A DNA stretch of 64,000 nucleotides, taken from positions 1-64,000 of the forward strand of contig CALIKX010000026.1 in the NCBI GenBank assembly GCA_938017905.1, given 5' to 3'. The notes under the pieces were generated by a model that saw nothing but the letters and a program-made list of their open reading frames with translations, searched no databases and was not told the DNA's origin. The position numbers were made by a program, and so were the translations under genes. This document shows, one piece after another, positions 1 to 64,000 of this stretch (its first letter is position 1; each line of letters opens with the position of its first letter). The stretch is from an uncultured Thermoleophilia bacterium. GTDB taxonomy: Bacteria > Actinomycetota > Thermoleophilia > Miltoncostaeales > Miltoncostaeaceae.

Positions 1-636
1 CAACGCGCCGATCATCCCCTTGCGCGATGCACCGACGAGGACGGGGCGCCCCAGCGAGGTGATCACCCGGAGCCCCCGAAGCAGCGCGAGGTTGTGATCG
101 AGCGACTTCCCGAAGCCAATGCCCGGGTCGATCACGATGGCGTCCTCGGCCACGCCCGCGCGGACTGCGGCGGCCATGCGGGTCTCCAGGAACGCGGCGA
201 CCTCGGACGCCACGTCCCCGTAGCGCGGTCCATCCTGCATCGTCAGCGGCTCGCCCTGCATGTGCATGAGGCAGATCCCGACGCCCCTCTCCGCGACCAG
301 CGGAAGCATCGCCGGGTCCCCGCCGGCGGAGACATCGTTCACCAGCACTGCACCGGCGTCGATGGCCGCCCGGGCCACTGCCGCATGCCGGGTGTCGACC
401 GACAGCGGCATCGCCGGCACCGCACCCGCCAGCGCGCGCATCACGGGCGCGAGGCGCGCCATCTCAACCTGCTCCCCAACCGGCGTCGCGCCGGGCCGGG
501 TGCTCTCCGCACCCACGTCGACGATTGCCGCCCCGCCGGCGGCCATGGCGCGCGCATGCTCAGCGGCAGCGGCGCCATGAAGGTACGCGCCCCCATCGCT
601 GAACGAGTCAGGGGTCACATTGAGGATCCCCATCAC
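1..636 (-). CDS. folP: Dihydropteroate synthase, 3' end cut by window edge
   Basis: Condenses 6-hydroxymethyl-dihydropterin diphosphate with p-aminobenzoate to form dihydropteroate in folate synthesis; cytosolic TIM barrel. The visible protein opens with MGILNVTPDSFSDGG and continues with DVGAESTRPGA, the two DHPS signatures, then SVDTRH, a VNDVS loop, DPGIGFGK and a terminal VGASRKG. An in-frame stop at 685-687 leaves only GTG 636 or ATG 633 as starts, so the usual short N-terminal strand before the first signature is absent. It is last in the leftward tlpA-tilS-hpt-ftsH-folP run, 92 nt after ftsH. No folE lies between, unlike many actinobacterial folate clusters. The C-terminus lies outside the window. 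Confidence 0.93.
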   Translation of the reverse strand, partial: MMGILNVTPDSFSDGGAYLHGAAAAEHARAMAAGGAAIVDVGAESTRPGATPVGEQVEMARLAPVMRALAGAVPAMPLSVDTRHAAVARAAIDAGAVLVNDVSAGGDPAMLPLVAERGVGICLMHMQGEPLTMQDGPRYGDVASEVAAFLETRMAAAVRAGVAEDAIVIDPGIGFGKSLDHNLALLRGLRVITSLGRPVLVGASRKGMIGAL

Positions 637-728
637 GCAGGGCGCACGGAGCCAGGTGAGCGGTGACGCGGCGATGACCGGAGGCTACCCCGGTGCCGGG
701 CAGCAGCGCGGTGCCCGCCGCGGAGCGG

Positions 729-2678
<1,950 letters not shown>

Positions 2679-2766
2679 CGGTCAGCTCCCGCTCGACGAC
2701 GTCGCACGAGGGTAGCAGCGCCTGCCGGATCCGCGAGCGGCAGCGGGGGGCCGGAACCCCGGGCTG

Positions 2767-3294
2767 CTATCGGGGCAGGGCGCTGATGTACGGCAGCTCG
2801 CGGAAGCGCTCCCCCGCGTCCAGCCCGTAGCCCACGACGAACACGTCGGGCAGGTGGAAGCCCACGTACCGGGTGCCCAGGTCCAGCCGGTCCGCGGCGG
2901 GCTTGCTGAGCAGGGCGCACGTCTCGAGGGACGCGGGATCGCGCGCCGAGAGGTTGCGCATGAGGTACCGCAGGGTGCGCCCCGAGTCGATCACGTCCTC
3001 CACCAGCAGGACGTCCCGCCCCTCGATCGCGACGTCGAGGTCCTTGGTGATGCGCACGACGCCGGACGAATGCGTGGCCGAGCCGTACGAGGACACCGAC
3101 ATGAAGTCGATCTCGCAGGGGACGGTGAGCTCGCGCACCAGGTCGGCGGTGAAGAACACCGCGCCCTTCAGGATCCCGATCACCAGCAGGTCGCGGCCCG
3201 CGTAGTCGGTGGAGATCTCGGCGGCCATCTCGCGCACGCGTTCGGTGAGCCGCTCGCGCGTCACCAGCACCTCGCCGGGCGCGGCCCCGCTCAC
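2767..3294 (-). CDS. hpt: Hypoxanthine phosphoribosyltransferase
   Basis: Salvages hypoxanthine or guanine with PRPP to form IMP or GMP. The 175-residue type I phosphoribosyltransferase shows the PRPP loop LLVEDVIDSGRTL, the catalytic-loop region VSSYGSATHSSG, and the C-terminal FVVGYGLDAGERFRELPYI characteristic of HPRT. GTG 3294 overlaps the tilS stop by 4 nt (GTGA), so translation is probably coupled. The tilS-hpt-ftsH order is widely conserved in bacteria, and the two proteins upstream of FtsH are known to cooperate in some firmicutes. That cooperation is not shown here. Confidence 0.93.
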   Translation of the reverse strand: MSGAAPGEVLVTRERLTERVREMAAEISTDYAGRDLLVIGILKGAVFFTADLVRELTVPCEIDFMSVSSYGSATHSSGVVRITKDLDVAIEGRDVLLVEDVIDSGRTLRYLMRNLSARDPASLETCALLSKPAADRLDLGTRYVGFHLPDVFVVGYGLDAGERFRELPYISALPR

Positions 3295-4610
3295 GCGGCC
3301 ACCGCCCGAAGGGCAACGGCGGCCTCGCCGGGCATCGCGACCGCCGAGGGGTCCACCCGGTACCCGGGCACCCACACCACCCCGCGCCGGTCGGCCACCA
3401 CCGCGACGCCCTGCCGCCGGCGCGCCGGCACCCCGGCCGCGGCCAGCATGCGGCCGAGCGACTGATGTCCGCCGCCCGCGAGGCCCACACGATCCCCCGG
3501 AAGCGGGCCCCGCACCACCAGGTCGCCCTCGGAGCGCACCCAGGCTGCATCGGCGCCGGACCCGGCTACGGCGACGCCCGCACGGGCGCTCAGCCGGGTT
3601 CCCGCGACCTGCACCGTCCCCGGTACCGGAAGCGGCGTCGGCACGATCGGGCCGGCGCCCTGCCCTGCGGCCTCCGCCACCAGGACCCCCCGGTCAACGG
3701 CCACGAGCCCACCGGGAACCTGGGTGGATCCCGCGCCCGACCCGGCGCGCGCGAGAACCGCATCGATCACGTCGGCCGACCGCGCGTCACCGGGGAGGCC
3801 GGCGTCGGCGAGGAGCCCGCGAACGAGCATCCGTGCGATCGCCACCGGCTCGGCTGCGAGCAGGCCGGCATCCAGCCCGCCGTCGCGCCCCACGCGGGCG
3901 CTCGCGACCGCCACGGCCGCCTCCACCACGTCCGCCTCGTCGGCCAGCAGTTCCGCCATGCGGGCAAGGTTGGCCTCCGCCGACGGATGCACCGCCCGGA
4001 ACGCCGACAGCAGGCCGTGCCGCACGCGGGCCCGCGCGGTCGCCATGTCGTCATTGGTCGGGTCGTCCACAAAGGGGGCGCCATGCGCCCGGCACCATTC
4101 CCGGGTCTCGTCGCGCGAGACGCCCAGCAGCGGCCGCACCAACCTGCCGCGCCGCGGCGCGATGCCGAGGGCACCCGTGCGGCCCGTTCCCCGCGCGGCA
4201 CGGAACAGGATGGTCTCCACGTGATCGGTGCGGGTGTGACCGGTGGCGATCGCGTCCAGTCCGAGTTCGGCACGCACGCGCTCCGCAGCGGCAAGGCGGG
4301 CGTCCCGGGCACGCTCCAGCGCATGCGGCCCCGGCGCCAGCCCGAGGTGCTCCACATGGGCAGGCAGGCCAAGGACACGGGCGCGCGCGGCGACGTCGCG
4401 GGCCTCGCCCGCCGAAGCGGTGCGCAGCCCGTGGTCGAACGAGAGGACGTACACGGGGCCGTCATGGACATCGGGGAGCAGGTGCATAAGCGCAGTGGAG
4501 TCCGCCCCGCCCGAGACGAGCGCCAGCACGCCATGACCGGCGGGCAGCAGGTCGTGGCGGTCCGCGAACGACCGCACGCGCGTGCCCAGGTTGTGCGCGT
4601 CGGGGGTCAC
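3291..4610 (-). CDS. tilS: tRNA(Ile)-lysidine synthetase
   Basis: Uses ATP to attach lysine to C34 of the CAU anticodon of tRNA-Ile2, switching it to read AUA. The N-terminal ATP-pyrophosphatase motif SGGADST is at about residues 33-39, followed by SFDHGLR and the ATGHTRTDHVETILFR region typical of TilS. A TilS C-terminal substrate-binding region follows (LSARAGVAVAGSG through LVVRGPLPGDRVGLAGGG). Length 439, in the family range. GTG 4610 overlaps the preceding tlpA-like stop by 4 nt. A longer reading frame runs upstream to 4925 but lies across the tlpA-like gene and is not the true start. Confidence 0.93.
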   Translation of the reverse strand: MTPDAHNLGTRVRSFADRHDLLPAGHGVLALVSGGADSTALMHLLPDVHDGPVYVLSFDHGLRTASAGEARDVAARARVLGLPAHVEHLGLAPGPHALERARDARLAAAERVRAELGLDAIATGHTRTDHVETILFRAARGTGRTGALGIAPRRGRLVRPLLGVSRDETREWCRAHGAPFVDDPTNDDMATARARVRHGLLSAFRAVHPSAEANLARMAELLADEADVVEAAVAVASARVGRDGGLDAGLLAAEPVAIARMLVRGLLADAGLPGDARSADVIDAVLARAGSGAGSTQVPGGLVAVDRGVLVAEAAGQGAGPIVPTPLPVPGTVQVAGTRLSARAGVAVAGSGADAAWVRSEGDLVVRGPLPGDRVGLAGGGHQSLGRMLAAAGVPARRRQGVAVVADRRGVVWVPGYRVDPSAVAMPGEAAVALRAVAA

Positions 4611-5146
4611 GACTCGTCCACCAGGGGGTCCGTCAGCCGCGACAGGTCCGCGTCGGTCACGGGTCCGGCCCATGTGGCGGCCAGGCGGCCCGCGTGATCC
4701 AGAACGAAGGTCATGGGGAGCCCGGTCACCCCGTAGCCATCCCCCACCGCGTCGTCGCGATCGATGCCGAGCGGGAACGTCACGCCGACCTCGCGGGCGA
4801 ATTCGCGGGCGCTGTCGGTGGTGTCGTCGATGGCGATCCCCACCACGCGGACGTCCGGATGGGAGCGGGCAAAGGCCTCGACGGCCGGCATCTCCTCGCG
4901 GCACGGCCCGCACCACGAGGCCCACAGGTTCACCACCGTCGGGCGCGCCGCCGGCCTGCCGATCTCAAGCGACCCGCGGCCGGTGAGGCGCGGCACCTGC
5001 ACCACGACCGGATCGGGGCGGTCGGCCGCGGCCCGGACCTCGGGCGCGGCCCCCGTCGTCGAGGACCCGCAGGCGGACATGCCGACGACCGCCGCGGGGG
5101 CGACCGCCACGGCGGCGACGGGAATGATCCAGCGGGGAACCGGCAC
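4607..5146 (-). CDS. TlpA/ResA-type thiol-disulfide lipoprotein
   Basis: Exported thioredoxin-fold protein likely to reduce or exchange disulfides outside the membrane, for example during cytochrome c maturation. A hydrophobic signal leads to a lipobox-like MSAC with Cys near residue 26. The redox motif is in VNLWASWCGPCREEMP, and the cis-Pro region is GLPMTFVLDHAGR. Length 179. The start GTG 5146 lies 7 nt after a TAGGCT hexamer (5159-5154) and is probably leaderless. The in-frame upstream extension would cross the divergent promoter region and the PAP2 gene. It heads the run tlpA-tilS-hpt-ftsH-folP. Exact partner unknown. Confidence 0.85.
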   Translation of the reverse strand: MPVPRWIIPVAAVAVAPAAVVGMSACGSSTTGAAPEVRAAADRPDPVVVQVPRLTGRGSLEIGRPAARPTVVNLWASWCGPCREEMPAVEAFARSHPDVRVVGIAIDDTTDSAREFAREVGVTFPLGIDRDDAVGDGYGVTGLPMTFVLDHAGRLAATWAGPVTDADLSRLTDPLVDES

Positions 5147-5153
5147 GCACCCG

Positions 5154-5159
5154 AGCCTA
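5154..5159 (-). promoter_or_regulatory. -10 element of the tlpA-tilS-hpt-ftsH run
   Basis: TAGGCT followed by 7 nt and then GTG 5146, so transcription should begin at or next to the start codon. No convincing -35 box was seen. Confidence 0.55.
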
Positions 5160-5185
5160 GCCGGGCGCGGGGACCAGGGCTGTCC

Positions 5186-5191
5186 TAGCGT
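5186..5191 (+). promoter_or_regulatory. -10 element of the PAP2 gene
   Basis: TAGCGT followed by 7 nt and then GTG 5199. It favours that GTG over GTG 5190, which overlaps the hexamer. It diverges from the tlpA promoter about 30 nt away. Confidence 0.5.
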
Positions 5192-5198
5192 GAGCCGG

Positions 5199-5714
5199 GT
5201 GCAGGCCGATGACGTCACCCATGCGATCCTCGTGGCCGACCGGCGTGCGGGCGACGGCATCCGCGCCGCCATCGCAGGGGTGCCCGGCGGCCGCGACTGG
5301 GCCCGACTCGCCGCCGATGCCATGGCACCGGCATTCCAGGGGCTCGCGCTCGCGCTGGTCGTCATCCCCGGCTCGCGCATGCTCGGCCTGCGCGCCGTGG
5401 CGGCGGGCGCGATCGCCGGCACCCTGGCGAAGGTGGCGCGCGATGCCATCGACCGCCCGCGCCCGGGGTCGCGCACCGAGGGGGGCTTCCCCAGCCGCCA
5501 TGCTGCATCGTCCGCGGCCATCGCGGTGGTGGTGGCCCGTGAGCGGCCGCTGGTGGGTACTGCCGCGCACGCCGCGGCAGCGCTCGGCATGGCGGCCCGG
5601 GTGGCCGCCGCCGATCATGACCCCCTGGACATCGTGGCCGGCGCCGGGCTCGGCGCGGCCGCGGGCCGCCTCATGCGGCGTCGGCGACGGCGACGGCGCG
5701 GAACTCGCCCGTAG
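5199..5714 (+). CDS. PAP2-family phosphatase
   Basis: Membrane phosphatase likely acting on a lipid phosphate or isoprenoid diphosphate. All three PAP2 motifs are visible: KVARDAIDRPRP (motif 1), PSRHA (motif 2, Arg in the usual Gly position) and ARVAAADHDPLDIVAG (motif 3, with the His and Asp of the catalytic relay). About 171 residues with several hydrophobic stretches and an Arg-rich tail. Start GTG 5199 was chosen because a TAGCGT hexamer lies 7 nt upstream. The 3' end overlaps the convergent GGDEF-like gene by 44 nt. Substrate cannot be told from sequence. Confidence 0.8.
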   Translation: MQADDVTHAILVADRRAGDGIRAAIAGVPGGRDWARLAADAMAPAFQGLALALVVIPGSRMLGLRAVAAGAIAGTLAKVARDAIDRPRPGSRTEGGFPSRHAASSAAIAVVVARERPLVGTAAHAAAALGMAARVAAADHDPLDIVAGAGLGAAAGRLMRRRRRRRRGTRP

Positions 5715-6564
5715 CCTGCTCGTCGGGCCGACCGACGTCTGCAGCCATGTCACGGCGCAGATCGGCATCGGCACGCTCGATGAGCGACGAGGGCCCCGTG
5801 TCGGCGGGCGTCCACGCGGCGGCACCGACCGCCACCGACCCCGCCGTCACCCGGAGGCCGTCGTGGTCGCGCACCGCCACGGCCTCGAGGGCCGTCGCCA
5901 GACGGTGCCCGAGGTCGCGGGCGGCATCCTCGCCCCCGGCGACCAGCGCCACGTAGCGCCCCGGCGCGTCCTCCATCACCAGGTCACCGCCGTGGGCCAC
6001 CTGCGCCACCGCGTCCGCGCAGGCACCGAGCAAATGCTCCAGCACGTCGTCGCCGTGCACGGCGCGGAGCGCACGGATGCGCGGGATGGCCGCCACCGCC
6101 ACGGCCACGGCGCTGCCCGTCTCCGCCGCCCGACGGCAATCGCGCTCGGCGATCACGTCGAACACCGCGGAGGGGGCCATGGCCGGTCCCCCGGCGCCGC
6201 CACGCGACCGCCAGGGGGCCCCCAGTCCCTCGGCCAGGCCTGCATGCGCCGCGCCCAGCGCCGCCACTACGACGATGGCGACGAAACCCATCGCGGCCTC
6301 AACGGTCGCGACATCACCCGACGATGCCGCGGCCAGCGCGATGGCCGACGCCAGCAGGGTGGCCATCAGGCCCGTCGCACCCGCGAGGGGGGCCGCGAGG
6401 GCAGCGGGGACCACCAGCAGCGGCCAGAGCCACCACGACCCCATCGCCACGATCGGCACCACGGTGGCCACGAGCAGGGCTGCCAGCAGGACGAGGCGAC
6501 GTTGCCGGTACCGCGCGGCCAGGGCGGCATCCCGTTCGACGTCATGATCGGATCGGCTCAGCAC
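5671..6564 (-). CDS. Membrane protein with degenerate GGDEF domain
   Basis: About 297 residues. The N-terminal half holds several transmembrane helices (roughly 25-115). The C-terminal half looks like a diguanylate cyclase fold by its opening ERDCRRAAETGSAVAVAVA and its closing LIERADADLRRDMA. Where active enzymes have GGDEF, this protein has DAPGRYVALVAGG, so the catalytic signature is lost. I infer that it is a non-catalytic relative, possibly a sensor or a binding protein. GTG 6564 is the plausible start; the open frame continues upstream only as antisense of the dehydrogenase gene. The end overlaps the PAP2 gene tail-to-tail. Confidence 0.65.
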   Translation of the reverse strand: MLSRSDHDVERDAALAARYRQRRLVLLAALLVATVVPIVAMGSWWLWPLLVVPAALAAPLAGATGLMATLLASAIALAAASSGDVATVEAAMGFVAIVVVAALGAAHAGLAEGLGAPWRSRGGAGGPAMAPSAVFDVIAERDCRRAAETGSAVAVAVAAIPRIRALRAVHGDDVLEHLLGACADAVAQVAHGGDLVMEDAPGRYVALVAGGEDAARDLGHRLATALEAVAVRDHDGLRVTAGSVAVGAAAWTPADTGPSSLIERADADLRRDMAADVGRPDEQATGEFRAVAVADAA

Positions 6565-6637
6565 CGTGTGAGGCGTTGAACCGGAGCTCTGTGCACCGGT
6601 TTGGGTGAACCTACGCACCGCCCCGGACGCGCCACGG

Positions 6638-6643
6638 TAGGCT
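6638..6643 (+). promoter_or_regulatory. -10 element of the 3-hydroxyacyl-CoA dehydrogenase gene
   Basis: TAGGCT, then 6 nt, then ATG 6650: the spacing expected of a leaderless mRNA. Confidence 0.5.
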
Positions 6644-6649
6644 CGGACC

Positions 6650-7657
6650 ATGAGGTCCATCGGCATCATCGGCGCGGGCACGATGGGATGCGAGATCGCG
6701 CACGTTGCCGCGGTCGCGGGCATGGACATCCTCATGGCCGATGCCGACGCCGAGCGCGCGGCGATGGGCCGCGACCGGGCACTCGCGCTGGGCGCCCGGC
6801 TGGTGGAACGCGGACGATTGGAGGAGGCCGACGCGCATGCCGCGGCGGGGCGCATCCATCCCGTGGGCTCCGTCGCCGACCTGGCCCCGGTGGATGTGGT
6901 GATCGAGGCGGTGCCCGAGGACCTGGCGCTCAAGACCGCGGTGCACCGGCAACTCGATGACGTGGTCCGCCCCGACGCCCTGGTGGCCACGAATACCTCG
7001 GGGCTCTCGGTCACCGCGCTGGCCGATGCCACGCGCTCACCCGGACGCGTGATCGGCCTGCACTTCTTCAACCCGGCCAGCGTGATGTCGTTGGTCGAGG
7101 TGATCGCCGGCGCGGCCACGTCGGAGGACACCGTGTCGCGGGCCATCACCCTCGCCGGGGATCTGGGCAAGACCCCCGTGCGGGTGCGCGAGTGCCCCGG
7201 CTTCGTGGTGAACCGGGTGCTCGTGCGCGCCATGGCCGAGGCCTACCGGGCCGCGGCGGGCGCACCGGTGGAACGCGAGGGCGCCGACCGCGCGGTGGTC
7301 GACGGCGGTCCCGCACCCATGGGCCCCTTCGCGCTCGGGGACCTCGTGGGCCTCGACGTGCTCGAGAGCATCCGTGGCGACCTGGAGGCGGCGTACGGCG
7401 ACCGGTTCGCCGATGCCGGCACGCTGGCCCCCCTCGTGGCCGCCGGCCATCTGGGCCGCAAGTCCGGCGGCGGGCTGCTGCCCGGGACCGGCGGCGGCGG
7501 GTCCGGTGCCGAGCCGGTCGTCGCCGCGGTGTACTACGCCGCCGCGCTCGACGAGGCACGCCGCCTGGCCGACGAGGGCGTGGCCGCGCCGGACGACATC
7601 GACCTCGCCATGCGGCTTGGCGCGGGGTGGACCCAGGGGCCCCTGGCCGCGGGATGA
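6650..7657 (+). CDS. 3-hydroxyacyl-CoA (3-hydroxybutyryl-CoA) dehydrogenase
   Basis: NAD-dependent oxidation or reduction at C3 of acyl-CoAs in fatty-acid or butanoate metabolism. The Rossmann motif GIIGAGTMGCEIA opens the protein. ATNTSGLSVTALA and the catalytic His region GLHFFNPASVMSLVEVI follow, then VRECPGFVVNRVL, where the C-terminal dimerisation domain begins. A second partial C-terminal copy extends the protein to 335 residues, longer than the common 285-residue type. It stands alone, so pathway direction is unclear. It ends 4 nt before the convergent flavoprotein gene. Confidence 0.9.
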   Translation: MRSIGIIGAGTMGCEIAHVAAVAGMDILMADADAERAAMGRDRALALGARLVERGRLEEADAHAAAGRIHPVGSVADLAPVDVVIEAVPEDLALKTAVHRQLDDVVRPDALVATNTSGLSVTALADATRSPGRVIGLHFFNPASVMSLVEVIAGAATSEDTVSRAITLAGDLGKTPVRVRECPGFVVNRVLVRAMAEAYRAAAGAPVEREGADRAVVDGGPAPMGPFALGDLVGLDVLESIRGDLEAAYGDRFADAGTLAPLVAAGHLGRKSGGGLLPGTGGGGSGAEPVVAAVYYAAALDEARRLADEGVAAPDDIDLAMRLGAGWTQGPLAAG

Positions 7658-7661
7658 CGCG

Positions 7662-9146
7662 CTAGATCATCACCGGCACGGCCCAGTCGGGATGGATCCC
7701 GAACCGCTGGGCCACCGGCGTGAGGACATCGCCCTCCAGCACCTCGATGTGCGCGAGCGAGACCTGCGACGGATGTCCGACCCCCGTGGATCGCGAGAGT
7801 CGGGTGATCTCCCGGCGCATCGCGACGACGTACGACGCCGCGCGGGCGGCCTTGAGCGTGGGGTCGATGCCGCGCTGGCGCCAGTGCGACTGCGTGGCCA
7901 CGCCGCTGGGGCAGTGCCCCGTGTGGCATCGCTGCGCCTGGATGCACCCGATGGAGAGCATGGCCTCGCGACCCACGTTGATCATGTCGGCCCCCAGTGC
8001 GAACGCCATGATCGCCTCATCGGGAAGCCCCAGGCGCCCCGATCCGATCCATGTGACGTCGTGCTGGATGCCCCTCTCGGCGAAGGCGCGCAGCGCACGC
8101 GCCTGGGCGAGGCGGTACGGCAGCCCCACGTGATCCACGAACGACAGCGGGCCCGAGCCGGTCCCCCCCTCCCCGCCGTCGATCGTGATGAAGTCCACGC
8201 CACGCGTGCCCCGGTCCATGAGACGGGCGAGCTCGCCCCAGAACGCGCTCTCCCCGACGGCCGACTTGATGCCCACGGGCACCCCGGTGGCATCGGCGAT
8301 GCGTTCCACGACGTCCAGCATGCCGTCGGCGTCCGAGAACTCGGGGTTCACCGGTGGGCTGACGCAGGCCTGTCCCGGCTCAACCCCGCGGATGCGGGCG
8401 ATCTCGGGCGTCACCTTCGACGCGGGCAGCATGCCACCCACGCCGGGCTTCGCGCCCTGGCTCAGCTTGAGCTCGATCGCCCGCACCGGGAACCGCTCCA
8501 CGAGATCCACGAGCCGTGGGAGGTCCAGGCGTCCCCGCGCATCGCGCGCGCCGTACCACCCGGTGCCGAACTGCAGCACCAGGTCGCCACCGTGGTCGTG
8601 GTACGGGGTGATCCCGCCCTCGCCCGTCGTCTGCATGCACCCCGCCAGAGCGGCGCCGGCATTCAGGGACTCGACGGCGCGCGCCGACAGGGCGCCGAAC
8701 GACATCCCGGAAATGTTGACCACCGACGACGGCCGGAACGCCTGCCGCCGCCCGCGCGGGCCGCCCAGCACCTTGGCGGATGCCAGGGGCCAGTCGTCCG
8801 GGTCGCCCTCCGCGGGCGGCGGGGCCGGGAACGCGGCGGGGCTGATGATCAGGTAGCCCGGGGACCGCTCGAATTCGGCATCGGTGCCGAACGAGAATCC
8901 GGCGTTCTGGCGCTTGCTGCTCGCATAGATCCACCGGCGCTCGTTGCGGCTGAAGGGCCGCTCGTCATCGTTGCTCGTGACGATGTACTGGCGCAGTTCC
9001 GGACCGAACGCCTCAAGCACATAGCGGAGGTGACCGACGACCGGGAACACGCGCAGGATCGAGTGCCTGCGCTGCAGGATGTCGTACAGCGCCACCAGCG
9101 CGATGAACGCGCCGATGCCGATCAGCACCCACCAGCCCGCCGCCAT
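7662..9146 (-). CDS. Membrane-anchored glutamate-synthase-like FMN protein
   Basis: Contains the FMN-binding barrel found in the large subunit of glutamate synthase, without the amidotransferase or FeS-rich partner domains. One N-terminal transmembrane helix (about residues 4-22) precedes the barrel. Motifs include NISGMSFGALSARAVESLN, LKLSQGAKPGVGGMLP, GINFITIDGGEGGTG-like DFITIDGGEGGTGSGP, and the Cys-rich GCIQAQRCHTGHCPSGVATQ near the end, typical of this family. Length 494. ATG 9146 has a run of Gs 5-10 nt upstream. Free-standing members are common in bacteria, and their substrate is not settled. Divergent from argF. Confidence 0.82.
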   Translation of the reverse strand: MAAGWWVLIGIGAFIALVALYDILQRRHSILRVFPVVGHLRYVLEAFGPELRQYIVTSNDDERPFSRNERRWIYASSKRQNAGFSFGTDAEFERSPGYLIISPAAFPAPPPAEGDPDDWPLASAKVLGGPRGRRQAFRPSSVVNISGMSFGALSARAVESLNAGAALAGCMQTTGEGGITPYHDHGGDLVLQFGTGWYGARDARGRLDLPRLVDLVERFPVRAIELKLSQGAKPGVGGMLPASKVTPEIARIRGVEPGQACVSPPVNPEFSDADGMLDVVERIADATGVPVGIKSAVGESAFWGELARLMDRGTRGVDFITIDGGEGGTGSGPLSFVDHVGLPYRLAQARALRAFAERGIQHDVTWIGSGRLGLPDEAIMAFALGADMINVGREAMLSIGCIQAQRCHTGHCPSGVATQSHWRQRGIDPTLKAARAASYVVAMRREITRLSRSTGVGHPSQVSLAHIEVLEGDVLTPVAQRFGIHPDWAVPVMI

Positions 9147-9218
9147 GGCCGCCCCCCGGTCGTCGTGTCGCCCCGATCGTGCCGCATGACCCGGACGGGA
9201 GGCCCGCCAACGCCGCGA

Positions 9219-9224
9219 TATCCT
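9219..9224 (+). promoter_or_regulatory. -10 element of argF
   Basis: TATCCT, then 6 nt, then GTG 9231. This supports GTG 9231 over the in-frame ATG 9186 and implies a leaderless message. Confidence 0.55.
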
Positions 9225-9230
9225 GCGCCG

Positions 9231-10172
9231 GTGATCGATCACGCTCCCCATCCGTCACTGGCCGGCCGCTCGGTGCTGAGCCTGATGAACCACCCCTCCG
9301 ATGCCGTGCGGGAGGTCCTGGACCTCGCCGCCGCGCTCAAGGCCGCGCCGCAGTGGCCGGCCACCCTGGCCGGCCGGAGCGTGGCCCTCATCTTCGAGCA
9401 GCCATCCACGCGCACGCGCGTGTCATTCGAGGTGGGCATCGCGCGCCTCGGCGGGCACCCGGTGGTGCTGGCGGGACGCGACATGCAGCTGGGGCGCGGG
9501 GAGTCGATCGAGGACACCGCCCGCGTCCTCTCGCGGTTCGTCGACGCCATCGTCATCCGGACCGTCGATCACCAGAAGGTGGCCGCCCTCGCCCATCACG
9601 CGGACGTCCCGGTCATCAACGCCCTCACGCATGACCACCACCCGTGCCAGGGGCTTGCGGACCTCATGACCATCCGCGAGAGGTTCGGGGACCCGGCGGG
9701 CATGCGGGCGGCATACGTCGGCGACGGCAACAACTGCTGCCACTCGCTCATGGTGGCCGGTGCCCACATGGGCATGGAGGTGGTGGCCGGCTGCCCCGAG
9801 GGCTACCTGCCCGATCCGGAGGTGGTCGCACGGGCCGACGGGATCGCCCGCGCCCACGGTGGCGCCGTGCGGGTGGTGACCGACCCCGAGGACGCCGTTG
9901 CCGGCGCGCATGCGGTGTACACCGACGTGTGGGTGTCGATGGGGGATGAGGAGGAGGAGTCCGAGCGCCTGCGGGTGTTCGCCCCGTACCGCGTGGATGA
10001 GGCCCTGATGGACCAGGCCGCCCCCGATGCCATCGCCCTGCACCCCCTGCCGGCCCACGACGGCCTGGAGATCACCCGCGCCGTCTACCACGGGCCGCGC
10101 TCCGCGGTATGGGACGAGGCGGAGAACCGCCTGCACGTGCAGGCGGCGTTGCTCATGCACGTGCTGGGGTAG
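9231..10172 (+). CDS. argF: Ornithine carbamoyltransferase
   Basis: Transfers the carbamoyl group to ornithine to give citrulline in arginine synthesis. The carbamoyl-phosphate loop STRTRVSFE, the HHPCQGLADL segment, the GDGNNCCHSL ornithine-side loop and DVWVSMGDEEE (SMG loop) are present. The 313-residue length fits. One oddity: the usual HCLP near the C-terminus reads HPLP (ALHPLPAHDGLEIT). The rest, including SAVWDEAENRLH, matches actinobacterial ArgF rather than aspartate carbamoyltransferase. No other arg gene is nearby. It is followed after 10 nt by a rhomboid gene, so the two may be cotranscribed. Confidence 0.88.
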   Translation: MIDHAPHPSLAGRSVLSLMNHPSDAVREVLDLAAALKAAPQWPATLAGRSVALIFEQPSTRTRVSFEVGIARLGGHPVVLAGRDMQLGRGESIEDTARVLSRFVDAIVIRTVDHQKVAALAHHADVPVINALTHDHHPCQGLADLMTIRERFGDPAGMRAAYVGDGNNCCHSLMVAGAHMGMEVVAGCPEGYLPDPEVVARADGIARAHGGAVRVVTDPEDAVAGAHAVYTDVWVSMGDEEEESERLRVFAPYRVDEALMDQAAPDAIALHPLPAHDGLEITRAVYHGPRSAVWDEAENRLHVQAALLMHVLG

Positions 10173-10182
10173 CCCGCACGCC

Positions 10183-11133
10183 ATGGCTCGGATCCTTTCC
10201 GACGACCAACCGCGTGATCGCGCACCGGTCCTCACCTACGCCCTCATGGTGGCCTGGGTGGTGCTGTGGGTGGTCCAGTCGCTGCGCCCCGACGACGGGA
10301 ACATCGTGGATTCATCGCAGGCGCTTGCCTGCCGATGGGGAATGGTGCCCGCGCATCTCACCGGCGACGCCACGGCGGCGGCCGACCCCTGCGTGGTGCT
10401 CTCCGCGCAGCAGTCGCCGTGGATCGAGGCGGCGTCCGCGCAGTTCCTGCATGCGTCGTGGTGGCACCTCCTCGGCAACCTGCTGTTCCTCTGGGTCTTC
10501 GGCCCATCCGTGGAGCAGCGCCTGGGGCGCGCGCGGTTCCTGCCCGTGGTCGTCGCCTGCGGGTACGGGGCATTCCTGGTCGAGGCCGTGGCCGACGCCG
10601 GATCGGCGCAGCCGGTGGTCGGAGGTTCGGGCATCGTCGCCGCGGTCCTCGGGGCCTACCTCGTGCTGTTCCCCCGCGCCCGGCTGCACCTGGTCTCCGG
10701 GGGGAGCGGCACGGGGGCGGGGCTGCCGGCCTGGATCCCCATCGCCGCATGGATCGGCCTCGAGACCGCATATGCGGTGGCGGACGCGGGGTCGGGCACG
10801 GCCCACTGGGTGCACGTGGCCGGGTTCGCACTGGGGGCGCTGGTGGCGCTGCCCGCGTCCGCCGGACGGGGCACCCCGCGCCCCGCGCGACCGGACGCCG
10901 GCCAACCCGCCTGGGTGCGCGTGGCCGTGGCCCGGAACCAGCCCGAGGCCGAGATGATCCAGGGCATCCTCGCCGATGCCGGGATACCCGCCTATGTACG
11001 GCGCATGGCCGGCTTCGACGTGCCCGACTTCCTGGCGGGTGGCCCCCGGGACGTCATGGTCCCGGAGGGACGCGCCCTGGAGGCGCATGCGGTGATCGAC
11101 CCGCGGGAGCCCGGCCCCGCGGACGCGGGCTAG
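10183..11133 (+). CDS. Rhomboid intramembrane serine protease with C-terminal DUF2007-like domain
   Basis: Cleaves substrates within the membrane. The first helix (about 20-38) is followed by ASWWHLLGNLLFLWVFG with the conserved HxxxN. GGSGIVAAVLGAY holds the catalytic Ser. HWVHVAGFALGA supplies the catalytic His. Residues from about 245 on (WVRVAVARNQPEAEMIQGILADAG, then DVMVPEGRALEAHAVI) resemble the small DUF2007 putative signal-transducing domain. About 316 residues. The stop codon lies within a CTAG shared with the convergent gene. The fusion might tie protease action to a sensed ligand; that is inference. Confidence 0.83.
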   Translation: MARILSDDQPRDRAPVLTYALMVAWVVLWVVQSLRPDDGNIVDSSQALACRWGMVPAHLTGDATAAADPCVVLSAQQSPWIEAASAQFLHASWWHLLGNLLFLWVFGPSVEQRLGRARFLPVVVACGYGAFLVEAVADAGSAQPVVGGSGIVAAVLGAYLVLFPRARLHLVSGGSGTGAGLPAWIPIAAWIGLETAYAVADAGSGTAHWVHVAGFALGALVALPASAGRGTPRPARPDAGQPAWVRVAVARNQPEAEMIQGILADAGIPAYVRRMAGFDVPDFLAGGPRDVMVPEGRALEAHAVIDPREPGPADAG

Positions 11134-11984
11134 CGCCCGAGCACGATGGGCGACCGCCGCACGGGGCGGCTGCGGGCCGCGCGGATGCCCAGGGCGACAA
11201 GCGCGCTGCCCACCACCAGGCACACCACCAGGGCGATCCACCACCGGCCCAGGATCGCGACCGTCGCCGTCGACACCACATCCCCCGGATTGCCGGCCTC
11301 CACGAACGATGCCGCCATCGGCGGCACCGCCATGCGCATCGCAAGCGGGAACAGCGCGGTCACCATCACGGCCGCACCCACCGCTCGCAGCATGCGTGCC
11401 CGGTTCGTGCTGGCCCACAGGCCGATGGCGCCGAGGGCGACCGCCCCCAGGAGCAGCCACAGGGGCAGCCACCGCAGCATGTCGGCGGCGCCGGCGATGG
11501 TGCCGGCCGCGCTCGGCAGGTCCCGTGGCTGCACGGTCACCACGAGATCCTCGTCCGGCGGGATGGCGGATACGAGGTCGGGGTTCACCTGCCGCACCCT
11601 CTCCTCGGCGGTCGGCCGGAGGGCGGAGAGGTCGATCGTGACCGGCCCCGAGGGGTCGGCCTCGAACGCGCGCCGGGCCTGCTGGACCGCAGGACCGAGC
11701 AACTCGGGCAGGTCCGCGCCGAGGATGACGTCCTCCACCTGGGCGCGCACGATCTCGCGGGATGACGGGGTGAGGGACACCCCGCGCGCGGCCGCGTACT
11801 CATCGACCACCTGCGCCAGGGCGTCGGTCACGGCCTGCGCTCCCGGCGGGCTCTGCACGGTCTCGATCGTCACGTCCGCGAAGCCGGTGTCCGTGGTCAC
11901 CCGCCCCGCGGTGGTCCACACCACGACCGCCGCCAGCCATGCGAGCACGCAGAGGGCCGCGGCGACCACCCCGAGCGCCCTCAT
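11130..11984 (-). CDS. Membrane protein with extracytoplasmic domain, function unknown
   Basis: 284 residues. An N-terminal hydrophobic helix (about 4-24) is followed by about 150 polar residues that should lie outside the membrane (TGFADVTIETVQSPPGAQAV through VVTVQPRDLP). Three further hydrophobic segments and a short basic tail RPVRRSPIVLGR follow. The architecture resembles actinobacterial integral membrane proteins of unknown function with a large first loop. No catalytic motif was recognised. ATG 11984 is the only sensible start before the divergent FIST gene. The stop is shared in CTAG with the rhomboid gene. Confidence 0.72.
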   Translation of the reverse strand: MRALGVVAAALCVLAWLAAVVVWTTAGRVTTDTGFADVTIETVQSPPGAQAVTDALAQVVDEYAAARGVSLTPSSREIVRAQVEDVILGADLPELLGPAVQQARRAFEADPSGPVTIDLSALRPTAEERVRQVNPDLVSAIPPDEDLVVTVQPRDLPSAAGTIAGAADMLRWLPLWLLLGAVALGAIGLWASTNRARMLRAVGAAVMVTALFPLAMRMAVPPMAASFVEAGNPGDVVSTATVAILGRWWIALVVCLVVGSALVALGIRAARSRPVRRSPIVLGR

Positions 11985-12071
11985 GCGGCCGGCGGGGTGT
12001 CGGGATGGCGACGCATTCCCGGGAACCAGACCACCCGGGTACCCGGGTGTCAAGTACCGCGCGCCATGGGG

Positions 12072-12077
12072 CACACT
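12072..12077 (+). promoter_or_regulatory. Possible -10 element of the FIST gene
   Basis: CACACT, then 6 nt, then ATG 12084. It differs from TAnnnT only at the first base; the same hexamer precedes the gene at 47912. Confidence 0.35.
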
Positions 12078-12083
12078 GGACGC

Positions 12084-13256
12084 ATGAAGCGCTTCGCTTC
12101 CGCCCTGGTCGCGCTGCCGGACGCCGCAGAGGCGGCCCGCGACGCCGTCGCGCAGGTGACGGCGTCGCTCGGGGGCGAGTCCCCCGACCTCGCGGTGCTG
12201 TTCGCCACGCCCGACCTCATGGCGAACGCGCGCGGCATCGCCGCGATCATCACCGCGGGCATCCGCCCGGGCGCGCTCATCGGCTGCACTGGCGAGGCCA
12301 TCGCGGGCACGGGTGGCAGGGCGAACCGGGCCCCCGGCCTCGCCCTCTGGGCCGCCGTCCTCGGCACCGGGGCACCGGACGCCTTTGCCCTGCGGCCCGG
12401 GCAGGACCCGGACGGCCGGCCGCTGCTCACGGGATGGCCCCCGCACCTCGACCCCGCGGCGCCGGGGCCGCTCGCCTCCGGCGACCCCACCCTGCTGCTG
12501 GCCGACCCGTTCTCGTTCCCGCCCGGGGCCCTTGCGGGGCCGGACGGTCGGGCGGCGCCACGAGCCGTGATCGGCGGACTGGCATCGGGTGGACGGCGGG
12601 CGGGCGACCACCGGCTGGTGATCGGCGAGGAGGTCCTCACCGCGGGCGCCGTGGGGGTGGCCGTGCCCGGCATGCGCGCCGTGGTGTCACAGGGATGCCG
12701 TCCGGTGGGACCGGAGATAACCATTACCGGATGCACGGGGCCGGTGATCACCCACCTGGCGGGAAAGCCGGCGCTCGAGCGCATCCGCGAGGTGATCGCC
12801 GGGCTTCCCGGCCACGAGCAGGCCCTCATGGGGCCGGGCGTGCTTATCGGGCTGGCGCTCGGCACCGACGCACCCGTGCTCGCGCCCGGCGACTTCCTGG
12901 TGCGGGGCGTCGCCGCCGTCGACGAGGCCACGGGCGCCATCGCGGTGGGCGAGCACCCCCGCCTGGGCCAGGTGGTGCAGGTGCAAGTGCGCGATGCGGC
13001 ATCGGCCGACGCGGACCTGCAGCGGGCGCTCTCCGGCCTGCCCGCCTCCGTGGCCGGCGGCGCCGTGCTGTTCACCTGCACCGGCCGGGCGGCACCCCCC
13101 TCCGGCACACCCCACCACGACGCGCGGGCCGTGCACGATGCGCTCGGCGGCATCCCGCTCGCGGGAATCGCGTGCAACGGCGAGATCGGCCCGGTGGGCG
13201 GCGGGTCGTACCTGCACGCGCACACCGCCACCATGGCGGTCTTCACGCGCGACTGA
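12084..13256 (+). CDS. FIST-domain protein
   Basis: FIST_N and FIST_C domains are thought to bind small ligands, perhaps amino acids, and usually form the sensory part of signal-transduction proteins. The N-terminal half holds GALIGCTGEAIAGTG, the characteristic FIST loop. The C-terminal half has VLFTCTGRA and GIACNGEIGPVGGGSYLHAHTATMAVF, the FIST_C signature. 390 residues with no kinase, GGDEF or methyl-accepting domain attached, so this is the free-standing form. The next gene downstream is a small DNA-binding protein with its own promoter; a functional link is only positional. Confidence 0.8.
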   Translation: MKRFASALVALPDAAEAARDAVAQVTASLGGESPDLAVLFATPDLMANARGIAAIITAGIRPGALIGCTGEAIAGTGGRANRAPGLALWAAVLGTGAPDAFALRPGQDPDGRPLLTGWPPHLDPAAPGPLASGDPTLLLADPFSFPPGALAGPDGRAAPRAVIGGLASGGRRAGDHRLVIGEEVLTAGAVGVAVPGMRAVVSQGCRPVGPEITITGCTGPVITHLAGKPALERIREVIAGLPGHEQALMGPGVLIGLALGTDAPVLAPGDFLVRGVAAVDEATGAIAVGEHPRLGQVVQVQVRDAASADADLQRALSGLPASVAGGAVLFTCTGRAAPPSGTPHHDARAVHDALGGIPLAGIACNGEIGPVGGGSYLHAHTATMAVFTRD

Positions 13257-13260
13257 TACG

Positions 13261-13316
13261 CATCAATTGCAACTTTCATTAAATCAATTGACATGAGTCA
13301 ATTGCATGTGAGATAA
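13261..13316 (+). promoter_or_regulatory. AT-rich promoter with repeated CAATTG boxes
   Basis: Three CAATTG palindromes lie at 13264-13269, 13285-13290 and 13299-13304. The last two flank a consensus -35 box TTGACA (13288-13293), with AGATAA 17 nt downstream (13311-13316). A related TCATCAATCAA follows at 13320. The AT content is far above the surroundings. The boxes straddle the -35 region as operators would; autoregulation by the downstream protein is inference. Confidence 0.6.
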
Positions 13317-13344
13317 GAGTCATCAATCAACGTGGAGTAATGCC

Positions 13345-13797
13345 GTGATGAACCATGACGACACCGGGGTGACCCCCCCACCGGCTGCGGGCGCGCCTGC
13401 GACCGAACGCACGCCGGACCCGGCCCCCCGCGGCGGCGTGGCCGAGGCGATCTTCGCCGAGGTCGAGCAGATGACCGCGGGCGGGGCGATGTCGAAGAGC
13501 GATGCCTTCGAGGACATCTCGCGGCGCACCGGGCGCCGGGCCGGCACCGTCGCGGCCAACTACTACCGCATCGCGCGCAAGCGCGGGGTGGCGCTGCAGC
13601 CGCGCGGACGACGCGGCACCGCCCGCGCACAGGCCACCTCCGGCACCGGAACGACGGCCGATGCCCTCGCGGCGGCGGAGAAGGCCCTTGCCGACCTGGC
13701 CGCGGCCGTGCGCGCGCAGGAGGATGAGCTCACCCGGCTGCGCGAGCAGGCCGAGCAGTTCGCGAAGCTCCGGGAGATCATCGCCCGTAACGCCTAG
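13345..13797 (+). CDS. Small DNA-binding protein with C-terminal coiled coil
   Basis: 150 residues. A Pro/Ala-rich leader precedes a helix-turn-helix-like core, AMSKSDAFEDISRRTGRR then GTVAANYYRIARKRGV. A basic linker QPRGRRGTARA is followed by a heptad-rich helix from about 105 to 147 (LAAAEKALADLAAAVRAQ, ELTRLREQAEQFAKL) expected to form a coiled coil, probably for dimerisation. GTG 13345 follows GGAG by 7 nt; ATG 13348 is also possible. It has its own strong TTGACA promoter with repeat boxes. I recognise a regulator-like protein but not its target. Confidence 0.72.
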   Translation: MMNHDDTGVTPPPAAGAPATERTPDPAPRGGVAEAIFAEVEQMTAGGAMSKSDAFEDISRRTGRRAGTVAANYYRIARKRGVALQPRGRRGTARAQATSGTGTTADALAAAEKALADLAAAVRAQEDELTRLREQAEQFAKLREIIARNA

Positions 13798-13803
13798 CGG
13801 GCG

Positions 13804-14826
13804 TCAGTCCATGCGGACCGGGCGCTTGTCGCCCGAGCCCCCGCGCAGGATCGCGGGGACCTCATCGAGGGTCACCTCGGCACCGAGGAGAGCCCCGAAG
13901 GGCGCCCCGCCCGCGTGCAGCAATTCCAGCGCGCCCCGCACGGCCGCGGGGGTGTGGTGGTAGGTACCGCGCACGGACAGCTCGCCGTAGTGCAAGGGGA
14001 ACGTGGGGAGCGTGACGGTTGTGCCGGGCGCGCACCCGCCGTACAGGAGCACCTCGCCCCCTGGCCGGGCAATTGCCACCGCGGCCTCCCAGGCCTCGGG
14101 CCGCCCGACGGCCTCCACCACCGCATCCGGTCCGCGCCCGCCGCCGTGCGCATCCCGCACCGCGGCGATGGCCGCCGGATCACGGGGGGCATTCATGGCA
14201 GCCGTCGCGCCGAACCGGAGCCCGCGGTCCCGGCGGGAGGGGTGCGGGTCGCACAGGGTCACGCGGCAGCCACGACCGGCGAGCAGCCCGGTGATGAGGG
14301 TGCCCTGCACACCGCCGCCGAGCACCACCACCTCGTCACCGGCCCCCGCCTCCACGCGCTCGATGCCACGCACCGCGCAGGCCAGCGGCTCGACCATCGC
14401 CGCGAGTTCCGGGCGCAGGCCCTCCGGCAGCGGGAGCATGTTGCGCCCGGTGATGCGCGCGGGCACGCGCAGGTACTCCGCGTAGGCACCCGACAGGTAC
14501 GTGATGTCCTCGCACAGCGATGGCCGCCCCCGCAGGCACGGCGGGCAGTCGCCGCAGGGCGCGGAGTTGGCCACGACGACCGCATCGCCCTCGCGCACGG
14601 TCGCCACCCCGGGCCCCACGGCGGCAACCACCCCGCAGGCCTCGTGCCCGAAGGGCGCAGGCGGAGCCGGGAGGGCCGGATGCGTCCCCTGTCGCAGCAT
14701 CTTGGCGTCGGTGGCGCAGGTGAGCGCACGGGTCACCCGGAGCACCACCTCGCCAGGGCCCGGCTCGGGAACCGGGGCCTCCTCGAGGCGGACGTCGTCG
14801 GGACCGTGGAGCACCAGGGCGCGCAT
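13804..14826 (-). CDS. Zinc-dependent medium-chain alcohol dehydrogenase
   Basis: NAD(P)-linked oxidation of an alcohol or polyol. 340 residues of the GroES-like plus Rossmann type. The catalytic zinc ligands are likely the Cys in LTCATDAKML and the GHEACG His-Glu. The structural-zinc cysteines are in CGDCPPCLRGRPSLC. The nucleotide fold is VVVLGGGVQGTLITGLLAGRG. The substrate is unknown; sorbitol or threonine dehydrogenase-like members share these features. ATG 14826 lies 8 nt after TACCGT. It is divergent from the prenyl synthase that opens the hopanoid block. Confidence 0.85.
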   Translation of the reverse strand: MRALVLHGPDDVRLEEAPVPEPGPGEVVLRVTRALTCATDAKMLRQGTHPALPAPPAPFGHEACGVVAAVGPGVATVREGDAVVVANSAPCGDCPPCLRGRPSLCEDITYLSGAYAEYLRVPARITGRNMLPLPEGLRPELAAMVEPLACAVRGIERVEAGAGDEVVVLGGGVQGTLITGLLAGRGCRVTLCDPHPSRRDRGLRFGATAAMNAPRDPAAIAAVRDAHGGGRGPDAVVEAVGRPEAWEAAVAIARPGGEVLLYGGCAPGTTVTLPTFPLHYGELSVRGTYHHTPAAVRGALELLHAGGAPFGALLGAEVTLDEVPAILRGGSGDKRPVRMD

Positions 14827-14834
14827 GGCGGGCG

Positions 14835-14840
14835 ACGGTA
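14835..14840 (-). promoter_or_regulatory. -10 element of the alcohol dehydrogenase gene
   Basis: TACCGT, then 8 nt, then ATG 14826 on the minus strand. Confidence 0.45.
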
Positions 14841-14849
14841 CCAGCCGGG

Positions 14850-14855
14850 TAGCCT
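14850..14855 (+). promoter_or_regulatory. -10 element of the prenyl diphosphate synthase gene
   Basis: TAGCCT, then 8 nt, then ATG 14864. Only 37 nt separate the two divergent start codons, so both promoters must overlap the opposite gene. Confidence 0.5.
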
Positions 14856-14863
14856 GCCGCCCC

Positions 14864-15787
14864 ATGAGCGAGCCCGCCGCGCAGAGCGTTCATGCCCGGT
14901 ATCCGGAGCACCTGAGGCAGCAGGTGGACGAGTACCTCGCCGGCCTCTGGTTCACCGTGAACGATCCGCGCGCATCGGCCGAGGCCGAGGGCACCGGGGG
15001 GCTCGTCGAGGCGATGCGCTACTCACTGCTCGCGGGCGGCAAGCGCATCCGGCCGGTACTCGCGCTCGCGACGGCGGAATCGCTCGGATGCGACCCGCGC
15101 GCGCTCATGCCGGCCGCCGCGGCCATCGAGCTGGTGCACACCTACTCGCTCATCCATGACGACCTGCCGGCGATGGACGACGACGACCTGCGGCGGGGAA
15201 TGCCGACCTGCCACGTGGTGTTCGGCGACGACGTCGCGATCCTCGCCGGTGATGCGCTGTTCGCCGAGGCCGTCCGGCTCGTGTGCGAGGAGCAGGCCGG
15301 CGGCCCGGCCGTGCAGGCGGGGATCCTCCGCGAGATCAGCCGGGCCACCGGGGTCGCCGGCATGGTGGGGGGCCAGTACCTCGACCTGAAGGGCGCGGGC
15401 GCGGGCGGTGCCGGCCCCCTGGCCGCGATGCACGCGCTGAAGACCGGCCGCCTCATGGCGGTGTCGGTGCATGTGGCGCTGGTCCTGGCGCCGCCGCCTG
15501 CGAAGCAGGAGCGCATCTACCGCGCGTTCGCGCGCGAGCTGGGCCTGCTGTTCCAGATCGTGGACGACATCCTCGACGTCGCAGGCTCCGAGGAGGAACT
15601 CGGCAAGGCCGTGGGCGCGGATGAGCGCATGGGCAAGGTCACCTACACGAGCCTGCACGGCATGGAGCGGGCCCGGGCGCTCGCGTCCGAATCGCATGCG
15701 CGCGCCCGGGCACTGCTGGCCGAGCTCGACGGCCCGGTGGACGATCTGGCCGCCATCACCGACACGGCATTCGCGCGCCAGAACTGA
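14864..15787 (+). CDS. ispA: Short-chain trans-prenyl diphosphate synthase (farnesyl/geranylgeranyl type)
   Basis: Condenses isopentenyl diphosphate with allylic diphosphates, most likely giving the farnesyl diphosphate used for squalene. Motifs in order: AGGKRIRPVLA, first Asp-rich region HDDLPAMDDDDLRRG (with the two-residue insertion usual in bacterial FPP synthases), GDALFAEA, GQYLDLKG, KTGRLM, and second Asp-rich region FQIVDDILDV. 307 residues. Position directly before hpnH supports precursor supply for hopanoids. Chain length (C15 or C20) cannot be fixed by eye. Confidence 0.88.
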   Translation: MSEPAAQSVHARYPEHLRQQVDEYLAGLWFTVNDPRASAEAEGTGGLVEAMRYSLLAGGKRIRPVLALATAESLGCDPRALMPAAAAIELVHTYSLIHDDLPAMDDDDLRRGMPTCHVVFGDDVAILAGDALFAEAVRLVCEEQAGGPAVQAGILREISRATGVAGMVGGQYLDLKGAGAGGAGPLAAMHALKTGRLMAVSVHVALVLAPPPAKQERIYRAFARELGLLFQIVDDILDVAGSEEELGKAVGADERMGKVTYTSLHGMERARALASESHARARALLAELDGPVDDLAAITDTAFARQN

Positions 15788-15822
15788 CCGGGCGGGCGGC
15801 GGCATCGCGCCGGTGCGTGGGT

Positions 15823-15828
15823 TACGGT
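15823..15828 (+). promoter_or_regulatory. Possible -10 element for the hpn genes
   Basis: TACGGT in the 79-nt gap after the prenyl synthase, 38 nt before the hpnH start. The leader carries AGGAGG 5 nt before GTG 15867, one of the few strong ribosome sites here. This contrasts with the leaderless pattern elsewhere. Confidence 0.35.
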
Positions 15829-15866
15829 TTGATTCTGCAGGTCCGGATGGCGATGAGGAGGAACCG

Positions 15867-16874
15867 GTGGCAAAGCGCCCGCTCTCGCTCGAGCTTGGCA
15901 TGGCGACGTACATCGCGAAGAAGAAGCTGCTGGAGCGCAAGGAGCGCTTCCCCTTCACCCTCATGCTCGAACCCCTCGAGCTCTGCAACCTCGCCTGCAC
16001 CGGATGCGGGCGCATCCAGGAGTACAAGGACGTCTTCCACAAGCGGCTGAGCGTGGAGGAGTGCCTGAGCGTGGCCGAGGAGTGCGGCGCCCCGATCGTG
16101 AACATCCCCGGCGGCGAGCCGCTGATCCACAAGCAGATCGACGAGATCGTGCACGGCATCATTGACCAGGGGCGCTTCGTCTACCTCTGCACCAACGGCA
16201 TCCTCATGGACCGCGCCTTCGGCCGCATCGAGCCCTCGAAGCGCTTCGCGTTCGTCGTGCACATCGATGGCATGGAATCCGTGCACGACCACGCCGTCGA
16301 CCGTCGCGGGGTCTTCACGAAGGCCACGGGGCACATGCGCGAGGCCATCGAGCGCGGCTACCGCGTGTGCACCAACACCACGATCTTCCGCGGCACGCCC
16401 GCCGAGGAGTACGTGGAGCTGTTCCAGTACCTGAAGGACATGGGCGTGGAGGGATGCATCACCTCGCCCGGCTACGACTACCAGTCGGTCACCCAGGACC
16501 GCGAGCAGTTCCTCGCGCGCACCGAGGCCCAGGAGCTCTACACCGAGGTCCACCGGCGGTGCGAGGGCCTCGACATCCCCTTCTACAACAACCCGCTCTT
16601 CCACGAGTTCCTGCAGGGCAAGCGCGAGTACCGCTGCTCCGCCTGGAGCATGCCCACCTACACCGTCGAGGGCTGGCGCTCGCCGTGCTACCTGCTGGCC
16701 GACCGCCATGTGGAGAGCATGCGCGAGCTGTTCGAGGGAACCGACTGGGAGCGGTACGGCACCGACCGCGACCCCCGGTGCGCGAACTGCCTGATGCACT
16801 GCGGCTACGAGGCCTCGACCATCCTCGACGCCATGTCGCGCCCCAAGGACCTGCTCGCGCTCGCGCGCGGGTGA
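15867..16874 (+). CDS. hpnH: Hopanoid radical SAM protein, adenosylhopane synthase
   Basis: Uses a 4Fe-4S cluster and S-adenosylmethionine to add an adenosyl group to diploptene, giving adenosylhopane, the first step of side-chain extension. The cluster ligands are C40, C44 and C47 in LCNLACTGCGRIQEY. GGEPL follows in VNIPGGEPLIHKQ. Later cysteines CANCLMHCGYEA near the C-terminus are also typical of HpnH. 335 residues, full length. GTG 15867 is set by AGGAGG 5 nt upstream. First of the run hpnH-hpnG-hpnA-shc-hpnC-hpnD-hpnE. Confidence 0.93.
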   Translation: MAKRPLSLELGMATYIAKKKLLERKERFPFTLMLEPLELCNLACTGCGRIQEYKDVFHKRLSVEECLSVAEECGAPIVNIPGGEPLIHKQIDEIVHGIIDQGRFVYLCTNGILMDRAFGRIEPSKRFAFVVHIDGMESVHDHAVDRRGVFTKATGHMREAIERGYRVCTNTTIFRGTPAEEYVELFQYLKDMGVEGCITSPGYDYQSVTQDREQFLARTEAQELYTEVHRRCEGLDIPFYNNPLFHEFLQGKREYRCSAWSMPTYTVEGWRSPCYLLADRHVESMRELFEGTDWERYGTDRDPRCANCLMHCGYEASTILDAMSRPKDLLALARG

Positions 16875-16893
16875 ACGGGGGCGGCACGGACCG

Positions 16894-17541
16894 ATGCGCC
16901 GCGCCGTGGTCGCGCTGATGTGCGCCGTGCCCGCCGAGGAGCGGATGCTGCGGCGCTTCGCCGGCCCGGGCGTCCGTGTGATTGCGACGGGCATGGGAGC
17001 CATACCCGCGGAACTCCGCGCCCGGCAGGCGATCGAGGACGGCGCCACGGCGCTCATCTCCGTGGGCTTCTGCGGCGCCCTCGACCCCGCCCTGCCGCGT
17101 GGCGGAGTGGTGATACCGGCCGTCGTGCGCGATGCGCGGACCGGGGAGGCCTGGCCGTGCGATCCCGTGCTCGCGCGGGGTGCCGGCACCCCGCGGGGGG
17201 CACTCGTGACGGCGGAGGCCCTCACCGGCACCCGCGCGGCGCGCCGCCGGCTGGACGGGATTGCCGTCGACCTCGAGAGCGCCGGCACGGCCCGCGCATG
17301 CGCCGTCGCTGGCATTCCGTTCGCCGTCATCCGGGCGGTCACGGACCGCGCGGATGACGACCTGCCCGACCTGGAGGGCGTGGTCGCGCCGGATGGCAGC
17401 GTGCATCCGGCGCGCGTGATCGGCCGCATGGCGTCACGACCGGGCGACATCGCCGCGTGGGTGCGGCTGGCCCGGGGCGCCCGCGCGGCCCGGCGCGGGC
17501 TGGTGCCGGCCGTCGCATCGGCCCTGGCGGTCGCGGCCTGA
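16894..17541 (+). CDS. hpnG: Nucleoside-phosphorylase-like hopanoid protein (HpnG-like)
   Basis: HpnG is understood to remove adenine from adenosylhopane to give ribosylhopane. This 215-residue protein has the purine/5'-methylthioadenosine nucleosidase fold pattern: an opening VVALMCAVPAEERML, GMGAIPAE, ISVGFCGALDP, and a VDLESAGTARACAVAG segment in which VDLESA corresponds to the substrate-binding Met/Glu region. AVIRAVTDRADDDLPDL is also typical. It lies between hpnH and hpnA with a one-base stop/start overlap (TGATG) into hpnA. The assignment rests on fold pattern plus position. Confidence 0.8.
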   Translation: MRRAVVALMCAVPAEERMLRRFAGPGVRVIATGMGAIPAELRARQAIEDGATALISVGFCGALDPALPRGGVVIPAVVRDARTGEAWPCDPVLARGAGTPRGALVTAEALTGTRAARRRLDGIAVDLESAGTARACAVAGIPFAVIRAVTDRADDDLPDLEGVVAPDGSVHPARVIGRMASRPGDIAAWVRLARGARAARRGLVPAVASALAVAA

Positions 17542-18548
17542 TGCGGGCGCTCGTCACCGGGGCCACCGGGTTCATCGGCGCGCACGTGGCCCGGCACCTG
17601 CGGGACGCCGGGCACGAGGTGCGGGGGCTCGTGCGGCCCGGGGGCACGCCCGCCGATGCGCTGCCCGACGGGGTGGGCCCCGTGATCGGCGATGTCCGCG
17701 ATGCCGACGCCATGGCCGGCGCCGCGCGGGGGGTGGACGCCATCTTCCACGTCGCGGCCCTCTACTCGCTGAGCAGGCGCCGCGCGGCGGCCGTGCGGAG
17801 CGTCAACGTGGACGGCACGCGGGTGGTGATCGACGTCGCCCGTGCGTCCGGGGCGCGCCTGGTGCACACCTCGTCGGTCGCGACGATCGGAATCCCCGGG
17901 GACGGCACCCATGGCGACGAGGAGACACCGCAGCCGCTGTCGCAGGTGATCGGCGCCTACAAGGCCTCGAAGGTGGAGGCCGAGGGCCTGGTGCGACGCG
18001 CGGTCGGCACGGGACTGCAGGCGTTCATCGTCAATCCCACGGCGCCGATCGGACCCGGGGACCATCACCCCACGCCGACGGGCCGGTTGGTGCGCGACGC
18101 GCTCGACGGGGGCATGCCGGCATTCGTCGACACCGGTCTGAACCTCGTGGACGTGCGCGACGTGGCGGCCGGGCACCTGCTCGCGCTCGAGCGCGGGGTC
18201 GCGGGACGGCGCTACATCCTCGGACATGCATGGGGCAACCTGACCCTGCAGGAGATCCTCGCGATGGTGCACCGCGCGGGCGGGCCGCCTGCCCCCACCC
18301 GCCGCATCCCCCATTCGGTGGCGATCGCCGCCGCGGCCGCCGATGAGATCGTGGAGGGGCGGCTCCTGCGGCGCGAGCCGCGCGCGCCGCTGGACGGCGC
18401 CCTGCTCGCGCGCAAGCGCATGTTCTTCTCCCCCCAGCGCGCCATCCGCGAGATCGGGCTGCCCCAGTCGGACCTGGATGCCGCCATGGATGACGCCATG
18501 GCGTGGTTCCGCACTCACGCCCCCGCCCATCGGGCCGCCGCCGCATGA
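17541..18548 (+). CDS. hpnA: Hopanoid-associated sugar epimerase / SDR (HpnA)
   Basis: Extended short-chain dehydrogenase. NAD(P)-binding TGATGFIGAHVARHL opens the protein. The active-site Ser region is LVHTSSVATIG, and the catalytic Tyr-Lys is in GAYKASKVEAE. VNPTAPIGPGDHHPTPTG matches the HpnA subgroup well. 335 residues. It is linked genetically to hopanoid side-chain synthesis in other bacteria, though its exact reaction is not settled. The start overlaps the hpnG-like stop by 1 nt and its stop overlaps the shc start by 4 nt. Confidence 0.88.
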   Translation: MRALVTGATGFIGAHVARHLRDAGHEVRGLVRPGGTPADALPDGVGPVIGDVRDADAMAGAARGVDAIFHVAALYSLSRRRAAAVRSVNVDGTRVVIDVARASGARLVHTSSVATIGIPGDGTHGDEETPQPLSQVIGAYKASKVEAEGLVRRAVGTGLQAFIVNPTAPIGPGDHHPTPTGRLVRDALDGGMPAFVDTGLNLVDVRDVAAGHLLALERGVAGRRYILGHAWGNLTLQEILAMVHRAGGPPAPTRRIPHSVAIAAAAADEIVEGRLLRREPRAPLDGALLARKRMFFSPQRAIREIGLPQSDLDAAMDDAMAWFRTHAPAHRAAAA

Positions 18549-20422
18549 CCAGCGCCACCGGTACCGACCTTCAGGCCGCGGCGCGGATGGCCGCCATGCG
18601 CGGCGCCGCCCACCTGAGGGACCTGCAGGATCCCGACGGGTTCTGGTGGGGTGAGCTCGAGTCCAATGCATCCATCACGGCCGAGCAACTGTTCCTGCTG
18701 GAGGCCCTGGGCCTGGCGTCAAGGGATGATCGCCGCGAGATCGCCGCCGAGTTGCTCGCCACCCAGTCGGATGACGGCGGATGGCCGGTGTGGTTCGGCG
18801 GCGAGGGCGACTTGAGCGTCACCGTCGAGGCCTGGTACGCCCTGCGGCTGGCCGGGGTGCCCGCCGATGCGGAACCCATGCGGCGCGCCCGGGACCGGAT
18901 CCTCGCCCTCGGCGGCGCGAACAAGGCGCGCTTCTTCACGCGGCTCTGGCTGGCCGTGCTCGGCAAGTACCCATGGGAGGCGCTGCCCGCCGCTCCGCCC
19001 GAGCTGATGCTGCTGCCCCCCCGCGCGCCGCTGTCGGTGTACCGGTTCGCCTCGTGGGCGCGCGGGACGTTCGTGCCGATGCTCGTGGTGCTGTCGCGCA
19101 ACCCGACGTTCCCCCAGCAGCCCTCGGTGGAGGAGATCTTCGCGGAGGCCCCGGGAAGCGTCGTGGGGCCCCCGCCGCGCAGCCCGGGACGCCTGACCCG
19201 CCTGATGGGGCGGCTGATGCCCCTGGCGCGCCTCTACAACCGCCACCCCATCGGCGCCGTCCGCCGGGCGTCGGAGCGCCGCATCCGCGCGTGGATCCTC
19301 GACCGCCAGGAGGTCGACGGCTCGTGGGCCGGCATCCAGCCGCCGTGGGTGTACTCGATCATTGCGCTCCACGTGATGGGCACGCCGCTGGACCACCCGG
19401 TGATCGTCCGCGCCCTCGACGGCTTCTCCACGTTCGCGCTGCGCCGGGAGGGGCGCCTGCGCATCCAGTCGTGCATCTCACCGGTATGGGACACCTGCCT
19501 CGCGGCCATCGCGCTCCACGACTCCGGGACCGCCGGAGATGACGATGCGGTGGAGCGCGCCCGGGCGTGGCTGATGGCGCGCGAGATCACCCGCGAGGGT
19601 GACTGGCGCAGGATCCCGCGGCGGGGGGAGGCCGGCGGATGGGCATTCGAGTTCCACAACGAGTGGTACCCGGACACCGACGACACCGCGGAGGTGCTCA
19701 TCTCGCTCATCCGGTCCGGGGTGTCACGGGATGACGGCGCGATCCGGCGTGGCGTGGACTGGCTGCTCGCCATGCAGTGCGCGGGCGGCGGATGGGGGGC
19801 GTTCGACGTGGACAACACCAGTTCGCTCGTCGGCCAGTTCCCGGTATGCGACTTCGGCGAGGTGATCGACCCGCCCACGGAGGACGTGACCGCCCATGTG
19901 CTGGAGGCGCTCATGGCATGCGGCGTGCCGCCCGGCCACCCCGCGGTGCGCGCGGGCGTGGCGTACCTGCGTGCCACGCAGCGCGACGACGGGTCGTGGT
20001 GGGGGCGCTGGGGCGTGAACCATGTGTACGGCACGGGCGCGGTGCTGCCCGCGCTTGCGGCGTGCGGCGTGGACATGTCCGAGCCCTGGGTGCGGCGGGC
20101 GGTGGAGTGGCTGGCGGCGCGCCAGAACGCCGATGGCGGCTGGGGCGAGGACATCGAGAGCTACCGCGACCCCTCCCTCGCCGGGGTGGGGCCCTCAACC
20201 GCGTCGCAGACCGCCTGGGCCCTGATCGGGCTGATGGCCGCCGACCGCGGCACCCCGGCCATCGACCCGGGCATCGCGTGGCTGGTGCGCGAGCAGCAGG
20301 ATGATGGCGGATGGCACGAGGATGCCTTCACGGGCACCGGGTTCCCGCTCGACTTCATGATCAAGTATCACTACTACCGCCTGTACTTCCCGGTGATGGC
20401 CCTCGGCCGGTACGCGGGATGA
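18545..20422 (+). CDS. shc: Squalene-hopene cyclase
   Basis: Cyclises squalene to hopene and hopanol at the membrane. The catalytic acid motif DTDDTA is at residues 377-382. Repeated QW motifs (for example QSDDGGWPVWFGG, QEVDGSWAG, QCAGGGWGAF, QRDDGSWWGRWG, QNADGGWGED, QQDDGGWHED) run through the protein. The ending FPLDFMIKYHYYRLYFPVMALGRY is the usual SHC C-terminus. 625 residues, full length. ATG 18545 overlaps the hpnA stop (ATGA). The stop overlaps hpnC in the same way, so cyclase and squalene synthesis are translated together. Confidence 0.96.
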   Translation: MTSATGTDLQAAARMAAMRGAAHLRDLQDPDGFWWGELESNASITAEQLFLLEALGLASRDDRREIAAELLATQSDDGGWPVWFGGEGDLSVTVEAWYALRLAGVPADAEPMRRARDRILALGGANKARFFTRLWLAVLGKYPWEALPAAPPELMLLPPRAPLSVYRFASWARGTFVPMLVVLSRNPTFPQQPSVEEIFAEAPGSVVGPPPRSPGRLTRLMGRLMPLARLYNRHPIGAVRRASERRIRAWILDRQEVDGSWAGIQPPWVYSIIALHVMGTPLDHPVIVRALDGFSTFALRREGRLRIQSCISPVWDTCLAAIALHDSGTAGDDDAVERARAWLMAREITREGDWRRIPRRGEAGGWAFEFHNEWYPDTDDTAEVLISLIRSGVSRDDGAIRRGVDWLLAMQCAGGGWGAFDVDNTSSLVGQFPVCDFGEVIDPPTEDVTAHVLEALMACGVPPGHPAVRAGVAYLRATQRDDGSWWGRWGVNHVYGTGAVLPALAACGVDMSEPWVRRAVEWLAARQNADGGWGEDIESYRDPSLAGVGPSTASQTAWALIGLMAADRGTPAIDPGIAWLVREQQDDGGWHEDAFTGTGFPLDFMIKYHYYRLYFPVMALGRYAG

Positions 20423-21285
20423 CCACCCCGGCACGGCACGCGGCCGCAGAGGAGATCGCCCGCGGCCACGACGAGAACTTCCCGGTGGCCTTCCTGCTGG
20501 CACCGGGCGATGTGCGCGCCGACATGCGCGCGATCTACGCGTACTGCCGGGTGACCGACGACATGGGCGATGCCGGCGATGCCGCCCCCACCGAACGCCT
20601 CATCGCCCTGGACGCATGGGAGCGTGATCTGTCCGCGGCGCTGGAGGGGCCGGCGGATGACCCGGTTCTCGTGGCCGTCGCCGATGTCATCCGGCGCCGC
20701 AACCTGGACGTGGAGCCGTTCACGCGCCTCATCGAGGCCAACCGCATGGACCAGCGGGTGTCACGGTGGCAGCGCCACGACGACCTCCTGGACTACTGCG
20801 TGTACTCGGCCACGCCCGTCGGCAGGATGGTGCTCGGAGTGCTCGGCATCACCGACCCCGACCGCGTGGCCCTGTCGGATGCCACCTGCGCGGGGCTGCA
20901 ACTGGTCAACTTCTGGCAGGACATCCGCCGCGACCTAGAGGAGCGCGACCGCGTCTACCTGCCGCGCGAGGACATGGACCTGCTCGGGGTGACCGTCGAG
21001 GACCTGCGGGCGGATGCGGCTTCACCGGCGCTGCGCGAGCTCATCCGCTGGGAGGTCGGACGCGCCCGGGCGCTCCTGACCCGGGGCGCGCCGCTGCGCG
21101 GCATGGTGCCCCGGCGGGTGCGGCTGGATATCGGCATGTTCACGGCCGGCGGCCTGTGGGTATGCGACTCCATCGCACGCCAGGGCTACGACACGATCGC
21201 CTCGCGGCCCGCTCCCGGTGCCCGGGGACGGGCGCGTATGGCAGCGGGCGTTGCATGGCGGCTGCTCCCGGGGAGCCGGCCGTGA
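20419..21285 (+). CDS. hpnC: Hydroxysqualene synthase HpnC
   Basis: In the three-enzyme bacterial squalene route HpnC turns presqualene diphosphate into hydroxysqualene. The HpnC mark is GHDENFPVAFLLAPGDVR. The first Asp-rich region is YCRVTDDMGD, and the second is LVNFWQDIRRDLEERDRVYLP. 288 residues, all-alpha prenyl-synthase fold. It overlaps shc and hpnD by 4 nt each. It is a paralogue of the next gene, and the pair is distinguished by ENFPVA here against NFYFGFILLP in HpnD. Confidence 0.92.
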   Translation: MTTPARHAAAEEIARGHDENFPVAFLLAPGDVRADMRAIYAYCRVTDDMGDAGDAAPTERLIALDAWERDLSAALEGPADDPVLVAVADVIRRRNLDVEPFTRLIEANRMDQRVSRWQRHDDLLDYCVYSATPVGRMVLGVLGITDPDRVALSDATCAGLQLVNFWQDIRRDLEERDRVYLPREDMDLLGVTVEDLRADAASPALRELIRWEVGRARALLTRGAPLRGMVPRRVRLDIGMFTAGGLWVCDSIARQGYDTIASRPAPGARGRARMAAGVAWRLLPGSRP

Positions 21286-22148
21286 CGGTGGATGACGCCT
21301 ACGACGCATGCACCCGCATCACCCGGCAGGAGGCGCGCAACTTCTACTTCGGGTTCATCCTCCTGCCCCGCGAGCGGCGCCGCGGGATCCATGCCCTGTA
21401 CGCGTTCAGCCGCCTGTGCGACGACTCCGTGGATGGCGCCGACGACCCGGCCGCCAAGGCCGCGGCCGTCCGCGCGCGGCGCGAGGATGTCGCCCGCGTC
21501 TACGACGGCGCCGTTCCGGCGGACGACCCAGTGCTCGTGGCCCTCGCCGATGCCGTGCGGCGGTTCGGGATTCCCCGCGCGCCCATGGACGCGCTGGTGG
21601 ACGGCGTGGAGATGGACCTCACCACCGACCGCTACGCGGACTGGCCGGCCCTCGAGGCCTACTGCGATCGGGTGGCGGGTGCGGTGGGGGTGCTGTCGCT
21701 GCACGTCTTCGGGTTCCGGGACCCCTCCGCCGTGGGCCACGCGGAGGACCTCGGCGTGGCCATGCAGGTGGTCAACATCATGCGTGACGTGCAGGAGGAC
21801 GCCGGGCGCGACCGCGTTTACCTGCCCGCCGACGAGATGGCCCGGTTCGGGGTGACCGAGGGCGACATCCTCGCGGGCCGGATGACGCCGGGCATGCGGG
21901 ACCTGATGACCCTGCAGGCCGGGCGTGCCCGGCAGTACTTCACCGGCGGCCACATGCTGCTGCCCCTCCTCGACCTGCGGGCCCGCATGTGCGTGCAGAT
22001 GCTGGCGGCGCTGTACGAGGACATCCTCGCGCGCATCGCAGAGCGCCGGTTCGACTACACGCGCGGCCGCGTCTCGCTGCCGGGGCGTCGCAAGGCGGTG
22101 CTGATGCTGCGGTCGATCGCCCGGGCGATCGCGACGAGGCCGCGGTGA
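21282..22148 (+). CDS. hpnD: Presqualene diphosphate synthase HpnD
   Basis: Joins two farnesyl diphosphates into presqualene diphosphate. Typical opening EARNFYFGFILLPRERR then FSRLCDDSVDGADD (first Asp-rich region). The second is QVVNIMRDVQEDAGRDRVYLP. A C-terminal RFDYTRGRVSLPGRRK is usual in HpnD. 288 residues. GTG 21282 overlaps the hpnC stop (GTGA). It works with HpnC and HpnE immediately either side. Confidence 0.92.
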   Translation: MTVDDAYDACTRITRQEARNFYFGFILLPRERRRGIHALYAFSRLCDDSVDGADDPAAKAAAVRARREDVARVYDGAVPADDPVLVALADAVRRFGIPRAPMDALVDGVEMDLTTDRYADWPALEAYCDRVAGAVGVLSLHVFGFRDPSAVGHAEDLGVAMQVVNIMRDVQEDAGRDRVYLPADEMARFGVTEGDILAGRMTPGMRDLMTLQAGRARQYFTGGHMLLPLLDLRARMCVQMLAALYEDILARIAERRFDYTRGRVSLPGRRKAVLMLRSIARAIATRPR

Positions 22149-23476
22149 GCATGCGCGGGGCGCGCGTGGCGGTGGTGGGCGGCGGACTCGCCGGCATCTC
22201 CGCCGCCGCGGAGGCGGCCGCACGGGGCGCACGCGTCACCCTGCTGGAGCGCCGGCCGTTCCTCGGTGGCAAGGCCTTCTCCTTCACCGATCCCCGCACC
22301 GGCGAGGAGATTGACAACGGGCAGCACGTGCACCTGGGCTGCTGCACCGCCTACACCGCGCTGCTCGGGCGCATCGGGTCGCTGGGCCTCACGGCCATGC
22401 AGCCGATGCTCAGGGTGGACGTGCGCGACCGCGCGGGCACCCACGGGGTGCTGGCGGCCCGGCGACTTCCCGCACCCCTGCACATGGGGCCGTCATTCGC
22501 CGCGTACGGGCTGCTGACCCGCGGGGAGCGTGCACGGGCGCTCCGGGCGCTGGGCACGATTGCCGCACTCGGCCCCGCCGGGCGCGACCGACTGGATGAC
22601 GTGTCCTTCGGGGAGTGGCTGCGTGCGCACGGCCAGGGCGACGCGGCGATCGAGCGCTTCTGGGACCTGGTGATCCTGCCCACCTGCAATGACCGCTCGG
22701 ATCGCACATCCGCGGCGCTCGCGATGTTCGTGATCACCGAGGGCCTCATGCGCACGCCCCGGGGCGCCGCCATCGGCTGGTCGCTCGTGGGGCTCTCCCG
22801 CCTGGTCGACGGGCCCGCCCGGCGCCACCTGCAGCGTGCCGGCGGCACGGTGCGAACCGGGCGCGGGGCCGCCGCGGCCGATGCGACCGGCGTGACGCTG
22901 GACGGGGGCGAGCGCGTCGCGGCGGACGCCGTGGTGCTGGCGCTGCCCCCGGCACGCGCCCGATCCGTGTGCCCGGCAGCCCTGCCGCGTGATCCGGGGC
23001 TCGGGGAGTCCCCGATCGTGAACGTCCACCTGTGGTTCGACCGGCCCGTGCTCGAGGTCCCTGTACTCGCAGTGGTGGACAGCCCCGTCCAGTGGATGTT
23101 CGACCGCACCGGCATCACCGGCCGTCGCGTACCCGGGCAGCACGTGGACCTCAGCATCTCCGCCGCCCGCGACGAGATGCCGGTGCCACGCGCGGAACTG
23201 GCCGCGTCGATGGACGCCGAGGTGCGCGCGCTCCTGCCCGCGGCCCGCGACGCGCGCCTCGACGCCTGGGCGGTGACGAAGGATCCGCGCGCCACATTCG
23301 CGCCTGCGCCCGGGCAGGCGTCCCGGCGGCCGGGGGCGCGCACGCCCGTGCCGGGCATTGCGCTCGCGGGCACGTGGACGGCCACCGGATGGCCCGCGAC
23401 GATGGAGGGTGCGGTACGGAGCGGCATCGCCGCGGTGCGGGAACTGGCCACCCAGATGGGGTCGCCGGGGGCATGA
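22145..23476 (+). CDS. hpnE: Squalene-associated FAD-dependent desaturase HpnE
   Basis: Reduces hydroxysqualene to squalene with FAD. The dinucleotide-binding motif VAVVGGGLAGISAAAEAAAR opens the protein, followed by LERRPFLGGKAFSF and DNGQHVHLGCCTAY, both characteristic of the family. A C-terminal FAD contact is GIALAGTWTATGWPATMEGAVRSG. 443 residues. GTG 22145 overlaps the hpnD stop by 4 nt; ATG 22151 is an alternative. The stop overlaps the next gene by ATGA, so the PAP2-like gene is probably part of the same unit. Confidence 0.92.
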   Translation: MSMRGARVAVVGGGLAGISAAAEAAARGARVTLLERRPFLGGKAFSFTDPRTGEEIDNGQHVHLGCCTAYTALLGRIGSLGLTAMQPMLRVDVRDRAGTHGVLAARRLPAPLHMGPSFAAYGLLTRGERARALRALGTIAALGPAGRDRLDDVSFGEWLRAHGQGDAAIERFWDLVILPTCNDRSDRTSAALAMFVITEGLMRTPRGAAIGWSLVGLSRLVDGPARRHLQRAGGTVRTGRGAAAADATGVTLDGGERVAADAVVLALPPARARSVCPAALPRDPGLGESPIVNVHLWFDRPVLEVPVLAVVDSPVQWMFDRTGITGRRVPGQHVDLSISAARDEMPVPRAELAASMDAEVRALLPAARDARLDAWAVTKDPRATFAPAPGQASRRPGARTPVPGIALAGTWTATGWPATMEGAVRSGIAAVRELATQMGSPGA

Positions 23477-24216
23477 TGGTTGCCCTCCGCCACCTGCGGC
23501 GTTTCCTGGGGCGCCGCCACGGGCGCGCCGCCGAGGTGGCGATGGGCGTCGGCGGCCTCGTGGCCTACAACCTGGTCCGGGCCCGCCACCTGGCCGACCG
23601 CGACGTGGCGATCGCCAACGCCCAGCGCATCGTCGCCGCCGAGCGCCGGGCCGGCGTGCTCGTGGAGCCCGCGATCCAGCGGGCACTGGTACGCGGACCG
23701 CTGTCGCGCACGCTCCTGGGGGCCGCCTACATCGTGAGCCAGGTCATCGCGCTGCCCATCGCGCTGCGGACCGCCTACACCCGGCGCTATCCGGCATACC
23801 CGGCGCTCCGCACAATGGCGCTGCTGTCGTGGGCCGCGGGCGTCGCGTGGTACGCACGGCGCCCGGTAGCCCCCCCGCGCATGCTCCCCGAGCTCGGCAT
23901 CGCCGACTCGGTGTCGGAGGGCTTCCTCCCGATGGACAGCCGCCTGGTGCGATCGCTGTACAACCCCTATGCCGCGATGCCGTCGCTGCACGTGGGGATG
24001 GCCCCGGTGGTGGCGTGGACGATATGGGCGAGCGCGACCAATCCGGCGGTGCGGATCGCCGCGGTGTCCTATCCTCCCGCCGTCGCGGCGACGGTCGTGG
24101 CGACCGGACAGCACTTCCTCGCGGACATCGCAGGGGGCATCGCGGTCGTCCTTCCCGCGTGGGCCATCGCCCGGCGCATCACCCGTGCAGGGCGCACCAA
24201 CGGCGGAACGACCTGA
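23473..24216 (+). CDS. PAP2-like membrane protein at the end of the hopanoid operon
   Basis: 247 residues with about five or six hydrophobic segments. YNPYAAMPSLHVGMAPV matches PAP2 motif 2, and TGQHFLADIAGG matches motif 3, in the arrangement of the PAP2_3 / inositol-phosphotransferase subgroup. No clear KxxxxxxRP motif 1 was found. Members dephosphorylate lipid phosphates or move phospho-head-groups between lipids. ATG 23473 overlaps the hpnE stop (ATGA), tying it to the hopanoid genes. A role in handling prenyl phosphates or in decorating a lipid is inference. Its end overlaps the convergent START-like gene by 38 nt. Confidence 0.72.
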   Translation: MMVALRHLRRFLGRRHGRAAEVAMGVGGLVAYNLVRARHLADRDVAIANAQRIVAAERRAGVLVEPAIQRALVRGPLSRTLLGAAYIVSQVIALPIALRTAYTRRYPAYPALRTMALLSWAAGVAWYARRPVAPPRMLPELGIADSVSEGFLPMDSRLVRSLYNPYAAMPSLHVGMAPVVAWTIWASATNPAVRIAAVSYPPAVAATVVATGQHFLADIAGGIAVVLPAWAIARRITRAGRTNGGTT

Positions 24217-24601
24217 GGTGCCGCCGCCAGTACCAGCGGACGAGCGGACGCATGACCGGCACAAGGAACCCGTCGAACACCTCATCCGACTCCACGCGGC
24301 ACCCATCCGGGTGCGGGAGGAACCGGAAGACGTGCACGCCCGAGGTGCCCATGCCGCGGCCACGCCATGCCAGCTCTTTGGGGGCGTCCACGCGCACGAC
24401 GGTGCAGTCGAAGGTGAACGGCCGGTGACCATTGCGCACCACATTCCCGGCGACCCAGCCGGCGTCGCCCACCCAGCCGGAATCCGCCGAGCCGAGCCAG
24501 TCCCAGCGTGACCAGTCCGCGACCTCCGCGAAAAGCGCCCAGGCCCGATCGGGGGGGACGGGCACGGTCAGGCTCCCGATCCAGCGAACGCGACGACGCA
24601 C
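24179..24601 (-). CDS. START/SRPBCC-fold protein
   Basis: 140 residues in the polyketide-cyclase/START-like helix-grip fold: an opening strand and helix IGSLTVPVPPDRAWALFAEV, a middle region in which VVRVDAPKELAWRG precedes VHVFRFLPHPDGCRVE, and a long C-terminal helix LVRWYWRRHLRSFRRW. Such proteins bind hydrophobic ligands. The ligand is unknown. GTG 24601 lies 6 nt after TAGGGT. It is convergent with the hopanoid operon and divergent from the VanW gene. Confidence 0.75.
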   Translation of the reverse strand: MRRRVRWIGSLTVPVPPDRAWALFAEVADWSRWDWLGSADSGWVGDAGWVAGNVVRNGHRPFTFDCTVVRVDAPKELAWRGRGMGTSGVHVFRFLPHPDGCRVESDEVFDGFLVPVMRPLVRWYWRRHLRSFRRWCALHG

Positions 24602-24607
24602 GCCGTG

Positions 24608-24613
24608 ACCCTA
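24608..24613 (-). promoter_or_regulatory. -10 element of the START-like gene
   Basis: TAGGGT, then 6 nt, then GTG 24601 on the minus strand. Confidence 0.45.
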
Positions 24614-24651
24614 GCGGCGACGGACGCCGCAGCGCACCCCCGGGGCGGCGC

Positions 24652-26337
24652 ATGCGACTGGTCGCGCTGGGAACCGGAGCGGTGCTCCTTGTGATCATCG
24701 TCCTGCTGATCGCCGGTGGCGGTGGCGGCACGGCGCCCGGGACCACCGTTGCCGGCATCGACATGTCCGGTGATCCCGCCGAGGTGCGCGCCGAGGTGCA
24801 GGCTCGCGCAGACACGCTGCTGCGCCGCGAGGTCCGGCTGACCGCCGGGGGCGGCACCGTGGCCACCGTGCGCCCCGCGGACCTCGGCGCGACGGTCGAC
24901 GTGGACGCCACCGTGCGCGCCGCCGGCGAGGCCTCCCCGGGCCGCCTGGTACGCGGCATCAAGGCACTCACGGGGCAGGGTCCGAACGAGGTACCCCTCG
25001 CCGTGTCCTACCGAAAGGGCGCGCTTGAGGCGTGGACCGCCGAGATCGCAGCGCGGGTGGATCGCGACGAGCGGAACGCCGCGGTCACCGTGGCGGGCAC
25101 GACCTTCACCGTCACGCCCGCCAAGGGCGGCCGGATGCTGGAGCGCCGCGTCCTGCAGGAGCGCATGGGGGGCGACCTGGCGTCGCTGCCGGCCGAGGTG
25201 CCGATACCGCTGCGCGATACGCGGCCCGCGCTCGGCACGGCCGGGGCCAAGCAGCAGGTGGCCGAGGCAGGCGCGATCCTGCGCCGCGGCGGCGCGGTCG
25301 TGGTCGACGGCGTGGCGGGCACCCTGAAGGCGAAGGACATCGCCGCGGCGATGCGGTTCACCCCCGAGGGCCTGCGCATCGCGGCATCCTCCCTGCGGCG
25401 ACCACTGCTCGCCGCGTATCCGAAGGGCTCGGTGCAACCGCGCCCGGCCCGGTTCGACATCCGCGGCACGCGCGCGGTGCTGGTGCCGTCGAAGGACGGC
25501 CGCCTGGTGGACGCCCGCCGAGTGGCGGACGGCCTGACCGGGGGGGCCCGCCCGGTGGAATCAACGTTCACCGCGGTAACCCCCGTGTTCACCACGAAGA
25601 AGGCACGGGCACTCGGCATCACGGAGGAGGTCGGGGCGTTCACCACGCCCTACGACTCCGGCCAGCCACGGGTGACGAACATCCGCAAGGCCTCCGAGAT
25701 CCTGAACGGCACGATCATCCCGGCCGGCGGCACGCTGTCCCTCAACAAGGTGCTGGGCAAGCGCACCACCGACCGGGGATTCGTGGCGGCGCCCATGGTG
25801 GCTGACGGGCTGCTGGTGGACTCGGTGGGCGGTGGGGTGTCGCAACTCGCCACCACGCTCTTCAATGCGGCGTTCTTCGCGGGCTTCAAGTTGAACGAAC
25901 ACACCGCCCATCAGCTCTACTTCGACCGCTATCCGGTGGGCCGGGAGGCCACCATCTCGTGGCCGGCGCCCGACCTGAAGGTGACGAACAACTGGAAAGC
26001 CGCGGCCCTGGTGCGCGTGTTCAACGGATCCAACGGGGTGACGGTGGCCATCTACTCGACACCCTTCAACCGCAAGGTGGAGACCGAGACCAGCGAGCGC
26101 TTCAACCTGACCGAGCCCAAGGAGCGGCGGGTCACCGCCGACTGGGTGGACGAGGGACAGGAGGTCCTCAAGACCGAGGGCTCGCAGGGCTTCAGCGTGC
26201 GGGTGACCCGCAAGGTGTTCGAGGGATCGCGCCTGAAGGAGGAGGACGACTTCACCACCAACTACCTCGCCCCGCCGAAGGTCATCCTGGTGCCAGAGGG
26301 CACTCCCGGCGCCGAGACGCCGTACGCCCCGGAGTAG
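24652..26337 (+). CDS. VanW-family cell-envelope protein
   Basis: 561 residues. One N-terminal transmembrane anchor (about 3-22) is followed by two peptidoglycan-binding-4-like repeats in the first 300 residues (GGGTVATVRPADLGATVD and a second around VDGVAGTLKAKDIAAAMRF). The VanW domain begins near 330 (ITEEVGAFTTPYDSG, NIRKASEILNGTIIPAGGTL, FVAAPMVADGLLVDSVGGGV, SQLATTLFNAAFFAG, YPVGREATISWP). A C-terminal G5-like stretch ends it. Such proteins sit at the wall; their biochemistry is not established. ATG 24652 is the only start clear of the divergent gene. Confidence 0.85.
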   Translation: MRLVALGTGAVLLVIIVLLIAGGGGGTAPGTTVAGIDMSGDPAEVRAEVQARADTLLRREVRLTAGGGTVATVRPADLGATVDVDATVRAAGEASPGRLVRGIKALTGQGPNEVPLAVSYRKGALEAWTAEIAARVDRDERNAAVTVAGTTFTVTPAKGGRMLERRVLQERMGGDLASLPAEVPIPLRDTRPALGTAGAKQQVAEAGAILRRGGAVVVDGVAGTLKAKDIAAAMRFTPEGLRIAASSLRRPLLAAYPKGSVQPRPARFDIRGTRAVLVPSKDGRLVDARRVADGLTGGARPVESTFTAVTPVFTTKKARALGITEEVGAFTTPYDSGQPRVTNIRKASEILNGTIIPAGGTLSLNKVLGKRTTDRGFVAAPMVADGLLVDSVGGGVSQLATTLFNAAFFAGFKLNEHTAHQLYFDRYPVGREATISWPAPDLKVTNNWKAAALVRVFNGSNGVTVAIYSTPFNRKVETETSERFNLTEPKERRVTADWVDEGQEVLKTEGSQGFSVRVTRKVFEGSRLKEEDDFTTNYLAPPKVILVPEGTPGAETPYAPE

Positions 26338-26340
26338 CCC

Positions 26341-26631
26341 CTAGCCGAGGTCACCCCGCCGTCGCTGTACCTCGTCGACGCCGTGGTCGTCGGGCAGGCC
26401 CAGCGCACGGTTGATGGCCTGCAGCGGCGTGATGCCCTGCTCGGCGGCGTTGGCCCCCACACGGGCGGCCGGGGAGACCTCGTCGGGCACCGACGCCTCC
26501 ACCCGCCGCGCCTCAAGGCGCTGCGCCCATGGCTCCGCGATCACCGGCCAGCGCCCGAGCGCCGCAGCGTGCCGTGCGTCGCGACCCGCGGCCCCCGTCG
26601 GCGTGCCGCGGCCCGGCGTGTACTCCGCCAT
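26341..26631 (-). CDS. Small hypothetical protein
   Basis: 96 residues, hydrophilic, with an Ala/Arg-rich middle (GRDARHAAALGRWPVIAEPW) and a closing helix-like GITPLQAINRALGLPDDH. The DEVSPAARVGANAAEQGITP stretch could form a helical hairpin. No family recognised. ATG 26631 follows GTGAGG. It is divergent from the acetyl-CoA synthetase gene 70 nt away and ends 3 nt after the convergent VanW stop. Codon use is like its neighbours, which supports a real gene. Confidence 0.5.
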   Translation of the reverse strand: MAEYTPGRGTPTGAAGRDARHAAALGRWPVIAEPWAQRLEARRVEASVPDEVSPAARVGANAAEQGITPLQAINRALGLPDDHGVDEVQRRRGDLG

Positions 26632-26701
26632 CCTCACGACCCCCGTGGGGGCCTGCGTACACTCATGGGAGCACGATAAGGCATTGCGAGGGAGGGTCCC
26701 A

Positions 26702-28659
<1,958 letters not shown>

Positions 28660-28663
<4 letters not shown>

Positions 28664-29292
28664 GCCGGCGCTCCCGCCAGGCAGGTCGGCGGCACGCGCC
28701 CGGCATCGCGCAGCCGGTCCGCCGCATGGTTGCGCGCCGCATGCACGGCGTCACGGGCGGGCGTCATGCGGTGCGCCTCCCGGTACCACGCCGTGAGGCC
28801 CTCGAGGGACAACGCGAGGGCCAGGCGGTCATCGGCGTCGCCCTCGCCCGCCAGCCACATGGCTGCCGCGAGTCCGGCGATCACCAGCGCGGCCGCAGAC
28901 GGCGAACCCTTCACCACCGGCACGGGCCCCACCGCCGAGCCGGCGAGCTCGCAGGTGATGCGCGTGAGCCCCCGGTCACCCGACCACGGGATGAGCGCGA
29001 CGTCCACGGTTCCGCGCGACCGCGTGCCCACCCGCACGGTTCCCGCCGGCAGCGAGCCGTCGGGGCTGGCGGCGATGGCCGTTGCCAGGTCGCGCACACG
29101 CTCGGCGATGCCCCGCACCTCGTTCTCGTGGGTGCGGTGGAAGCCCCAGGCGATCAGTCCCAGCGCGAGATCCAGGTCGTCGGCCGCGGGCGGACGCCCC
29201 GTGCCGCCGGCGGGATACGTGATGCGCACTGCGGCCATGCCGGCCGCGGGCATCTCGACGTCGATGCGCGCCTTCGGCCGACGACGTATCAC
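28660..29292 (-). CDS. Hypothetical protein, possible predicted cytosolic factor
   Basis: About 210 residues with no transmembrane segment. The N-terminal part is strand-rich (KARIDVEMPAAGMAAVRITY), the C-terminal half helical (LALALSLEGLTAWYREAHRM, DAVHAARNHAADRLRDAG). No family recognised. GTG 29292 was chosen because GGAGGGG lies 7 nt upstream; TTG 29310 is the alternative. The stop is shared within CTAG with the acetyl-CoA synthetase. It is divergent from the HU gene, with a 7-bp inverted repeat between them. Confidence 0.6.
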
Positions 29293-29304
29293 GCGAAAAC
29301 CCCT

Positions 29305-29323
29305 CCGCAAAGGGATTTTGCGG
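29305..29323. promoter_or_regulatory. Inverted repeat between the hypothetical gene and HU
   Basis: CCGCAAA, 5 nt, TTTGCGG: a perfect 7-bp inverted repeat just upstream of the leftward gene's ribosome site. It could be an operator or a small hairpin in that gene's leader. Confidence 0.35.
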
Positions 29324-29424
29324 ACCCAAAACCGCTGCCGCGTCCGGATGCGCTGGTAGCGTCACCGGCACTTCGCAGCGAACGCTGCAGCCTCCGCATG
29401 GAGGTCATCGAAGCGAGGAGACCC

Positions 29425-29703
29425 ATGACCAAGGCCGACTTCGTCAAGCGCGTCGCGCGTGCAGCCGACCTCACCAACGACCAGGCGACCCGGGCTGTGC
29501 AGGCGGTCCTGGATGAGCTCGAACTTGCCCTGAAGGCCGGAGACGAGGTGCAGTTCTCCGGCTTCGGCAAGTTCTCGGTGTCGCACCGTGCCGCTCGCGA
29601 GGGCGTTGACCCCCGCAACCCCGGCCAGAAGATCCAGATCCCGGCACGCAAGGTGCCGCGGTTCCAGGCGGGCGCGCAGTTGAAGCGCTCCGTCGCCGGG
29701 TAG
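29425..29703 (+). CDS. hup: Histone-like DNA-binding protein HU
   Basis: 92-residue HU/IHF-family protein that bends and compacts DNA as a dimer. It shows MTKADFVKRVARAADLT, the helical dimer body, GFGKFSVSHRAAREG, NPGQKIQIPARKVPRFQAG (the proline-tipped DNA-binding arm) and a short basic end. It lacks the long Lys/Ala-rich tail of mycobacterial HupB. A CGAGGAG ribosome site lies 7 nt before ATG 29425. A strong hairpin follows the stop. Confidence 0.95.
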   Translation: MTKADFVKRVARAADLTNDQATRAVQAVLDELELALKAGDEVQFSGFGKFSVSHRAAREGVDPRNPGQKIQIPARKVPRFQAGAQLKRSVAG

Positions 29704-29717
29704 TACCGACCTGCCGC

Positions 29718-29750
29718 CGGCAGGCGGGCCCCCTGGGGGTCCGCCTGCCG
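29718..29750. terminator. Hairpin between hup and tRNA-Leu
   Basis: A 16-nt arm beginning CGGCAGGCGGG pairs with the arm 29735-29750 with one G-U wobble around a very tight turn. No T-run follows. It can serve hup and the converging tRNA gene alike. Confidence 0.7.
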
Positions 29751-29761
29751 CGCGATTGAGG

Positions 29762-29845
29762 AGCCGGAGGCGGGAGTCGAACCCGCACGCCCCGAGGGGC
29801 CGGGGATTTTAAGTCCCCCGCGTCTACCAGTTCCGCCACTCCGGC
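29762..29845 (-). tRNA. tRNA-Leu (anticodon UAA)
   Basis: Class II tRNA. The acceptor stem GCCGGAG pairs fully with CTCCGGC. The D-arm is GCGGAACTGGTAGACGC. The anticodon loop CTTAAAA has TAA in the anticodon position on a GGGGA/TCCCC stem. A long variable arm (GGCCCCTCGGGGCG) and T-arm GCGGG-TTCGACT-CCCGC follow. No CCA is encoded. The base after the acceptor stem, the discriminator, reads T (29762) although Leu tRNAs normally carry A73. Confidence 0.93.
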
Positions 29846-29866
29846 CGGAGAGCACACCGGGCCCCA

Positions 29867-30127
29867 TCACCGGCCGAACGTCGCCGCGCCGGGTGTCCGG
29901 TCGACCGCGGCGAGCCGGGAGTCCTCCACCCGGCGGCACCAGTCCTCGCCGAGGATCGGCCATCTGTCGAGCACCTGCTCGTGCCGGATGTGGCGGGTGT
30001 TCTCGCCCTTCGAGAAGATCATGCGCCGGTCATCCGCGGGGTCCTCGGTACGGGCCAGCGCGTCGGCCAGCCCATCCACTGCATTCACGGCGTCATCGTC
30101 GCCCGCATGCGTGCCCCCGGTGCCCAT
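29867..30127 (-). CDS. Small hypothetical protein
   Basis: 86 residues, acidic at the start (HAGDDDAVNAVDGLADAL), then a more conserved-looking core RRMIFSKGENTRHIRHEQVL followed by DRWPILGEDWCRRVEDSRLA. No family recognised. ATG 30127 lies 8 nt after TAGGAT, the spacing seen at many gene starts here, and codon use is normal. It stands between tRNA-Leu and the Ppx gene, both also leftward. Confidence 0.55.
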   Translation of the reverse strand: MGTGGTHAGDDDAVNAVDGLADALARTEDPADDRRMIFSKGENTRHIRHEQVLDRWPILGEDWCRRVEDSRLAAVDRTPGAATFGR

Positions 30128-30135
30128 GGACGGGA

Positions 30136-30141
30136 ATCCTA
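30136..30141 (-). promoter_or_regulatory. -10 element of the small gene before tRNA-Leu
   Basis: TAGGAT, then 8 nt, then ATG 30127 on the minus strand. Confidence 0.45.
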
Positions 30142-30161
30142 TCCATCCCCCCGCACCCGGG

Positions 30162-31061
30162 TCACCCGCCCATCGAGATGGCGATCCCATCCAGGATGTC
30201 GCGCTCCGACACGATGAGTTCCCGGTCGCCCAGGGCGTCCATCGCCCCGGCGAGGATCGCGAGTCCGGGGACGATCACGTTGACCCGGTCCGGGTGCAGC
30301 CCCGGCGTCCGCGCCCGTTCCGCTTCCGCGAGGCGGGCAAGCCGGGTGAGCACGACGTCCACGTCATCGCGGCCCACGCGCATCCCGTGGATGGCCACCG
30401 GGTCGTAGCCCCCCCGCATCACCGCCGCGACGGTCGTGACGGTGCCGGCCACGCCGACCAGCGGGCCGGCGGAGCCGAACTCCCGCGTGGCCTCGCCCAC
30501 CATGGCGCGGGCCCCATCGGCGATCGCCTGCACCTCGCGGGGGTCCGGTGGTTCGCCCGTGATGCCATCGCCCTGGCGGTTCACGCCGAGGGGCAGGCTC
30601 ACCGATGCCCGCGGCCCGTCGGCATCACCGGCCACCACCTCGGTGCTTCCCCCTCCGATGTCGATCATCCGGCACGGACCGCCGGACGGCGGCAGCACGA
30701 GCCGGGCCCCTGCGAACGACAGGGCGGCCTCACGCCGGCCGTCGATCACCTCGAGGTCCGCCCCGAGCCGGCGGCGGGCGATGGCCTGGATGGACGCGCG
30801 GTTCGGGGCCTCGCGCACCGCCGCGGTGCCGACGGCGGCCACCGGGGGGCTCCCGGCCGCCACGATACGCACCGCGTAGTCGGCCAGGCAGGCATCCAGC
30901 CGCGATAGCGCAGCATCCGTGATCCGGCCGCCCGCGCCTGCGCCACGGCGCAGGCCGGTGACGGTCACGGTCCTCTCCCCCACGGCGCCCCCCGGGTCCA
31001 TGCGCTCCATGAGGAGCAGCCGCACCGAGTTCGAGCCGACGTCGATGACGGCGGCGCGCAT
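30162..31061 (-). CDS. Ppx/GppA-family exopolyphosphatase
   Basis: Hydrolyses polyphosphate or pppGpp; actin-like ATPase fold. Motifs: AAVIDVGSNSVRLLLME (phosphate 1), VGTAAVREAPNRASIQ, IDIGGGSTEVVAGD (phosphate 2) and GVAGTVTTVAAVMRGGYDP. 299 residues, the short two-domain form common in actinobacteria. ATG 31061 begins 2 nt after the stop of the upstream coiled-coil membrane gene, so the two form one unit. Whether the substrate is polyphosphate or pppGpp cannot be told. Confidence 0.88.
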   Translation of the reverse strand: MRAAVIDVGSNSVRLLLMERMDPGGAVGERTVTVTGLRRGAGAGGRITDAALSRLDACLADYAVRIVAAGSPPVAAVGTAAVREAPNRASIQAIARRRLGADLEVIDGRREAALSFAGARLVLPPSGGPCRMIDIGGGSTEVVAGDADGPRASVSLPLGVNRQGDGITGEPPDPREVQAIADGARAMVGEATREFGSAGPLVGVAGTVTTVAAVMRGGYDPVAIHGMRVGRDDVDVVLTRLARLAEAERARTPGLHPDRVNVIVPGLAILAGAMDALGDRELIVSERDILDGIAISMGG

Positions 31062-31063
31062 CC

Positions 31064-31423
31064 TTACCGGTGGCGGTCGCGGACGAGCGCGCGCGCGCCG
31101 GCAACCCATCGCAGCGGGCCACGGATCTGCGCGATCGCGAGGGCCGCATGACGGCTGATCGCCTGCAGTTCGGCCACCGCCACGCGCAGGCGCTCGACCT
31201 CCTTGGCGAGGTCCGACGCGCCCTGCTCGGCCCGCGCGAGGCCCTGCTCGATCTGCGCGGCACTGCCCTCGATGCCGGTGAGCACCGGGGAGATGCGCCG
31301 GGTACTGGCGCCCACCCTGCGCTTCAGGAGGACGGCCCGTACGACGGCGTACGCGATTCCCGCGCCCGCGAGCACGGCGAGGGCGATCGCCGCGCCCGTG
31401 ATGGTCCACCCCGTCCAGCCCAT
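31064..31423 (-). CDS. Single-pass membrane protein with coiled coil
   Basis: 119 residues. One transmembrane helix (about 6-28), then a basic stretch LLKRRVGAS, then a helical region with heptads (IEGSAAQIEQGLARAEQGAS, KEVERLRVAVAELQAISRHA) in the style of DUF948-type proteins. ATG 31423 lies 8 nt after TAGTGT, which favours it over GTG 31435. It leads the Ppx/GppA gene with a 2-nt gap. Function unknown; it may anchor or scaffold. Confidence 0.65.
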   Translation of the reverse strand: MGWTGWTITGAAIALAVLAGAGIAYAVVRAVLLKRRVGASTRRISPVLTGIEGSAAQIEQGLARAEQGASDLAKEVERLRVAVAELQAISRHAALAIAQIRGPLRWVAGARALVRDRHR

Positions 31424-31430
31424 GGACTGG

Positions 31431-31437
31431 GACACTA
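31431..31437. promoter_or_regulatory. Shared -10 region of two divergent genes
   Basis: GACACTA reads TAGTGT on the minus strand (8 nt before ATG 31423) and GACACT on the plus strand (6 nt before ATG 31443). One AT-poor heptamer may thus open transcription both ways. Confidence 0.4.
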
Positions 31438-31442
31438 CCGCC

Positions 31443-32288
31443 ATGGATATCCACTGGGTCGATGTCTTCGCGACCGGTCCCCTCTCGGGCAACCCCCTCG
31501 CCGTGCTCACCGGGGACCACCTGCCGTCGACCGGTCGGATGCAGGCCCTGGCCGCCGAGATCGGCCTGTCCGAGACCGTCTTCGCCGTGCCCGGGGACAT
31601 GCCGCGCCTGCGCATCTTCACCCCTGCCGCCGAGATCCCCCTTGCCGGGCACCCGCTCGTGGGTGCCGCATGGGTGCTGGCCCGCATCGGATGGATCGGC
31701 GCGGAGGGGTCGCTCTCAACGGCGGGCGGCGACATCCCGGTGCGGACGCATGCGGAGGGCGCGACGATGACGCATGCCGCACCCACGGCCCGGGGGCATG
31801 AGGATCCGGCAGTGATGGCCGCACTCCTCGGCGGCCCGGTCATGGGCACCTGCCCCATCTGGAATGCCGGGCTCCCGCAGGTCATGGCGGAGGTCACCTC
31901 CCTCGATGACCTGGCCCCCGACCACGCCGCCATCGCGGCGCGGGGTGGGTCCATGGGCTGGGCCGGGGTAAGCGCGTTCGTGCTGCAGGACAACGGTGAT
32001 GGAGCGGCGCGCGCGGAGGTCCGGCACTTCGCGGACCCCATCGGGATCCATGAGGACCCGGTCACGGGCAGCGCGGCGGGGGCGCTGGGCGCGGCCCTGT
32101 TCGCGCGCAGCGGACCGGCAGCGGACGGGCTCGGGCTCACCATCCGCCAGGGTCGTCACATGGGGCGCGACGGACTCATCACCGTCACTGTGGACGCGGG
32201 TGCGCATGGCCCCGCGGCGGTCCATGTGGGAGGGGCGGTCGTCCCGGTGATGACGGGGACCATCGGCCCGGAGGCGCTCCGGGGCTAG
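31443..32288 (+). CDS. PhzF-family isomerase/epimerase
   Basis: Two-domain diaminopimelate-epimerase-like fold. Motifs: VDVFATGPLSGNPLAVL, LSETVFAV (with the catalytic Glu), FTPAAEIPLAGHPLVGAAW, and IHEDPVTGSAAGALGAALF near the C-terminus, all characteristic of PhzF/YddE proteins. 281 residues. The family includes a phenazine enzyme, but most members have unknown substrates and no phenazine genes are present here. It is followed after 10 nt by the Get3-like pair. Confidence 0.87.
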   Translation: MDIHWVDVFATGPLSGNPLAVLTGDHLPSTGRMQALAAEIGLSETVFAVPGDMPRLRIFTPAAEIPLAGHPLVGAAWVLARIGWIGAEGSLSTAGGDIPVRTHAEGATMTHAAPTARGHEDPAVMAALLGGPVMGTCPIWNAGLPQVMAEVTSLDDLAPDHAAIAARGGSMGWAGVSAFVLQDNGDGAARAEVRHFADPIGIHEDPVTGSAAGALGAALFARSGPAADGLGLTIRQGRHMGRDGLITVTVDAGAHGPAAVHVGGAVVPVMTGTIGPEALRG

Positions 32289-32291
32289 GGT
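32286..32291 (+). promoter_or_regulatory. -10 element of the Get3-like pair
   Basis: TAGGGT, then 7 nt, then ATG 32299. It overlaps the stop codon of the PhzF gene and argues against GTG 32290 as the start. Confidence 0.45.
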
Positions 32292-32298
32292 GACGGGG

Positions 32299-33255
32299 AT
32301 GCCCTCGCCGCCTCTCACCGACCGCCGCCTGGTGTTCGTGCTCGGCAAGGGCGGGGTGGGTAAGACCACCGTCGCCGCGGCGCTCGCCCTGGGCCTGGCG
32401 GACCGGGGGCACCGCACCCTCCTGATCGAGGTGGCGGCGGAGACGCGCACCGCGGCGGTGTTCGGCACAGCGCCACCGGTGGATGCGCCGGTCGAACTGC
32501 GTCCCGGGCTCTTCGCGCTGTCGGTGGACGCCGAGCAGGCCATGCAGGAGTACCTCAGCATCCAGTTGAAGGTGAGGCCGCTCGTCGAGATGATGTCCCG
32601 CAGCCGCGCCTTCCATCAGGTGACCCAGGCCGCCCCGGGTCTCGCCGAACTGGTGACCCTCGGCAAGATCTGGGACCTCGCCACCGCGGTTCGGGATGGG
32701 CGCCCGGTGTGGGACCGGCTCGTGGTGGACGCGCCGGCCACCGGTCACGGGCTGGCCCTGCTGCAGGCGGCAGCGAGCATGCGCGACCTCGCCGGGTCGG
32801 GACCCATCAGCGATCAGGCCGATGCCATCGAGAGGGTGGTGCGGCACCCGGAAGCCACCGGCGTGGTGGTGGTGGCCATTCCCGAGGAGCTCGCGGTCAC
32901 CGAAGCCGCCGAGGCGGTGGCCCTCATGCGCGAGCGCGGCGTGCCCGTCGCGTGCGCCGTCGCAAACGCCGTGCGCACGTCGCCCTTCGGGCCCGGCGAC
33001 GCCGATGTCCTACGGACGGTGCTCGGTGATCCCGCGGCCGGCCCCGCCGAGCGCGCCGCAGCCGGGGCGGCGCTCGCGACAGTGGACGGCGCCGCGCATG
33101 ATGCGCGCGAGGTGCGGGCGCTCGGCGACGGCTGTGCGCTGCCGGTCGCGATGCTGCCCGCGGTACCGGACCTCGCCCCGGGGTCCGGGGGCGTCGAGCA
33201 TCTCTCCGCCACGCTGATGGCCGACCCTGCACTGGGGGGCACAGGTGCCTCCTGA
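32299..33255 (+). CDS. ArsA/Get3-like ATPase, first of pair
   Basis: 318 residues. Deviant Walker A FVLGKGGVGKTTVAAALALG and a switch-II-like VVDAPATGHGLALLQAAAS. The AETRTAAVFG stretch replaces the aspartate-containing switch I. It corresponds to the smaller member of the paired anion-transporter-type ATPases of mycobacteria (Rv3679 type), reported to form a heterodimer resembling the tail-anchored-protein targeting factor Get3. Start ATG 32299 was chosen from the promoter spacing. The end overlaps the second member by 11 nt. Confidence 0.82.
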   Translation: MPSPPLTDRRLVFVLGKGGVGKTTVAAALALGLADRGHRTLLIEVAAETRTAAVFGTAPPVDAPVELRPGLFALSVDAEQAMQEYLSIQLKVRPLVEMMSRSRAFHQVTQAAPGLAELVTLGKIWDLATAVRDGRPVWDRLVVDAPATGHGLALLQAAASMRDLAGSGPISDQADAIERVVRHPEATGVVVVAIPEELAVTEAAEAVALMRERGVPVACAVANAVRTSPFGPGDADVLRTVLGDPAAGPAERAAAGAALATVDGAAHDAREVRALGDGCALPVAMLPAVPDLAPGSGGVEHLSATLMADPALGGTGAS

Positions 33256-34447
33256 GGTCGACCTGATGGCGATGCTGCGCGGGCGCCGGGTGGTGGTGGT
33301 GGCCGGCGCCGGCGGGGTGGGCAAGACCACCGTGTCCGCGGCGCTCGGACTGGGCCTGGCCGCGGCGGGTGCCCGCGTGGCGGTGGTCACCATCGACCCC
33401 GCCCGCAGGCTGGCCACGGCCCTCGGCATACCCGGGCTGGGGGATGAGCCCCATCGCGTGGACCCGGCGGTCGTGGAGGCGGCGGGCATGCGCATGGCGG
33501 GCACGCTCGATGCACTGCAGCTGGACCCACGGGCCACCTTCGACCGGCTCATCGCGCGGGAGGCGCCCGATGACGCCGCGCGTGACCGCATTCTGCGCAA
33601 CCGCGTCTACCGGCACCTGTCCGGCGCAGCGGGCGCCCAGGAGTTCATGGCGGTCGAGCGGCTGCACGAGCTCGTGGACTCAGGCGCCTATGACGTGGTC
33701 GTGCTGGACACCCCGCCCGCCCGCAACGCGCTGGACTTCCTGGACGCCCCCGAGCGGATGACGCGGTTCGTGGAGGGCCGGGGCCTGCGCCTGCTGCTGG
33801 GGCCGCGGGCAGGAGCCGGGCGCACCGGCTGGCGGGCGCTGCAGGCCGGCGGGCATATGGTGATGTCGGTGGTGGAGCGGCTCACGGGCGCGCAACTGCT
33901 GACCGACATCTCGGAGTTCCTGCAGTCATTCGACGGCATGTACCAGGGGTTCAGCAACCGCGCAGCGGCCGTGCACGACCTGCTGGCATCCGACTCCACG
34001 CGGTTCGTGGTGGTCACCGGACCGCGCCCCGAGCCGGCCTCCGAGGCCGTGGCGCTCTGGCGGCGGCTGGCGGACGAGCACTATCCGCTGGGCGCGGTCG
34101 TGGTGAACCGCGTGCACCCGGCGCCCGGCGCCACGGGCACGCCGGACGGGCTGGCCGGGCTGCTGCGTCACGCGGGCGCGCCCGATCCGGAGGGCCTGGC
34201 ATCGCGCGCCGCGGCGGCGCTGGAGGCCGCGCAGGCGCGCGCCGCCGCAGATGCGCACGAGGTGGGCGCGCTCTCACATGCGCTCTCGGGACCACCACTG
34301 GCCATCGTGCCCGCACTGGCCGAGGACCCCGTGGAGGTCGCCGGGCTCGCGCAGGTCACGCGCGCCCTGGGCGACGACGCGCGCGACCCCGGCCGCGATG
34401 CCGGGGCCGCGCCGCCCCCCGATCAGGCGCGCAGGCAGACCACGTAG
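33245..34447 (+). CDS. ArsA/Get3-like ATPase, second of pair
   Basis: 400 residues. Walker A VVVVAGAGGVGKTTVSAALG, switch I VVTIDPARRLATALG and switch II VVLDTPPARNALDFLDAPER are intact, so this partner is the better candidate for ATP hydrolysis. MGRTGWRALQAGG-like segments and FLQSFDGMYQGFSNRAAAV are typical of the Rv3680-type partner. GTG 33245 starts inside the preceding gene (11-nt overlap). Cargo is unknown in bacteria; a role with membrane proteins or stress is reported for mycobacteria. Its last codons overlap a minus-strand coding remnant. Confidence 0.84.
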   Translation: MPPEVDLMAMLRGRRVVVVAGAGGVGKTTVSAALGLGLAAAGARVAVVTIDPARRLATALGIPGLGDEPHRVDPAVVEAAGMRMAGTLDALQLDPRATFDRLIAREAPDDAARDRILRNRVYRHLSGAAGAQEFMAVERLHELVDSGAYDVVVLDTPPARNALDFLDAPERMTRFVEGRGLRLLLGPRAGAGRTGWRALQAGGHMVMSVVERLTGAQLLTDISEFLQSFDGMYQGFSNRAAAVHDLLASDSTRFVVVTGPRPEPASEAVALWRRLADEHYPLGAVVVNRVHPAPGATGTPDGLAGLLRHAGAPDPEGLASRAAAALEAAQARAAADAHEVGALSHALSGPPLAIVPALAEDPVEVAGLAQVTRALGDDARDPGRDAGAAPPPDQARRQTT

Positions 34448-34563
34448 GCCGAGGCCTGCACCACCTGGTTGCTCTCGTTGACCACGCCCACGTTCCCGCC
34501 CACGGGGACGCGCCCGTTGATGGGGGCCTGACCGTCGTCGGTGGCCGGGCGCGAGAACGTCAC
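34423..34563 (-). pseudogene. Possible C-terminal remnant of a secreted protein, or a very small gene
   Basis: An open frame of 46 codons from GTG 34563 with G or C at almost every third position, so it has coding character. It reads VTFSRPATDDGQAPINGRV and ends NESNQVVQASAYVVCLRA, like the last strand of a secreted beta-sandwich domain. Upstream the frame stays open only about nine codons to TGA at the end of the propeller-like gene. No ribosome site is visible. It overlaps the tail of the second ATPase by 25 nt. I take it as a scar of a deletion. Confidence 0.35.
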
Positions 34564-34582
34564 GTGCGCTTGGGGGTTCCCC

Positions 34583-35449
34583 TCAGCCCATCACCGCCAC
34601 CACGGTGCCCTCGCGGCCCGTGGCCACCAGGTACGGCGGCGCGGGCGCACCCGCCGACACCCCGCGCAGCCCGCCCACCTCACGGCCATCCCGGAGCCCG
34701 TGGGCCGTCACGCGCTCCCCGAGCGACCGGGTGGACGAAACCAGGATGCCCTCCGACGCGGCCAGCCCCCGCCCGGCGCCCGGGGGAATGCCCACCGACG
34801 GCCGCGCGCGCCCGGGGATGACCGAGTGGAGCACGGCACGGCCACCGGCGCCCGCAATGGCGACACCGCCCGGAATCGCCGCGAGCGCCATGATGGGCTC
34901 GCCGATGGGCGACCGGGCACGCGCGTGCTCCTCGCCCCGGCGCACGAGCACCAGGTCCTCCCCGGCCCCGATCACCAGGTCGTCGCCGTCGAGCCATGCC
35001 GCCGACGACGCCCCCGCCACCGCCGCTGTCCAGTCCCGGCGGCGAGCGGCGTCCGAGCGCGCGATGACGGTGGCACGTGGTAGCGCGACGCGCGGCCCCA
35101 CCGCGGCCAGCCGCCCCCCTGGACCGGCCGCCAGCACGAGGCGCCCGGGACCGCGGGCACGCAGCCCCACCGCCGGCGCCCCGGCCGGATCCGTGATGAC
35201 CAGCAGGCCGCGGCGCGGGGCCAGGGCCAGGCGGTCGGTTCCGACGGCGGCCAGTGAGCGCACGTCGGCCACGGCGATCTCCCGTGCGCCCTCCAGGTCG
35301 GGAAGCCGCGCGACCATCACGCGGCCCGGCAGGGCGACGGCCGCCCAGGCGCCGTCCGGAGACACGGCCACCGCGGATCCGGGCCACGGGCGGGTTGCCA
35401 CCACCTGCACGGCGCCCGACGCCTCCACCGCCGGGTCCGGAGGGCTCAC
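34583..35449 (-). CDS. Beta-propeller-like protein
   Basis: 288 residues with repeated blade-like units: VAVSPDGAWAAVALPGRVMV, VGTDRLALAPRRGLLVITD, RLVLAAGPGGRLAAVGPRV, SAAWLDGDDLVIGAGEDLVL and LAAIPGGVAIAGAGGRAVL, each a short strand set spaced 35-45 residues apart. No signal peptide or catalytic motif was seen, so it is probably a scaffold or binding protein. GTG 35449 overlaps the glycosyltransferase stop (GTGA), so it is translated with it. Confidence 0.65.
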   Translation of the reverse strand: MSPPDPAVEASGAVQVVATRPWPGSAVAVSPDGAWAAVALPGRVMVARLPDLEGAREIAVADVRSLAAVGTDRLALAPRRGLLVITDPAGAPAVGLRARGPGRLVLAAGPGGRLAAVGPRVALPRATVIARSDAARRRDWTAAVAGASSAAWLDGDDLVIGAGEDLVLVRRGEEHARARSPIGEPIMALAAIPGGVAIAGAGGRAVLHSVIPGRARPSVGIPPGAGRGLAASEGILVSSTRSLGERVTAHGLRDGREVGGLRGVSAGAPAPPYLVATGREGTVVAVMG

Positions 35450-36612
35450 GACGCCCGCATTCCCTCGTACTCGGCCTCCGCGCGCTCGGCGGTGATCTCC
35501 CACCGGAAGGCGCGGGCAGTGGCCTGCGCGTTCGCGGTGAGCCGCGCCCGCAGGTCGGGCTCGCGCATCACGGCCACGAGCGCCTCGGCCATGGGGCCGG
35601 AATCGCCCACGGGGGTCATGAGGCAGTCGTCCCCGTCCCGCAGGAACTCGCGGAGCACGGGGATGTCGCTGGCCACCACCGGCAGCCCGCCGGCCATGGC
35701 CTCCACAACCACCAGGCCGAACCCCTCGCGCGTGGAGGGGAAGGCCAGGGCGTCGGCCGCGCGGTACAGCGCGGGCATGTCGTCGTCGGCCACCACCCCG
35801 ATGCGCGCGACATGCGCATCAGGTGACGGGTACGGCCCCTCGCGCACGCGCAGGCCCAGGCGTGCGGCGTCGTCCTTCCATGCCGCGAGGTGGACCGGTT
35901 CCGCATACAGGCCGTCGCCCCCGGCGACGACCAGCAGGGCGTCGTCCGGCAGGCGTCCGCGGGCGCGGGCGAAGGCCTCGAGGAGCACGCGGCCCCCCTT
36001 GCGGGGTTGCACGCCGCCAAGCGCGAGGATTACGGGACGCATGCCCCAGCCGAAGCGCTCCCCCGCCCGGCGTCGGTCCAGTGGGCAGTGGGCGAAGCGC
36101 GCGAAGTCCACGCCGTTGGGCACCACCTCGGCCTGCACGCCGAACTCCGATGCCAGGCGCGCGGCCCAGAAGGCCGACACCGCCAGGCAGCGGTCGACGT
36201 CCTGGATGGACGCGCGCTGACACTCCTCGAGGACGTCGTCCTGGAAGACCTCGACGTGATGGACGGTGCGGACCACGTGCGGGATGACGCCCTCGGCCCG
36301 GAGGTCCAGCAGGGCACGCGCGGACACCATGTCCTGCGCATGGTGGATGTCCACCGGGGCCGCGTGCCGCAATGCCGCGGCGAGGGCCGAGGCCCCACGG
36401 ACCACCCGCTGCGCGACTCCCTCACCGGGCTCCGGCATCAGCGGTACCTGATGCAGCGCCACGCCGGGCCCCACGGCGAGGCCCGACCCGCCGATGGTGA
36501 GCGCCCACAGCTCCACCCGGTGCCCGCGCGCGGCGAGTTCCTCGGCGAGCCTGCGCGCATGCACCGCGCCGCCCCGGGGCATGGCCGAGTACGTCGCGAT
36601 CCGCACCCGCAT
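35446..36612 (-). CDS. GT4-family glycosyltransferase
   Basis: 388 residues with two Rossmann domains. The N-terminal glycine loop is MPRGGAVHARRLAEELAARG. VPNGVDFARF opens the second domain. ILALGGVQPRKGG is the nucleotide-binding loop, and PSTREGFGLVVVEAMAGGLPVVASD supplies the retaining EX7E motif. The opening MRVRIATYSAMPRGG resembles a subgroup annotated from Mycobacterium smegmatis (MSMEG_0565 type). Acceptor unknown. It is placed 9 nt after the FdrA-like gene and overlaps the propeller-like gene by 4 nt. Confidence 0.86.
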   Translation of the reverse strand: MRVRIATYSAMPRGGAVHARRLAEELAARGHRVELWALTIGGSGLAVGPGVALHQVPLMPEPGEGVAQRVVRGASALAAALRHAAPVDIHHAQDMVSARALLDLRAEGVIPHVVRTVHHVEVFQDDVLEECQRASIQDVDRCLAVSAFWAARLASEFGVQAEVVPNGVDFARFAHCPLDRRRAGERFGWGMRPVILALGGVQPRKGGRVLLEAFARARGRLPDDALLVVAGGDGLYAEPVHLAAWKDDAARLGLRVREGPYPSPDAHVARIGVVADDDMPALYRAADALAFPSTREGFGLVVVEAMAGGLPVVASDIPVLREFLRDGDDCLMTPVGDSGPMAEALVAVMREPDLRARLTANAQATARAFRWEITAERAEAEYEGMRAS

Positions 36613-36621
36613 CGGGGTCCC

Positions 36622-37869
36622 TCAGCGACCGGGTCGCACGAGCGCAGCGGCGAGCCGGGCCGCCTGGGCGCTGGTGGGTGCCACGCGTGCGCCGGCCGCG
36701 ACCAGGGCCTCCTCCTGACGCGAGAACACCTGTGGGTCGGCCTCGGTTCCGCAGACGTGCGCCACCACCTGGAGCGAGGGGCGCGCCTGCAGGGCCCGGG
36801 CGAGCGCCGGGGCAAGGGTCCCGGCCGGGTCCGGATGGGCCCCGCGCCCGAGGATGACGTCCAGCAGCACCACCGCCACCGTCTGGTCCGACACGGTGTC
36901 GACGATCAACTCGGCGCGGCGCGACGGGTCGAGCACCGGGTGCGGGGTGCCGTGCAGGGACGACTCGGCCTGCAGGTCCAGGCACGCATGGCCACGCACG
37001 ACATCGCGCGGGTCCAGGTACTCCGCCGCGCCGGCGGGGGTGTTGGACACCACGCGGCCGAGTTGCGCGGACAGGATTGCCGCGGCCTCGGCGCATAGTG
37101 CCGACCCGGCGAAGATCCCCCGCACGTGGCCCGCGCTGACCCAGCCGGTGGGTTCCGCGGCCGGGATGACCGGGCGCGCGCCGGCGCGGCGCGCGGCGGC
37201 CACCACCGCATGATCGATGGCGGCGTGCACGTCAATCCCGTCAGGGGCGGGCATCTCGCCCGCACCGATGAGGCACGCCGACCCGGGAATGCCGGTCGCC
37301 GCTATCGCAGCGAGCACGGCCTCGGCTGCCCGCGCCGAGAATCCCTCCGCCACCAGCACGACGGCATCGGTGCCGGGGTGCCCGGCAAGCCGGCCGAGCG
37401 CCGCGATGGTCGATGCACCCGCGACCTCATCCGAGAGGTCACGCGGCCCCGTGACAAGGCACCGGCTCACGCCCACGCCGAAGCGGTCGAGCAGCACCGA
37501 TGCCTCCTGAGCACCGGAACCGGACGTGGCCACCACGGCCACGCGGCCCGGCGCGACCGCATTGGCGATGCCGATCCCGATGCCGTCAATGATCGCGGTG
37601 TCGCTGCCCGGGCCGAGCGCAAGGCGGCCGGACCGCCCGGCCCGCTGCTTCAGGGCCACCTCGTCGGCCAGCGGCACATCGGCGCTGAGCAGCATGATGT
37701 CGCTGCCCGCGGAGAGCGCACGATGCCCCTCGAGCGCCGCATAGGGCCCCGGCACGCCGATCACGGCCAGCCCCTCCACCGGCTCCTCGACCGGGACGGC
37801 GTCGCCGGAGGCGTCCACCTGCGGGTGGAGCTCCACCACCACATCGTCCTCATGCCGTGCGTCGTCCAC
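36622..37869 (-). CDS. FdrA-like acyl-CoA-synthetase-fold protein (AllF-type)
   Basis: 415 residues aligned by eye with E. coli FdrA, the protein recently assigned as a subunit of oxamate carbamoyltransferase. Shared features: ADVPLADEVALKQRA, SGSGAQEASVLLDRFGVGVS, TGPRDLSDEVAGASTIAALG, HPVLDPSRRAELIVDTV, VVLLDVILGRGAHPDPAGTL and HVCGTEADPQVFSRQEEAL. About 100 N-terminal residues of E. coli FdrA are missing, and its GPDCGT is GPGSDT here. GTG 37869 lies 7 nt after TAGCGT; GTG 37878 is the alternative. It leads the glycosyltransferase and propeller-like genes. The usual partner (DUF1116) is 9 kb away at 46609. Confidence 0.8.
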   Translation of the reverse strand: MDDARHEDDVVVELHPQVDASGDAVPVEEPVEGLAVIGVPGPYAALEGHRALSAGSDIMLLSADVPLADEVALKQRAGRSGRLALGPGSDTAIIDGIGIGIANAVAPGRVAVVATSGSGAQEASVLLDRFGVGVSRCLVTGPRDLSDEVAGASTIAALGRLAGHPGTDAVVLVAEGFSARAAEAVLAAIAATGIPGSACLIGAGEMPAPDGIDVHAAIDHAVVAAARRAGARPVIPAAEPTGWVSAGHVRGIFAGSALCAEAAAILSAQLGRVVSNTPAGAAEYLDPRDVVRGHACLDLQAESSLHGTPHPVLDPSRRAELIVDTVSDQTVAVVLLDVILGRGAHPDPAGTLAPALARALQARPSLQVVAHVCGTEADPQVFSRQEEALVAAGARVAPTSAQAARLAAALVRPGR

Positions 37870-37876
37870 CCCCGGC

Positions 37877-37882
37877 ACGCTA
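37877..37882 (-). promoter_or_regulatory. -10 element of the FdrA-like gene
   Basis: TAGCGT, then 7 nt, then GTG 37869 on the minus strand. Confidence 0.45.
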
Positions 37883-37905
37883 CCGGGGGCGGCGGGCGGC
37901 GCGGC

Positions 37906-38292
37906 CTACGCGGTCTCGGCCAGCGCCTCCGGTGCCGCGCCGTGCGCCAACCGGGAGCGGAGCTGGCGCGCCTCCTCGCGGGCACGGCGGAGCGCGGCCT
38001 CCGTGGACGCGAGCGCGGCGCGCATCTCGGCCAGGTCGGCATCGGCCTCAGCCACGCGACGTGCCAGCACCGCCAGCGGGCGGTCCGCCGCCCCCGGGCC
38101 CGTGGGGGCCGCCACATCCGCGTCCAGCGCGACCAGGCCGACGCGCATCAGTTCATCCACCGCGACCACGCGCACCGCACCCCGGCGGGCCACGTGCAGC
38201 GTGCCGCGTTCGGCCCGTCGCTCCAGGGCCTTCTTCGTGGTGCCGCACACCTCCGCGGCCTCGGAGAGCGTGAGCATGCGGGACGTCGTCAT
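37906..38292 (-). CDS. MerR/excisionase-type helix-turn-helix protein with coiled coil
   Basis: 128 residues. The N-terminal winged-helix pattern LTLSEAAEVCGTTKKALERR, then AERGTLHVARRGAVRVVAVDEL, matches MerR-like or excisionase-like DNA binding. A long helix from about 80 to 118 (RRVAEADADLAEMRAALAS, EAALRRAREEARQLRSRLA) should form a coiled coil. No metal or ligand site was seen. ATG 38292 has GGAG upstream. Divergent from the ArsR gene; the 123-nt space between carries the ArsR promoter. Confidence 0.72.
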   Translation of the reverse strand: MTTSRMLTLSEAAEVCGTTKKALERRAERGTLHVARRGAVRVVAVDELMRVGLVALDADVAAPTGPGAADRPLAVLARRVAEADADLAEMRAALASTEAALRRAREEARQLRSRLAHGAAPEALAETA

Positions 38293-38355
38293 GACCTGCG
38301 GTTTCTCCGCCCCGTGCCGCATTCCCTGCCCGTCCGACGCTCCGCACTCTACAAC

Positions 38356-38384
38356 TTGACAACTAATTGGTTGATCAGTACGTT
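38356..38384 (+). promoter_or_regulatory. Promoter and likely operator of the ArsR operon
   Basis: TTGACA (38356-38361), 17-nt spacer, TACGTT (38379-38384). The spacer holds CAACTAATTGGTTG, an imperfect palindrome of the kind ArsR repressors bind. Control by the first gene of the operon is inference. Confidence 0.55.
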
Positions 38385-38415
38385 CGCCCCCGTCCGCCGA
38401 TCAAGGAGTGCGTAC

Positions 38416-38760
38416 GTGGCGATTCCCCATCCCATCCCCGACCCGCTGGCGCAGATGATCGCCGAGCGGTTCAAGGTGCTCGGGGAGCCCATGCGCATCC
38501 GGATCCTCGACCACCTGCGCGACGGACCGCGGGCCGTCGGCGTCCTCGCCGACGAACTCGGCACCTCGCAGCAGAATGTCTCGAAGCACCTGGGACTGCT
38601 CCACGGAGCGGGCCTCGTACGCCGGGAGCGCCGTGGAAACGCGGTGCTGTACGAGATCGCGGACCAGGGCGTGTTCGACATGTGCGAGCACGTCTGCGGT
38701 GGCCTGGAGCGCCACCTGGCCGAACTGCAATCCCTCGTCACCGGGGAGGTCGCCCCATGA
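38416..38760 (+). CDS. ArsR-family transcriptional repressor
   Basis: 114-residue winged helix-turn-helix: AERFKVLGEPMRIRILDHL, VLADELGTSQQNVSKHLGLL (recognition helix) and RRERRGNAVLYEIADQGVF. Two cysteines in FDMCEHVCGG near the C-terminal dimer helix could sense a metal or an oxidant, but they are not in the classic ArsR CVC position. GTG 38416 follows AAGGAG. It leads an operon with a DUF2892 protein, an MMPL transporter and a methyltransferase, joined by 4-nt overlaps. Confidence 0.88.
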   Translation: MAIPHPIPDPLAQMIAERFKVLGEPMRIRILDHLRDGPRAVGVLADELGTSQQNVSKHLGLLHGAGLVRRERRGNAVLYEIADQGVFDMCEHVCGGLERHLAELQSLVTGEVAP

Positions 38761-38975
38761 GTTCAGAAAACCGCTGGACGCTGGAGCGCGTGCTGTTCGT
38801 GATGGCCGGGACGGTCACCATCGTCAGCGTCATCCTCGCGGCCCTCGTGTCGCCGTGGTTCCTGATCCTCACCGCCTTCGTCGGTGCGTCGCAACTGATG
38901 TACGCCACGGTGGGTGACTGCCCGTCGTCGTTCGTGATCCGCCGCGTCTTCAACCTCCAGGGCTGCGCGCGATGA
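38757..38975 (+). CDS. DUF2892 (YgaP-type) small membrane protein
   Basis: 72 residues with two transmembrane helices (about 11-32 and 34-50) in the DUF2892 arrangement: RWTLERVLFVMAGTVTIVS, then a Pro break, then LILTAFVGASQLMYATVGDC. Cysteines in VGDCPSS and the C-terminal NLQGCAR resemble those of proteins handling reactive sulfur. Overlaps both neighbours by ATGA. A link to sulfur or thiol stress is inference from family context. Confidence 0.78.
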   Translation: MSSENRWTLERVLFVMAGTVTIVSVILAALVSPWFLILTAFVGASQLMYATVGDCPSSFVIRRVFNLQGCAR

Positions 38976-41092
38976 GCGACGACCCCACGCCGAAGGTCGG
39001 GCCGATCGGTCGCCTCGGGCACTGGTCGGCCACGAATGTGAAGTGGGTCGTGGCCGCATGGGTGGTCATTGCGCTGGGGCTCGGCTTCCTGGCTCCGCGC
39101 GTCGAGACATCGCTCTCCGGTGCAGGGTGGGAGGACACCGGCTCGCAGTCGGTCGCCGCCCGGCAGCTCATCCAGGACAACTTCGCCGGCAACTCCGCGA
39201 ATGCCCTGATGGTGGTGGTGCACTCGCCGGACCAGCAGGTGTCATCGCCGGGCTTCCAGTCGGCCATCGCCAGCGCCACCCGCACCCTTGAGGCCGACGG
39301 CGCGGTGACCGGCGTGGTTCCGCCAATGCCGGGGCAGACGATCTCGCGCGACGGCCACACGGCCATCCTCATGGCCGGCGCGGCCGAGAACGCGACGGAG
39401 ATGGTGCGCGCGGCCGACCGCCTGAAGGCGCCCCTCCGGGCCGATGGCTCGGAGGAGGTGTCCGTCTACCTCACCGGAGCGTCCGGCATGTGGTCGGACT
39501 TCAATGAGGCGAACCGCTCGGCGATGCTGAAGAGCGAACTGCTCTCGTGGCCCGTCACCCTCGCCATCCTGGTGCTGGCGTTCGGGGCGCTCGTGGCCGC
39601 GGGGCTCCCGCTGCTGCTCACGATCCTCGGCCTGGTGGCCACGGCGGGAGCGCTGTACCTGACCACCCTGGCGTTCGACGTCTCCATCTGGGCCATGAAC
39701 TTCGCCCTGATGTTCGCGCTCGCACTGGGCATCGACTACGCGCTGTTCATCGTCGTCCGCTTCCGCGGGGCGCTGTTCGGATCGGGCCGGAAGCCCGTGG
39801 ACGCCGTGGCGGAGACGATGGACACCGCGGGCAAGGCGGTGCTGTTCTCCGGGCTGACGGTGCTCATCTCGCTGTCGGCGGTGATGATCGTCCCGAGTCC
39901 GGCATTCCGCTCGATGGCGCTGGGCATCATGATCTCGGTCGTCTTCATCCTGCTCGCCACCCTCACCCTGCTGCCGGCGGTGCTGGCCAAGCTGGGACCA
40001 CGGGTGGACAAGGGGGCGCTCACGTGGGCGCACTCGGGCGACCACCGGTCCAGGCGCTTCGAGCGCTGGGGCCAGAAGCTCTGGAGCAGGCCGGTCCTGT
40101 TCGGGCTTCCGGCGCTCATCGTGCTGCTGGTGCTGGCGATCCCGGTGTTCGGGATGAAGACGGGCATGCCATCCATCGCGGTGGTGCCCGCCGATGACGG
40201 CTCACGCCAGGGCTACGAACTGGTGAGCGAGGCCTTCGGCGAGGGTGCGCCCGGCACCCTGCAGATCGTGGGACCGGCGGGCGAGATGGCATCCGCACAG
40301 CGGATCGCCGCCTCCGATGCCGGCATCGCCGCCGCCATGCCGCCCATGCAGGGCGGCGACGGCCTCGCGATGGTGCAGGCCATCCCGGCCACCGGGCCCT
40401 CCACCACCGAGACGGCCGAGACGATCGAGCGGCTCCGGGCGCAGTTGCCCGCGGGCGTGCTCATCGGTGGCGCCGCGGCGGAGCAGGCCGATCTGTCGGC
40501 TGCCCTCAGCACCTACACGCCGATCGTCATCGGCATCGTCCTGGTGCTGGGCTTCCTGCTGCTGCTGGTGGCATTCCAGGCGCCCGTGGTCGCGGCCATC
40601 GGCGTGGTGACCAACCTCCTGGCGGTGGGCGCGGCCTTCGGGGTCGCGCGCCTCATCTTCCAGGACGGCTGGGGCGCGGACCTGCTCGGCTTCGAGTCGC
40701 AGGGCTTCCTGGATGCCTGGGGGCCCGTGTTCTTCTTCGCCATGATCTTCGCGATCTCGATGGACTACACGGTGTTCCTGCTGTCCTCGGCACGCGAGCA
40801 CTGGGACCGCTCGCACGACCCACGGGACGCGATGGTGGCGGGCATGGCCCACTCGGGCCGGGTGATCCTGGCCGCGGCCGCGGTGATGGTGGCGGTGTTC
40901 TTCACCTTCGCCCTCTCCGGCCCGCTGCCGCCGAAGGAGATGGGGATCATCCTCGGGGTGGCCGTCCTCCTGGACGCCTTCCTCGTGAGGCTGCTCCTCG
41001 TGCCGGTCGCGTTGCGGCTGGTGGGCACGTGGGCGTGGTGGCAGCCGAAGTGGCTCGACCGGGTCCTCCCGGATGTGCGCTTCGGCCACTGA
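38972..41092 (+). CDS. MMPL/RND-family transporter
   Basis: 706 residues, twelve predicted membrane helices in two halves, each half preceded by a large external loop. The first half has ALALGIDYALFIVVRFRGAL and the second has FAISMDYTVFLLSSAREHWD, with the Asp-Tyr pairs typical of proton-coupled MMPL pumps. Probably exports a lipid, toxic compound or metal complex. It stands in an ArsR-controlled operon with DUF2892 before and a methyltransferase after, suggesting inducible detoxification. The substrate is not readable. Confidence 0.88.
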   Translation: MSDDPTPKVGPIGRLGHWSATNVKWVVAAWVVIALGLGFLAPRVETSLSGAGWEDTGSQSVAARQLIQDNFAGNSANALMVVVHSPDQQVSSPGFQSAIASATRTLEADGAVTGVVPPMPGQTISRDGHTAILMAGAAENATEMVRAADRLKAPLRADGSEEVSVYLTGASGMWSDFNEANRSAMLKSELLSWPVTLAILVLAFGALVAAGLPLLLTILGLVATAGALYLTTLAFDVSIWAMNFALMFALALGIDYALFIVVRFRGALFGSGRKPVDAVAETMDTAGKAVLFSGLTVLISLSAVMIVPSPAFRSMALGIMISVVFILLATLTLLPAVLAKLGPRVDKGALTWAHSGDHRSRRFERWGQKLWSRPVLFGLPALIVLLVLAIPVFGMKTGMPSIAVVPADDGSRQGYELVSEAFGEGAPGTLQIVGPAGEMASAQRIAASDAGIAAAMPPMQGGDGLAMVQAIPATGPSTTETAETIERLRAQLPAGVLIGGAAAEQADLSAALSTYTPIVIGIVLVLGFLLLLVAFQAPVVAAIGVVTNLLAVGAAFGVARLIFQDGWGADLLGFESQGFLDAWGPVFFFAMIFAISMDYTVFLLSSAREHWDRSHDPRDAMVAGMAHSGRVILAAAAVMVAVFFTFALSGPLPPKEMGIILGVAVLLDAFLVRLLLVPVALRLVGTWAWWQPKWLDRVLPDVRFGH

Positions 41093-41717
41093 CGCCGACA
41101 GATGGGACCAGCGGTACTCGGCTCCGGACCTCGTGTGGGGTGCGGAGCCGAACCGCCGCCTCGTCGACGAGGTCGGGGCGCTCTCCCCGGGGCGCGCCCT
41201 CGACCTCGGCGGCGGCGAGGGACGCAACGCCGCGTGGCTGGCATCGCGCGGGTGGGACGTCACGATCGTCGACTTCGCCCGGGTGGGGCTGGACCGCGCC
41301 GGGGAGATGGCGCGACAACAGGGCACGGCGCTCACCGCAGTGCATGCGGACCTGGCCGACTACGCGCCCCCGGAGGGTGTCTTCGACCTCGTGCTCATCA
41401 TGTACCTGCAGGTCCCGGAGCAGACGCTGGCCGCCGTGCTCCGCCGCGCGTCGCGTGCATTGGCCCCCGGTGGGACGCTTCTCCTCATCGGCCACGACCG
41501 GGACAACATGGCGCACGGGTTCGGCGGCCCGCAGGACCCGGCAATCCTGCAGTCCCCCCAGCAGGTGGTGGATGCCCTCGGCACGGGCCTGCAGGTCGAG
41601 TCGGCCACCCGCATTGAACGCGTGGTGAGCACCGCCGATGGTCCGCGGACCGCGATCGACGCCCTCGTGCGCGCCCGGCGCCCCCCGGACCCGACGCGCC
41701 GGGCACACGGCGCCTAG
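41073..41717 (+). CDS. Class I SAM-dependent methyltransferase
   Basis: 214 residues. WDQRYSAPDLVWGAEPNRRL opens the protein, and ALDLGGGEGRNAAWLASRGWDV is the SAM-binding motif I with motif II Asp in TIVDFARVGL. VFDLVLIMYLQVPE is motif post-II. The pattern matches tellurite/thiopurine-type methyltransferases (TehB-like), which detoxify by methylation. GTG 41073 begins 20 nt inside the MMPL gene. The stop is shared in CTAG with the convergent hydrolase. Acceptor inferred only from context. Confidence 0.82.
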   Translation: MCASATDADRWDQRYSAPDLVWGAEPNRRLVDEVGALSPGRALDLGGGEGRNAAWLASRGWDVTIVDFARVGLDRAGEMARQQGTALTAVHADLADYAPPEGVFDLVLIMYLQVPEQTLAAVLRRASRALAPGGTLLLIGHDRDNMAHGFGGPQDPAILQSPQQVVDALGTGLQVESATRIERVVSTADGPRTAIDALVRARRPPDPTRRAHGA

Positions 41718-43597
41718 GCCACGCGAAGGATCCAGTCGCGCAGCGCGCCCACGGTGGCGTCGTGGTCGCCGAAGTCATGGCCCACGCCCTCGAGCATGTG
41801 CACCTCGACATCGGAATGGCCGTCCGCACGGGCGCGGTCCGCGAGCCGGATGGCGTCGTCCGGGGCAACGATCACGTCGGTGATGCCCTGCACGAGCAGG
41901 ACGGGGGCCGGCACGCGGCCCACGTGCAGATAGGCCTTCGCGGCCTCCGAGTCGGGCCCGCGGCTGTGCCACCAGGTCCGCGCGGTATAGACGCCCGCGG
42001 CATGCGGCGCATCGTCGGGCAGGTACATGCGGTGGATGACGAGGCTCACGTCGTCGGCGGGCTGCACGTCGGCGTAGGGCCGGCACACCTCCACCAGTTC
42101 GTCGTAGGACGGCGCGGCACCGCACCGGTCCATGCGGTCCCGGCTGGACTCGGGCAGGCTCCACGCGGTGCCGAGGCCGGCGGCGCCGACCAGCGGCAGC
42201 CCCAGGTCGTGCGCCGCGCAGTAGAACGCCGCGGTGGCCCCCAGCGAATACCCCGACAGGAGGACGTGGTCATAGCCCTCGCCGGCCAGCCAGGCGGTGG
42301 CGGCACGCACGTCCTCGAGCACGTCCTCGAGAACCGCGGTGCCAAACAGCTGCGACACGTTGCCGATCCGCGTATCCATGGTGAGGATCGGCACGCCGAG
42401 GCCGGCGATCGGTGCGCGGATGAAGCGCAGCGCGCCGACGCTGAGGTTCCCCTGGTTCCCGTGCAGGTGGATGATGGCCGTGCGGCGCCCGGTCGCCGCC
42501 GCCCGAGCCGCGGTGGGCTCCTCCTGCCGCTCGAGGATGGCGTCGTGCAGGCTGCCGTCGCCGCCCTCGATCGTGACAAGGCGGGCCGTGCCGGACTGCG
42601 CGCCGCGCGGCGGCACCATCACGTCGCGGTCGGCGGGAAGCGCATCGAGCCACGCCACGGCCCGGTCGGCGACCTCGGGCACCATGCCCCAGAAGGTGTG
42701 GTCGGCACCTGGGACGTGCTCCAGGTGCACGTCGAGCCCGGCGGCGCGCGCCGCCTCGGCCAGGTTGTCGCCGTCGTCACCCGGCAGCACCGGATCGTCC
42801 CCCGCCTGGATGAGCGCCACGGGCACGCCGACGTCGCGGATCCGGTCCACCGACACGGGATTCCGTGACTCCGGGCCGCGGCACTGCCACCAGCAGCGAA
42901 GGGACCACGCCTCGGAATCGGCGGGGGCATCGGTGGGGCCGGCCCCGCGGTGCACGATGACCACGTCGTCGTCGCCACCGCGATCCACGCCGGCGCGCAG
43001 GGCCATGCGCGCGACCTCGGTGTACGACGGGCGCGCGCGCAGGCGGGTCCAGCGCGCGCGCATCGACTCCGGCAGGCTCCAGGGGTGGGCGAGGGTGCAC
43101 AGCCCCACCACCTCCGGCGGGCGGCGGAGCGCCTGGTAGTGGGTGACGATGCTCGCGCCCAAGCTGTAGCCCATCAGCACGACCCGCTCGAACCCCATGT
43201 CCCGTGCGAGGTCCATCGCCCCCGCGAGGTCGTGGGGCGTCTCGTCAAACAGACCACCCCCGTACACCACGCCGAAGTTGGCCATGCGGGTGTTGATCGA
43301 GAGGGCCGCATACCCGTGGTGCGCGAGCTCGAAGGCCATCCGCCGCGGGACCCCGCCCATGTAGTTGCCGAGCGAGCCGTGCACCACGATCACCAGGGTG
43401 CCGGCCCGGCCGCCGTGGTCGTCGCGGGGGCGCATCAGCAGCCCGTCCCAGTGCTTGTGGTCCGCGGTGCGGATGACCACCAGCTCCGCATCGGCATCGA
43501 CGTCGTCGTGGCCGAATTCCGTGTGGGGACGCGCACCCGACCGGATCGTCACGCGATCCGGTCGGACATCGCCCCCGGCGCCTCCCCCCGTGCTCAT
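41714..43597 (-). CDS. Tandem alpha/beta-hydrolase (two domains in one chain)
   Basis: 627 residues made of two related hydrolase domains. Domain 1: nucleophile S145 in GYSLGAS, acid near D267/D268, H300 in GADHTFW. Domain 2: S451 in GYSLGAT, D574, H607 in GVGHDFGD. Matching landmarks recur about 306 residues apart: WSLPES at 173 and 479, and WW-containing RGP segments near 236 and 542. Both triads look complete. No signal peptide. It overlaps the upstream MMPL gene by ATGA, so the transporter and hydrolase form a unit. Substrate unknown. Confidence 0.8.
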   Translation of the reverse strand: MSTGGGAGGDVRPDRVTIRSGARPHTEFGHDDVDADAELVVIRTADHKHWDGLLMRPRDDHGGRAGTLVIVVHGSLGNYMGGVPRRMAFELAHHGYAALSINTRMANFGVVYGGGLFDETPHDLAGAMDLARDMGFERVVLMGYSLGASIVTHYQALRRPPEVVGLCTLAHPWSLPESMRARWTRLRARPSYTEVARMALRAGVDRGGDDDVVIVHRGAGPTDAPADSEAWSLRCWWQCRGPESRNPVSVDRIRDVGVPVALIQAGDDPVLPGDDGDNLAEAARAAGLDVHLEHVPGADHTFWGMVPEVADRAVAWLDALPADRDVMVPPRGAQSGTARLVTIEGGDGSLHDAILERQEEPTAARAAATGRRTAIIHLHGNQGNLSVGALRFIRAPIAGLGVPILTMDTRIGNVSQLFGTAVLEDVLEDVRAATAWLAGEGYDHVLLSGYSLGATAAFYCAAHDLGLPLVGAAGLGTAWSLPESSRDRMDRCGAAPSYDELVEVCRPYADVQPADDVSLVIHRMYLPDDAPHAAGVYTARTWWHSRGPDSEAAKAYLHVGRVPAPVLLVQGITDVIVAPDDAIRLADRARADGHSDVEVHMLEGVGHDFGDHDATVGALRDWILRVA

Positions 43598-45753
43598 GGC
43601 GCCATTCTCCCCGCGGCCCCGTCATCGCGCCCGCGGCGGCCCGGGAACCACCAGTTCCACCGGCCGAAGATGCTGAGCAGCGCAGGTGCCAGCACCAGGC
43701 GGATGATGGTCGCGTCCACCAGCACCGCGGTGGCCAGGCCGATGCCCAGCATCTTGACGATGACGTCGTCGGTGATCACGAAGGCGAGGAACACGCTGAC
43801 CATGATCAGGGCCGCGGCCGAGATGACGCGCGCGGTCGACGCGAGCCCCATGGCAACGGAGCGATGCGGGTCGCCCTCGTGCATCCATGCCTCGCGTACC
43901 CGGGACAGCAGGAACACCTCGTAGTCCATCGACAGGCCGAACAGGATCGCGAACATCATCATCGGCACCCAGGCCTCGATCGCCACGGCCTCCGGCACGC
44001 CGAGGGCCGATCGCAGGATGCCCCACTGGAAGATGGCCACCACCACCCCGAACGCCGCACCTACCGACAGCAGGTTCATCAGCGCGGCCTGCAGGGGCAC
44101 CAGGATCGACCGGAACTCGATCATCAGGAGGATGAACGCGATGGCGATGACCACGCCGATGAACCACGGCAGCCGGTCGGCCACGCGCTCGGACAGGTCC
44201 ACGCCCACGGCGGTCGGGCCGGTGGCGTACACCGCCGTGCCGGCGCCCGCGACCGGCCGCAGGCGCTGCGCAAGCAGCTCCACCATCTCGGTGGTGCGCG
44301 GACTTGCCGGGGCCGCGGCCGGGATGACGGTGAGCAGCACCACATCGCCCCCCGGCGCGACCTCGGGCGGGGACACCTCCACGACCCCTGCCAGGTCACG
44401 CGCGCGCTGTGCCACCTCCCGGGCATTCGCCCCCGCGCGTGGCCCCTCCAGCACGATCTCCACCGGTCCGTTGAAGCCCGGCCCGAAGCCCGTGGCGATC
44501 ATCCCGTAGGCCTCGCGCGTGGTGGACCCGGGCGGGTCACTGCCGGCGTCCACCTGCCCCAACTCGAGCCAGAACACCGGCAGCGCCAGGGCGACCAGCA
44601 CGGCGCCGGACGCCACCAGATAGGGCCAGGGCCGTCGCGTGACCGCCATCGACCACCGCGCCCAGCCGTGCGGGCGGCCGTCGGGCGGGTCCAGGTCCAC
44701 CGGCCGCGGTCCGTGGACGCCGGGAATGCGCCCGCGGCCCAGATGGGGACCCACGACCGCCAGGGCCGCGGGGAGCAGCGTGACTGCGGCGAGCACCGCC
44801 ACCACGACGGCGATCGCCGCCGCCTCCCCGAGCCGCGTGACGAACGGGATGCCGGCGGCGGCAAGGCCGAGCACCGCGGCCGCCACGGTGCCGCCCGCCA
44901 GCACCACGGCGCGCCCGGCGGTCGCCGTGGCATGCGCGATCGAATCGCGCACGGGCATCCCCGCAGCCACCTGCTCCGCGTGCCGGCTGACCACGAACAG
45001 GGCGTAGTCCACCGACACGCCCAGCCCGATCATGAGGGCAAGCGTCCGGCCCACCGTGCTCACGTCCGTAACGGCCTCGAGCACGGTGAGGATCGAGAGC
45101 GCGGTGCCCACGGCGACAAGCGCGCCCGCCACCGGCACTGCCATGGTGACCACGGAGCCGAAGGCCAGCAGCAGGATCACCACGGCCGCGGCGATCCCCA
45201 CGAGCGCCGACCAGTCGGTGCCCGATGCCTCCGCCTGCGCGGCGGGCGCACCCGCGTACGCCACCGTGAGTCCCGCGCGCTGGAGCGGTCGCGCCGCCCC
45301 GCGCACGCGCGCGAGGTCGGCGGCCCCCAGCTCGTCCGCGGGCGTGGACCACTCGATGCCGATCATCGCGGTGCGGCCATCGGCGGACACCGTGCCCGGC
45401 GCACCGGGCACCTCCACCGAGCGCATGCCGGGCACCTCACGCAGTCGCCGCGCGGCGTCACCGATGGCCGCGCGTCCCGTCCCCGACGTCACGGGTGCGC
45501 CGTCGGACCGCACCACCACCGTGCCGTCCGCCGCGCCCTGCCCCGGGAATGCGCGCTGCAGCACCACCGCGCCCTCGGCCGCCGGCAGCCCCGGCACCGA
45601 CAGGTCATCCGACGGCGCGCCACCCAGCCCCGCGCCCAGCGCCACCATTCCCGCGAGCACCGCGAGCCATCCGGCCAGCACCCACCAGCGACGGCGGGCG
45701 CACCACCCCCCGAGGCGGCCGAGGAGCGTTGTGCGCGGCGTGGTCCGGGTCAT
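43594..45753 (-). CDS. MMPL/RND-family transporter
   Basis: 719 residues, two halves of about six helices. Key helices: TLALMIGLGVSVDYALFVVS and MMMFAILFGLSMDYEVFLLS, each with the Asp-Tyr pair. Two external loops follow helices 1 and 7. The first loop has PGQGAADGTVVVRSDGAP; the second contains FGPGFNGPVEIVLEGP. Ends in NWWFPGRRGR and a short tail. ATG 45753 with TACCGT 11 nt upstream. Distinct from the other MMPL gene at 38972 and not its close copy. Confidence 0.88.
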   Translation of the reverse strand: MTRTTPRTTLLGRLGGWCARRRWWVLAGWLAVLAGMVALGAGLGGAPSDDLSVPGLPAAEGAVVLQRAFPGQGAADGTVVVRSDGAPVTSGTGRAAIGDAARRLREVPGMRSVEVPGAPGTVSADGRTAMIGIEWSTPADELGAADLARVRGAARPLQRAGLTVAYAGAPAAQAEASGTDWSALVGIAAAVVILLLAFGSVVTMAVPVAGALVAVGTALSILTVLEAVTDVSTVGRTLALMIGLGVSVDYALFVVSRHAEQVAAGMPVRDSIAHATATAGRAVVLAGGTVAAAVLGLAAAGIPFVTRLGEAAAIAVVVAVLAAVTLLPAALAVVGPHLGRGRIPGVHGPRPVDLDPPDGRPHGWARWSMAVTRRPWPYLVASGAVLVALALPVFWLELGQVDAGSDPPGSTTREAYGMIATGFGPGFNGPVEIVLEGPRAGANAREVAQRARDLAGVVEVSPPEVAPGGDVVLLTVIPAAAPASPRTTEMVELLAQRLRPVAGAGTAVYATGPTAVGVDLSERVADRLPWFIGVVIAIAFILLMIEFRSILVPLQAALMNLLSVGAAFGVVVAIFQWGILRSALGVPEAVAIEAWVPMMMFAILFGLSMDYEVFLLSRVREAWMHEGDPHRSVAMGLASTARVISAAALIMVSVFLAFVITDDVIVKMLGIGLATAVLVDATIIRLVLAPALLSIFGRWNWWFPGRRGRDDGAAGRMAP

Positions 45754-45807
45754 CGCGGGCGCGGACGGTAGCGGACGTCCGGTGACGGGCCGTGGCATGC
45801 TCGCGCC

Positions 45808-46572
45808 GTGGCCGACCTCGGAACCTGGGCCCTCGTGTTCGCGCTGCTCGGGGGCGTCGCGGGCGGCTTCGTCAACTCCATCGCCGGCGGGGGCACCCTC
45901 ATCACCTTCCCGGTGCTGACGGCGGTGGGCATCCCCGCCCTTGATGCCAACGTCACCAACGCCGTCGCCCTTGCCCCCGGGTACGCCGGCGGCACCTATG
46001 CGCAGCGCGGCGACCTCGCCGGGCGGCGGGACCTCGCCCGGGCGCTCGCCGTCACCGCCATCCTGGGCGGAATCACCGGAGCAGCGCTGCTGCTGGCGAC
46101 GGGCGAGGAGTTGTTCGAGCAGCTCGTGCCCTGGCTCATCTTCGCCGCCACGGGCCTGCTGGCCGCGCAGGGACCGCTGCGCCGCATCACCACCGGTGCG
46201 CGTGGCTCGTCCGGGGAGGTCGCACGCCCGGTGCTCCTGGCGTCCGCCTTCGTCGCCACGGTGTACGGGGGCTACTTCGGCGCCGGCCTCGGGATCATCG
46301 TCATCGCCATCCTCGGCCTGATGCTGACGGATGCCCTGAACCGGCTGAATGCGCTGAAGTTGCTCATTTCGCTCTGCGCCAACGGCGCCGCGGCCATCTT
46401 CTTCGCCTTCAGCGGCCACGTCTACTGGCTGGTGGCCGTCCTGATGGGCGTGGGCGCATGGGGTGGCGGGTGGCTGGGGGGACGCACAGTGCAGCACGTG
46501 CGCGAGTCGGTATTCCGGGCGGGCATCATCATCCTCGGCATCGCCATCGGCATCGCCTTCCTGGTCACCTGA
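45808..46572 (+). CDS. TauE/SafE-family permease
   Basis: 254 residues with about seven or eight helices. The family repeats appear as GGVAGGFVNSIAGGGTLITF near the start and VYGGYFGAGLGIIVIAILGL in the second half. Members export sulfite or organosulfur acids or move small anions. GTG 45808 follows CATGCT by 6 nt, a weak match to the leaderless pattern. It is followed 36 nt later by the DUF1116 gene, which has its own hexamer. Confidence 0.84.
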   Translation: MADLGTWALVFALLGGVAGGFVNSIAGGGTLITFPVLTAVGIPALDANVTNAVALAPGYAGGTYAQRGDLAGRRDLARALAVTAILGGITGAALLLATGEELFEQLVPWLIFAATGLLAAQGPLRRITTGARGSSGEVARPVLLASAFVATVYGGYFGAGLGIIVIAILGLMLTDALNRLNALKLLISLCANGAAAIFFAFSGHVYWLVAVLMGVGAWGGGWLGGRTVQHVRESVFRAGIIILGIAIGIAFLVT

Positions 46573-46595
46573 TCATCGGGCGCCGGGGCGCCCCC

Positions 46596-46601
46596 TACGA
46601 T
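46596..46601 (+). promoter_or_regulatory. -10 element of the DUF1116 gene
   Basis: TACGAT, then 7 nt, then ATG 46609. Confidence 0.5.
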
Positions 46602-46608
46602 CACGCAC

Positions 46609-47832
46609 ATGGCACTGGCCATCGCCGTCATCGATGCACCACGGGTGGAGGACAACCTCCGCGCACAGGGCGTGGACCCGCTCGTGGTCGACTGGTCGCC
46701 CCCCGCCGGCGGGGACCTGGGTGACGTCGCACTGCTCACGCGTGCGTACGCCGATGACCGCGTCGAGGAGGGCAACCGCCGGGCGCTCACCGCGCTCGAT
46801 GCAAGCAGGCCGCAACTGGTGGACGCCGGCCTCGCCACCGACCTCGTGCCCGGCATGGACGCCCGCCGAATCCTGCATTGCGGCCCCCCGTGCGACTGGC
46901 AGCGGCTGGGCCCCGCCATGCGCGGCCAGGTGGCGCGCGCTGCCATGCTCGAGGGCTGGGCCGGGGACCAGGGTGCCGCGGCCGCCCTGATCGAGGCGGG
47001 GGACATCGAGCTCGCCGCCGCCGAATCGCACGGAGTGGTGGCGCCCATGAGCGGCGTGCTCTCCCCCTCCATGGCGGTGTGGGCGGTGCACGACGAGGCC
47101 ACGGGGGCGGACGCATGGGCGCCGATGTCCGACGGCGCGGGTGACGGCCTGCCCGCGTCGGCGCGCACGCGTGACCTGATCGCCCGCCAGCGCCTGCTGG
47201 CCGACCGCCTTGCGCCCGGCGCCTCCGCCGCGCTCGGCGACCGGGGCCCCATCGACCTGGCCGCCCTCGCCGAGGAGGCCGCGCGCATGGGCGATGCGGA
47301 TGTCCCCGATGCCCGCGCCGCCGGACTCCTCCTCATCCGCGAACTCCTGCCGGCCATGGCCACCCGCGCGCTCGATGCCGTGCCCGCACTGGCGGGTGCC
47401 GGGGCACCCATGGGGCGCATCGCCGTGCCCCTCATGGCCGCAGCCGCCCGGTGCGCGGTGCGGGCGGCCGCCGGCACCCCGATGTCCAGCCTGGTCATCG
47501 CGATGTCGGGCAACGGCACCGACGTCGGGGTGATGCTGGCGGGAACGCCCGGCACATGGCACACGGCCCCTGCGCCCATCGCCGATGACGCCCGGTTCGA
47601 CGAGGGCAGCGGCGCGTCCGGAGCGGCGCCGTGGACCGGCGATCAGGGGGTCATCGCGTGCGCCACCATGGCGCTCGACGCCCGGCTGTGCATCGATGCG
47701 GGCGAGGCGCCCGCCATCCCCATGGGCATCGCATCGCGCGCCGATGGCGGATGGGTGGGCCACGGCACTGCACAGGTGCCCCTGGCGGCGCTGCGCGACG
47801 CGCTCGGCGCGCTCGTGCAGGCCACCCCCTGA
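46609..47832 (+). CDS. DUF1116 protein (AllG/YlbE-like)
   Basis: 407 residues. ARRILHCGPPCDWQRLGPAM begins the recognisable part. MLEGWAGDQGAAAALIEAGD, VVAPMSGVLSPSMAVWAVHD, LAEEAARMGDADVPDARAAG and VIAMSGNGTDVGVMLAGTPG are DUF1116 signatures. In E. coli the DUF1116 protein YlbE (AllG) works with FdrA (AllF) and a DUF2877 protein (AllH) as oxamate carbamoyltransferase. Here the FdrA-like gene is 9 kb away on the other strand, and no DUF2877 or carbamate kinase gene is in the window. Function therefore probable but unproven. Confidence 0.8.
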   Translation: MALAIAVIDAPRVEDNLRAQGVDPLVVDWSPPAGGDLGDVALLTRAYADDRVEEGNRRALTALDASRPQLVDAGLATDLVPGMDARRILHCGPPCDWQRLGPAMRGQVARAAMLEGWAGDQGAAAALIEAGDIELAAAESHGVVAPMSGVLSPSMAVWAVHDEATGADAWAPMSDGAGDGLPASARTRDLIARQRLLADRLAPGASAALGDRGPIDLAALAEEAARMGDADVPDARAAGLLLIRELLPAMATRALDAVPALAGAGAPMGRIAVPLMAAAARCAVRAAAGTPMSSLVIAMSGNGTDVGVMLAGTPGTWHTAPAPIADDARFDEGSGASGAAPWTGDQGVIACATMALDARLCIDAGEAPAIPMGIASRADGGWVGHGTAQVPLAALRDALGALVQATP

Positions 47833-47848
47833 CGGGACGGACGTCCCG
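47833..47848. promoter_or_regulatory. 16-nt palindrome between DUF1116 and repeat-protein genes
   Basis: CGGGACG-GA-CGTCCCG: perfect 7-bp arms around two bases. Too tight for a good hairpin loop; more like a binding site. Directly follows the DUF1116 stop. Confidence 0.35.
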
Positions 47849-47897
47849 CACGGGAGCGGAACGCAACCGCCACGCCGCGCTCGGCGCGATGCGCTGG

Positions 47898-47903
47898 CAC
47901 ACT
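47898..47903 (+). promoter_or_regulatory. Possible -10 element of the repeat-protein gene
   Basis: CACACT, then 8 nt, then ATG 47912. Same hexamer as before the FIST gene. Confidence 0.3.
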
Positions 47904-47911
47904 GCGGACCG

Positions 47912-48598
47912 ATGAAACCCGGTCGCATCCTCGCCATCGTCGGCGCCGGCCTCGGGCTGGCCGCGGCGGTCATCGCAGGCTCCCTCGCGCTGGGGGGCAC
48001 CACGCAGATGGCACCCCCCGATGAGGCCCAGCCCATCGTGGTGGGAGTGGTGGCCGCGCCCGGCGAGGAGCTCACGGGCCCCACGGACCTGCCGCCGCTC
48101 GCGATGGTGCTGGAGGATCCGGTGCCGGAGGACATCGCATCGCTCTCGCCATCCGGGCAGGTCGCGCGCTACCGGGATGACGCCCGCGACGACGACGCGG
48201 CATCGCTGCTGCGCCTGGCCGCGGCGGAGCAGCGTGCGGGCGCGCAGGATGCCGCGGCCGATGCCTACCGCCGCGCGCGGGCCGCTGACCCCGACGGCAT
48301 CGAGCCCGTGATCGGCCTGGCCATGGTGGATGCCGCCACGGGCGATGCCGGCATGGCCCGCGCCTCCTCCGCCCTTGCCGGCATCACGCGCCGCAACCCC
48401 ACGAGCCAGGTGGCCTGGTTCAACCGTGGCTGGCTGGCCACCTACCGCCGGGATGGGCGCGAGGTCATCACGTCGTGGAAGCGCGTGGCCGAGATCGATC
48501 CGGATACGCCCATCGGCAGGACCACCGTCGCCCTGCTCAAGGGGATCGCCGAGCAGGGAACGCGCACGGCCACCACGGGCGGCACGACCACCGGCTGA
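47912..48598 (+). CDS. Membrane-anchored tetratricopeptide-like protein
   Basis: 228 residues. A signal-anchor helix (about 6-28) precedes a Pro/acidic linker. From about 85 on there are TPR-like helical pairs: ASLLRLAAAEQRAGAQDAAA, then AYRRARAADPDGIEPVIGLA, then a third pair with NPTSQVAWFNRGWLATYRRD and TSWKRVAEIDPDTPIGR. A Thr/Gly-rich tail ends it. Likely a protein-interaction module on the outer face of the membrane. Partner unknown. Next gene is sigA after a 352-nt gap. Confidence 0.7.
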   Translation: MKPGRILAIVGAGLGLAAAVIAGSLALGGTTQMAPPDEAQPIVVGVVAAPGEELTGPTDLPPLAMVLEDPVPEDIASLSPSGQVARYRDDARDDDAASLLRLAAAEQRAGAQDAAADAYRRARAADPDGIEPVIGLAMVDAATGDAGMARASSALAGITRRNPTSQVAWFNRGWLATYRRDGREVITSWKRVAEIDPDTPIGRTTVALLKGIAEQGTRTATTGGTTTG

Positions 48599-48950
48599 GC
48601 CGATCACCCCCGCGTCCGCGCCGGAGGGTCACGCCTCGGTAAGGATCCGCCCGTTCCCCGGTGACAGTCACCCGGAGGATGTTTACCCTCTTCCGCGAAC
48701 CCCTTAACCGGTCCATAAGGGCTGATGGGGAGACTGCCGAACAGCATGATGCCGGAGATGCACGCCGGCGCGTTGGATCCCCGACCGGCCCGCGTGGTCG
48801 CCGGGTGAGCAGGGCAGGTCCGGGGCATGGTCGCCGACGCCGTTCCCCGGGGGCATCGAGGTCGACATCGGCATCGAGGCATCCGCCGGGGGTCCCGGCG
48901 GGAGGACGACGAGACGCCCGGCGAAGCCGGGCCGGAGGGGACGGACGAGG
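48599..48950 (+). promoter_or_regulatory. Long sigA leader/promoter region
   Basis: No gene seen in this 352-nt stretch. It holds a 13-nt palindrome GGTGACAGTCACC (48660-48672) and an inverted repeat CCCTTA / TAAGGG (48701-48706 and 48716-48721). A TTTACC box (48682-48687) might be a weak -35. The last 20 nt are rich in GGAGGGG and CGAGG before ATG 48951. The sites suggest regulated transcription, but which element is the promoter cannot be settled by eye. Confidence 0.4.
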
Positions 48951-50033
48951 ATGACGCTCAAGGAGATCGTGGGCAACGAGGAGATGCAGGTCCTCCTCAC
49001 CCGTGGGCAGGAGCAGGGCTTCCTCGGCATCGAGGAGGTGGCCGAGGCGCTGCAGGGCATGGACATCGTCCAGGAGGACGCCGAGGCCCTGTACACGCAC
49101 ATCGACGAGATGGGCATCGAGCTGCTCGAGGAGCCCGAGGCCCAGGAGCGTCGCGCCAAGCTGGCCGAAGAGGCCGAGCGGCCCCGACGCGTGGCCGCCA
49201 AGGCCGAGAGCACCACCGACCTGCTGCAGCTCTTCCTGCGCGACATCGGCCGCATCCCGCTGCTCACGGCCAGGCAGGAGGTGGAACTCGCGAAGCTCAT
49301 CGAGGAGGGCGACCTCCAGGCCAAGCAGAAGATGGTCGAGAGCAATCTGCGCCTCGTGGTGTCGATCGCGAAGAACTACCGCAACCAGGGGCTGGCGTTC
49401 CTCGACCTGATCCAGGAGGGCACTCTGGGCCTGGTGCGCGCGGCCGAGAAGTTCGACTACCGCAAGGGCTACAAGTTCTCGACGTACGCCACGTGGTGGA
49501 TCCGCCAGGCCGTTGCCCGCGCCATCGCCGACAAGGGCCGCACCATCCGGATGCCGGTGCACGTGGTGGAGAAGCTGAACAAGATCAACCGCACCGAGCG
49601 CAAGCTGCTGGCCGAGCTGGGACGCGACCCCAGCAACGCCGAGATCGGCGCGTCCATCGGCCTCACCGAGGCCGAGGTGGAGTCCATCCGCCGCAGCGCC
49701 CAGACGCCCGTGTCGCTGGAGAAGCCGGTGGGCGACGAGGAGGAGTCGGAGTTCGGGCAGTTCATCGCCGACGAGAAGGCCATCTCGCCCGAGGCAGCCG
49801 CCGACGAGACCCTGCGCAACGAGGCGCTGAAGGACGTGCTGAACTCGCTGTCGTACCGCGAGCGCCGCGTGCTGGAGTTGCGCTATGGCCTGGGCGGCGA
49901 GCAGCCGCGCACCCTCGATGAGGTCGGCCGCACGTTCAACGTCACCCGCGAGCGCATCCGGCAGATCGAGAACCAGGCCCTGCAGAAGCTCGCCGGCATG
50001 ATGGACGTGCGCGGGCTGGCCGAGGTGGCCTAG
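48951..50033 (+). CDS. sigA: Principal RNA polymerase sigma factor
   Basis: 360 residues. A region 1.1-like helical start ([20 protein letters not shown] and following) precedes region 1.2 [18 protein letters not shown]. Region 2 contains [40 protein letters not shown] and [20 protein letters not shown]. Region 3 has [13 protein letters not shown], and region 4 has [14 protein letters not shown] with the helix-turn-helix [20 protein letters not shown]. All essential regions of an RpoD/SigA are present. Shorter than HrdB-type factors because region 1.1 is compact. A strong hairpin follows. Confidence 0.96.
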
Positions 50034-50040
50034 ACGTATC

Positions 50041-50076
50041 CGCGCCGCCGGTGGGTGCCTACCCACCGGCGGCGCG
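50041..50076 (+). terminator. sigA terminator hairpin
   Basis: Perfect 16-bp stem, CGCGCCGCCGGTGGGT paired with 50061-50076, around the loop GCCT. No T-run follows. Confidence 0.8.
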
Positions 50077-50090
50077 CGGGGTGGCGCGGG

Positions 50091-50096
50091 TAGGCT
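50091..50096 (+). promoter_or_regulatory. -10 element of the small membrane protein gene
   Basis: TAGGCT, then 6 nt, then ATG 50103; begins 15 nt after the sigA hairpin. Confidence 0.5.
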
Positions 50097-50102
50097 CATC
50101 CC

Positions 50103-50285
50103 ATGGGCTGGGACGACGAGGATGACGACTGGCCGGAGCGGGATACCGACCCGGAGACCATCGCGCGCAAGCGTGAGAACGCCAAGGTGGTGGCGCAGGG
50201 CGCCAACCGTGCCGTGCGACTGGTGTACGCGACCCTCGCGATCCTGCTCATCCTCGTGATCGTCCTCGCGATCATCCTCACGTAG
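50103..50285 (+). CDS. Small acidic single-pass membrane protein
   Basis: 60 residues. A strongly acidic start (MGWDDEDDDWPERDTDPET), a short basic helix (IARKRENAKVV), then one transmembrane helix at the C-terminus (LVYATLAILLILVIVLAIIL). Topology suggests a cytosolic tail with a C-terminal anchor. No family recognised. It starts 6 nt after TAGGCT and is followed after 8 nt by the MOSC gene, so the two are probably cotranscribed. Confidence 0.65.
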   Translation: MGWDDEDDDWPERDTDPETIARKRENAKVVAQGANRAVRLVYATLAILLILVIVLAIILT

Positions 50286-50293
50286 GACTGCCG

Positions 50294-51001
50294 ATGGTGG
50301 GCGTGGTGTCCGATCTGTGGCGCTACCCGGTGGCGTCGATGTCGGGGGAACGGCTGCGGCGGGTCTTCGTCGGCCCGCTCGGCCTGATGGGGGATCGCCA
50401 GTGCGCAGTGGTGGACACCGCGACGGGCGAACCACTGGTGGCGGTGCGCGAACCGGCGCTGCTGCGCTACCGCGCCCGCTGTGATGACCCGGGCACCGGC
50501 AGCGGGGTGCAGGTGGATGCCCCGTCCGGTGCCGTGCTCCCATGGGGCGATGTCCACCTGGCCGACGAGGTGCGTCGCGACCTCGGGCGGGAGGATGATG
50601 AGCCCGTGTCGATCATCCGCTCGGCGCCGGGCACGCATGCGACACAGCCGATCGCGCTGCTGACCGAGGAGACCATCCGCCGCGTGTCGGAGTGGGCGGG
50701 CGGCGAGGTCGACCGGCGGCGCCTCCGGCCCAACCTGGTCATCGACTCGGACGATGACGTGGCCTTCCCGGAGGATGACTGGCGCGGCCTGCGGCTGCGG
50801 ATCGGCTCCGCCGCCGAGATCGAGGTGGTGGCGGCCACGCGCCGGTCGGGCGTGCTCAGCCGCGATCCCGAAACGGCCGAGCGCGACACGCGTGCCCACG
50901 CGGCCGTGGCGCGTGAGCGCCGCAACCACGTGGGCGCGTGCTGCCGGGTGGTGCGCGCGGGGTGGGTCGCAGTGGGCGACCCGGTGCGCGTCATGACCTG
51001 A
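50294..51001 (+). CDS. MOSC-domain protein
   Basis: 235 residues. N-terminal MOSC_N-like barrel: VSDLWRYPVASMSGERL, GLMGDRQCAVVDTATG. The C-terminal MOSC domain has RRRLRPNLVIDSDDDVAFPE and the conserved Cys in RRNHVGACCRVVRAG, which binds molybdenum cofactor in known members such as mARC and YcbX. These reduce N-hydroxylated compounds or carry sulfur. No redox partner is adjacent. The end overlaps the methylglyoxal synthase gene tail-to-tail by 11 nt. Confidence 0.85.
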   Translation: MVGVVSDLWRYPVASMSGERLRRVFVGPLGLMGDRQCAVVDTATGEPLVAVREPALLRYRARCDDPGTGSGVQVDAPSGAVLPWGDVHLADEVRRDLGREDDEPVSIIRSAPGTHATQPIALLTEETIRRVSEWAGGEVDRRRLRPNLVIDSDDDVAFPEDDWRGLRLRIGSAAEIEVVAATRRSGVLSRDPETAERDTRAHAAVARERRNHVGACCRVVRAGWVAVGDPVRVMT

Positions 51002-51461
51002 GCGCCACCCCGATGTCGTCGATGAGGCGCTCGGCCGGGGCCAGGTCGCCGGGCGATGCCGCCTTGCGGTAGTCCGCGTGGATCAGCGGGCTGCTCAGTA
51101 TGAAGTCGGCAGTGGCCCGGTTGCAGGCGATGGGGCAGTTGTGCACGACCGCGATCCGCAGGAGTGCCTTCACGTCGACATCGTGCGGCTGGGGCTCCAG
51201 CGGGTCCCAGAAGAAGATGACGATGTCCAGGCGCCCCTCGGCGAGCGCCGCGCCCACCTGCTGATCGCCACCCAGCGGACCGGACAGGAACCGGTGCACC
51301 TCGAGGCCGAGGTCGTCCGCGATGATGCCGCCGGTCGTGCCCGTGGCGTGCAGCTCGTGGTGGCGAAGCACGGCGTAGTTGTGCCGCGCCCACTCCAGCA
51401 TGTCGCGCTTCCTGTTGTCATGGGCGATCATCACGATCCGCTTGCGCGATGCCATGGTCAT
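50991..51461 (-). CDS. mgsA: Methylglyoxal synthase
   Basis: Converts dihydroxyacetone phosphate to methylglyoxal and phosphate, a bypass of lower glycolysis. 156 residues with the family landmarks: VMIAHDNRKRDML, HATGTTGG, FLSGPLGGDQQVGA, IFFWDPLEPQPHDVDVKALL and RATADFILSSPL, which holds a conserved Asp. ATG 51461 has GGAAGGGG upstream; ATG 51455 is also in frame. Stands alone. No glyoxalase genes are in view. Confidence 0.93.
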   Translation of the reverse strand: MTMASRKRIVMIAHDNRKRDMLEWARHNYAVLRHHELHATGTTGGIIADDLGLEVHRFLSGPLGGDQQVGAALAEGRLDIVIFFWDPLEPQPHDVDVKALLRIAVVHNCPIACNRATADFILSSPLIHADYRKAASPGDLAPAERLIDDIGVALRS

Positions 51462-51562
51462 CCGCTGCCCCCTTCCCGTCGGTCCGCCGGTCGCGCGCCA
51501 CCATAGGTCGGCACCCGCCCCTGTCCAGCGATGGCGTCGCGGTGCTACATTCCCGAAACCGC

Positions 51563-51636
<74 letters not shown>

Positions 51637-51639
51637 TGA

Positions 51640-51672
51640 GAAGGGCCCGCGCTCAGGAGAGGCGGGCCCTTC
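51640..51672 (+). terminator. tRNA-fMet terminator hairpin
   Basis: 11-bp stem, GAAGGGCCCGC paired with GCGGGCCCTTC, around an 11-nt loop. It ends 4 nt before the promoter hexamer of the next gene. Confidence 0.7.
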
Positions 51673-51675
51673 GCG

Positions 51676-51681
51676 TAGGGT
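51676..51681 (+). promoter_or_regulatory. -10 element of the MASE1-EamA gene
   Basis: TAGGGT, then 7 nt, then GTG 51689. It overlaps the earlier GTG 51680 and therefore argues against that start. Confidence 0.45.
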
Positions 51682-51688
51682 GACCTCC

Positions 51689-53497
51689 GTGAACGCGCTC
51701 CTCCCCCGTCGCGCGGACGTTGCATCACCGCGCTGGTGGGCGTCGCTCGGCCTGATCGCGGTGGCGATGCTGGGCGCGACGCTGCTGTCCTACACGGTGG
51801 TCCTCACCGCGCTTGAGGTATCGCCGCTCCTGCTCGTGCCCGGAGTCGGATCGGCCCTGCTGGCGCGCTTCGGGCGTTCCTTCTGGCCGGCGGTCGCGGT
51901 GGGCGATGCCGTGGGGCAGGTGATCATGCACGACCGGCCCCTCGGCATCGTGGCCCTCTCCGTGCTCGTCCACGTGGTCGCCTGCGCGGCCTGCGCGACG
52001 TGGCTCCAGCGCTCCGGGTGCTGGCTGCGCAACCTCGGCCAGGCCATACGGTTTGCCGGCATCTCAGCCGTCATCAGCATCGCGGGCGCCGCGCTCACGG
52101 CGTCGCTGTTGGCGGCCGCCGGGGACATCCCGCCGCAGTATGGGGTCGCCGAGACAGGCGGGTGGCTGCTGATGGGCTACATGGCCGGGTTCCTGGTGGG
52201 TGGCGCGTTCGTCCTGGCGTGGGGCGACCCCGACCTGCCCCTCTCCGATGCCGTCCGGCACCCGGTGGCGATGGCCGCATTCGTCGGCGTCACCGCATGT
52301 GCCGGTGTCGGCCTGCTGGGCGAGATCGGCCCGCTGGTGCCCGTCGCGCTGCTCGGGGCGATCGCCGTGGCGGGGCGCAGCGGCGCACGGTGGGCCACCG
52401 CCTGCATGCTCGCCATCGCCATCATCACGATCGAGGCCTCGCACCGCGGAATGGAGCCACCCTTCGGCGGGGACGACCCCGCGGAGCACGCGGCGAATGC
52501 GATGCTTGCACTCTCACTCTTCGCGGCGGCGGCAATCATGCTGGCGGGCTACCGGCAGGCGGGCCCGGACCGCACGCGCTCCGCCACCACCGTGGCCCTC
52601 GTGTTCGCAGCCCTCATGCTGATTGCCGGGGTCACGGCCCTGGCAGCCAATGAGGTGGCGCTGAACCGCACCACGCCCTACGTGCTGTCGGGCCTGCTCT
52701 CCCTGGGCGCGGCCGCCGGCCTGGGCGTACTGCGGATCTCGCGGACGCCGGCCACGCCCTCCACGCGACGGGGCGTGCTGCTGGCCCTCGGCGCTGGTGC
52801 GGTCTACGTGATGAACCTCGCCCTGTACCTGCAGGCCGTCCCGGAGATCGGATCGGGCCCGGCGACGGGCCTCGCCATGACGGCCCCGCTCTGGATCGTC
52901 GGCCTCGGCATGCTGGCCTACCGAACCCGGCCCACGCGGGCGGTCGTGGTGGCCGTCGCGCTGATCGTGGCGGGCGCCATCGCCATCGCCGCCGAGGCGA
53001 CCTCCAACCCTGCCGGAGTCGCGCTGGCGCTCGGATCCGCGGCCGTATTCGCCGGATCGGTCATCATCACGAAGCAGGCCCTTGCACACGCCAACGTCAT
53101 CGACGTGGCCCTGGCATCGGCGCTCGCGGCGGCACTGGTGGCCCTGATGATCGGCGTGATCACGGAGGGGCTCGATGCCTTCGGCCTCACGGCGGCGGAG
53201 TACGGCGCCCTCGCCCTGGCCGCACTGGGCGCCCAACTCGCTCCCACCCTGGGCCGCTCCTGGGCGCTGTCGCAGATCAGCGCCGACGTGGTGGGCGCCG
53301 AGGGAGTGCTGGCACCGGTGACCACCGCAGTGCTCTCCTTCTGGTTCCTCGACGCCGCCACCACCGGCGGGGATGTCGCGGGCCTGGTGCTGATCGCCAC
53401 CGGCGCCGTGGTGGCCGCCCTCATGGGGTCGCGCGGGACCGCGCCACCGCCCGAGGTGCCGCGGGGCACGGCCGTCCCGGCCGCCGCGCGCCCCTAG
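51689..53497 (+). CDS. MASE1-like sensor region fused to an EamA-type transporter domain
   Basis: 602 residues, about 18 membrane helices. The first 300 residues look like MASE1, a membrane sensory domain: VPGVGSALLARFGRSFWPAV, VAVGDAVGQVI, then GGWLLMGYMAGFLVGGAF. From about 355 to 585 the protein follows the EamA/DMT drug-metabolite transporter pattern (GVLLALGAGAVYVMNLALYL, ALALGSAAVFAGSVIITKQA, EGVLAPVTTAVLSFWFLDAA). MASE1 normally sits before kinase or GGDEF domains, so this pairing is unusual. Start GTG 51689 was set by the promoter spacing. The stop is shared in CTAG with the multicopper oxidase gene. Confidence 0.65.
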   Translation: MNALLPRRADVASPRWWASLGLIAVAMLGATLLSYTVVLTALEVSPLLLVPGVGSALLARFGRSFWPAVAVGDAVGQVIMHDRPLGIVALSVLVHVVACAACATWLQRSGCWLRNLGQAIRFAGISAVISIAGAALTASLLAAAGDIPPQYGVAETGGWLLMGYMAGFLVGGAFVLAWGDPDLPLSDAVRHPVAMAAFVGVTACAGVGLLGEIGPLVPVALLGAIAVAGRSGARWATACMLAIAIITIEASHRGMEPPFGGDDPAEHAANAMLALSLFAAAAIMLAGYRQAGPDRTRSATTVALVFAALMLIAGVTALAANEVALNRTTPYVLSGLLSLGAAAGLGVLRISRTPATPSTRRGVLLALGAGAVYVMNLALYLQAVPEIGSGPATGLAMTAPLWIVGLGMLAYRTRPTRAVVVAVALIVAGAIAIAAEATSNPAGVALALGSAAVFAGSVIITKQALAHANVIDVALASALAAALVALMIGVITEGLDAFGLTAAEYGALALAALGAQLAPTLGRSWALSQISADVVGAEGVLAPVTTAVLSFWFLDAATTGGDVAGLVLIATGAVVAALMGSRGTAPPPEVPRGTAVPAAARP

Positions 53498-55026
53498 GGC
53501 ACCACCATCACCTCGGCCATCATGCCGTGGTCCTCGTGCACCAGGACATGGCAGTGGAACACGAACCGCCCCGTGAAATCGGCGAAGCGCTGGCGGATGG
53601 TGATTCGGCTGTTCGGCGGCATGGCGATGGAGTCGGCCCACTCCGGTTGCCCCTTCACCGGCTTTCCGTTGCGCGCGACCACCTGGTACGGGTCGATGTG
53701 GATGTGGAAGTTGTGCCACTCCGGGCTGTTGTTCACCAGCAGCCACTCCTCCACGGTGTTCAGCTTCGGGCTGAACATGGGCCGCGGCTGGGTGCCCGTG
53801 CCGTGGGCGAACAGCTTGCCGTTCACGAAGAACTGGCCCTTCGCCGGGTTCTGTGTGAACACCACGCGGCGGCGGGCGGCGATGGAGACGCGGTCCCCGC
53901 GCAGGTCGTCTGCCTTACCCAGGAACGAGGGCACCGGCCGCCTGCGCATGGCCTGCCCCGCCACGCGCAGGGTGGCGACCTTCACCGATGGCTGGACCCC
54001 GAACGGCGTCGGACGCTGCTGGAAGAACTGCTGGGCCAGGGTGAAGTCACCAGTCTCGGCACCCGCGCGTACCAGCACCTCGAACCGCTGCCCGGGGGCC
54101 AGGAAGATCTCCGACATCCGCTGCGGATGCTGGAGGGTCACCCCGTCGCGGGCCAGCAGGAAGTACTCGCCGCCAGCCGGCGCGATCTTCAGGAACCGTT
54201 CCGTGGAGGCGTTGACCAGCCGCCAGCGCTGCGACTCGCCCGGTCGGATGTCGATGCGTGGCTGCAGTTGCCCGTTGATGATGATGAGCCGGTCCTTCGG
54301 GGGGCGACCCTGGCTGGCCCCGGTGGACGACCCGCGCACCTGCGTGTTCTGGAACACCATGACCCGGTCGGTCAGGTCGCCGATTCCCGGGATGTCATCC
54401 AGGCCGCCGCGCACGATGATGGTGCCCGCCTGCCCGGCGAAGGTCTGCATGTCCACGTAGCGGTGGTGGTGCGGGTGGTACCAGAACACGCCCGGCGGGT
54501 GGTTCTCCGGGATCTTGTACCGGTACTGGTAGTTGGTGCCGGGGCGGATGGTGAGGAACACGTTGTCCTGCGGGGAATCCGGCGACACATGCAGCCCGTG
54601 CACGTGCAGGTTCGTGATCGCACCCTTGGGTTGCACGAACGGACCGATGTCCTGCGTCTGCGGCAGGTAGCCCTCCGGCAGGCGGTTGCGCAGCAGCACG
54701 TTCAGGTCGTCACCGGGACTGATCTTCCAGGTGGGCGCCGCGAACTGGGCCGCGTAGGTCTGGCTCGACACCTTGCGCCCCCCCACCAGCACGGTGCGCG
54801 TGCGGGGCGTCATCACCACGTCCAGCTCGCCGCCCCGGGACCCCATCACGGGGGGATCGCGCAGGGGCTCATCGGTGACGAAGTCCACGCACGCCTCGCA
54901 GGGCGGCGGCTGCTGGCCGGCCACGACGGCGGCGCCTGCCGCGGTGCCCGCAACCACCGCGCACCCGCCGATGGTGGCGAGCACCAGCCGCGGCCGACGG
55001 CGGAACGTTGAGCGATCAGCAGCCAA
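53494..55026 (-). CDS. Exported multicopper oxidase
   Basis: About 510 residues, three cupredoxin domains. Copper ligands: NLHVHGLHVSPD and WYHPHHHRYVD (first pair), HNFHIHIDPYQ (third), and the C-terminal HCHVLVHEDHGMM carrying the type 1 Cys-His-Met set. A leader with basic residues FRRRPRLVLATIGGCAVVAG resembles a Tat or Sec signal. Probably oxidises metals or phenolics outside the cell. The start is uncertain: TTG 55026 begins just before the signal, while ATG 55104 would overlap the upstream pentapeptide gene by 89 nt. Shares its CTAG stop with the preceding plus-strand gene. Confidence 0.87.
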   Translation of the reverse strand: MAADRSTFRRRPRLVLATIGGCAVVAGTAAGAAVVAGQQPPPCEACVDFVTDEPLRDPPVMGSRGGELDVVMTPRTRTVLVGGRKVSSQTYAAQFAAPTWKISPGDDLNVLLRNRLPEGYLPQTQDIGPFVQPKGAITNLHVHGLHVSPDSPQDNVFLTIRPGTNYQYRYKIPENHPPGVFWYHPHHHRYVDMQTFAGQAGTIIVRGGLDDIPGIGDLTDRVMVFQNTQVRGSSTGASQGRPPKDRLIIINGQLQPRIDIRPGESQRWRLVNASTERFLKIAPAGGEYFLLARDGVTLQHPQRMSEIFLAPGQRFEVLVRAGAETGDFTLAQQFFQQRPTPFGVQPSVKVATLRVAGQAMRRRPVPSFLGKADDLRGDRVSIAARRRVVFTQNPAKGQFFVNGKLFAHGTGTQPRPMFSPKLNTVEEWLLVNNSPEWHNFHIHIDPYQVVARNGKPVKGQPEWADSIAMPPNSRITIRQRFADFTGRFVFHCHVLVHEDHGMMAEVMVVP

Positions 55027-55888
55027 AGGGACCCACCCCCGGGAGACCGCTGTTGTAGCCGGGCGTCGCGGGCCGCCCATCGGGGCAGGTGACGGTGCCG
55101 CCATCGGGCCCGCCCGCGCCCCCGTTTGCAGAGAAGTCCCAGCTCCAGGTGGAGCCGGTGAGCGCCGCGCCGGTCATGGGCGTTCCCCTCAGGGTCGTGT
55201 TGCCGAGGAACGACGCGTAGATGAGCACCGACCCCGACAGGTCGATGCCGGCCAGGTCGGCGTCCGTGAACGTCGCGCCCCACATGTTCGCGGTGGGACC
55301 GGCGAACCAGCCCTGCACCACGCGCCACCCGGCGGGCACCGCGCGGGGCGTGCCCGTCACGTTCGCACCGGCCACGTTGGTGAGGCGGGCTCCGGTGAAG
55401 TCCGCGCCATCCACGGTGGTGCGCAGCATCAGCGCGCCACCCAGGTTGGCGCGGGTGAGGTTCGCATCCGTCAGGTCGGCACGCGTGAGCATGATGGTGC
55501 CATCCATGCGCGCACGCGTGAGGTTGGCGCCCTTCAGGTTCGCGCGCGTCAGCCCCGCGGCAGTCATCCGCGCGCCGGCGGCGCGCACGCGCACCATCCG
55601 CGCGCCGGAGAGGTTGGCCAACTGCAGGCGGGCGCGGTACAGGTTGGCCCCGGACAGGTTGGCCCGCTGCAGCGACGAGCCCCGGAAGTCCGCAAAGCGG
55701 AGATTGCGCCCGGCCAGATTGATCCGCCGCAGGTCCATGTTCCGGCAGGTGGTGTGACGCGCGGCCGTGGGGGACGCGACGATGCGGCAGTCGCGCACGT
55801 CACTGGCATGCGCAGCTGAGGCCAGCAGGCCGCCCGCCGCGAGGGCGAGGGCGGAAGCACCGATCGTTGCCGAGCGGAGAACGGCCAC
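55016..55888 (-). CDS. Secreted pentapeptide-repeat protein
   Basis: 290 residues. A signal peptide (about 1-28, ending SAAHASD) is followed by a right-handed beta-helix of A(D/N)Lxx repeats: INLAGRNLRFADFRGSSLQR, ANLSGANLYRARLQLANLSG, LTRANLKGANLTRARM, LTRADLTDANLTRANLGGAL, and FTDADLAGIDLSGSVL after a short break. Cysteines at DCRIV and TTCRN may bond. The C-terminus is Gly-rich with TCPDGRP and a final Cys. It precedes and overlaps the oxidase gene, so both are probably exported together. GTG 55888 lies 6 nt after TAGGCT. Confidence 0.85.
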   Translation of the reverse strand: MAVLRSATIGASALALAAGGLLASAAHASDVRDCRIVASPTAARHTTCRNMDLRRINLAGRNLRFADFRGSSLQRANLSGANLYRARLQLANLSGARMVRVRAAGARMTAAGLTRANLKGANLTRARMDGTIMLTRADLTDANLTRANLGGALMLRTTVDGADFTGARLTNVAGANVTGTPRAVPAGWRVVQGWFAGPTANMWGATFTDADLAGIDLSGSVLIYASFLGNTTLRGTPMTGAALTGSTWSWDFSANGGAGGPDGGTVTCPDGRPATPGYNSGLPGVGPFGC

Positions 55889-55894
55889 GCGGTG

Positions 55895-55900
55895 AGCCTA
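55895..55900 (-). promoter_or_regulatory. -10 element of the pentapeptide-repeat / oxidase unit
   Basis: TAGGCT, then 6 nt, then GTG 55888 on the minus strand. Confidence 0.5.
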
Positions 55901-55909
55901 CACCCGGGG

Positions 55910-56560
55910 TCAGTCGAGGATGCTGATCGCGCGCGCGGCGATGATCAGCAGCACGAGCAGCGACAGCATGGCCTCGATCGCCATGAGGGCCTTCACGCGG
56001 TGGCGCATCGGAAGTGTGTCGGCCGGCGCAAACGACGTGGCGGTGGTGACCGACAGGAACAGGTAGTCGGGAAAGGTCGGACGCCACGCGACCGGCTCGG
56101 GCACCTGGTACTGGCCGAACAGGAAGTCGTGCGGCCCCGGCGGGGACTCGGCGCGATGCCGGGGGCCTCCCCCATCCACCTCCCAGAACCACAGGGCGAA
56201 CACGATAACGTTCGTAAACCACACCTGCACCGCCGCCACGATCAGGTACCGGCCCTCGAACCGGTTCTCCGTGATGATTCCGTACAGCAGCAGCGCGATG
56301 GCCGAGGCATTGGCCAGCGTGATGAGGCCCGCAAGCGCGATGCCTAGGTGCCGGCGCCGGTCCGACTCGGCCACCGGCCGCACCGCCGCGACGATGATCA
56401 GCCCCACCAGCAGCGCGGGCACCAGCCAGCGCAGCCAGCCGCCGCCGAGGATGAGGTCTCCGGGCAGCGTGGCGTAGAGCGCCGCGGCAACCGCCAGAGC
56501 GACCAGCGGTGGCCACCGCGGCTCGCGGAAGGCATCGAATTCGCTTTCGATCGGCGCCAC
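55910..56560 (-). CDS. Membrane protein with pore-loop-like region
   Basis: About 216 residues, five or six helices. A pair near 25-65, a pair near 75-130 (LITLANASAIALLLYGIITE, VWFTNVIVFALWFWEVDGGG), then FPDYLFLSVTTATSFAPADT, which resembles the pore helix and filter region of two-helix ion channels but lacks GYG, and a last helix LSLLVLLIIAARAISIL. I recognise a conserved membrane protein type but not its job. GTG 56560 follows CATCAT by 6 nt; ATG 56593 would leave only 18 nt before typA. Confidence 0.6.
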   Translation of the reverse strand: MAPIESEFDAFREPRWPPLVALAVAAALYATLPGDLILGGGWLRWLVPALLVGLIIVAAVRPVAESDRRRHLGIALAGLITLANASAIALLLYGIITENRFEGRYLIVAAVQVWFTNVIVFALWFWEVDGGGPRHRAESPPGPHDFLFGQYQVPEPVAWRPTFPDYLFLSVTTATSFAPADTLPMRHRVKALMAIEAMLSLLVLLIIAARAISILD

Positions 56561-56566
56561 GGCGGG

Positions 56567-56572
56567 ATGATG
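56567..56572 (-). promoter_or_regulatory. Possible -10 element of the pore-like membrane protein gene
   Basis: CATCAT, then 6 nt, then GTG 56560 on the minus strand. Confidence 0.3.
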
Positions 56573-56597
56573 GCACCCGGGCGGGACAGGCATGGGC

Positions 56598-56603
56598 TAT
56601 CGT
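56598..56603 (+). promoter_or_regulatory. -10 element of typA
   Basis: TATCGT, then 8 nt, then GTG 56612. Confidence 0.5.
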
Positions 56604-56611
56604 GCGCCGCC

Positions 56612-58447
56612 GTGCCGACCCGGGATGACCTCAGGAACGTCGCCATCGTGGCCCATGTGGACCATGGGAAGACCACGCTGGTGGACGCCATGCTCTGGCA
56701 GAGCGGCGCCTTCCGCGCGAATCAGGACGTGCAGTCACGGGTGATGGACTCGGGCGACCTGGAGCGCGAGAAGGGCATCACGATCCTTGCCAAGAACACG
56801 GCCGTGCGGCGCGGTGACCTCACCATCAACATCATCGACACGCCGGGGCACGCGGACTTCGGCGGCGAGGTCGAGCGCGGCCTCTACATGGTGGACGGCG
56901 TGCTGCTGCTGGTGGACGCCTCCGAGGGTCCCCTTCCCCAGACGCGGTTCGTGCTGCGCAAGGCCCTTGAGTCCCGCCTCCCCGTGGTGCTGGTGGTCAA
57001 CAAGATCGACCGCCCGGACGCCCGCGCCACGGAGGTGGTGGACGAGGTCTACGAGCTTTTCCTGGACCTGGGCGCGGATGAGTCGCAGATCGACTTCCCC
57101 ATCGTCTACACCAACGGTAAGGCCGGCACGGCGTCCCTGGATGCCGCGCAGCAGGGCGATGACCTGTCGGTGCTGTTCGAGGTGCTGCGCGACACCGTCC
57201 CGGCCCCCACCTACGAGGACGGCGTGCCGCTGCAGGCGCTGGTCACCAACCTCGCGGCCGATTCCTACCTGGGGCGCCTGGCCGTGTGCCGCGTGCACGA
57301 GGGCACCATCAGAAAGGGCCAGCAGGTCGCGTGGTGCCGCACCGACGGCACCATCGAGCAGGCGAAGGTGGCCGAGCTCTTCCTGACGCGCGAACTGGAT
57401 CGCGTGCCCGTGGACGAGGCCGGACCGGGCGACATCATCGCCGTCGCGGGGATCCCCGAGATCACGATCGGCGAGACGCTCGCCGATCCCGACGACCCGC
57501 AGCCCCTTCCCGTCATCACCGTGGACGAGCCGAGCCTGGGCCTCACGATCGGCATCAACACCTCCGCTCTCGCCGGGCGCGAGGGCTCGAAGCTGACGGC
57601 GCGGATGCTGAAGGACCGCCTGGACCAGGAGCTGGTGGGCAACGTGTCCCTGCGGGTGCAGCCCACCGAGCGGCCCGACGCCTGGGAGGTGCAGGGCCGG
57701 GGCGAGCTGCAGCTGGCGGTGCTGGTGGAGACCATGCGCCGCGAGGGGTTCGAGCTGACCGTGGGCAAGCCCGAGGTGCTCATCCGCGACATCGACGGCG
57801 TGCGCCACGAGCCCATCGAGCGCGTGACCATCGACGTGCCCGAGGACATGATGGGAGTGGTCACCCAGCTGCTCGCCCTGCGCAAGGGGCGCATGGAGCA
57901 GGTGGTGAACCACGGCACCGGATGGACGCGGCTGGACTACCTGGTGCCCGCGCGCGGGCTGGTGGGGTTCCGCACCGAGTTCCTCACCGAGACCCGCGGC
58001 ACGGGGCTGCTGCACTCGGTGTTCGAGGGCTGGGAGCCATGGCACGGGGAGATCCGCACGCGCACCCGCGGCAGCCTCGTGGCCGATCGCACCGGCGTGG
58101 CCACCACGTTCGCGATGTTCGGCCTGCAGGAGCGGGGCGTGATGTTCACCGAGCCGGGGGATGCGGTGTACGAGGGGATGATCGTCGGCGAGAACGCCCG
58201 CGGCGAGGATCTCGACGTGAACATCTGCAAGGAGAAGAAGCTCACCAACATGCGCTCGAGCACCGCCGACGAACTGGAGCGCCTCGTGCCGCCCCGCCGG
58301 ATGTCGCTCGAGCAGGCGCTGGAGTGGGTGCGCGACGACGAGTGCGTGGAGGTCACCCCGGAGAGCGTGCGCATGCGCAAGGCGATCCTGGATTCCACCG
58401 GCCGGGTGAAGGCGGCGCGCAGCCGCAAGGCGGCGGCCGGGGCCTGA
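56612..58447 (+). CDS. typA: Ribosome-associated GTPase TypA/BipA
   Basis: Translational GTPase of the EF-G group that acts on the ribosome in stress and in subunit assembly. G1 [16 protein letters not shown]2 [16 protein letters not shown]3 [18 protein letters not shown]4 [11 protein letters not shown]. Domain V begins at [15 protein letters not shown]. The C-terminal BipA-specific domain has [40 protein letters not shown] and the basic end [11 protein letters not shown]. 611 residues, full length. The start GTG 56612 fits the promoter spacing. Confidence 0.96.
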
Positions 58448-58452
58448 CGGCC

Positions 58453-58458
58453 TAGCAT
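58453..58458 (+). promoter_or_regulatory. -10 element of the EgtD-like gene
   Basis: TAGCAT, then 6 nt, then ATG 58465. Confidence 0.5.
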
Positions 58459-58464
58459 CGACGT

Positions 58465-59421
58465 ATGCCCGAGGTGCGCATCGATGAGAGCGTCACCCCG
58501 GCAGCGCACCGCGCCGGCCTCACGGCCGCGCTGGAGGCGCGCCGGGTGGACAACCGGTTCCACTACGCGGGCGGCGCAGCCGCCGCCCGGTGGCGCGCCC
58601 TCGCTGCCGAGCACTCCCCGTCGCGCGACGATGCGGACGGGCTGATGGCCTACGAGGCAGCCGCACGAGCCGTTGTGAGCGCCCTGCCCGACGGACCCGT
58701 GCACGTGATCGGCGTGGGGTGCGGCGATGGCGTGAAGGAACGACGCCTGCTGGGCGCGCTCGCCGGCACCGGACGACGGGGAATCGCCGCGACGCCCGTG
58801 GACGTGAGCGTGCCGCTGGTCACGGCGGCCGCGGAGGCCATGCAGGCGGTCCCCGCCGTGGACGCCACGCACGCGGTAGCCGTGGACATCACGACGGTGC
58901 GCGACCTCTCCCCCCTCCTCGCCCCGCGCCTGCCGGGCACGCGCGTGGTGACACTGTTCGGGGTGCTGTCCACGCTGGGCGATGGCGCGCTGGCCCCGGC
59001 AATGTCGCTGCTGGGCCGCGGGGACATCCTCATGGCGAGTGCCAACCTGCTGCCCCCATCGCCGGATGCGCGCGATGTGGTGATGGCCCAGTACGACAAC
59101 CGGCCCACCCGCGAGTGGCTTGGGACCGTTCTGACGGAGATCGGGGTGGGTGGCGCCGACGACATCCGGTTCCGCTGGGAGCAGTCGCCTACCGGCGACA
59201 CGGTGGTGGGCGAGGTGACCCCGCCCGCGCAGGTGATGGCAACGGTCAGCGGCGTCACCGTGGGGCTGCCGGCGGGAATGCCCATTCGCGTCCTGGAGTC
59301 CCATCGGCACTCGGCCGATGGCCTGTCGCGCATGCTGGCAGCAGCCGGCCTGGACGTCCAGGCCACATGCGTGTCGCCCAGTGGCGAGGAGGGCGTGGCC
59401 GTGGGGGTCAGCCGGGGCTGA
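58465..59421 (+). CDS. EgtD-like (Methyltransf_33) methyltransferase
   Basis: 318 residues. The core follows histidine N-alpha-methyltransferase EgtD: VHVIGVGCGDGVKERRLLGA (SAM motif), VDVSVPLVTAAAEAM, RVVTLFGVLSTLGDGALAP, ASANLLPPSPDARDVVMAQY then DNRPTREWLGTVLTEIGVGG, and a C-terminal VLESHRHSADGLSRMLAAAG. The histidine-binding residues cannot be checked by eye, and no ergothioneine partners (egtB, egtC, egtE) are near. The substrate is thus open. Its 3' end overlaps the convergent DHPS-like gene by 14 nt. Confidence 0.65.
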   Translation: MPEVRIDESVTPAAHRAGLTAALEARRVDNRFHYAGGAAAARWRALAAEHSPSRDDADGLMAYEAAARAVVSALPDGPVHVIGVGCGDGVKERRLLGALAGTGRRGIAATPVDVSVPLVTAAAEAMQAVPAVDATHAVAVDITTVRDLSPLLAPRLPGTRVVTLFGVLSTLGDGALAPAMSLLGRGDILMASANLLPPSPDARDVVMAQYDNRPTREWLGTVLTEIGVGGADDIRFRWEQSPTGDTVVGEVTPPAQVMATVSGVTVGLPAGMPIRVLESHRHSADGLSRMLAAAGLDVQATCVSPSGEEGVAVGVSRG

Positions 59422-60355
59422 TGTCCCCGGGCGCGAGCGCCCCGAGGGTGTCCAGCACGGCGCGCACCCGTGGCACCTCATGCGTGCGGAAGAGGCCCGT
59501 GCGCCCCATGGCCGCGAGGACCGCGAAGAACGGCTCGGCGCTTCGCACCTCGTCCTCGAAGTAGTCGAACGCATGCGGCAGGGCGTGGCACACCGGCCAG
59601 CCCAGCACGCGCAGACGGAAGGTGTTCAGGAACACCTTCATCTGATGACGCACCCGGGTGGGCCCGTCCAGCAGGTTGCCGTAGTAGAAGCCCAGCCCCG
59701 GGTCGATGACGATGCGCTCCACGCCCTGGGCCACCGCGCGGTCGATGCGCGGACCGAAGTGCTCCAGCAGTGCGGGCACGGGGTCGTCCCCCAGCACCAG
59801 GTCGTGCACCTCGCGCACGTTCGCGCCCTGCACGAAGCACATGATGACGGCCGCGTCATGCTCCGCCGCGGTCGCGTACATCTCGTCCTCGCGCTCGACC
59901 CCCGTGAGGTTCAGCACCGCGGCCCCCGCCCCCAGCGCAACCCGGGCGACGTCCGGTGAGTAGGTCTCCACCGAGGCCGGGATCCCATCCGCCCGCAGCC
60001 CCTCGATGACCGGCAGCACCCCTGCCAGCTGATCGGCGGGCGATACCCGCGCGGCGCCGGCGAGGGTGGATTCCGCCCCGATGTCCACGATCAGCGCACC
60101 CTGCGCGGCGAGCACCCGGCCCCGGCGGATCGCCGCCTCGGGCGACGGCGACACCGACTCCCGATACCACGAATCGCGCGACAGGTTGACCACCCCCATC
60201 AGCGCGGGCCGCTCGTCGGGATCAAATGGCCGGCCGCCGATGTCGAAGGCACGCACGGGCGCGCGCAGCGCGTCGGCGTGGGCATCCGCGAGGGCGGCCA
60301 TCTGTGCGAGCAGCGGTGACGGCGAGGACATGCCCCCAACGGTACCGCGCGTCAT
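59408..60355 (-). CDS. Divergent dihydropteroate-synthase-like protein
   Basis: About 315 residues with the DHPS barrel: ALMGVVNLSRDSWYRESVSP replaces the NVTPDSFSDG loop, ALIVDIGAESTLAGAARVSP keeps DIGAEST, ASVETYSPDVARVALGAGAA, VLNLTGVEREDEM and RIVIDPGLGFYYGNLLDGPT follow. A terminal KxxSR motif like that of FolP (SRKG) was not found. The true folP is at the left edge of the window. This copy may use another pterin-like or aminobenzoate-like substrate. ATG 60355 overlaps the preceding gene (ATGA); ATG 60331 is the alternative. Confidence 0.7.
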   Translation of the reverse strand: MTRGTVGGMSSPSPLLAQMAALADAHADALRAPVRAFDIGGRPFDPDERPALMGVVNLSRDSWYRESVSPSPEAAIRRGRVLAAQGALIVDIGAESTLAGAARVSPADQLAGVLPVIEGLRADGIPASVETYSPDVARVALGAGAAVLNLTGVEREDEMYATAAEHDAAVIMCFVQGANVREVHDLVLGDDPVPALLEHFGPRIDRAVAQGVERIVIDPGLGFYYGNLLDGPTRVRHQMKVFLNTFRLRVLGWPVCHALPHAFDYFEDEVRSAEPFFAVLAAMGRTGLFRTHEVPRVRAVLDTLGALAPGDISPG

Positions 60356-60858
60356 GCGGCGGGCAGGGTGACCATCGGGCCCTCGGCGGGAATCACCACG
60401 CGGGGCGCGACGGCAAGGAGGGTCGCGGCATCCACGCCCGGCCCCGGCACGATCACCCCGTCGGGGGACACGCGCAGCGCGCGGCCGGGCATCAGCGCCC
60501 GGTGCCGCGCCGACCACCAGGCGGCCTCATGCCGGGCATCCAGCGGAAGCCGCTGCATGCCCGGCGGCGGCGGTTCCTCCGGCCCGACGACGCGCCCGCC
60601 GGTCAGGTGCACCACCTCCGCGACCTCGTCGGCGTCGGCCGGGTGGGTGCAGAGGATGCTGACCGCGCCGCCGAGGCGCGCGAGATCGCGCACGATGGCG
60701 CGGTGGAACCGGGCGCGATCCACGTCGTCGGTTGGCAGGACCGGATCCACCAGCACCATGTGGTCGCCGTGCTCGAGGTACGTGGCGGCGCGCGGGGCGC
60801 CGCCAGCGCCAGCGACGGCCCACCGCCACAGCCCCTCGTGAATCCTCGTGACCTCCAC
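60352..60858 (-). CDS. Metallo-beta-lactamase-like protein lacking the metal motif
   Basis: 168 residues. The pattern TRIHEGLWRWAVAGAGGAPR, ATYLEHGDHMVLVDPVLPTD, ILCTHPADADEVAEVVHLTG and VVIPAEGPMV follows the metallo-beta-lactamase fold, but the HxHxDH metal motif reads THPADADEV, so catalysis as a hydrolase is unlikely. GTG 60858 lies 7 nt after TACCGT and begins a two-gene unit with the DHPS-like gene. Role unknown; it may bind a ligand. Confidence 0.65.
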   Translation of the reverse strand: MEVTRIHEGLWRWAVAGAGGAPRAATYLEHGDHMVLVDPVLPTDDVDRARFHRAIVRDLARLGGAVSILCTHPADADEVAEVVHLTGGRVVGPEEPPPPGMQRLPLDARHEAAWWSARHRALMPGRALRVSPDGVIVPGPGVDAATLLAVAPRVVIPAEGPMVTLPAA

Positions 60859-60865
60859 GGGCAGA

Positions 60866-60871
60866 ACGGTA
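60866..60871 (-). promoter_or_regulatory. -10 element of the two-gene DHPS-like unit
   Basis: TACCGT, then 7 nt, then GTG 60858 on the minus strand. Confidence 0.5.
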
Positions 60872-60911
60872 GACCGCCGGCTGCAACCCGGGTGACGACC
60901 GCGGCCACCGG

Positions 60912-60917
60912 CAGGAT
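60912..60917 (+). promoter_or_regulatory. Possible -10 element of the Mrr-like nuclease gene
   Basis: CAGGAT, then 6 nt, then ATG 60924. Confidence 0.35.
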
Positions 60918-60923
60918 TCACCT

Positions 60924-61487
60924 ATGGCCCGGATGGCGCGCTGGCTCGGCATGGAATTGCTCACGTGGCTGATCGCAGGCGCGGTCCTGGTGCTGGTGCT
61001 CGCCCTGGTCGCGCCGCCGGTGGTTGCCGTGGTGGTGGGCGGGGCGGTCACGGCGGTGCTGGCACTCGGCAGCTGGTCACGGCGCGGACGCGAGGGTCTG
61101 GCCCGCCGCCGCGGCCTCTCCGCCGCCGAGGAAATGACGGGGGAGGAGTTCGAGGACTGGCTGGCCATCCTCTTCCGCGCCGCGGGCTGGCGCGTACGCC
61201 ACACCCGGGCATCCGGTGACTTCGGGGCGGACCTGGTGCTGGGGCACGGGGCGGCGGACGAGGTGGTGGTGCAGGCGAAGCGGCAGGGCCGACCGGTGGG
61301 CGTCGCGGCGGTGCAGCAGGCCGCCGCAGCGCGCCTGCACTACGGCACTGGTGAGGCGATGGTGGTGACCAACAGCACCTTCACGCCCGCGGCGGTCGAA
61401 CTGGCGGCCACCACGGGCGTCACGCTGTGGGACCGCGACGACGTGGCGCGCGAGCTGCTGGGCGGGCGCCACACCGTTGACGCCTGA
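60924..61487 (+). CDS. Membrane-anchored Mrr-type restriction-endonuclease-fold protein
   Basis: 187 residues. Two transmembrane helices (about 11-32 and 34-50) precede a basic linker and a Mrr_cat domain. Nuclease residues: Glu in EEFEDWLAILFRAAGWRV, Asp in SGDFGADLVLGH, and QxK in VVVQAKRQGRPVG, giving the E-D-QxK active site; VQQAAAARLHYGTGEAMVVT follows, as in Mrr. It likely cleaves DNA near the membrane, either foreign or modified DNA. No methylase or other defence gene adjoins it. Confidence 0.78.
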   Translation: MARMARWLGMELLTWLIAGAVLVLVLALVAPPVVAVVVGGAVTAVLALGSWSRRGREGLARRRGLSAAEEMTGEEFEDWLAILFRAAGWRVRHTRASGDFGADLVLGHGAADEVVVQAKRQGRPVGVAAVQQAAAARLHYGTGEAMVVTNSTFTPAAVELAATTGVTLWDRDDVARELLGGRHTVDA

Positions 61488-61592
61488 GCGACGGAAAGGT
61501 TATGGGAGGAAAAACCTTGACAGTTCCCCTTGCTTCGCTGTCCAGCTTCTGGCTTACTGCGACCACCCGACGGGCAACGCCCAGGAGATGAG

Positions 61593-61802
61593 ATGACCGC
61601 GATCACCGATGAGACCACCGTGCCCCAGACGGCCCTCGATCGCCTGCGCGACAGGGCGATCTCGGACTACCTCGCGGTATCGCGGAACGTCGGCGTCTAC
61701 TCGAGCACCGACGACTACCTGGCGGCCGAGGAGCGCGCGTGGGACCGCCTGGAGGCGGCCCTCCAGCGCGCCCGGCGCGTGGAGGAGTCGGCGCTCGCCT
61801 GA
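61593..61802 (+). CDS. Small hydrophilic protein
   Basis: 69 residues, helical and charged: TALDRLRDRAISDYLAVSRN, then VGVYSSTDDYLAAEERAWDR, then LEAALQRARRVEESALA. No family recognised. CAGGAG lies before ATG 61593 and an upstream TTGACA box (61517-61522) may be a -35 element, although no clear -10 follows it. A perfect 12-bp terminator hairpin ends the unit, so this looks like a genuine, separately expressed gene. Confidence 0.65.
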   Translation: MTAITDETTVPQTALDRLRDRAISDYLAVSRNVGVYSSTDDYLAAEERAWDRLEAALQRARRVEESALA

Positions 61803-61830
61803 CCGCGGGACAGGATCCGGATGAACTCCC

Positions 61831-61859
61831 GACAGGGCGGCCACGTGCCGCCCTGTCGC
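61831..61859 (+). terminator. Terminator hairpin after the small gene
   Basis: Perfect 12-bp stem, CGACAGGGCGGC paired with GCCGCCCTGTCG, around loop CACGT. No T-run. Confidence 0.8.
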
Positions 61860-61893
61860 GTTCCGGGCGCACACCGACCGCGCTTGTGCATCT

Positions 61894-61937
61894 GTCGGAT
61901 TGACGTAAAATCATTGGCGATATGACGTCAATCCGAC
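61894..61937. promoter_or_regulatory. nadB promoter with 13-bp inverted repeat over the start codon
   Basis: GTCGGATTGACGT (61894-61906) and its exact complement ACGTCAATCCGAC (61925-61937) flank an 18-nt spacer that contains most of TAAAAT (61906-61911), a probable -10, and ends in the nadB ATG (61922). TTGTGC (61884-61889) is a possible -35 at 16 nt. The predicted start of transcription is within about 4 nt of the ATG. An operator for an NAD-responsive repressor is inference. Confidence 0.7.
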
Positions 61938-63508
61938 GCAAAATAGCTCCCGGGGCCCCCACCGTGGTGATCGGCGGCGGGCTGGCCGGCATGACGGCGG
62001 CGCTGCGCATCGCGGGCCGCGTCCCCGTGGTCATCGTCACCAAGGCGGCGCTGGGCGAGGGCAGCACGCAGTGGGCGCAGGGGGGCATCGCCGCGGCCGT
62101 CGGACCCGGTGATTCCGTCGAGGCCCACGTACGGGACACCCTGGACGCCGGCGCCGGCATGGGCGACGCGGGGACCGCACGGGCCGTGTGCGGGGACGCG
62201 CCCGGGCTGATCGCTGAACTGGAGCGCCTCGGCGTGCGCTTCGACCGGGCCGGCGACGCCCTCGCGCTCGCCCGGGAGGGAGCCCACTCACTCCCACGCG
62301 TGGTCCACGCGGGGGGCGACGAGACCGGACGCCACGTGGCCGCCGCGCTCGCGCGTGCCGTGCACGCCCACGCGGGCATCCGGGTGGTCGAGCACGCCGC
62401 GGTGCGGGATCTGGTCACGGGGGACACGGGCGTCGACGGCGTGCGCCTGGAGGACGGCAAGGTAATCGCGGCCCGGGCCGTGATCCTCGCGACCGGCGGG
62501 TCCGGTCACCTGTTCGCCCGCACCACCAACCCTGCAGGGGCAACGGCCGACGGCCCCGCGCTCGCGCGGCGCGCCGGGGCCGCGCTGGCGGATCTGGAGA
62601 TGGTGCAGTTCCACCCCACCGCCCTGGCAGTGGGCCCGAGCCCGCTCGCGCTGGTGAGCGAGGCGGTGCGCGGCGCCGGGGGGATGCTGTACGACCGCGC
62701 CGGGGAGCCGGTGATGGCCGGCGTGCACCCCATGGGCGACCTGGGCCCGCGCGACGTGGTAGCCCGGGCGGTGTTCCGGCGGGCACGGGAGACCGGCGCC
62801 GACGTGGTCATGAGCCTGGCGCACCTCGACCCGGAGCGCGTGCATGCGCGGTTCCCCGGGGTGGCCGCACTGTGCGCTGCGCACGGGATCGACCTCGCGC
62901 GAGACCCCGTACCCGTGACGCCCGCCGCCCACTACGCGATGGGCGGGGTGCTCACGGATCTCGACGGGCGCACCACGGTCCCCGGCCTGTGGGCCGTGGG
63001 CGAATGCGGATGCACCGGACTGCATGGCGCGAACCGGCTGGCATCCAACGGGCTCCTCGAGGCCGCTGCGCTCGGACGCCGGGCCGCAGACGCAGTGGCC
63101 GACGGCGACCGCACGCCCGCTCCGGGCCCGCGGGCCGACCCCGCGCCCCTCGCCGTCGGCGATGCCGACGGGGCGACGGTGCGCGCCGCGGTGGGGCGGA
63201 TCATGTGGGACGACTGCGGCCTGGAGCGCGACGCCTGTGGCCTGGAGAGCGCGGCACTCGAACTGGAGGCCCTGCCCCGCCCGGCGGATGCCGGGACGGC
63301 GGGACTGCGCGAGGTCGCGCAACTCGTGGTCCGCGCGGCCATGGCGCGCGAGGAGAGCCGCGGCGCGCACCACCGCTCGGACTTCCCCGACCCGGACCCC
63401 GCAGGGCCCACGCGCACCTGCTGGGCCGGCGACCTGCCCTTCCCCGTTCCCACCACGACCCCGGTACCGGCGGCACGGCCGTCGATCGACCTGACGGAGG
63501 TAGCGTGA
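61922..63508 (+). CDS. nadB: L-aspartate oxidase
   Basis: First step of de novo NAD synthesis: oxidises aspartate to iminoaspartate with FAD. FAD motif VVIGGGLAGMTAALRIAG, then KAALGEGSTQWAQGGIAAAV. Further signatures: FDRAGDALALAREGAHSLPR, ATGGSGHLFARTTNPAGATA, VQFHPTALA, TPAAHYAMGGVLTDLDGRTT and GLWAVGECGCTGLHGANRLA. 528 residues, full length. GTGA overlap with nadA. The inverted repeat covering its start codon would let a regulator block both transcription and initiation. Confidence 0.95.
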   Translation: MTSIRRKIAPGAPTVVIGGGLAGMTAALRIAGRVPVVIVTKAALGEGSTQWAQGGIAAAVGPGDSVEAHVRDTLDAGAGMGDAGTARAVCGDAPGLIAELERLGVRFDRAGDALALAREGAHSLPRVVHAGGDETGRHVAAALARAVHAHAGIRVVEHAAVRDLVTGDTGVDGVRLEDGKVIAARAVILATGGSGHLFARTTNPAGATADGPALARRAGAALADLEMVQFHPTALAVGPSPLALVSEAVRGAGGMLYDRAGEPVMAGVHPMGDLGPRDVVARAVFRRARETGADVVMSLAHLDPERVHARFPGVAALCAAHGIDLARDPVPVTPAAHYAMGGVLTDLDGRTTVPGLWAVGECGCTGLHGANRLASNGLLEAAALGRRAADAVADGDRTPAPGPRADPAPLAVGDADGATVRAAVGRIMWDDCGLERDACGLESAALELEALPRPADAGTAGLREVAQLVVRAAMAREESRGAHHRSDFPDPDPAGPTRTCWAGDLPFPVPTTTPVPAARPSIDLTEVA

Positions 63509-64000
63509 CCACCACCGCCCCCACGTGCGCCATCCCGGCGCCGGAGACCACGGTGCCCGACGCCGAGCTGATCGCCCGGGCCACCGCCGCGCGCGGGGAA
63601 CTGGGCGACCGCCTGGTGATCCTCGGCCACCACTACCAGAAGCACGAGGTCATCCGGTTCGCCGACATCACGGGCGACTCGTTCCTGCTGGCGCGCCGCG
63701 GCGCCGAGGCCACCCACGCCGACCTGGTGCTGTTCCTCGGCGTGTATTTCATGGCCGAGGCGGCGGACATCCTGTCGCGCGATCACCAGCGCGTGGTGCT
63801 TCCCGACCTCGGGGCGGGGTGCCACCTTGCCGAGTGCGCCGACATCTTCACCGTGAACGACGCGTGGCAGCAGATCACCGACGCGTTCCCCGACCGCACC
63901 ATCGTCCCGCTCACCTACATGAACTCAGGAGCGGACCTGAAGGCCTTCGTCGGCAGGAACGGCGGAGCGGTATGCACGTCCGGGAACGCCGAGCGTGCAT
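63505..64000 (+). CDS. nadA: Quinolinate synthase, 3' end cut by window edge
   Basis: Condenses iminoaspartate with dihydroxyacetone phosphate to quinolinate using a 4Fe-4S cluster. LVILGHHYQKHEVIRFADIT, then GDSFLLARRGAEATHADLVL, FLGVYFMAEAADIL (conserved FMAE), LPDLGAGCHLAECADI with the first cluster Cys, VPLTYMNSGADLKAFVG and AVCTSGNA with a later Cys. GTG 63505 overlaps the nadB stop. About 165 of some 350 residues are visible; nadC presumably follows beyond the edge. Confidence 0.95.
   Translation, partial: MTTTAPTCAIPAPETTVPDAELIARATAARGELGDRLVILGHHYQKHEVIRFADITGDSFLLARRGAEATHADLVLFLGVYFMAEAADILSRDHQRVVLPDLGAGCHLAECADIFTVNDAWQQITDAFPDRTIVPLTYMNSGADLKAFVGRNGGAVCTSGNAERA

What the first reader, a model, noticed from the sequence alone, without database searches (positions are those of the whole stretch)
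58465..60858. Second DHPS-like gene facing an EgtD-like methyltransferase and following a metal-less MBL-fold gene
The window has a normal folP at its left edge. The copy at 59408 changes NVTPDSFSDG to NLSRDSWYRE and lacks a visible SRKG box while keeping DIGAEST and DPGLGF, so it probably binds a different pterin-like or aryl-amine substrate. It is coupled to a metallo-beta-lactamase-fold protein without metal ligands and ends tail-to-tail with an EgtD-like methyltransferase that lacks ergothioneine partners. Three families are each present in off-type form, which suggests an uncharacterised small-molecule pathway.
Basis: partly seen in the sequence, partly recalled or inferred. Interest (0 to 1): 0.55.

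Follow-up and report, generated by a model that had tools for sequence, protein, structure and literature searches.

The report
Off-type DHPS paired with EgtD-like methyltransferase
Freshwater actinobacteria and many Verrucomicrobiota carry a second, strongly altered copy of the folate enzyme that sulfa drugs target, often back to back with an altered ergothioneine-type methyltransferase, which points to an uncharacterised pathway that probably starts from a folate precursor.

Summary
The window is a Miltoncostaeales MAG. P0002 (59408-60355, -) is a DHPS homologue below the DHPS cut-off. It belongs to a separate clade in which the SRK lysine (33/33 rows A) and two more p-aminobenzoate-pocket residues are replaced, while the pyrophosphate-site Arg/His and most pterin-site residues stay. 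A normal folP is present as well. P0001 (58465-59421, +) has the EgtD fold but is not EgtD; the genome has a real EgtB-EgtD pair elsewhere. The two genes lie tail to tail in 34 of 80 fetched DHPS-like loci from two phyla (3 more with a transporter between). In a Verrucomicrobiota sample MT was found in 5 of 5 genomes with the DHPS-like gene and 0 of 44 without; in Limisphaerales the link is loose (64 of 101). Distant sisters of the DHPS-like gene sit in folB-folK and folB-SDR operons. Best reading: a neofunctionalised pterin-CH2 transferase with a non-pABA acceptor, linked to a methyltransferase. The metallo-beta-lactamase-like gene is a genus-specific neighbour that also occurs without the pair. 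Substrates and product are unknown.

The parts
58465..59421 (+). EgtD-like SAM methyltransferase (P0001), own family, not EgtD
   Evidence: Pfam Methyltransf_33 1e-7; TIGR03438 24.8 of 290.9 bits; model pLDDT 92.7, the 15 best PDB matches are all EgtD
59408..60355 (-). DHPS-like protein (P0002) with replaced SRK and loop 1; likely start 60331 or 60355
   Evidence: Pterin_bind 9e-31; TIGR01496 117.5 of 162.6 bits; separate clade; motif columns; model pLDDT 88.1, the 50 best PDB matches listed are DHPS or Sul enzymes
60352..60858 (-). MBL-like protein without visible metal ligands (P0003; open frame to 60921); neighbour, probably not part of the module
1..636 (-). 5' part of the normal folP (remainder on contig C38)

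Best explanation
P0002 is a neofunctionalised DHPS. It keeps the TIM barrel, most pterin-pocket residues and the pyrophosphate site, so it most likely takes 6-hydroxymethyl-7,8-dihydropterin pyrophosphate (or a near relative), lets pyrophosphate leave and transfers the pterin-CH2 group, as DHPS does, but to an acceptor other than p-aminobenzoate. P0001, an EgtD-fold methyltransferase with a changed side-chain pocket, methylates the acceptor or the conjugate. The pair is thus a two-enzyme module for a methylated non-folate pterin conjugate. SHOWN: subfamily identity, residue changes, canonical paralogues in the same genome, conserved pairing, one case of joint decay. INFERRED: use of the pterin pyrophosphate, a different acceptor, methylation in the same pathway. 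UNKNOWN: acceptor, product, role. Confidence by step: not an ordinary DHPS 0.8; MT functionally linked where present 0.7; the chemistry as a whole 0.4.
For: Separate clade from folP, support 100. Columns: K of SRK is K in 13/13 folP, A in 33/33 DHPS-like rows; DSF becomes DSW in 33/33; TRP proline 13/13 becomes mostly A; RxH kept 33/33; N and D of the pterin pocket kept; D of SVD becomes E 33/33. Normal DHPS over the cut-off in 22 of 30 genomes tested, DHPS-like copies always below. Pairing: 34 of 80 fetched loci tail to tail, 3 more with an MFS gene between, 1 with MT upstream on the same strand. Verrucomicrobiota sample: MT in 5 of 5 with DHPS-like (G042, four), 0 of 44 without (one weak EgtD-type match in G064). 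Miltoncostaeales: 15 both, 1 MT only, 26 neither, of 42. G024: DHPS-like reduced to residues about 4-33 plus 225-314, MT not found in that genome. Pterin context: folB-folK-DHPS-like overlapping operon in G461, which has its own folP elsewhere; folB-DHPS-like-SDR on a Roseibium plasmid; in four Methylacidiphilum-like genomes MT stands head to head with an SDR, whose best NCBIfam match in the two scanned is TmpR, below cut-off.
Against: In Limisphaerales 37 of 101 DHPS-like genomes show no MT (Fisher p 0.046); MAG gaps may explain some, hardly all. 42 of 80 loci hold no MT (7 of them with under 1.5 kb left). Tail-to-tail genes need not be co-transcribed. The folB/folK contexts come from a sister subclade (two cases) in which I saw no MT beside the gene. 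The TmpR-like SDR beside MT may simply be the dihydrofolate reductase, since FolA is reported missing in Methylacidiphilum (PMC2474590, passages). No substrate was tested.
Confidence: 0.45

Rival explanations
1. A second folate DHPS (isozyme or naturally sulfonamide-insensitive form) that still makes dihydropteroate; the methyltransferase is a bystander.
For: folB-folK-DHPS-like operon in G461 looks like a folate operon. The Methylacidiphilum fumariolicum papers list folP1 and folP2, both expressed (PMC3404531 and PMC5623727, passages). Eight of 30 genomes tested show no canonical DHPS over the cut-off, though they were chosen for this.
Against: SRK lysine, loop-1 Phe and loop-2 Pro of the pABA pocket are replaced; these residues form that pocket in S. 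aureus DHPS (PMC6057106, passage). A canonical DHPS is usually present. All copies lie below the DHPS equivalog cut-off.
Confidence: 0.2
2. DHPS-like enzyme has a new function, but the methyltransferase is only a co-inherited neighbour with an unrelated substrate.
For: 37 of 101 Limisphaerales genomes have DHPS-like without MT; in Methylacidiphilum-like genomes the two genes are about 14-35 kb apart.
Against: 5 of 5 against 0 of 44 at phylum level, the convergent pair in two phyla, loss of MT with decay of the DHPS-like gene in G024.
Confidence: 0.25
3. The first reader's three-gene pathway, with the metal-less MBL protein as third enzyme or chaperone.
For: Found near the DHPS-like gene in the 10 Miltoncostaeales-type loci of the 80, in the window on the same strand with overlapping ends.
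Against: Present in 19 of 20 genomes of the genus, four of them without an intact DHPS-like gene found; no A3 match in the other 70 loci.
Confidence: 0.07

Closest known systems
Dihydropteroate synthase FolP (TIGR01496)
   Same: TIM barrel, N of NVT, GAEST, N and D of the pterin pocket, DPGxGF, RxH
   Different: SRK replaced by PHA, DSFSDGG by DSWYRES, SVDT by SVET, aspartate of NDV deleted; below cut-off; own clade
EgtD, histidine N-alpha-methyltransferase (TIGR03438)
   Same: whole fold (TM 0.79); SAM motifs; columns of EgtD Tyr39, Tyr206, Thr213, Ser284 kept
   Different: Glu282 column hydrophobic, Tyr56 column Ser, Asn166 column kept only in Verrucomicrobiota; no EgtB beside it; own clade
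Actinobacterial FolP2 (second folP, not complementing in M. leprae; PMC1971073, passage)
   Same: a second DHPS paralogue thought to have another role
   Different: 2vp8, the solved 'dihydropteroate synthase 2', scores below most canonical DHPS chains (79.8 against up to 114.5 bits); FolP2 is said to cluster with cell-wall genes, this one with MT
TIGR00284 dihydropteroate synthase-like protein
   Same: pterin-binding superfamily
   Different: 12.2 bits against a cut-off of 256.65

Membership tests
DHPS (FolP, TIGR01496) | score over the curated cut-off 162.6 bits | tested here: not met
   117.5 bits for P0002; all DHPS-like copies in the 30 genomes below it
DHPS (FolP, TIGR01496) | SRK motif with the lysine that lines the pABA site | tested here: not met
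   K 13/13 in folP, A 33/33 in DHPS-like rows, A and M in the two sisters
DHPS (FolP, TIGR01496) | pyrophosphate-site Arg and His (RxH; role recalled) | tested here: met
   R290 and H292 in 33/33 and both sisters
DHPS (FolP, TIGR01496) | condenses pABA with the pterin pyrophosphate | not testable with these tools
   needs enzyme assay
EgtD (TIGR03438) | score over the cut-off 290.9 bits | tested here: not met
   24.8 bits; the genome's own EgtD scores 314.3
EgtD (TIGR03438) | histidine-pocket residues Tyr56, Asn166, Glu282 (named in PMC8593015) | tested here: not met
   columns read off: Ser, variable, hydrophobic; Tyr39, Tyr206, Thr213, Ser284 columns kept
EgtD (TIGR03438) | EgtB partner gene | tested here: not met
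   none beside P0001 (by eye); the EgtB-EgtD pair is on contig C47
Metallo-beta-lactamase superfamily | HxHxDH metal site | tested here: not met
   not seen in the alignment of 12 members
Metallo-beta-lactamase superfamily | MBL fold | tested here: inconclusive
   Lactamase_B_5 in 3 of 12, best E 0.0083; 2p97 at E 0.17; no model made

The most novel reading that the evidence does not exclude
Verrucomicrobiota (including methanotroph-like genomes) and freshwater Thermoleophilia make a previously unknown pterin-derived cofactor, neither folate nor methanopterin: a pterin-CH2 conjugate built by a dedicated DHPS-like synthase and N-methylated by an EgtD-fold enzyme.
Probability: 0.22. Interest if true: 0.85.

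Novelty: new variant of a known kind. Interest (0 to 1): 0.52.

Why it matters
The gene would be read as dihydropteroate synthase by routine annotation; its Roseibium relative is named so, and the Methylacidiphilum papers list a folP2. If it makes something else, folate and sulfonamide-target annotation is wrong for a whole clade, and an overlooked pterin metabolite awaits discovery. It is testable: DHPS is well understood, and a heterologous host suffices.

Tried and rejected
Riboflavin synthase beside MT in Methylacidiphilum-like genomes as a pathway partner: rejected, it is the single ordinary ribE (9 of 9 genomes with one copy). HisB near the DHPS-like gene there: seen only in that group, not used. 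Cytochrome oxidase assembly genes, DUF192, FeoB, UvrA, prfA, aldose epimerase, potassium-channel-like gene near the DHPS-like gene (named by eye): vary with lineage. FabG-like SDR beside MT in the Solirubrobacterales-type loci: a general reductase, not pteridine-specific. Plasmid search with the MT: no match. Plasmid search with the Roseibium DHPS-like protein: the other 11 records, at 27-40% identity, are annotated as folP. Structure of the MBL-like protein: not predicted, both jobs went to MT and DHPS-like. Literature: nine searches found no description of this pair in their listings; open-licence papers only. Rows dropped before counts: the DHPS tree used 30 representatives of 80 distinct DHPS-like sequences plus 5 added and 14 folP rows; the column table left out the long-branch L151_folP row; A1 holds 30 and A2 holds 28 sequences; one search tested 48 of the 145 genomes; the 30 genomes include 9 picked because one search showed no canonical copy.

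Full report
WHAT IS THERE. The window lies in a 1.54 Mb MAG, 95% complete; close relatives are titled Miltoncostaeales or Thermoleophilia, that is actinobacteria. Three open reading frames match the finding: MT 58465-59421 +, DHPS-like 59408-60355 -, MBL-like 60352-60858 -. MT and DHPS-like end tail to tail with a 14-base overlap.

DHPS-LIKE. P0002 is a Pterin_bind protein (9e-31) but stays below the DHPS equivalog cut-off (117.5 of 162.6 bits). The genome also has a normal folP, split between the left edge of the window and contig C38. The genome collection held 327 encoding stretches, of which the best 80 were kept, at about 59-99% identity and nearly all Actinomycetota or Verrucomicrobiota by title (some titles, such as Bifidobacterium breve or Akkermansia muciniphila, look misnamed). 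In a tree of 49 rows the DHPS-like rows form one side of a branch with support 100 (quick method, long branches flagged). Column table (33 DHPS-like rows of the main group, 2 sisters, 13 folP): DSF to DSW 33/33, SRK to PHA 33/33, SVD to SVE 33/33, the D of NDV deleted 33/33, R290 and H292 kept 33/33, N57, N149 and D218 kept 33/33. In S. aureus DHPS, Phe17, Pro53, Phe172 and Lys203 form the pABA pocket (PMC6057106, passage), and in E. coli sulfanilamide lies between Lys221 and Arg63 (PMC3098144, passage). By motif position (my assignment, numbering recalled), three of those four pocket residues are replaced here and the GF phenylalanine is kept. The AlphaFold model (pLDDT 88.1) matches DHPS and Sul enzymes in all 50 PDB rows listed.

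METHYLTRANSFERASE. P0001 has the full EgtD fold (pLDDT 92.7; the 15 best PDB matches are EgtD, TM up to 0.79) and intact SAM motifs, but scores 24.8 of 290.9 bits for EgtD. Against EgtD columns (residue roles from PMC8593015 passages), Tyr39, Tyr206, Thr213 and Ser284 are kept, Tyr56 becomes Ser, Glu282 becomes hydrophobic, and Asn166 is kept only in Verrucomicrobiota. So a carboxylate-type contact may persist while amine and side-chain recognition changed. A true EgtB-EgtD pair is at G000:C47 (388 and 314 bits, both over cut-off).

PAIRING. Of 80 fetched DHPS-like loci, 34 have MT convergent within 600 bases, 3 convergent with an MFS gene between, 1 upstream on the same strand, 42 none (7 of these with under 1.5 kb left). 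In ten genomes probed by handle, MT is in 9, also where not adjacent. Verrucomicrobiota sample of 145: DHPS-like over 400 bits in 5, each with a second, lower-scoring DHPS match; MT in all five (G042; four) and in 0 of 44 others tested (one weak EgtD-type match). Miltoncostaeales, 42 genomes: 15 both, 1 MT only (G034), 26 neither; G034 and G038 end at contig edges, so some absences there mean little. G024 is telling: MBL-like gene, then a DHPS-like remnant lacking its middle, then an MFS gene, and no MT. Limisphaerales, 116 genomes: 101 DHPS-like, 69 MT, 64 both, Fisher p 0.046: loose. Actinomycetota sample of 396: DHPS-like in 7 at E 1e-60 or better. The DHPS-like and MT trees each join the two actinobacterial groups, which fits transfer of the pair, direction untested.

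CONTEXT. G461 (another actinobacterial class) has a FolB-domain gene (57.8 bits, over the domain cut-off but under the folB equivalog cut-off), folK (134.5 bits, over cut-off) and DHPS-like overlapping in that order, while its normal folP lies elsewhere. A Roseibium porphyridii plasmid carries a gene annotated as dihydroneopterin aldolase (no NCBIfam match at 1e-12), the DHPS-like gene (44.5% identity to P0002) and an SDR whose best match is PRK09134 (254 of 281 bits) and second a pteridine reductase. The M. fumariolicum papers list folP1 and folP2 as expressed; that folP2 is this gene is my guess from its distance to an aldehyde dehydrogenase gene, not tested by sequence. In several Miltoncostaeales an MFS gene of aromatic-acid symporter type (below cut-off) lies beside or between the pair, which hints at a transported small molecule.

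MBL-LIKE GENE. In 19 of 20 genomes of the genus, four of them without an intact DHPS-like gene found; the A3 profile matched 10 of the 80 loci, all Miltoncostaeales-type. One genome of the genus, G027, lacks all three genes. Fold support is weak. I leave it out of the module.

MECHANISM AND VERDICT. Kept pyrophosphate and most pterin-site residues plus folB/folK context argue for the pterin pyrophosphate as donor; the rebuilt acceptor pocket argues against pABA. MT would methylate acceptor or product. This is inference. The alternative that it is a folate isozyme stays at about 0.2. Nine literature searches showed no account of the pair in their listings; a non-complementing folP2 is known in M. 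leprae (PMC1971073, passage) but looks different.

Noticed in passing
G000:C47 (L147:5377-7769): True EgtB-EgtD ergothioneine gene pair next to a glutamate synthase-like gene (by eye) in the window's genome.
   Followed up: partly
L033:8918-10234 and L003, L005, L006, L009, L032, L038, L143: MFS transporter of aromatic-acid symporter type beside or between DHPS-like and MT; in L007 and L034 only pieces match.
   Followed up: partly
window 60924-61487: Mrr_cat restriction-endonuclease-like gene just upstream of the MBL-like gene, also beside it in L142, L143, L145, L146.
   Followed up: no
L047 8010-8900 (G049): DHPS-like frame broken by an in-frame stop after 200 residues; pseudogene or sequencing error.
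   Followed up: no
window 53494-55888: Multicopper-oxidase-like protein and a pentapeptide-repeat-like protein on the minus strand (by eye).
   Followed up: no
L042, L043, L051, L060 and others: Genome records titled Bifidobacterium breve or Akkermansia muciniphila appear to be misnamed freshwater MAGs.
   Followed up: no
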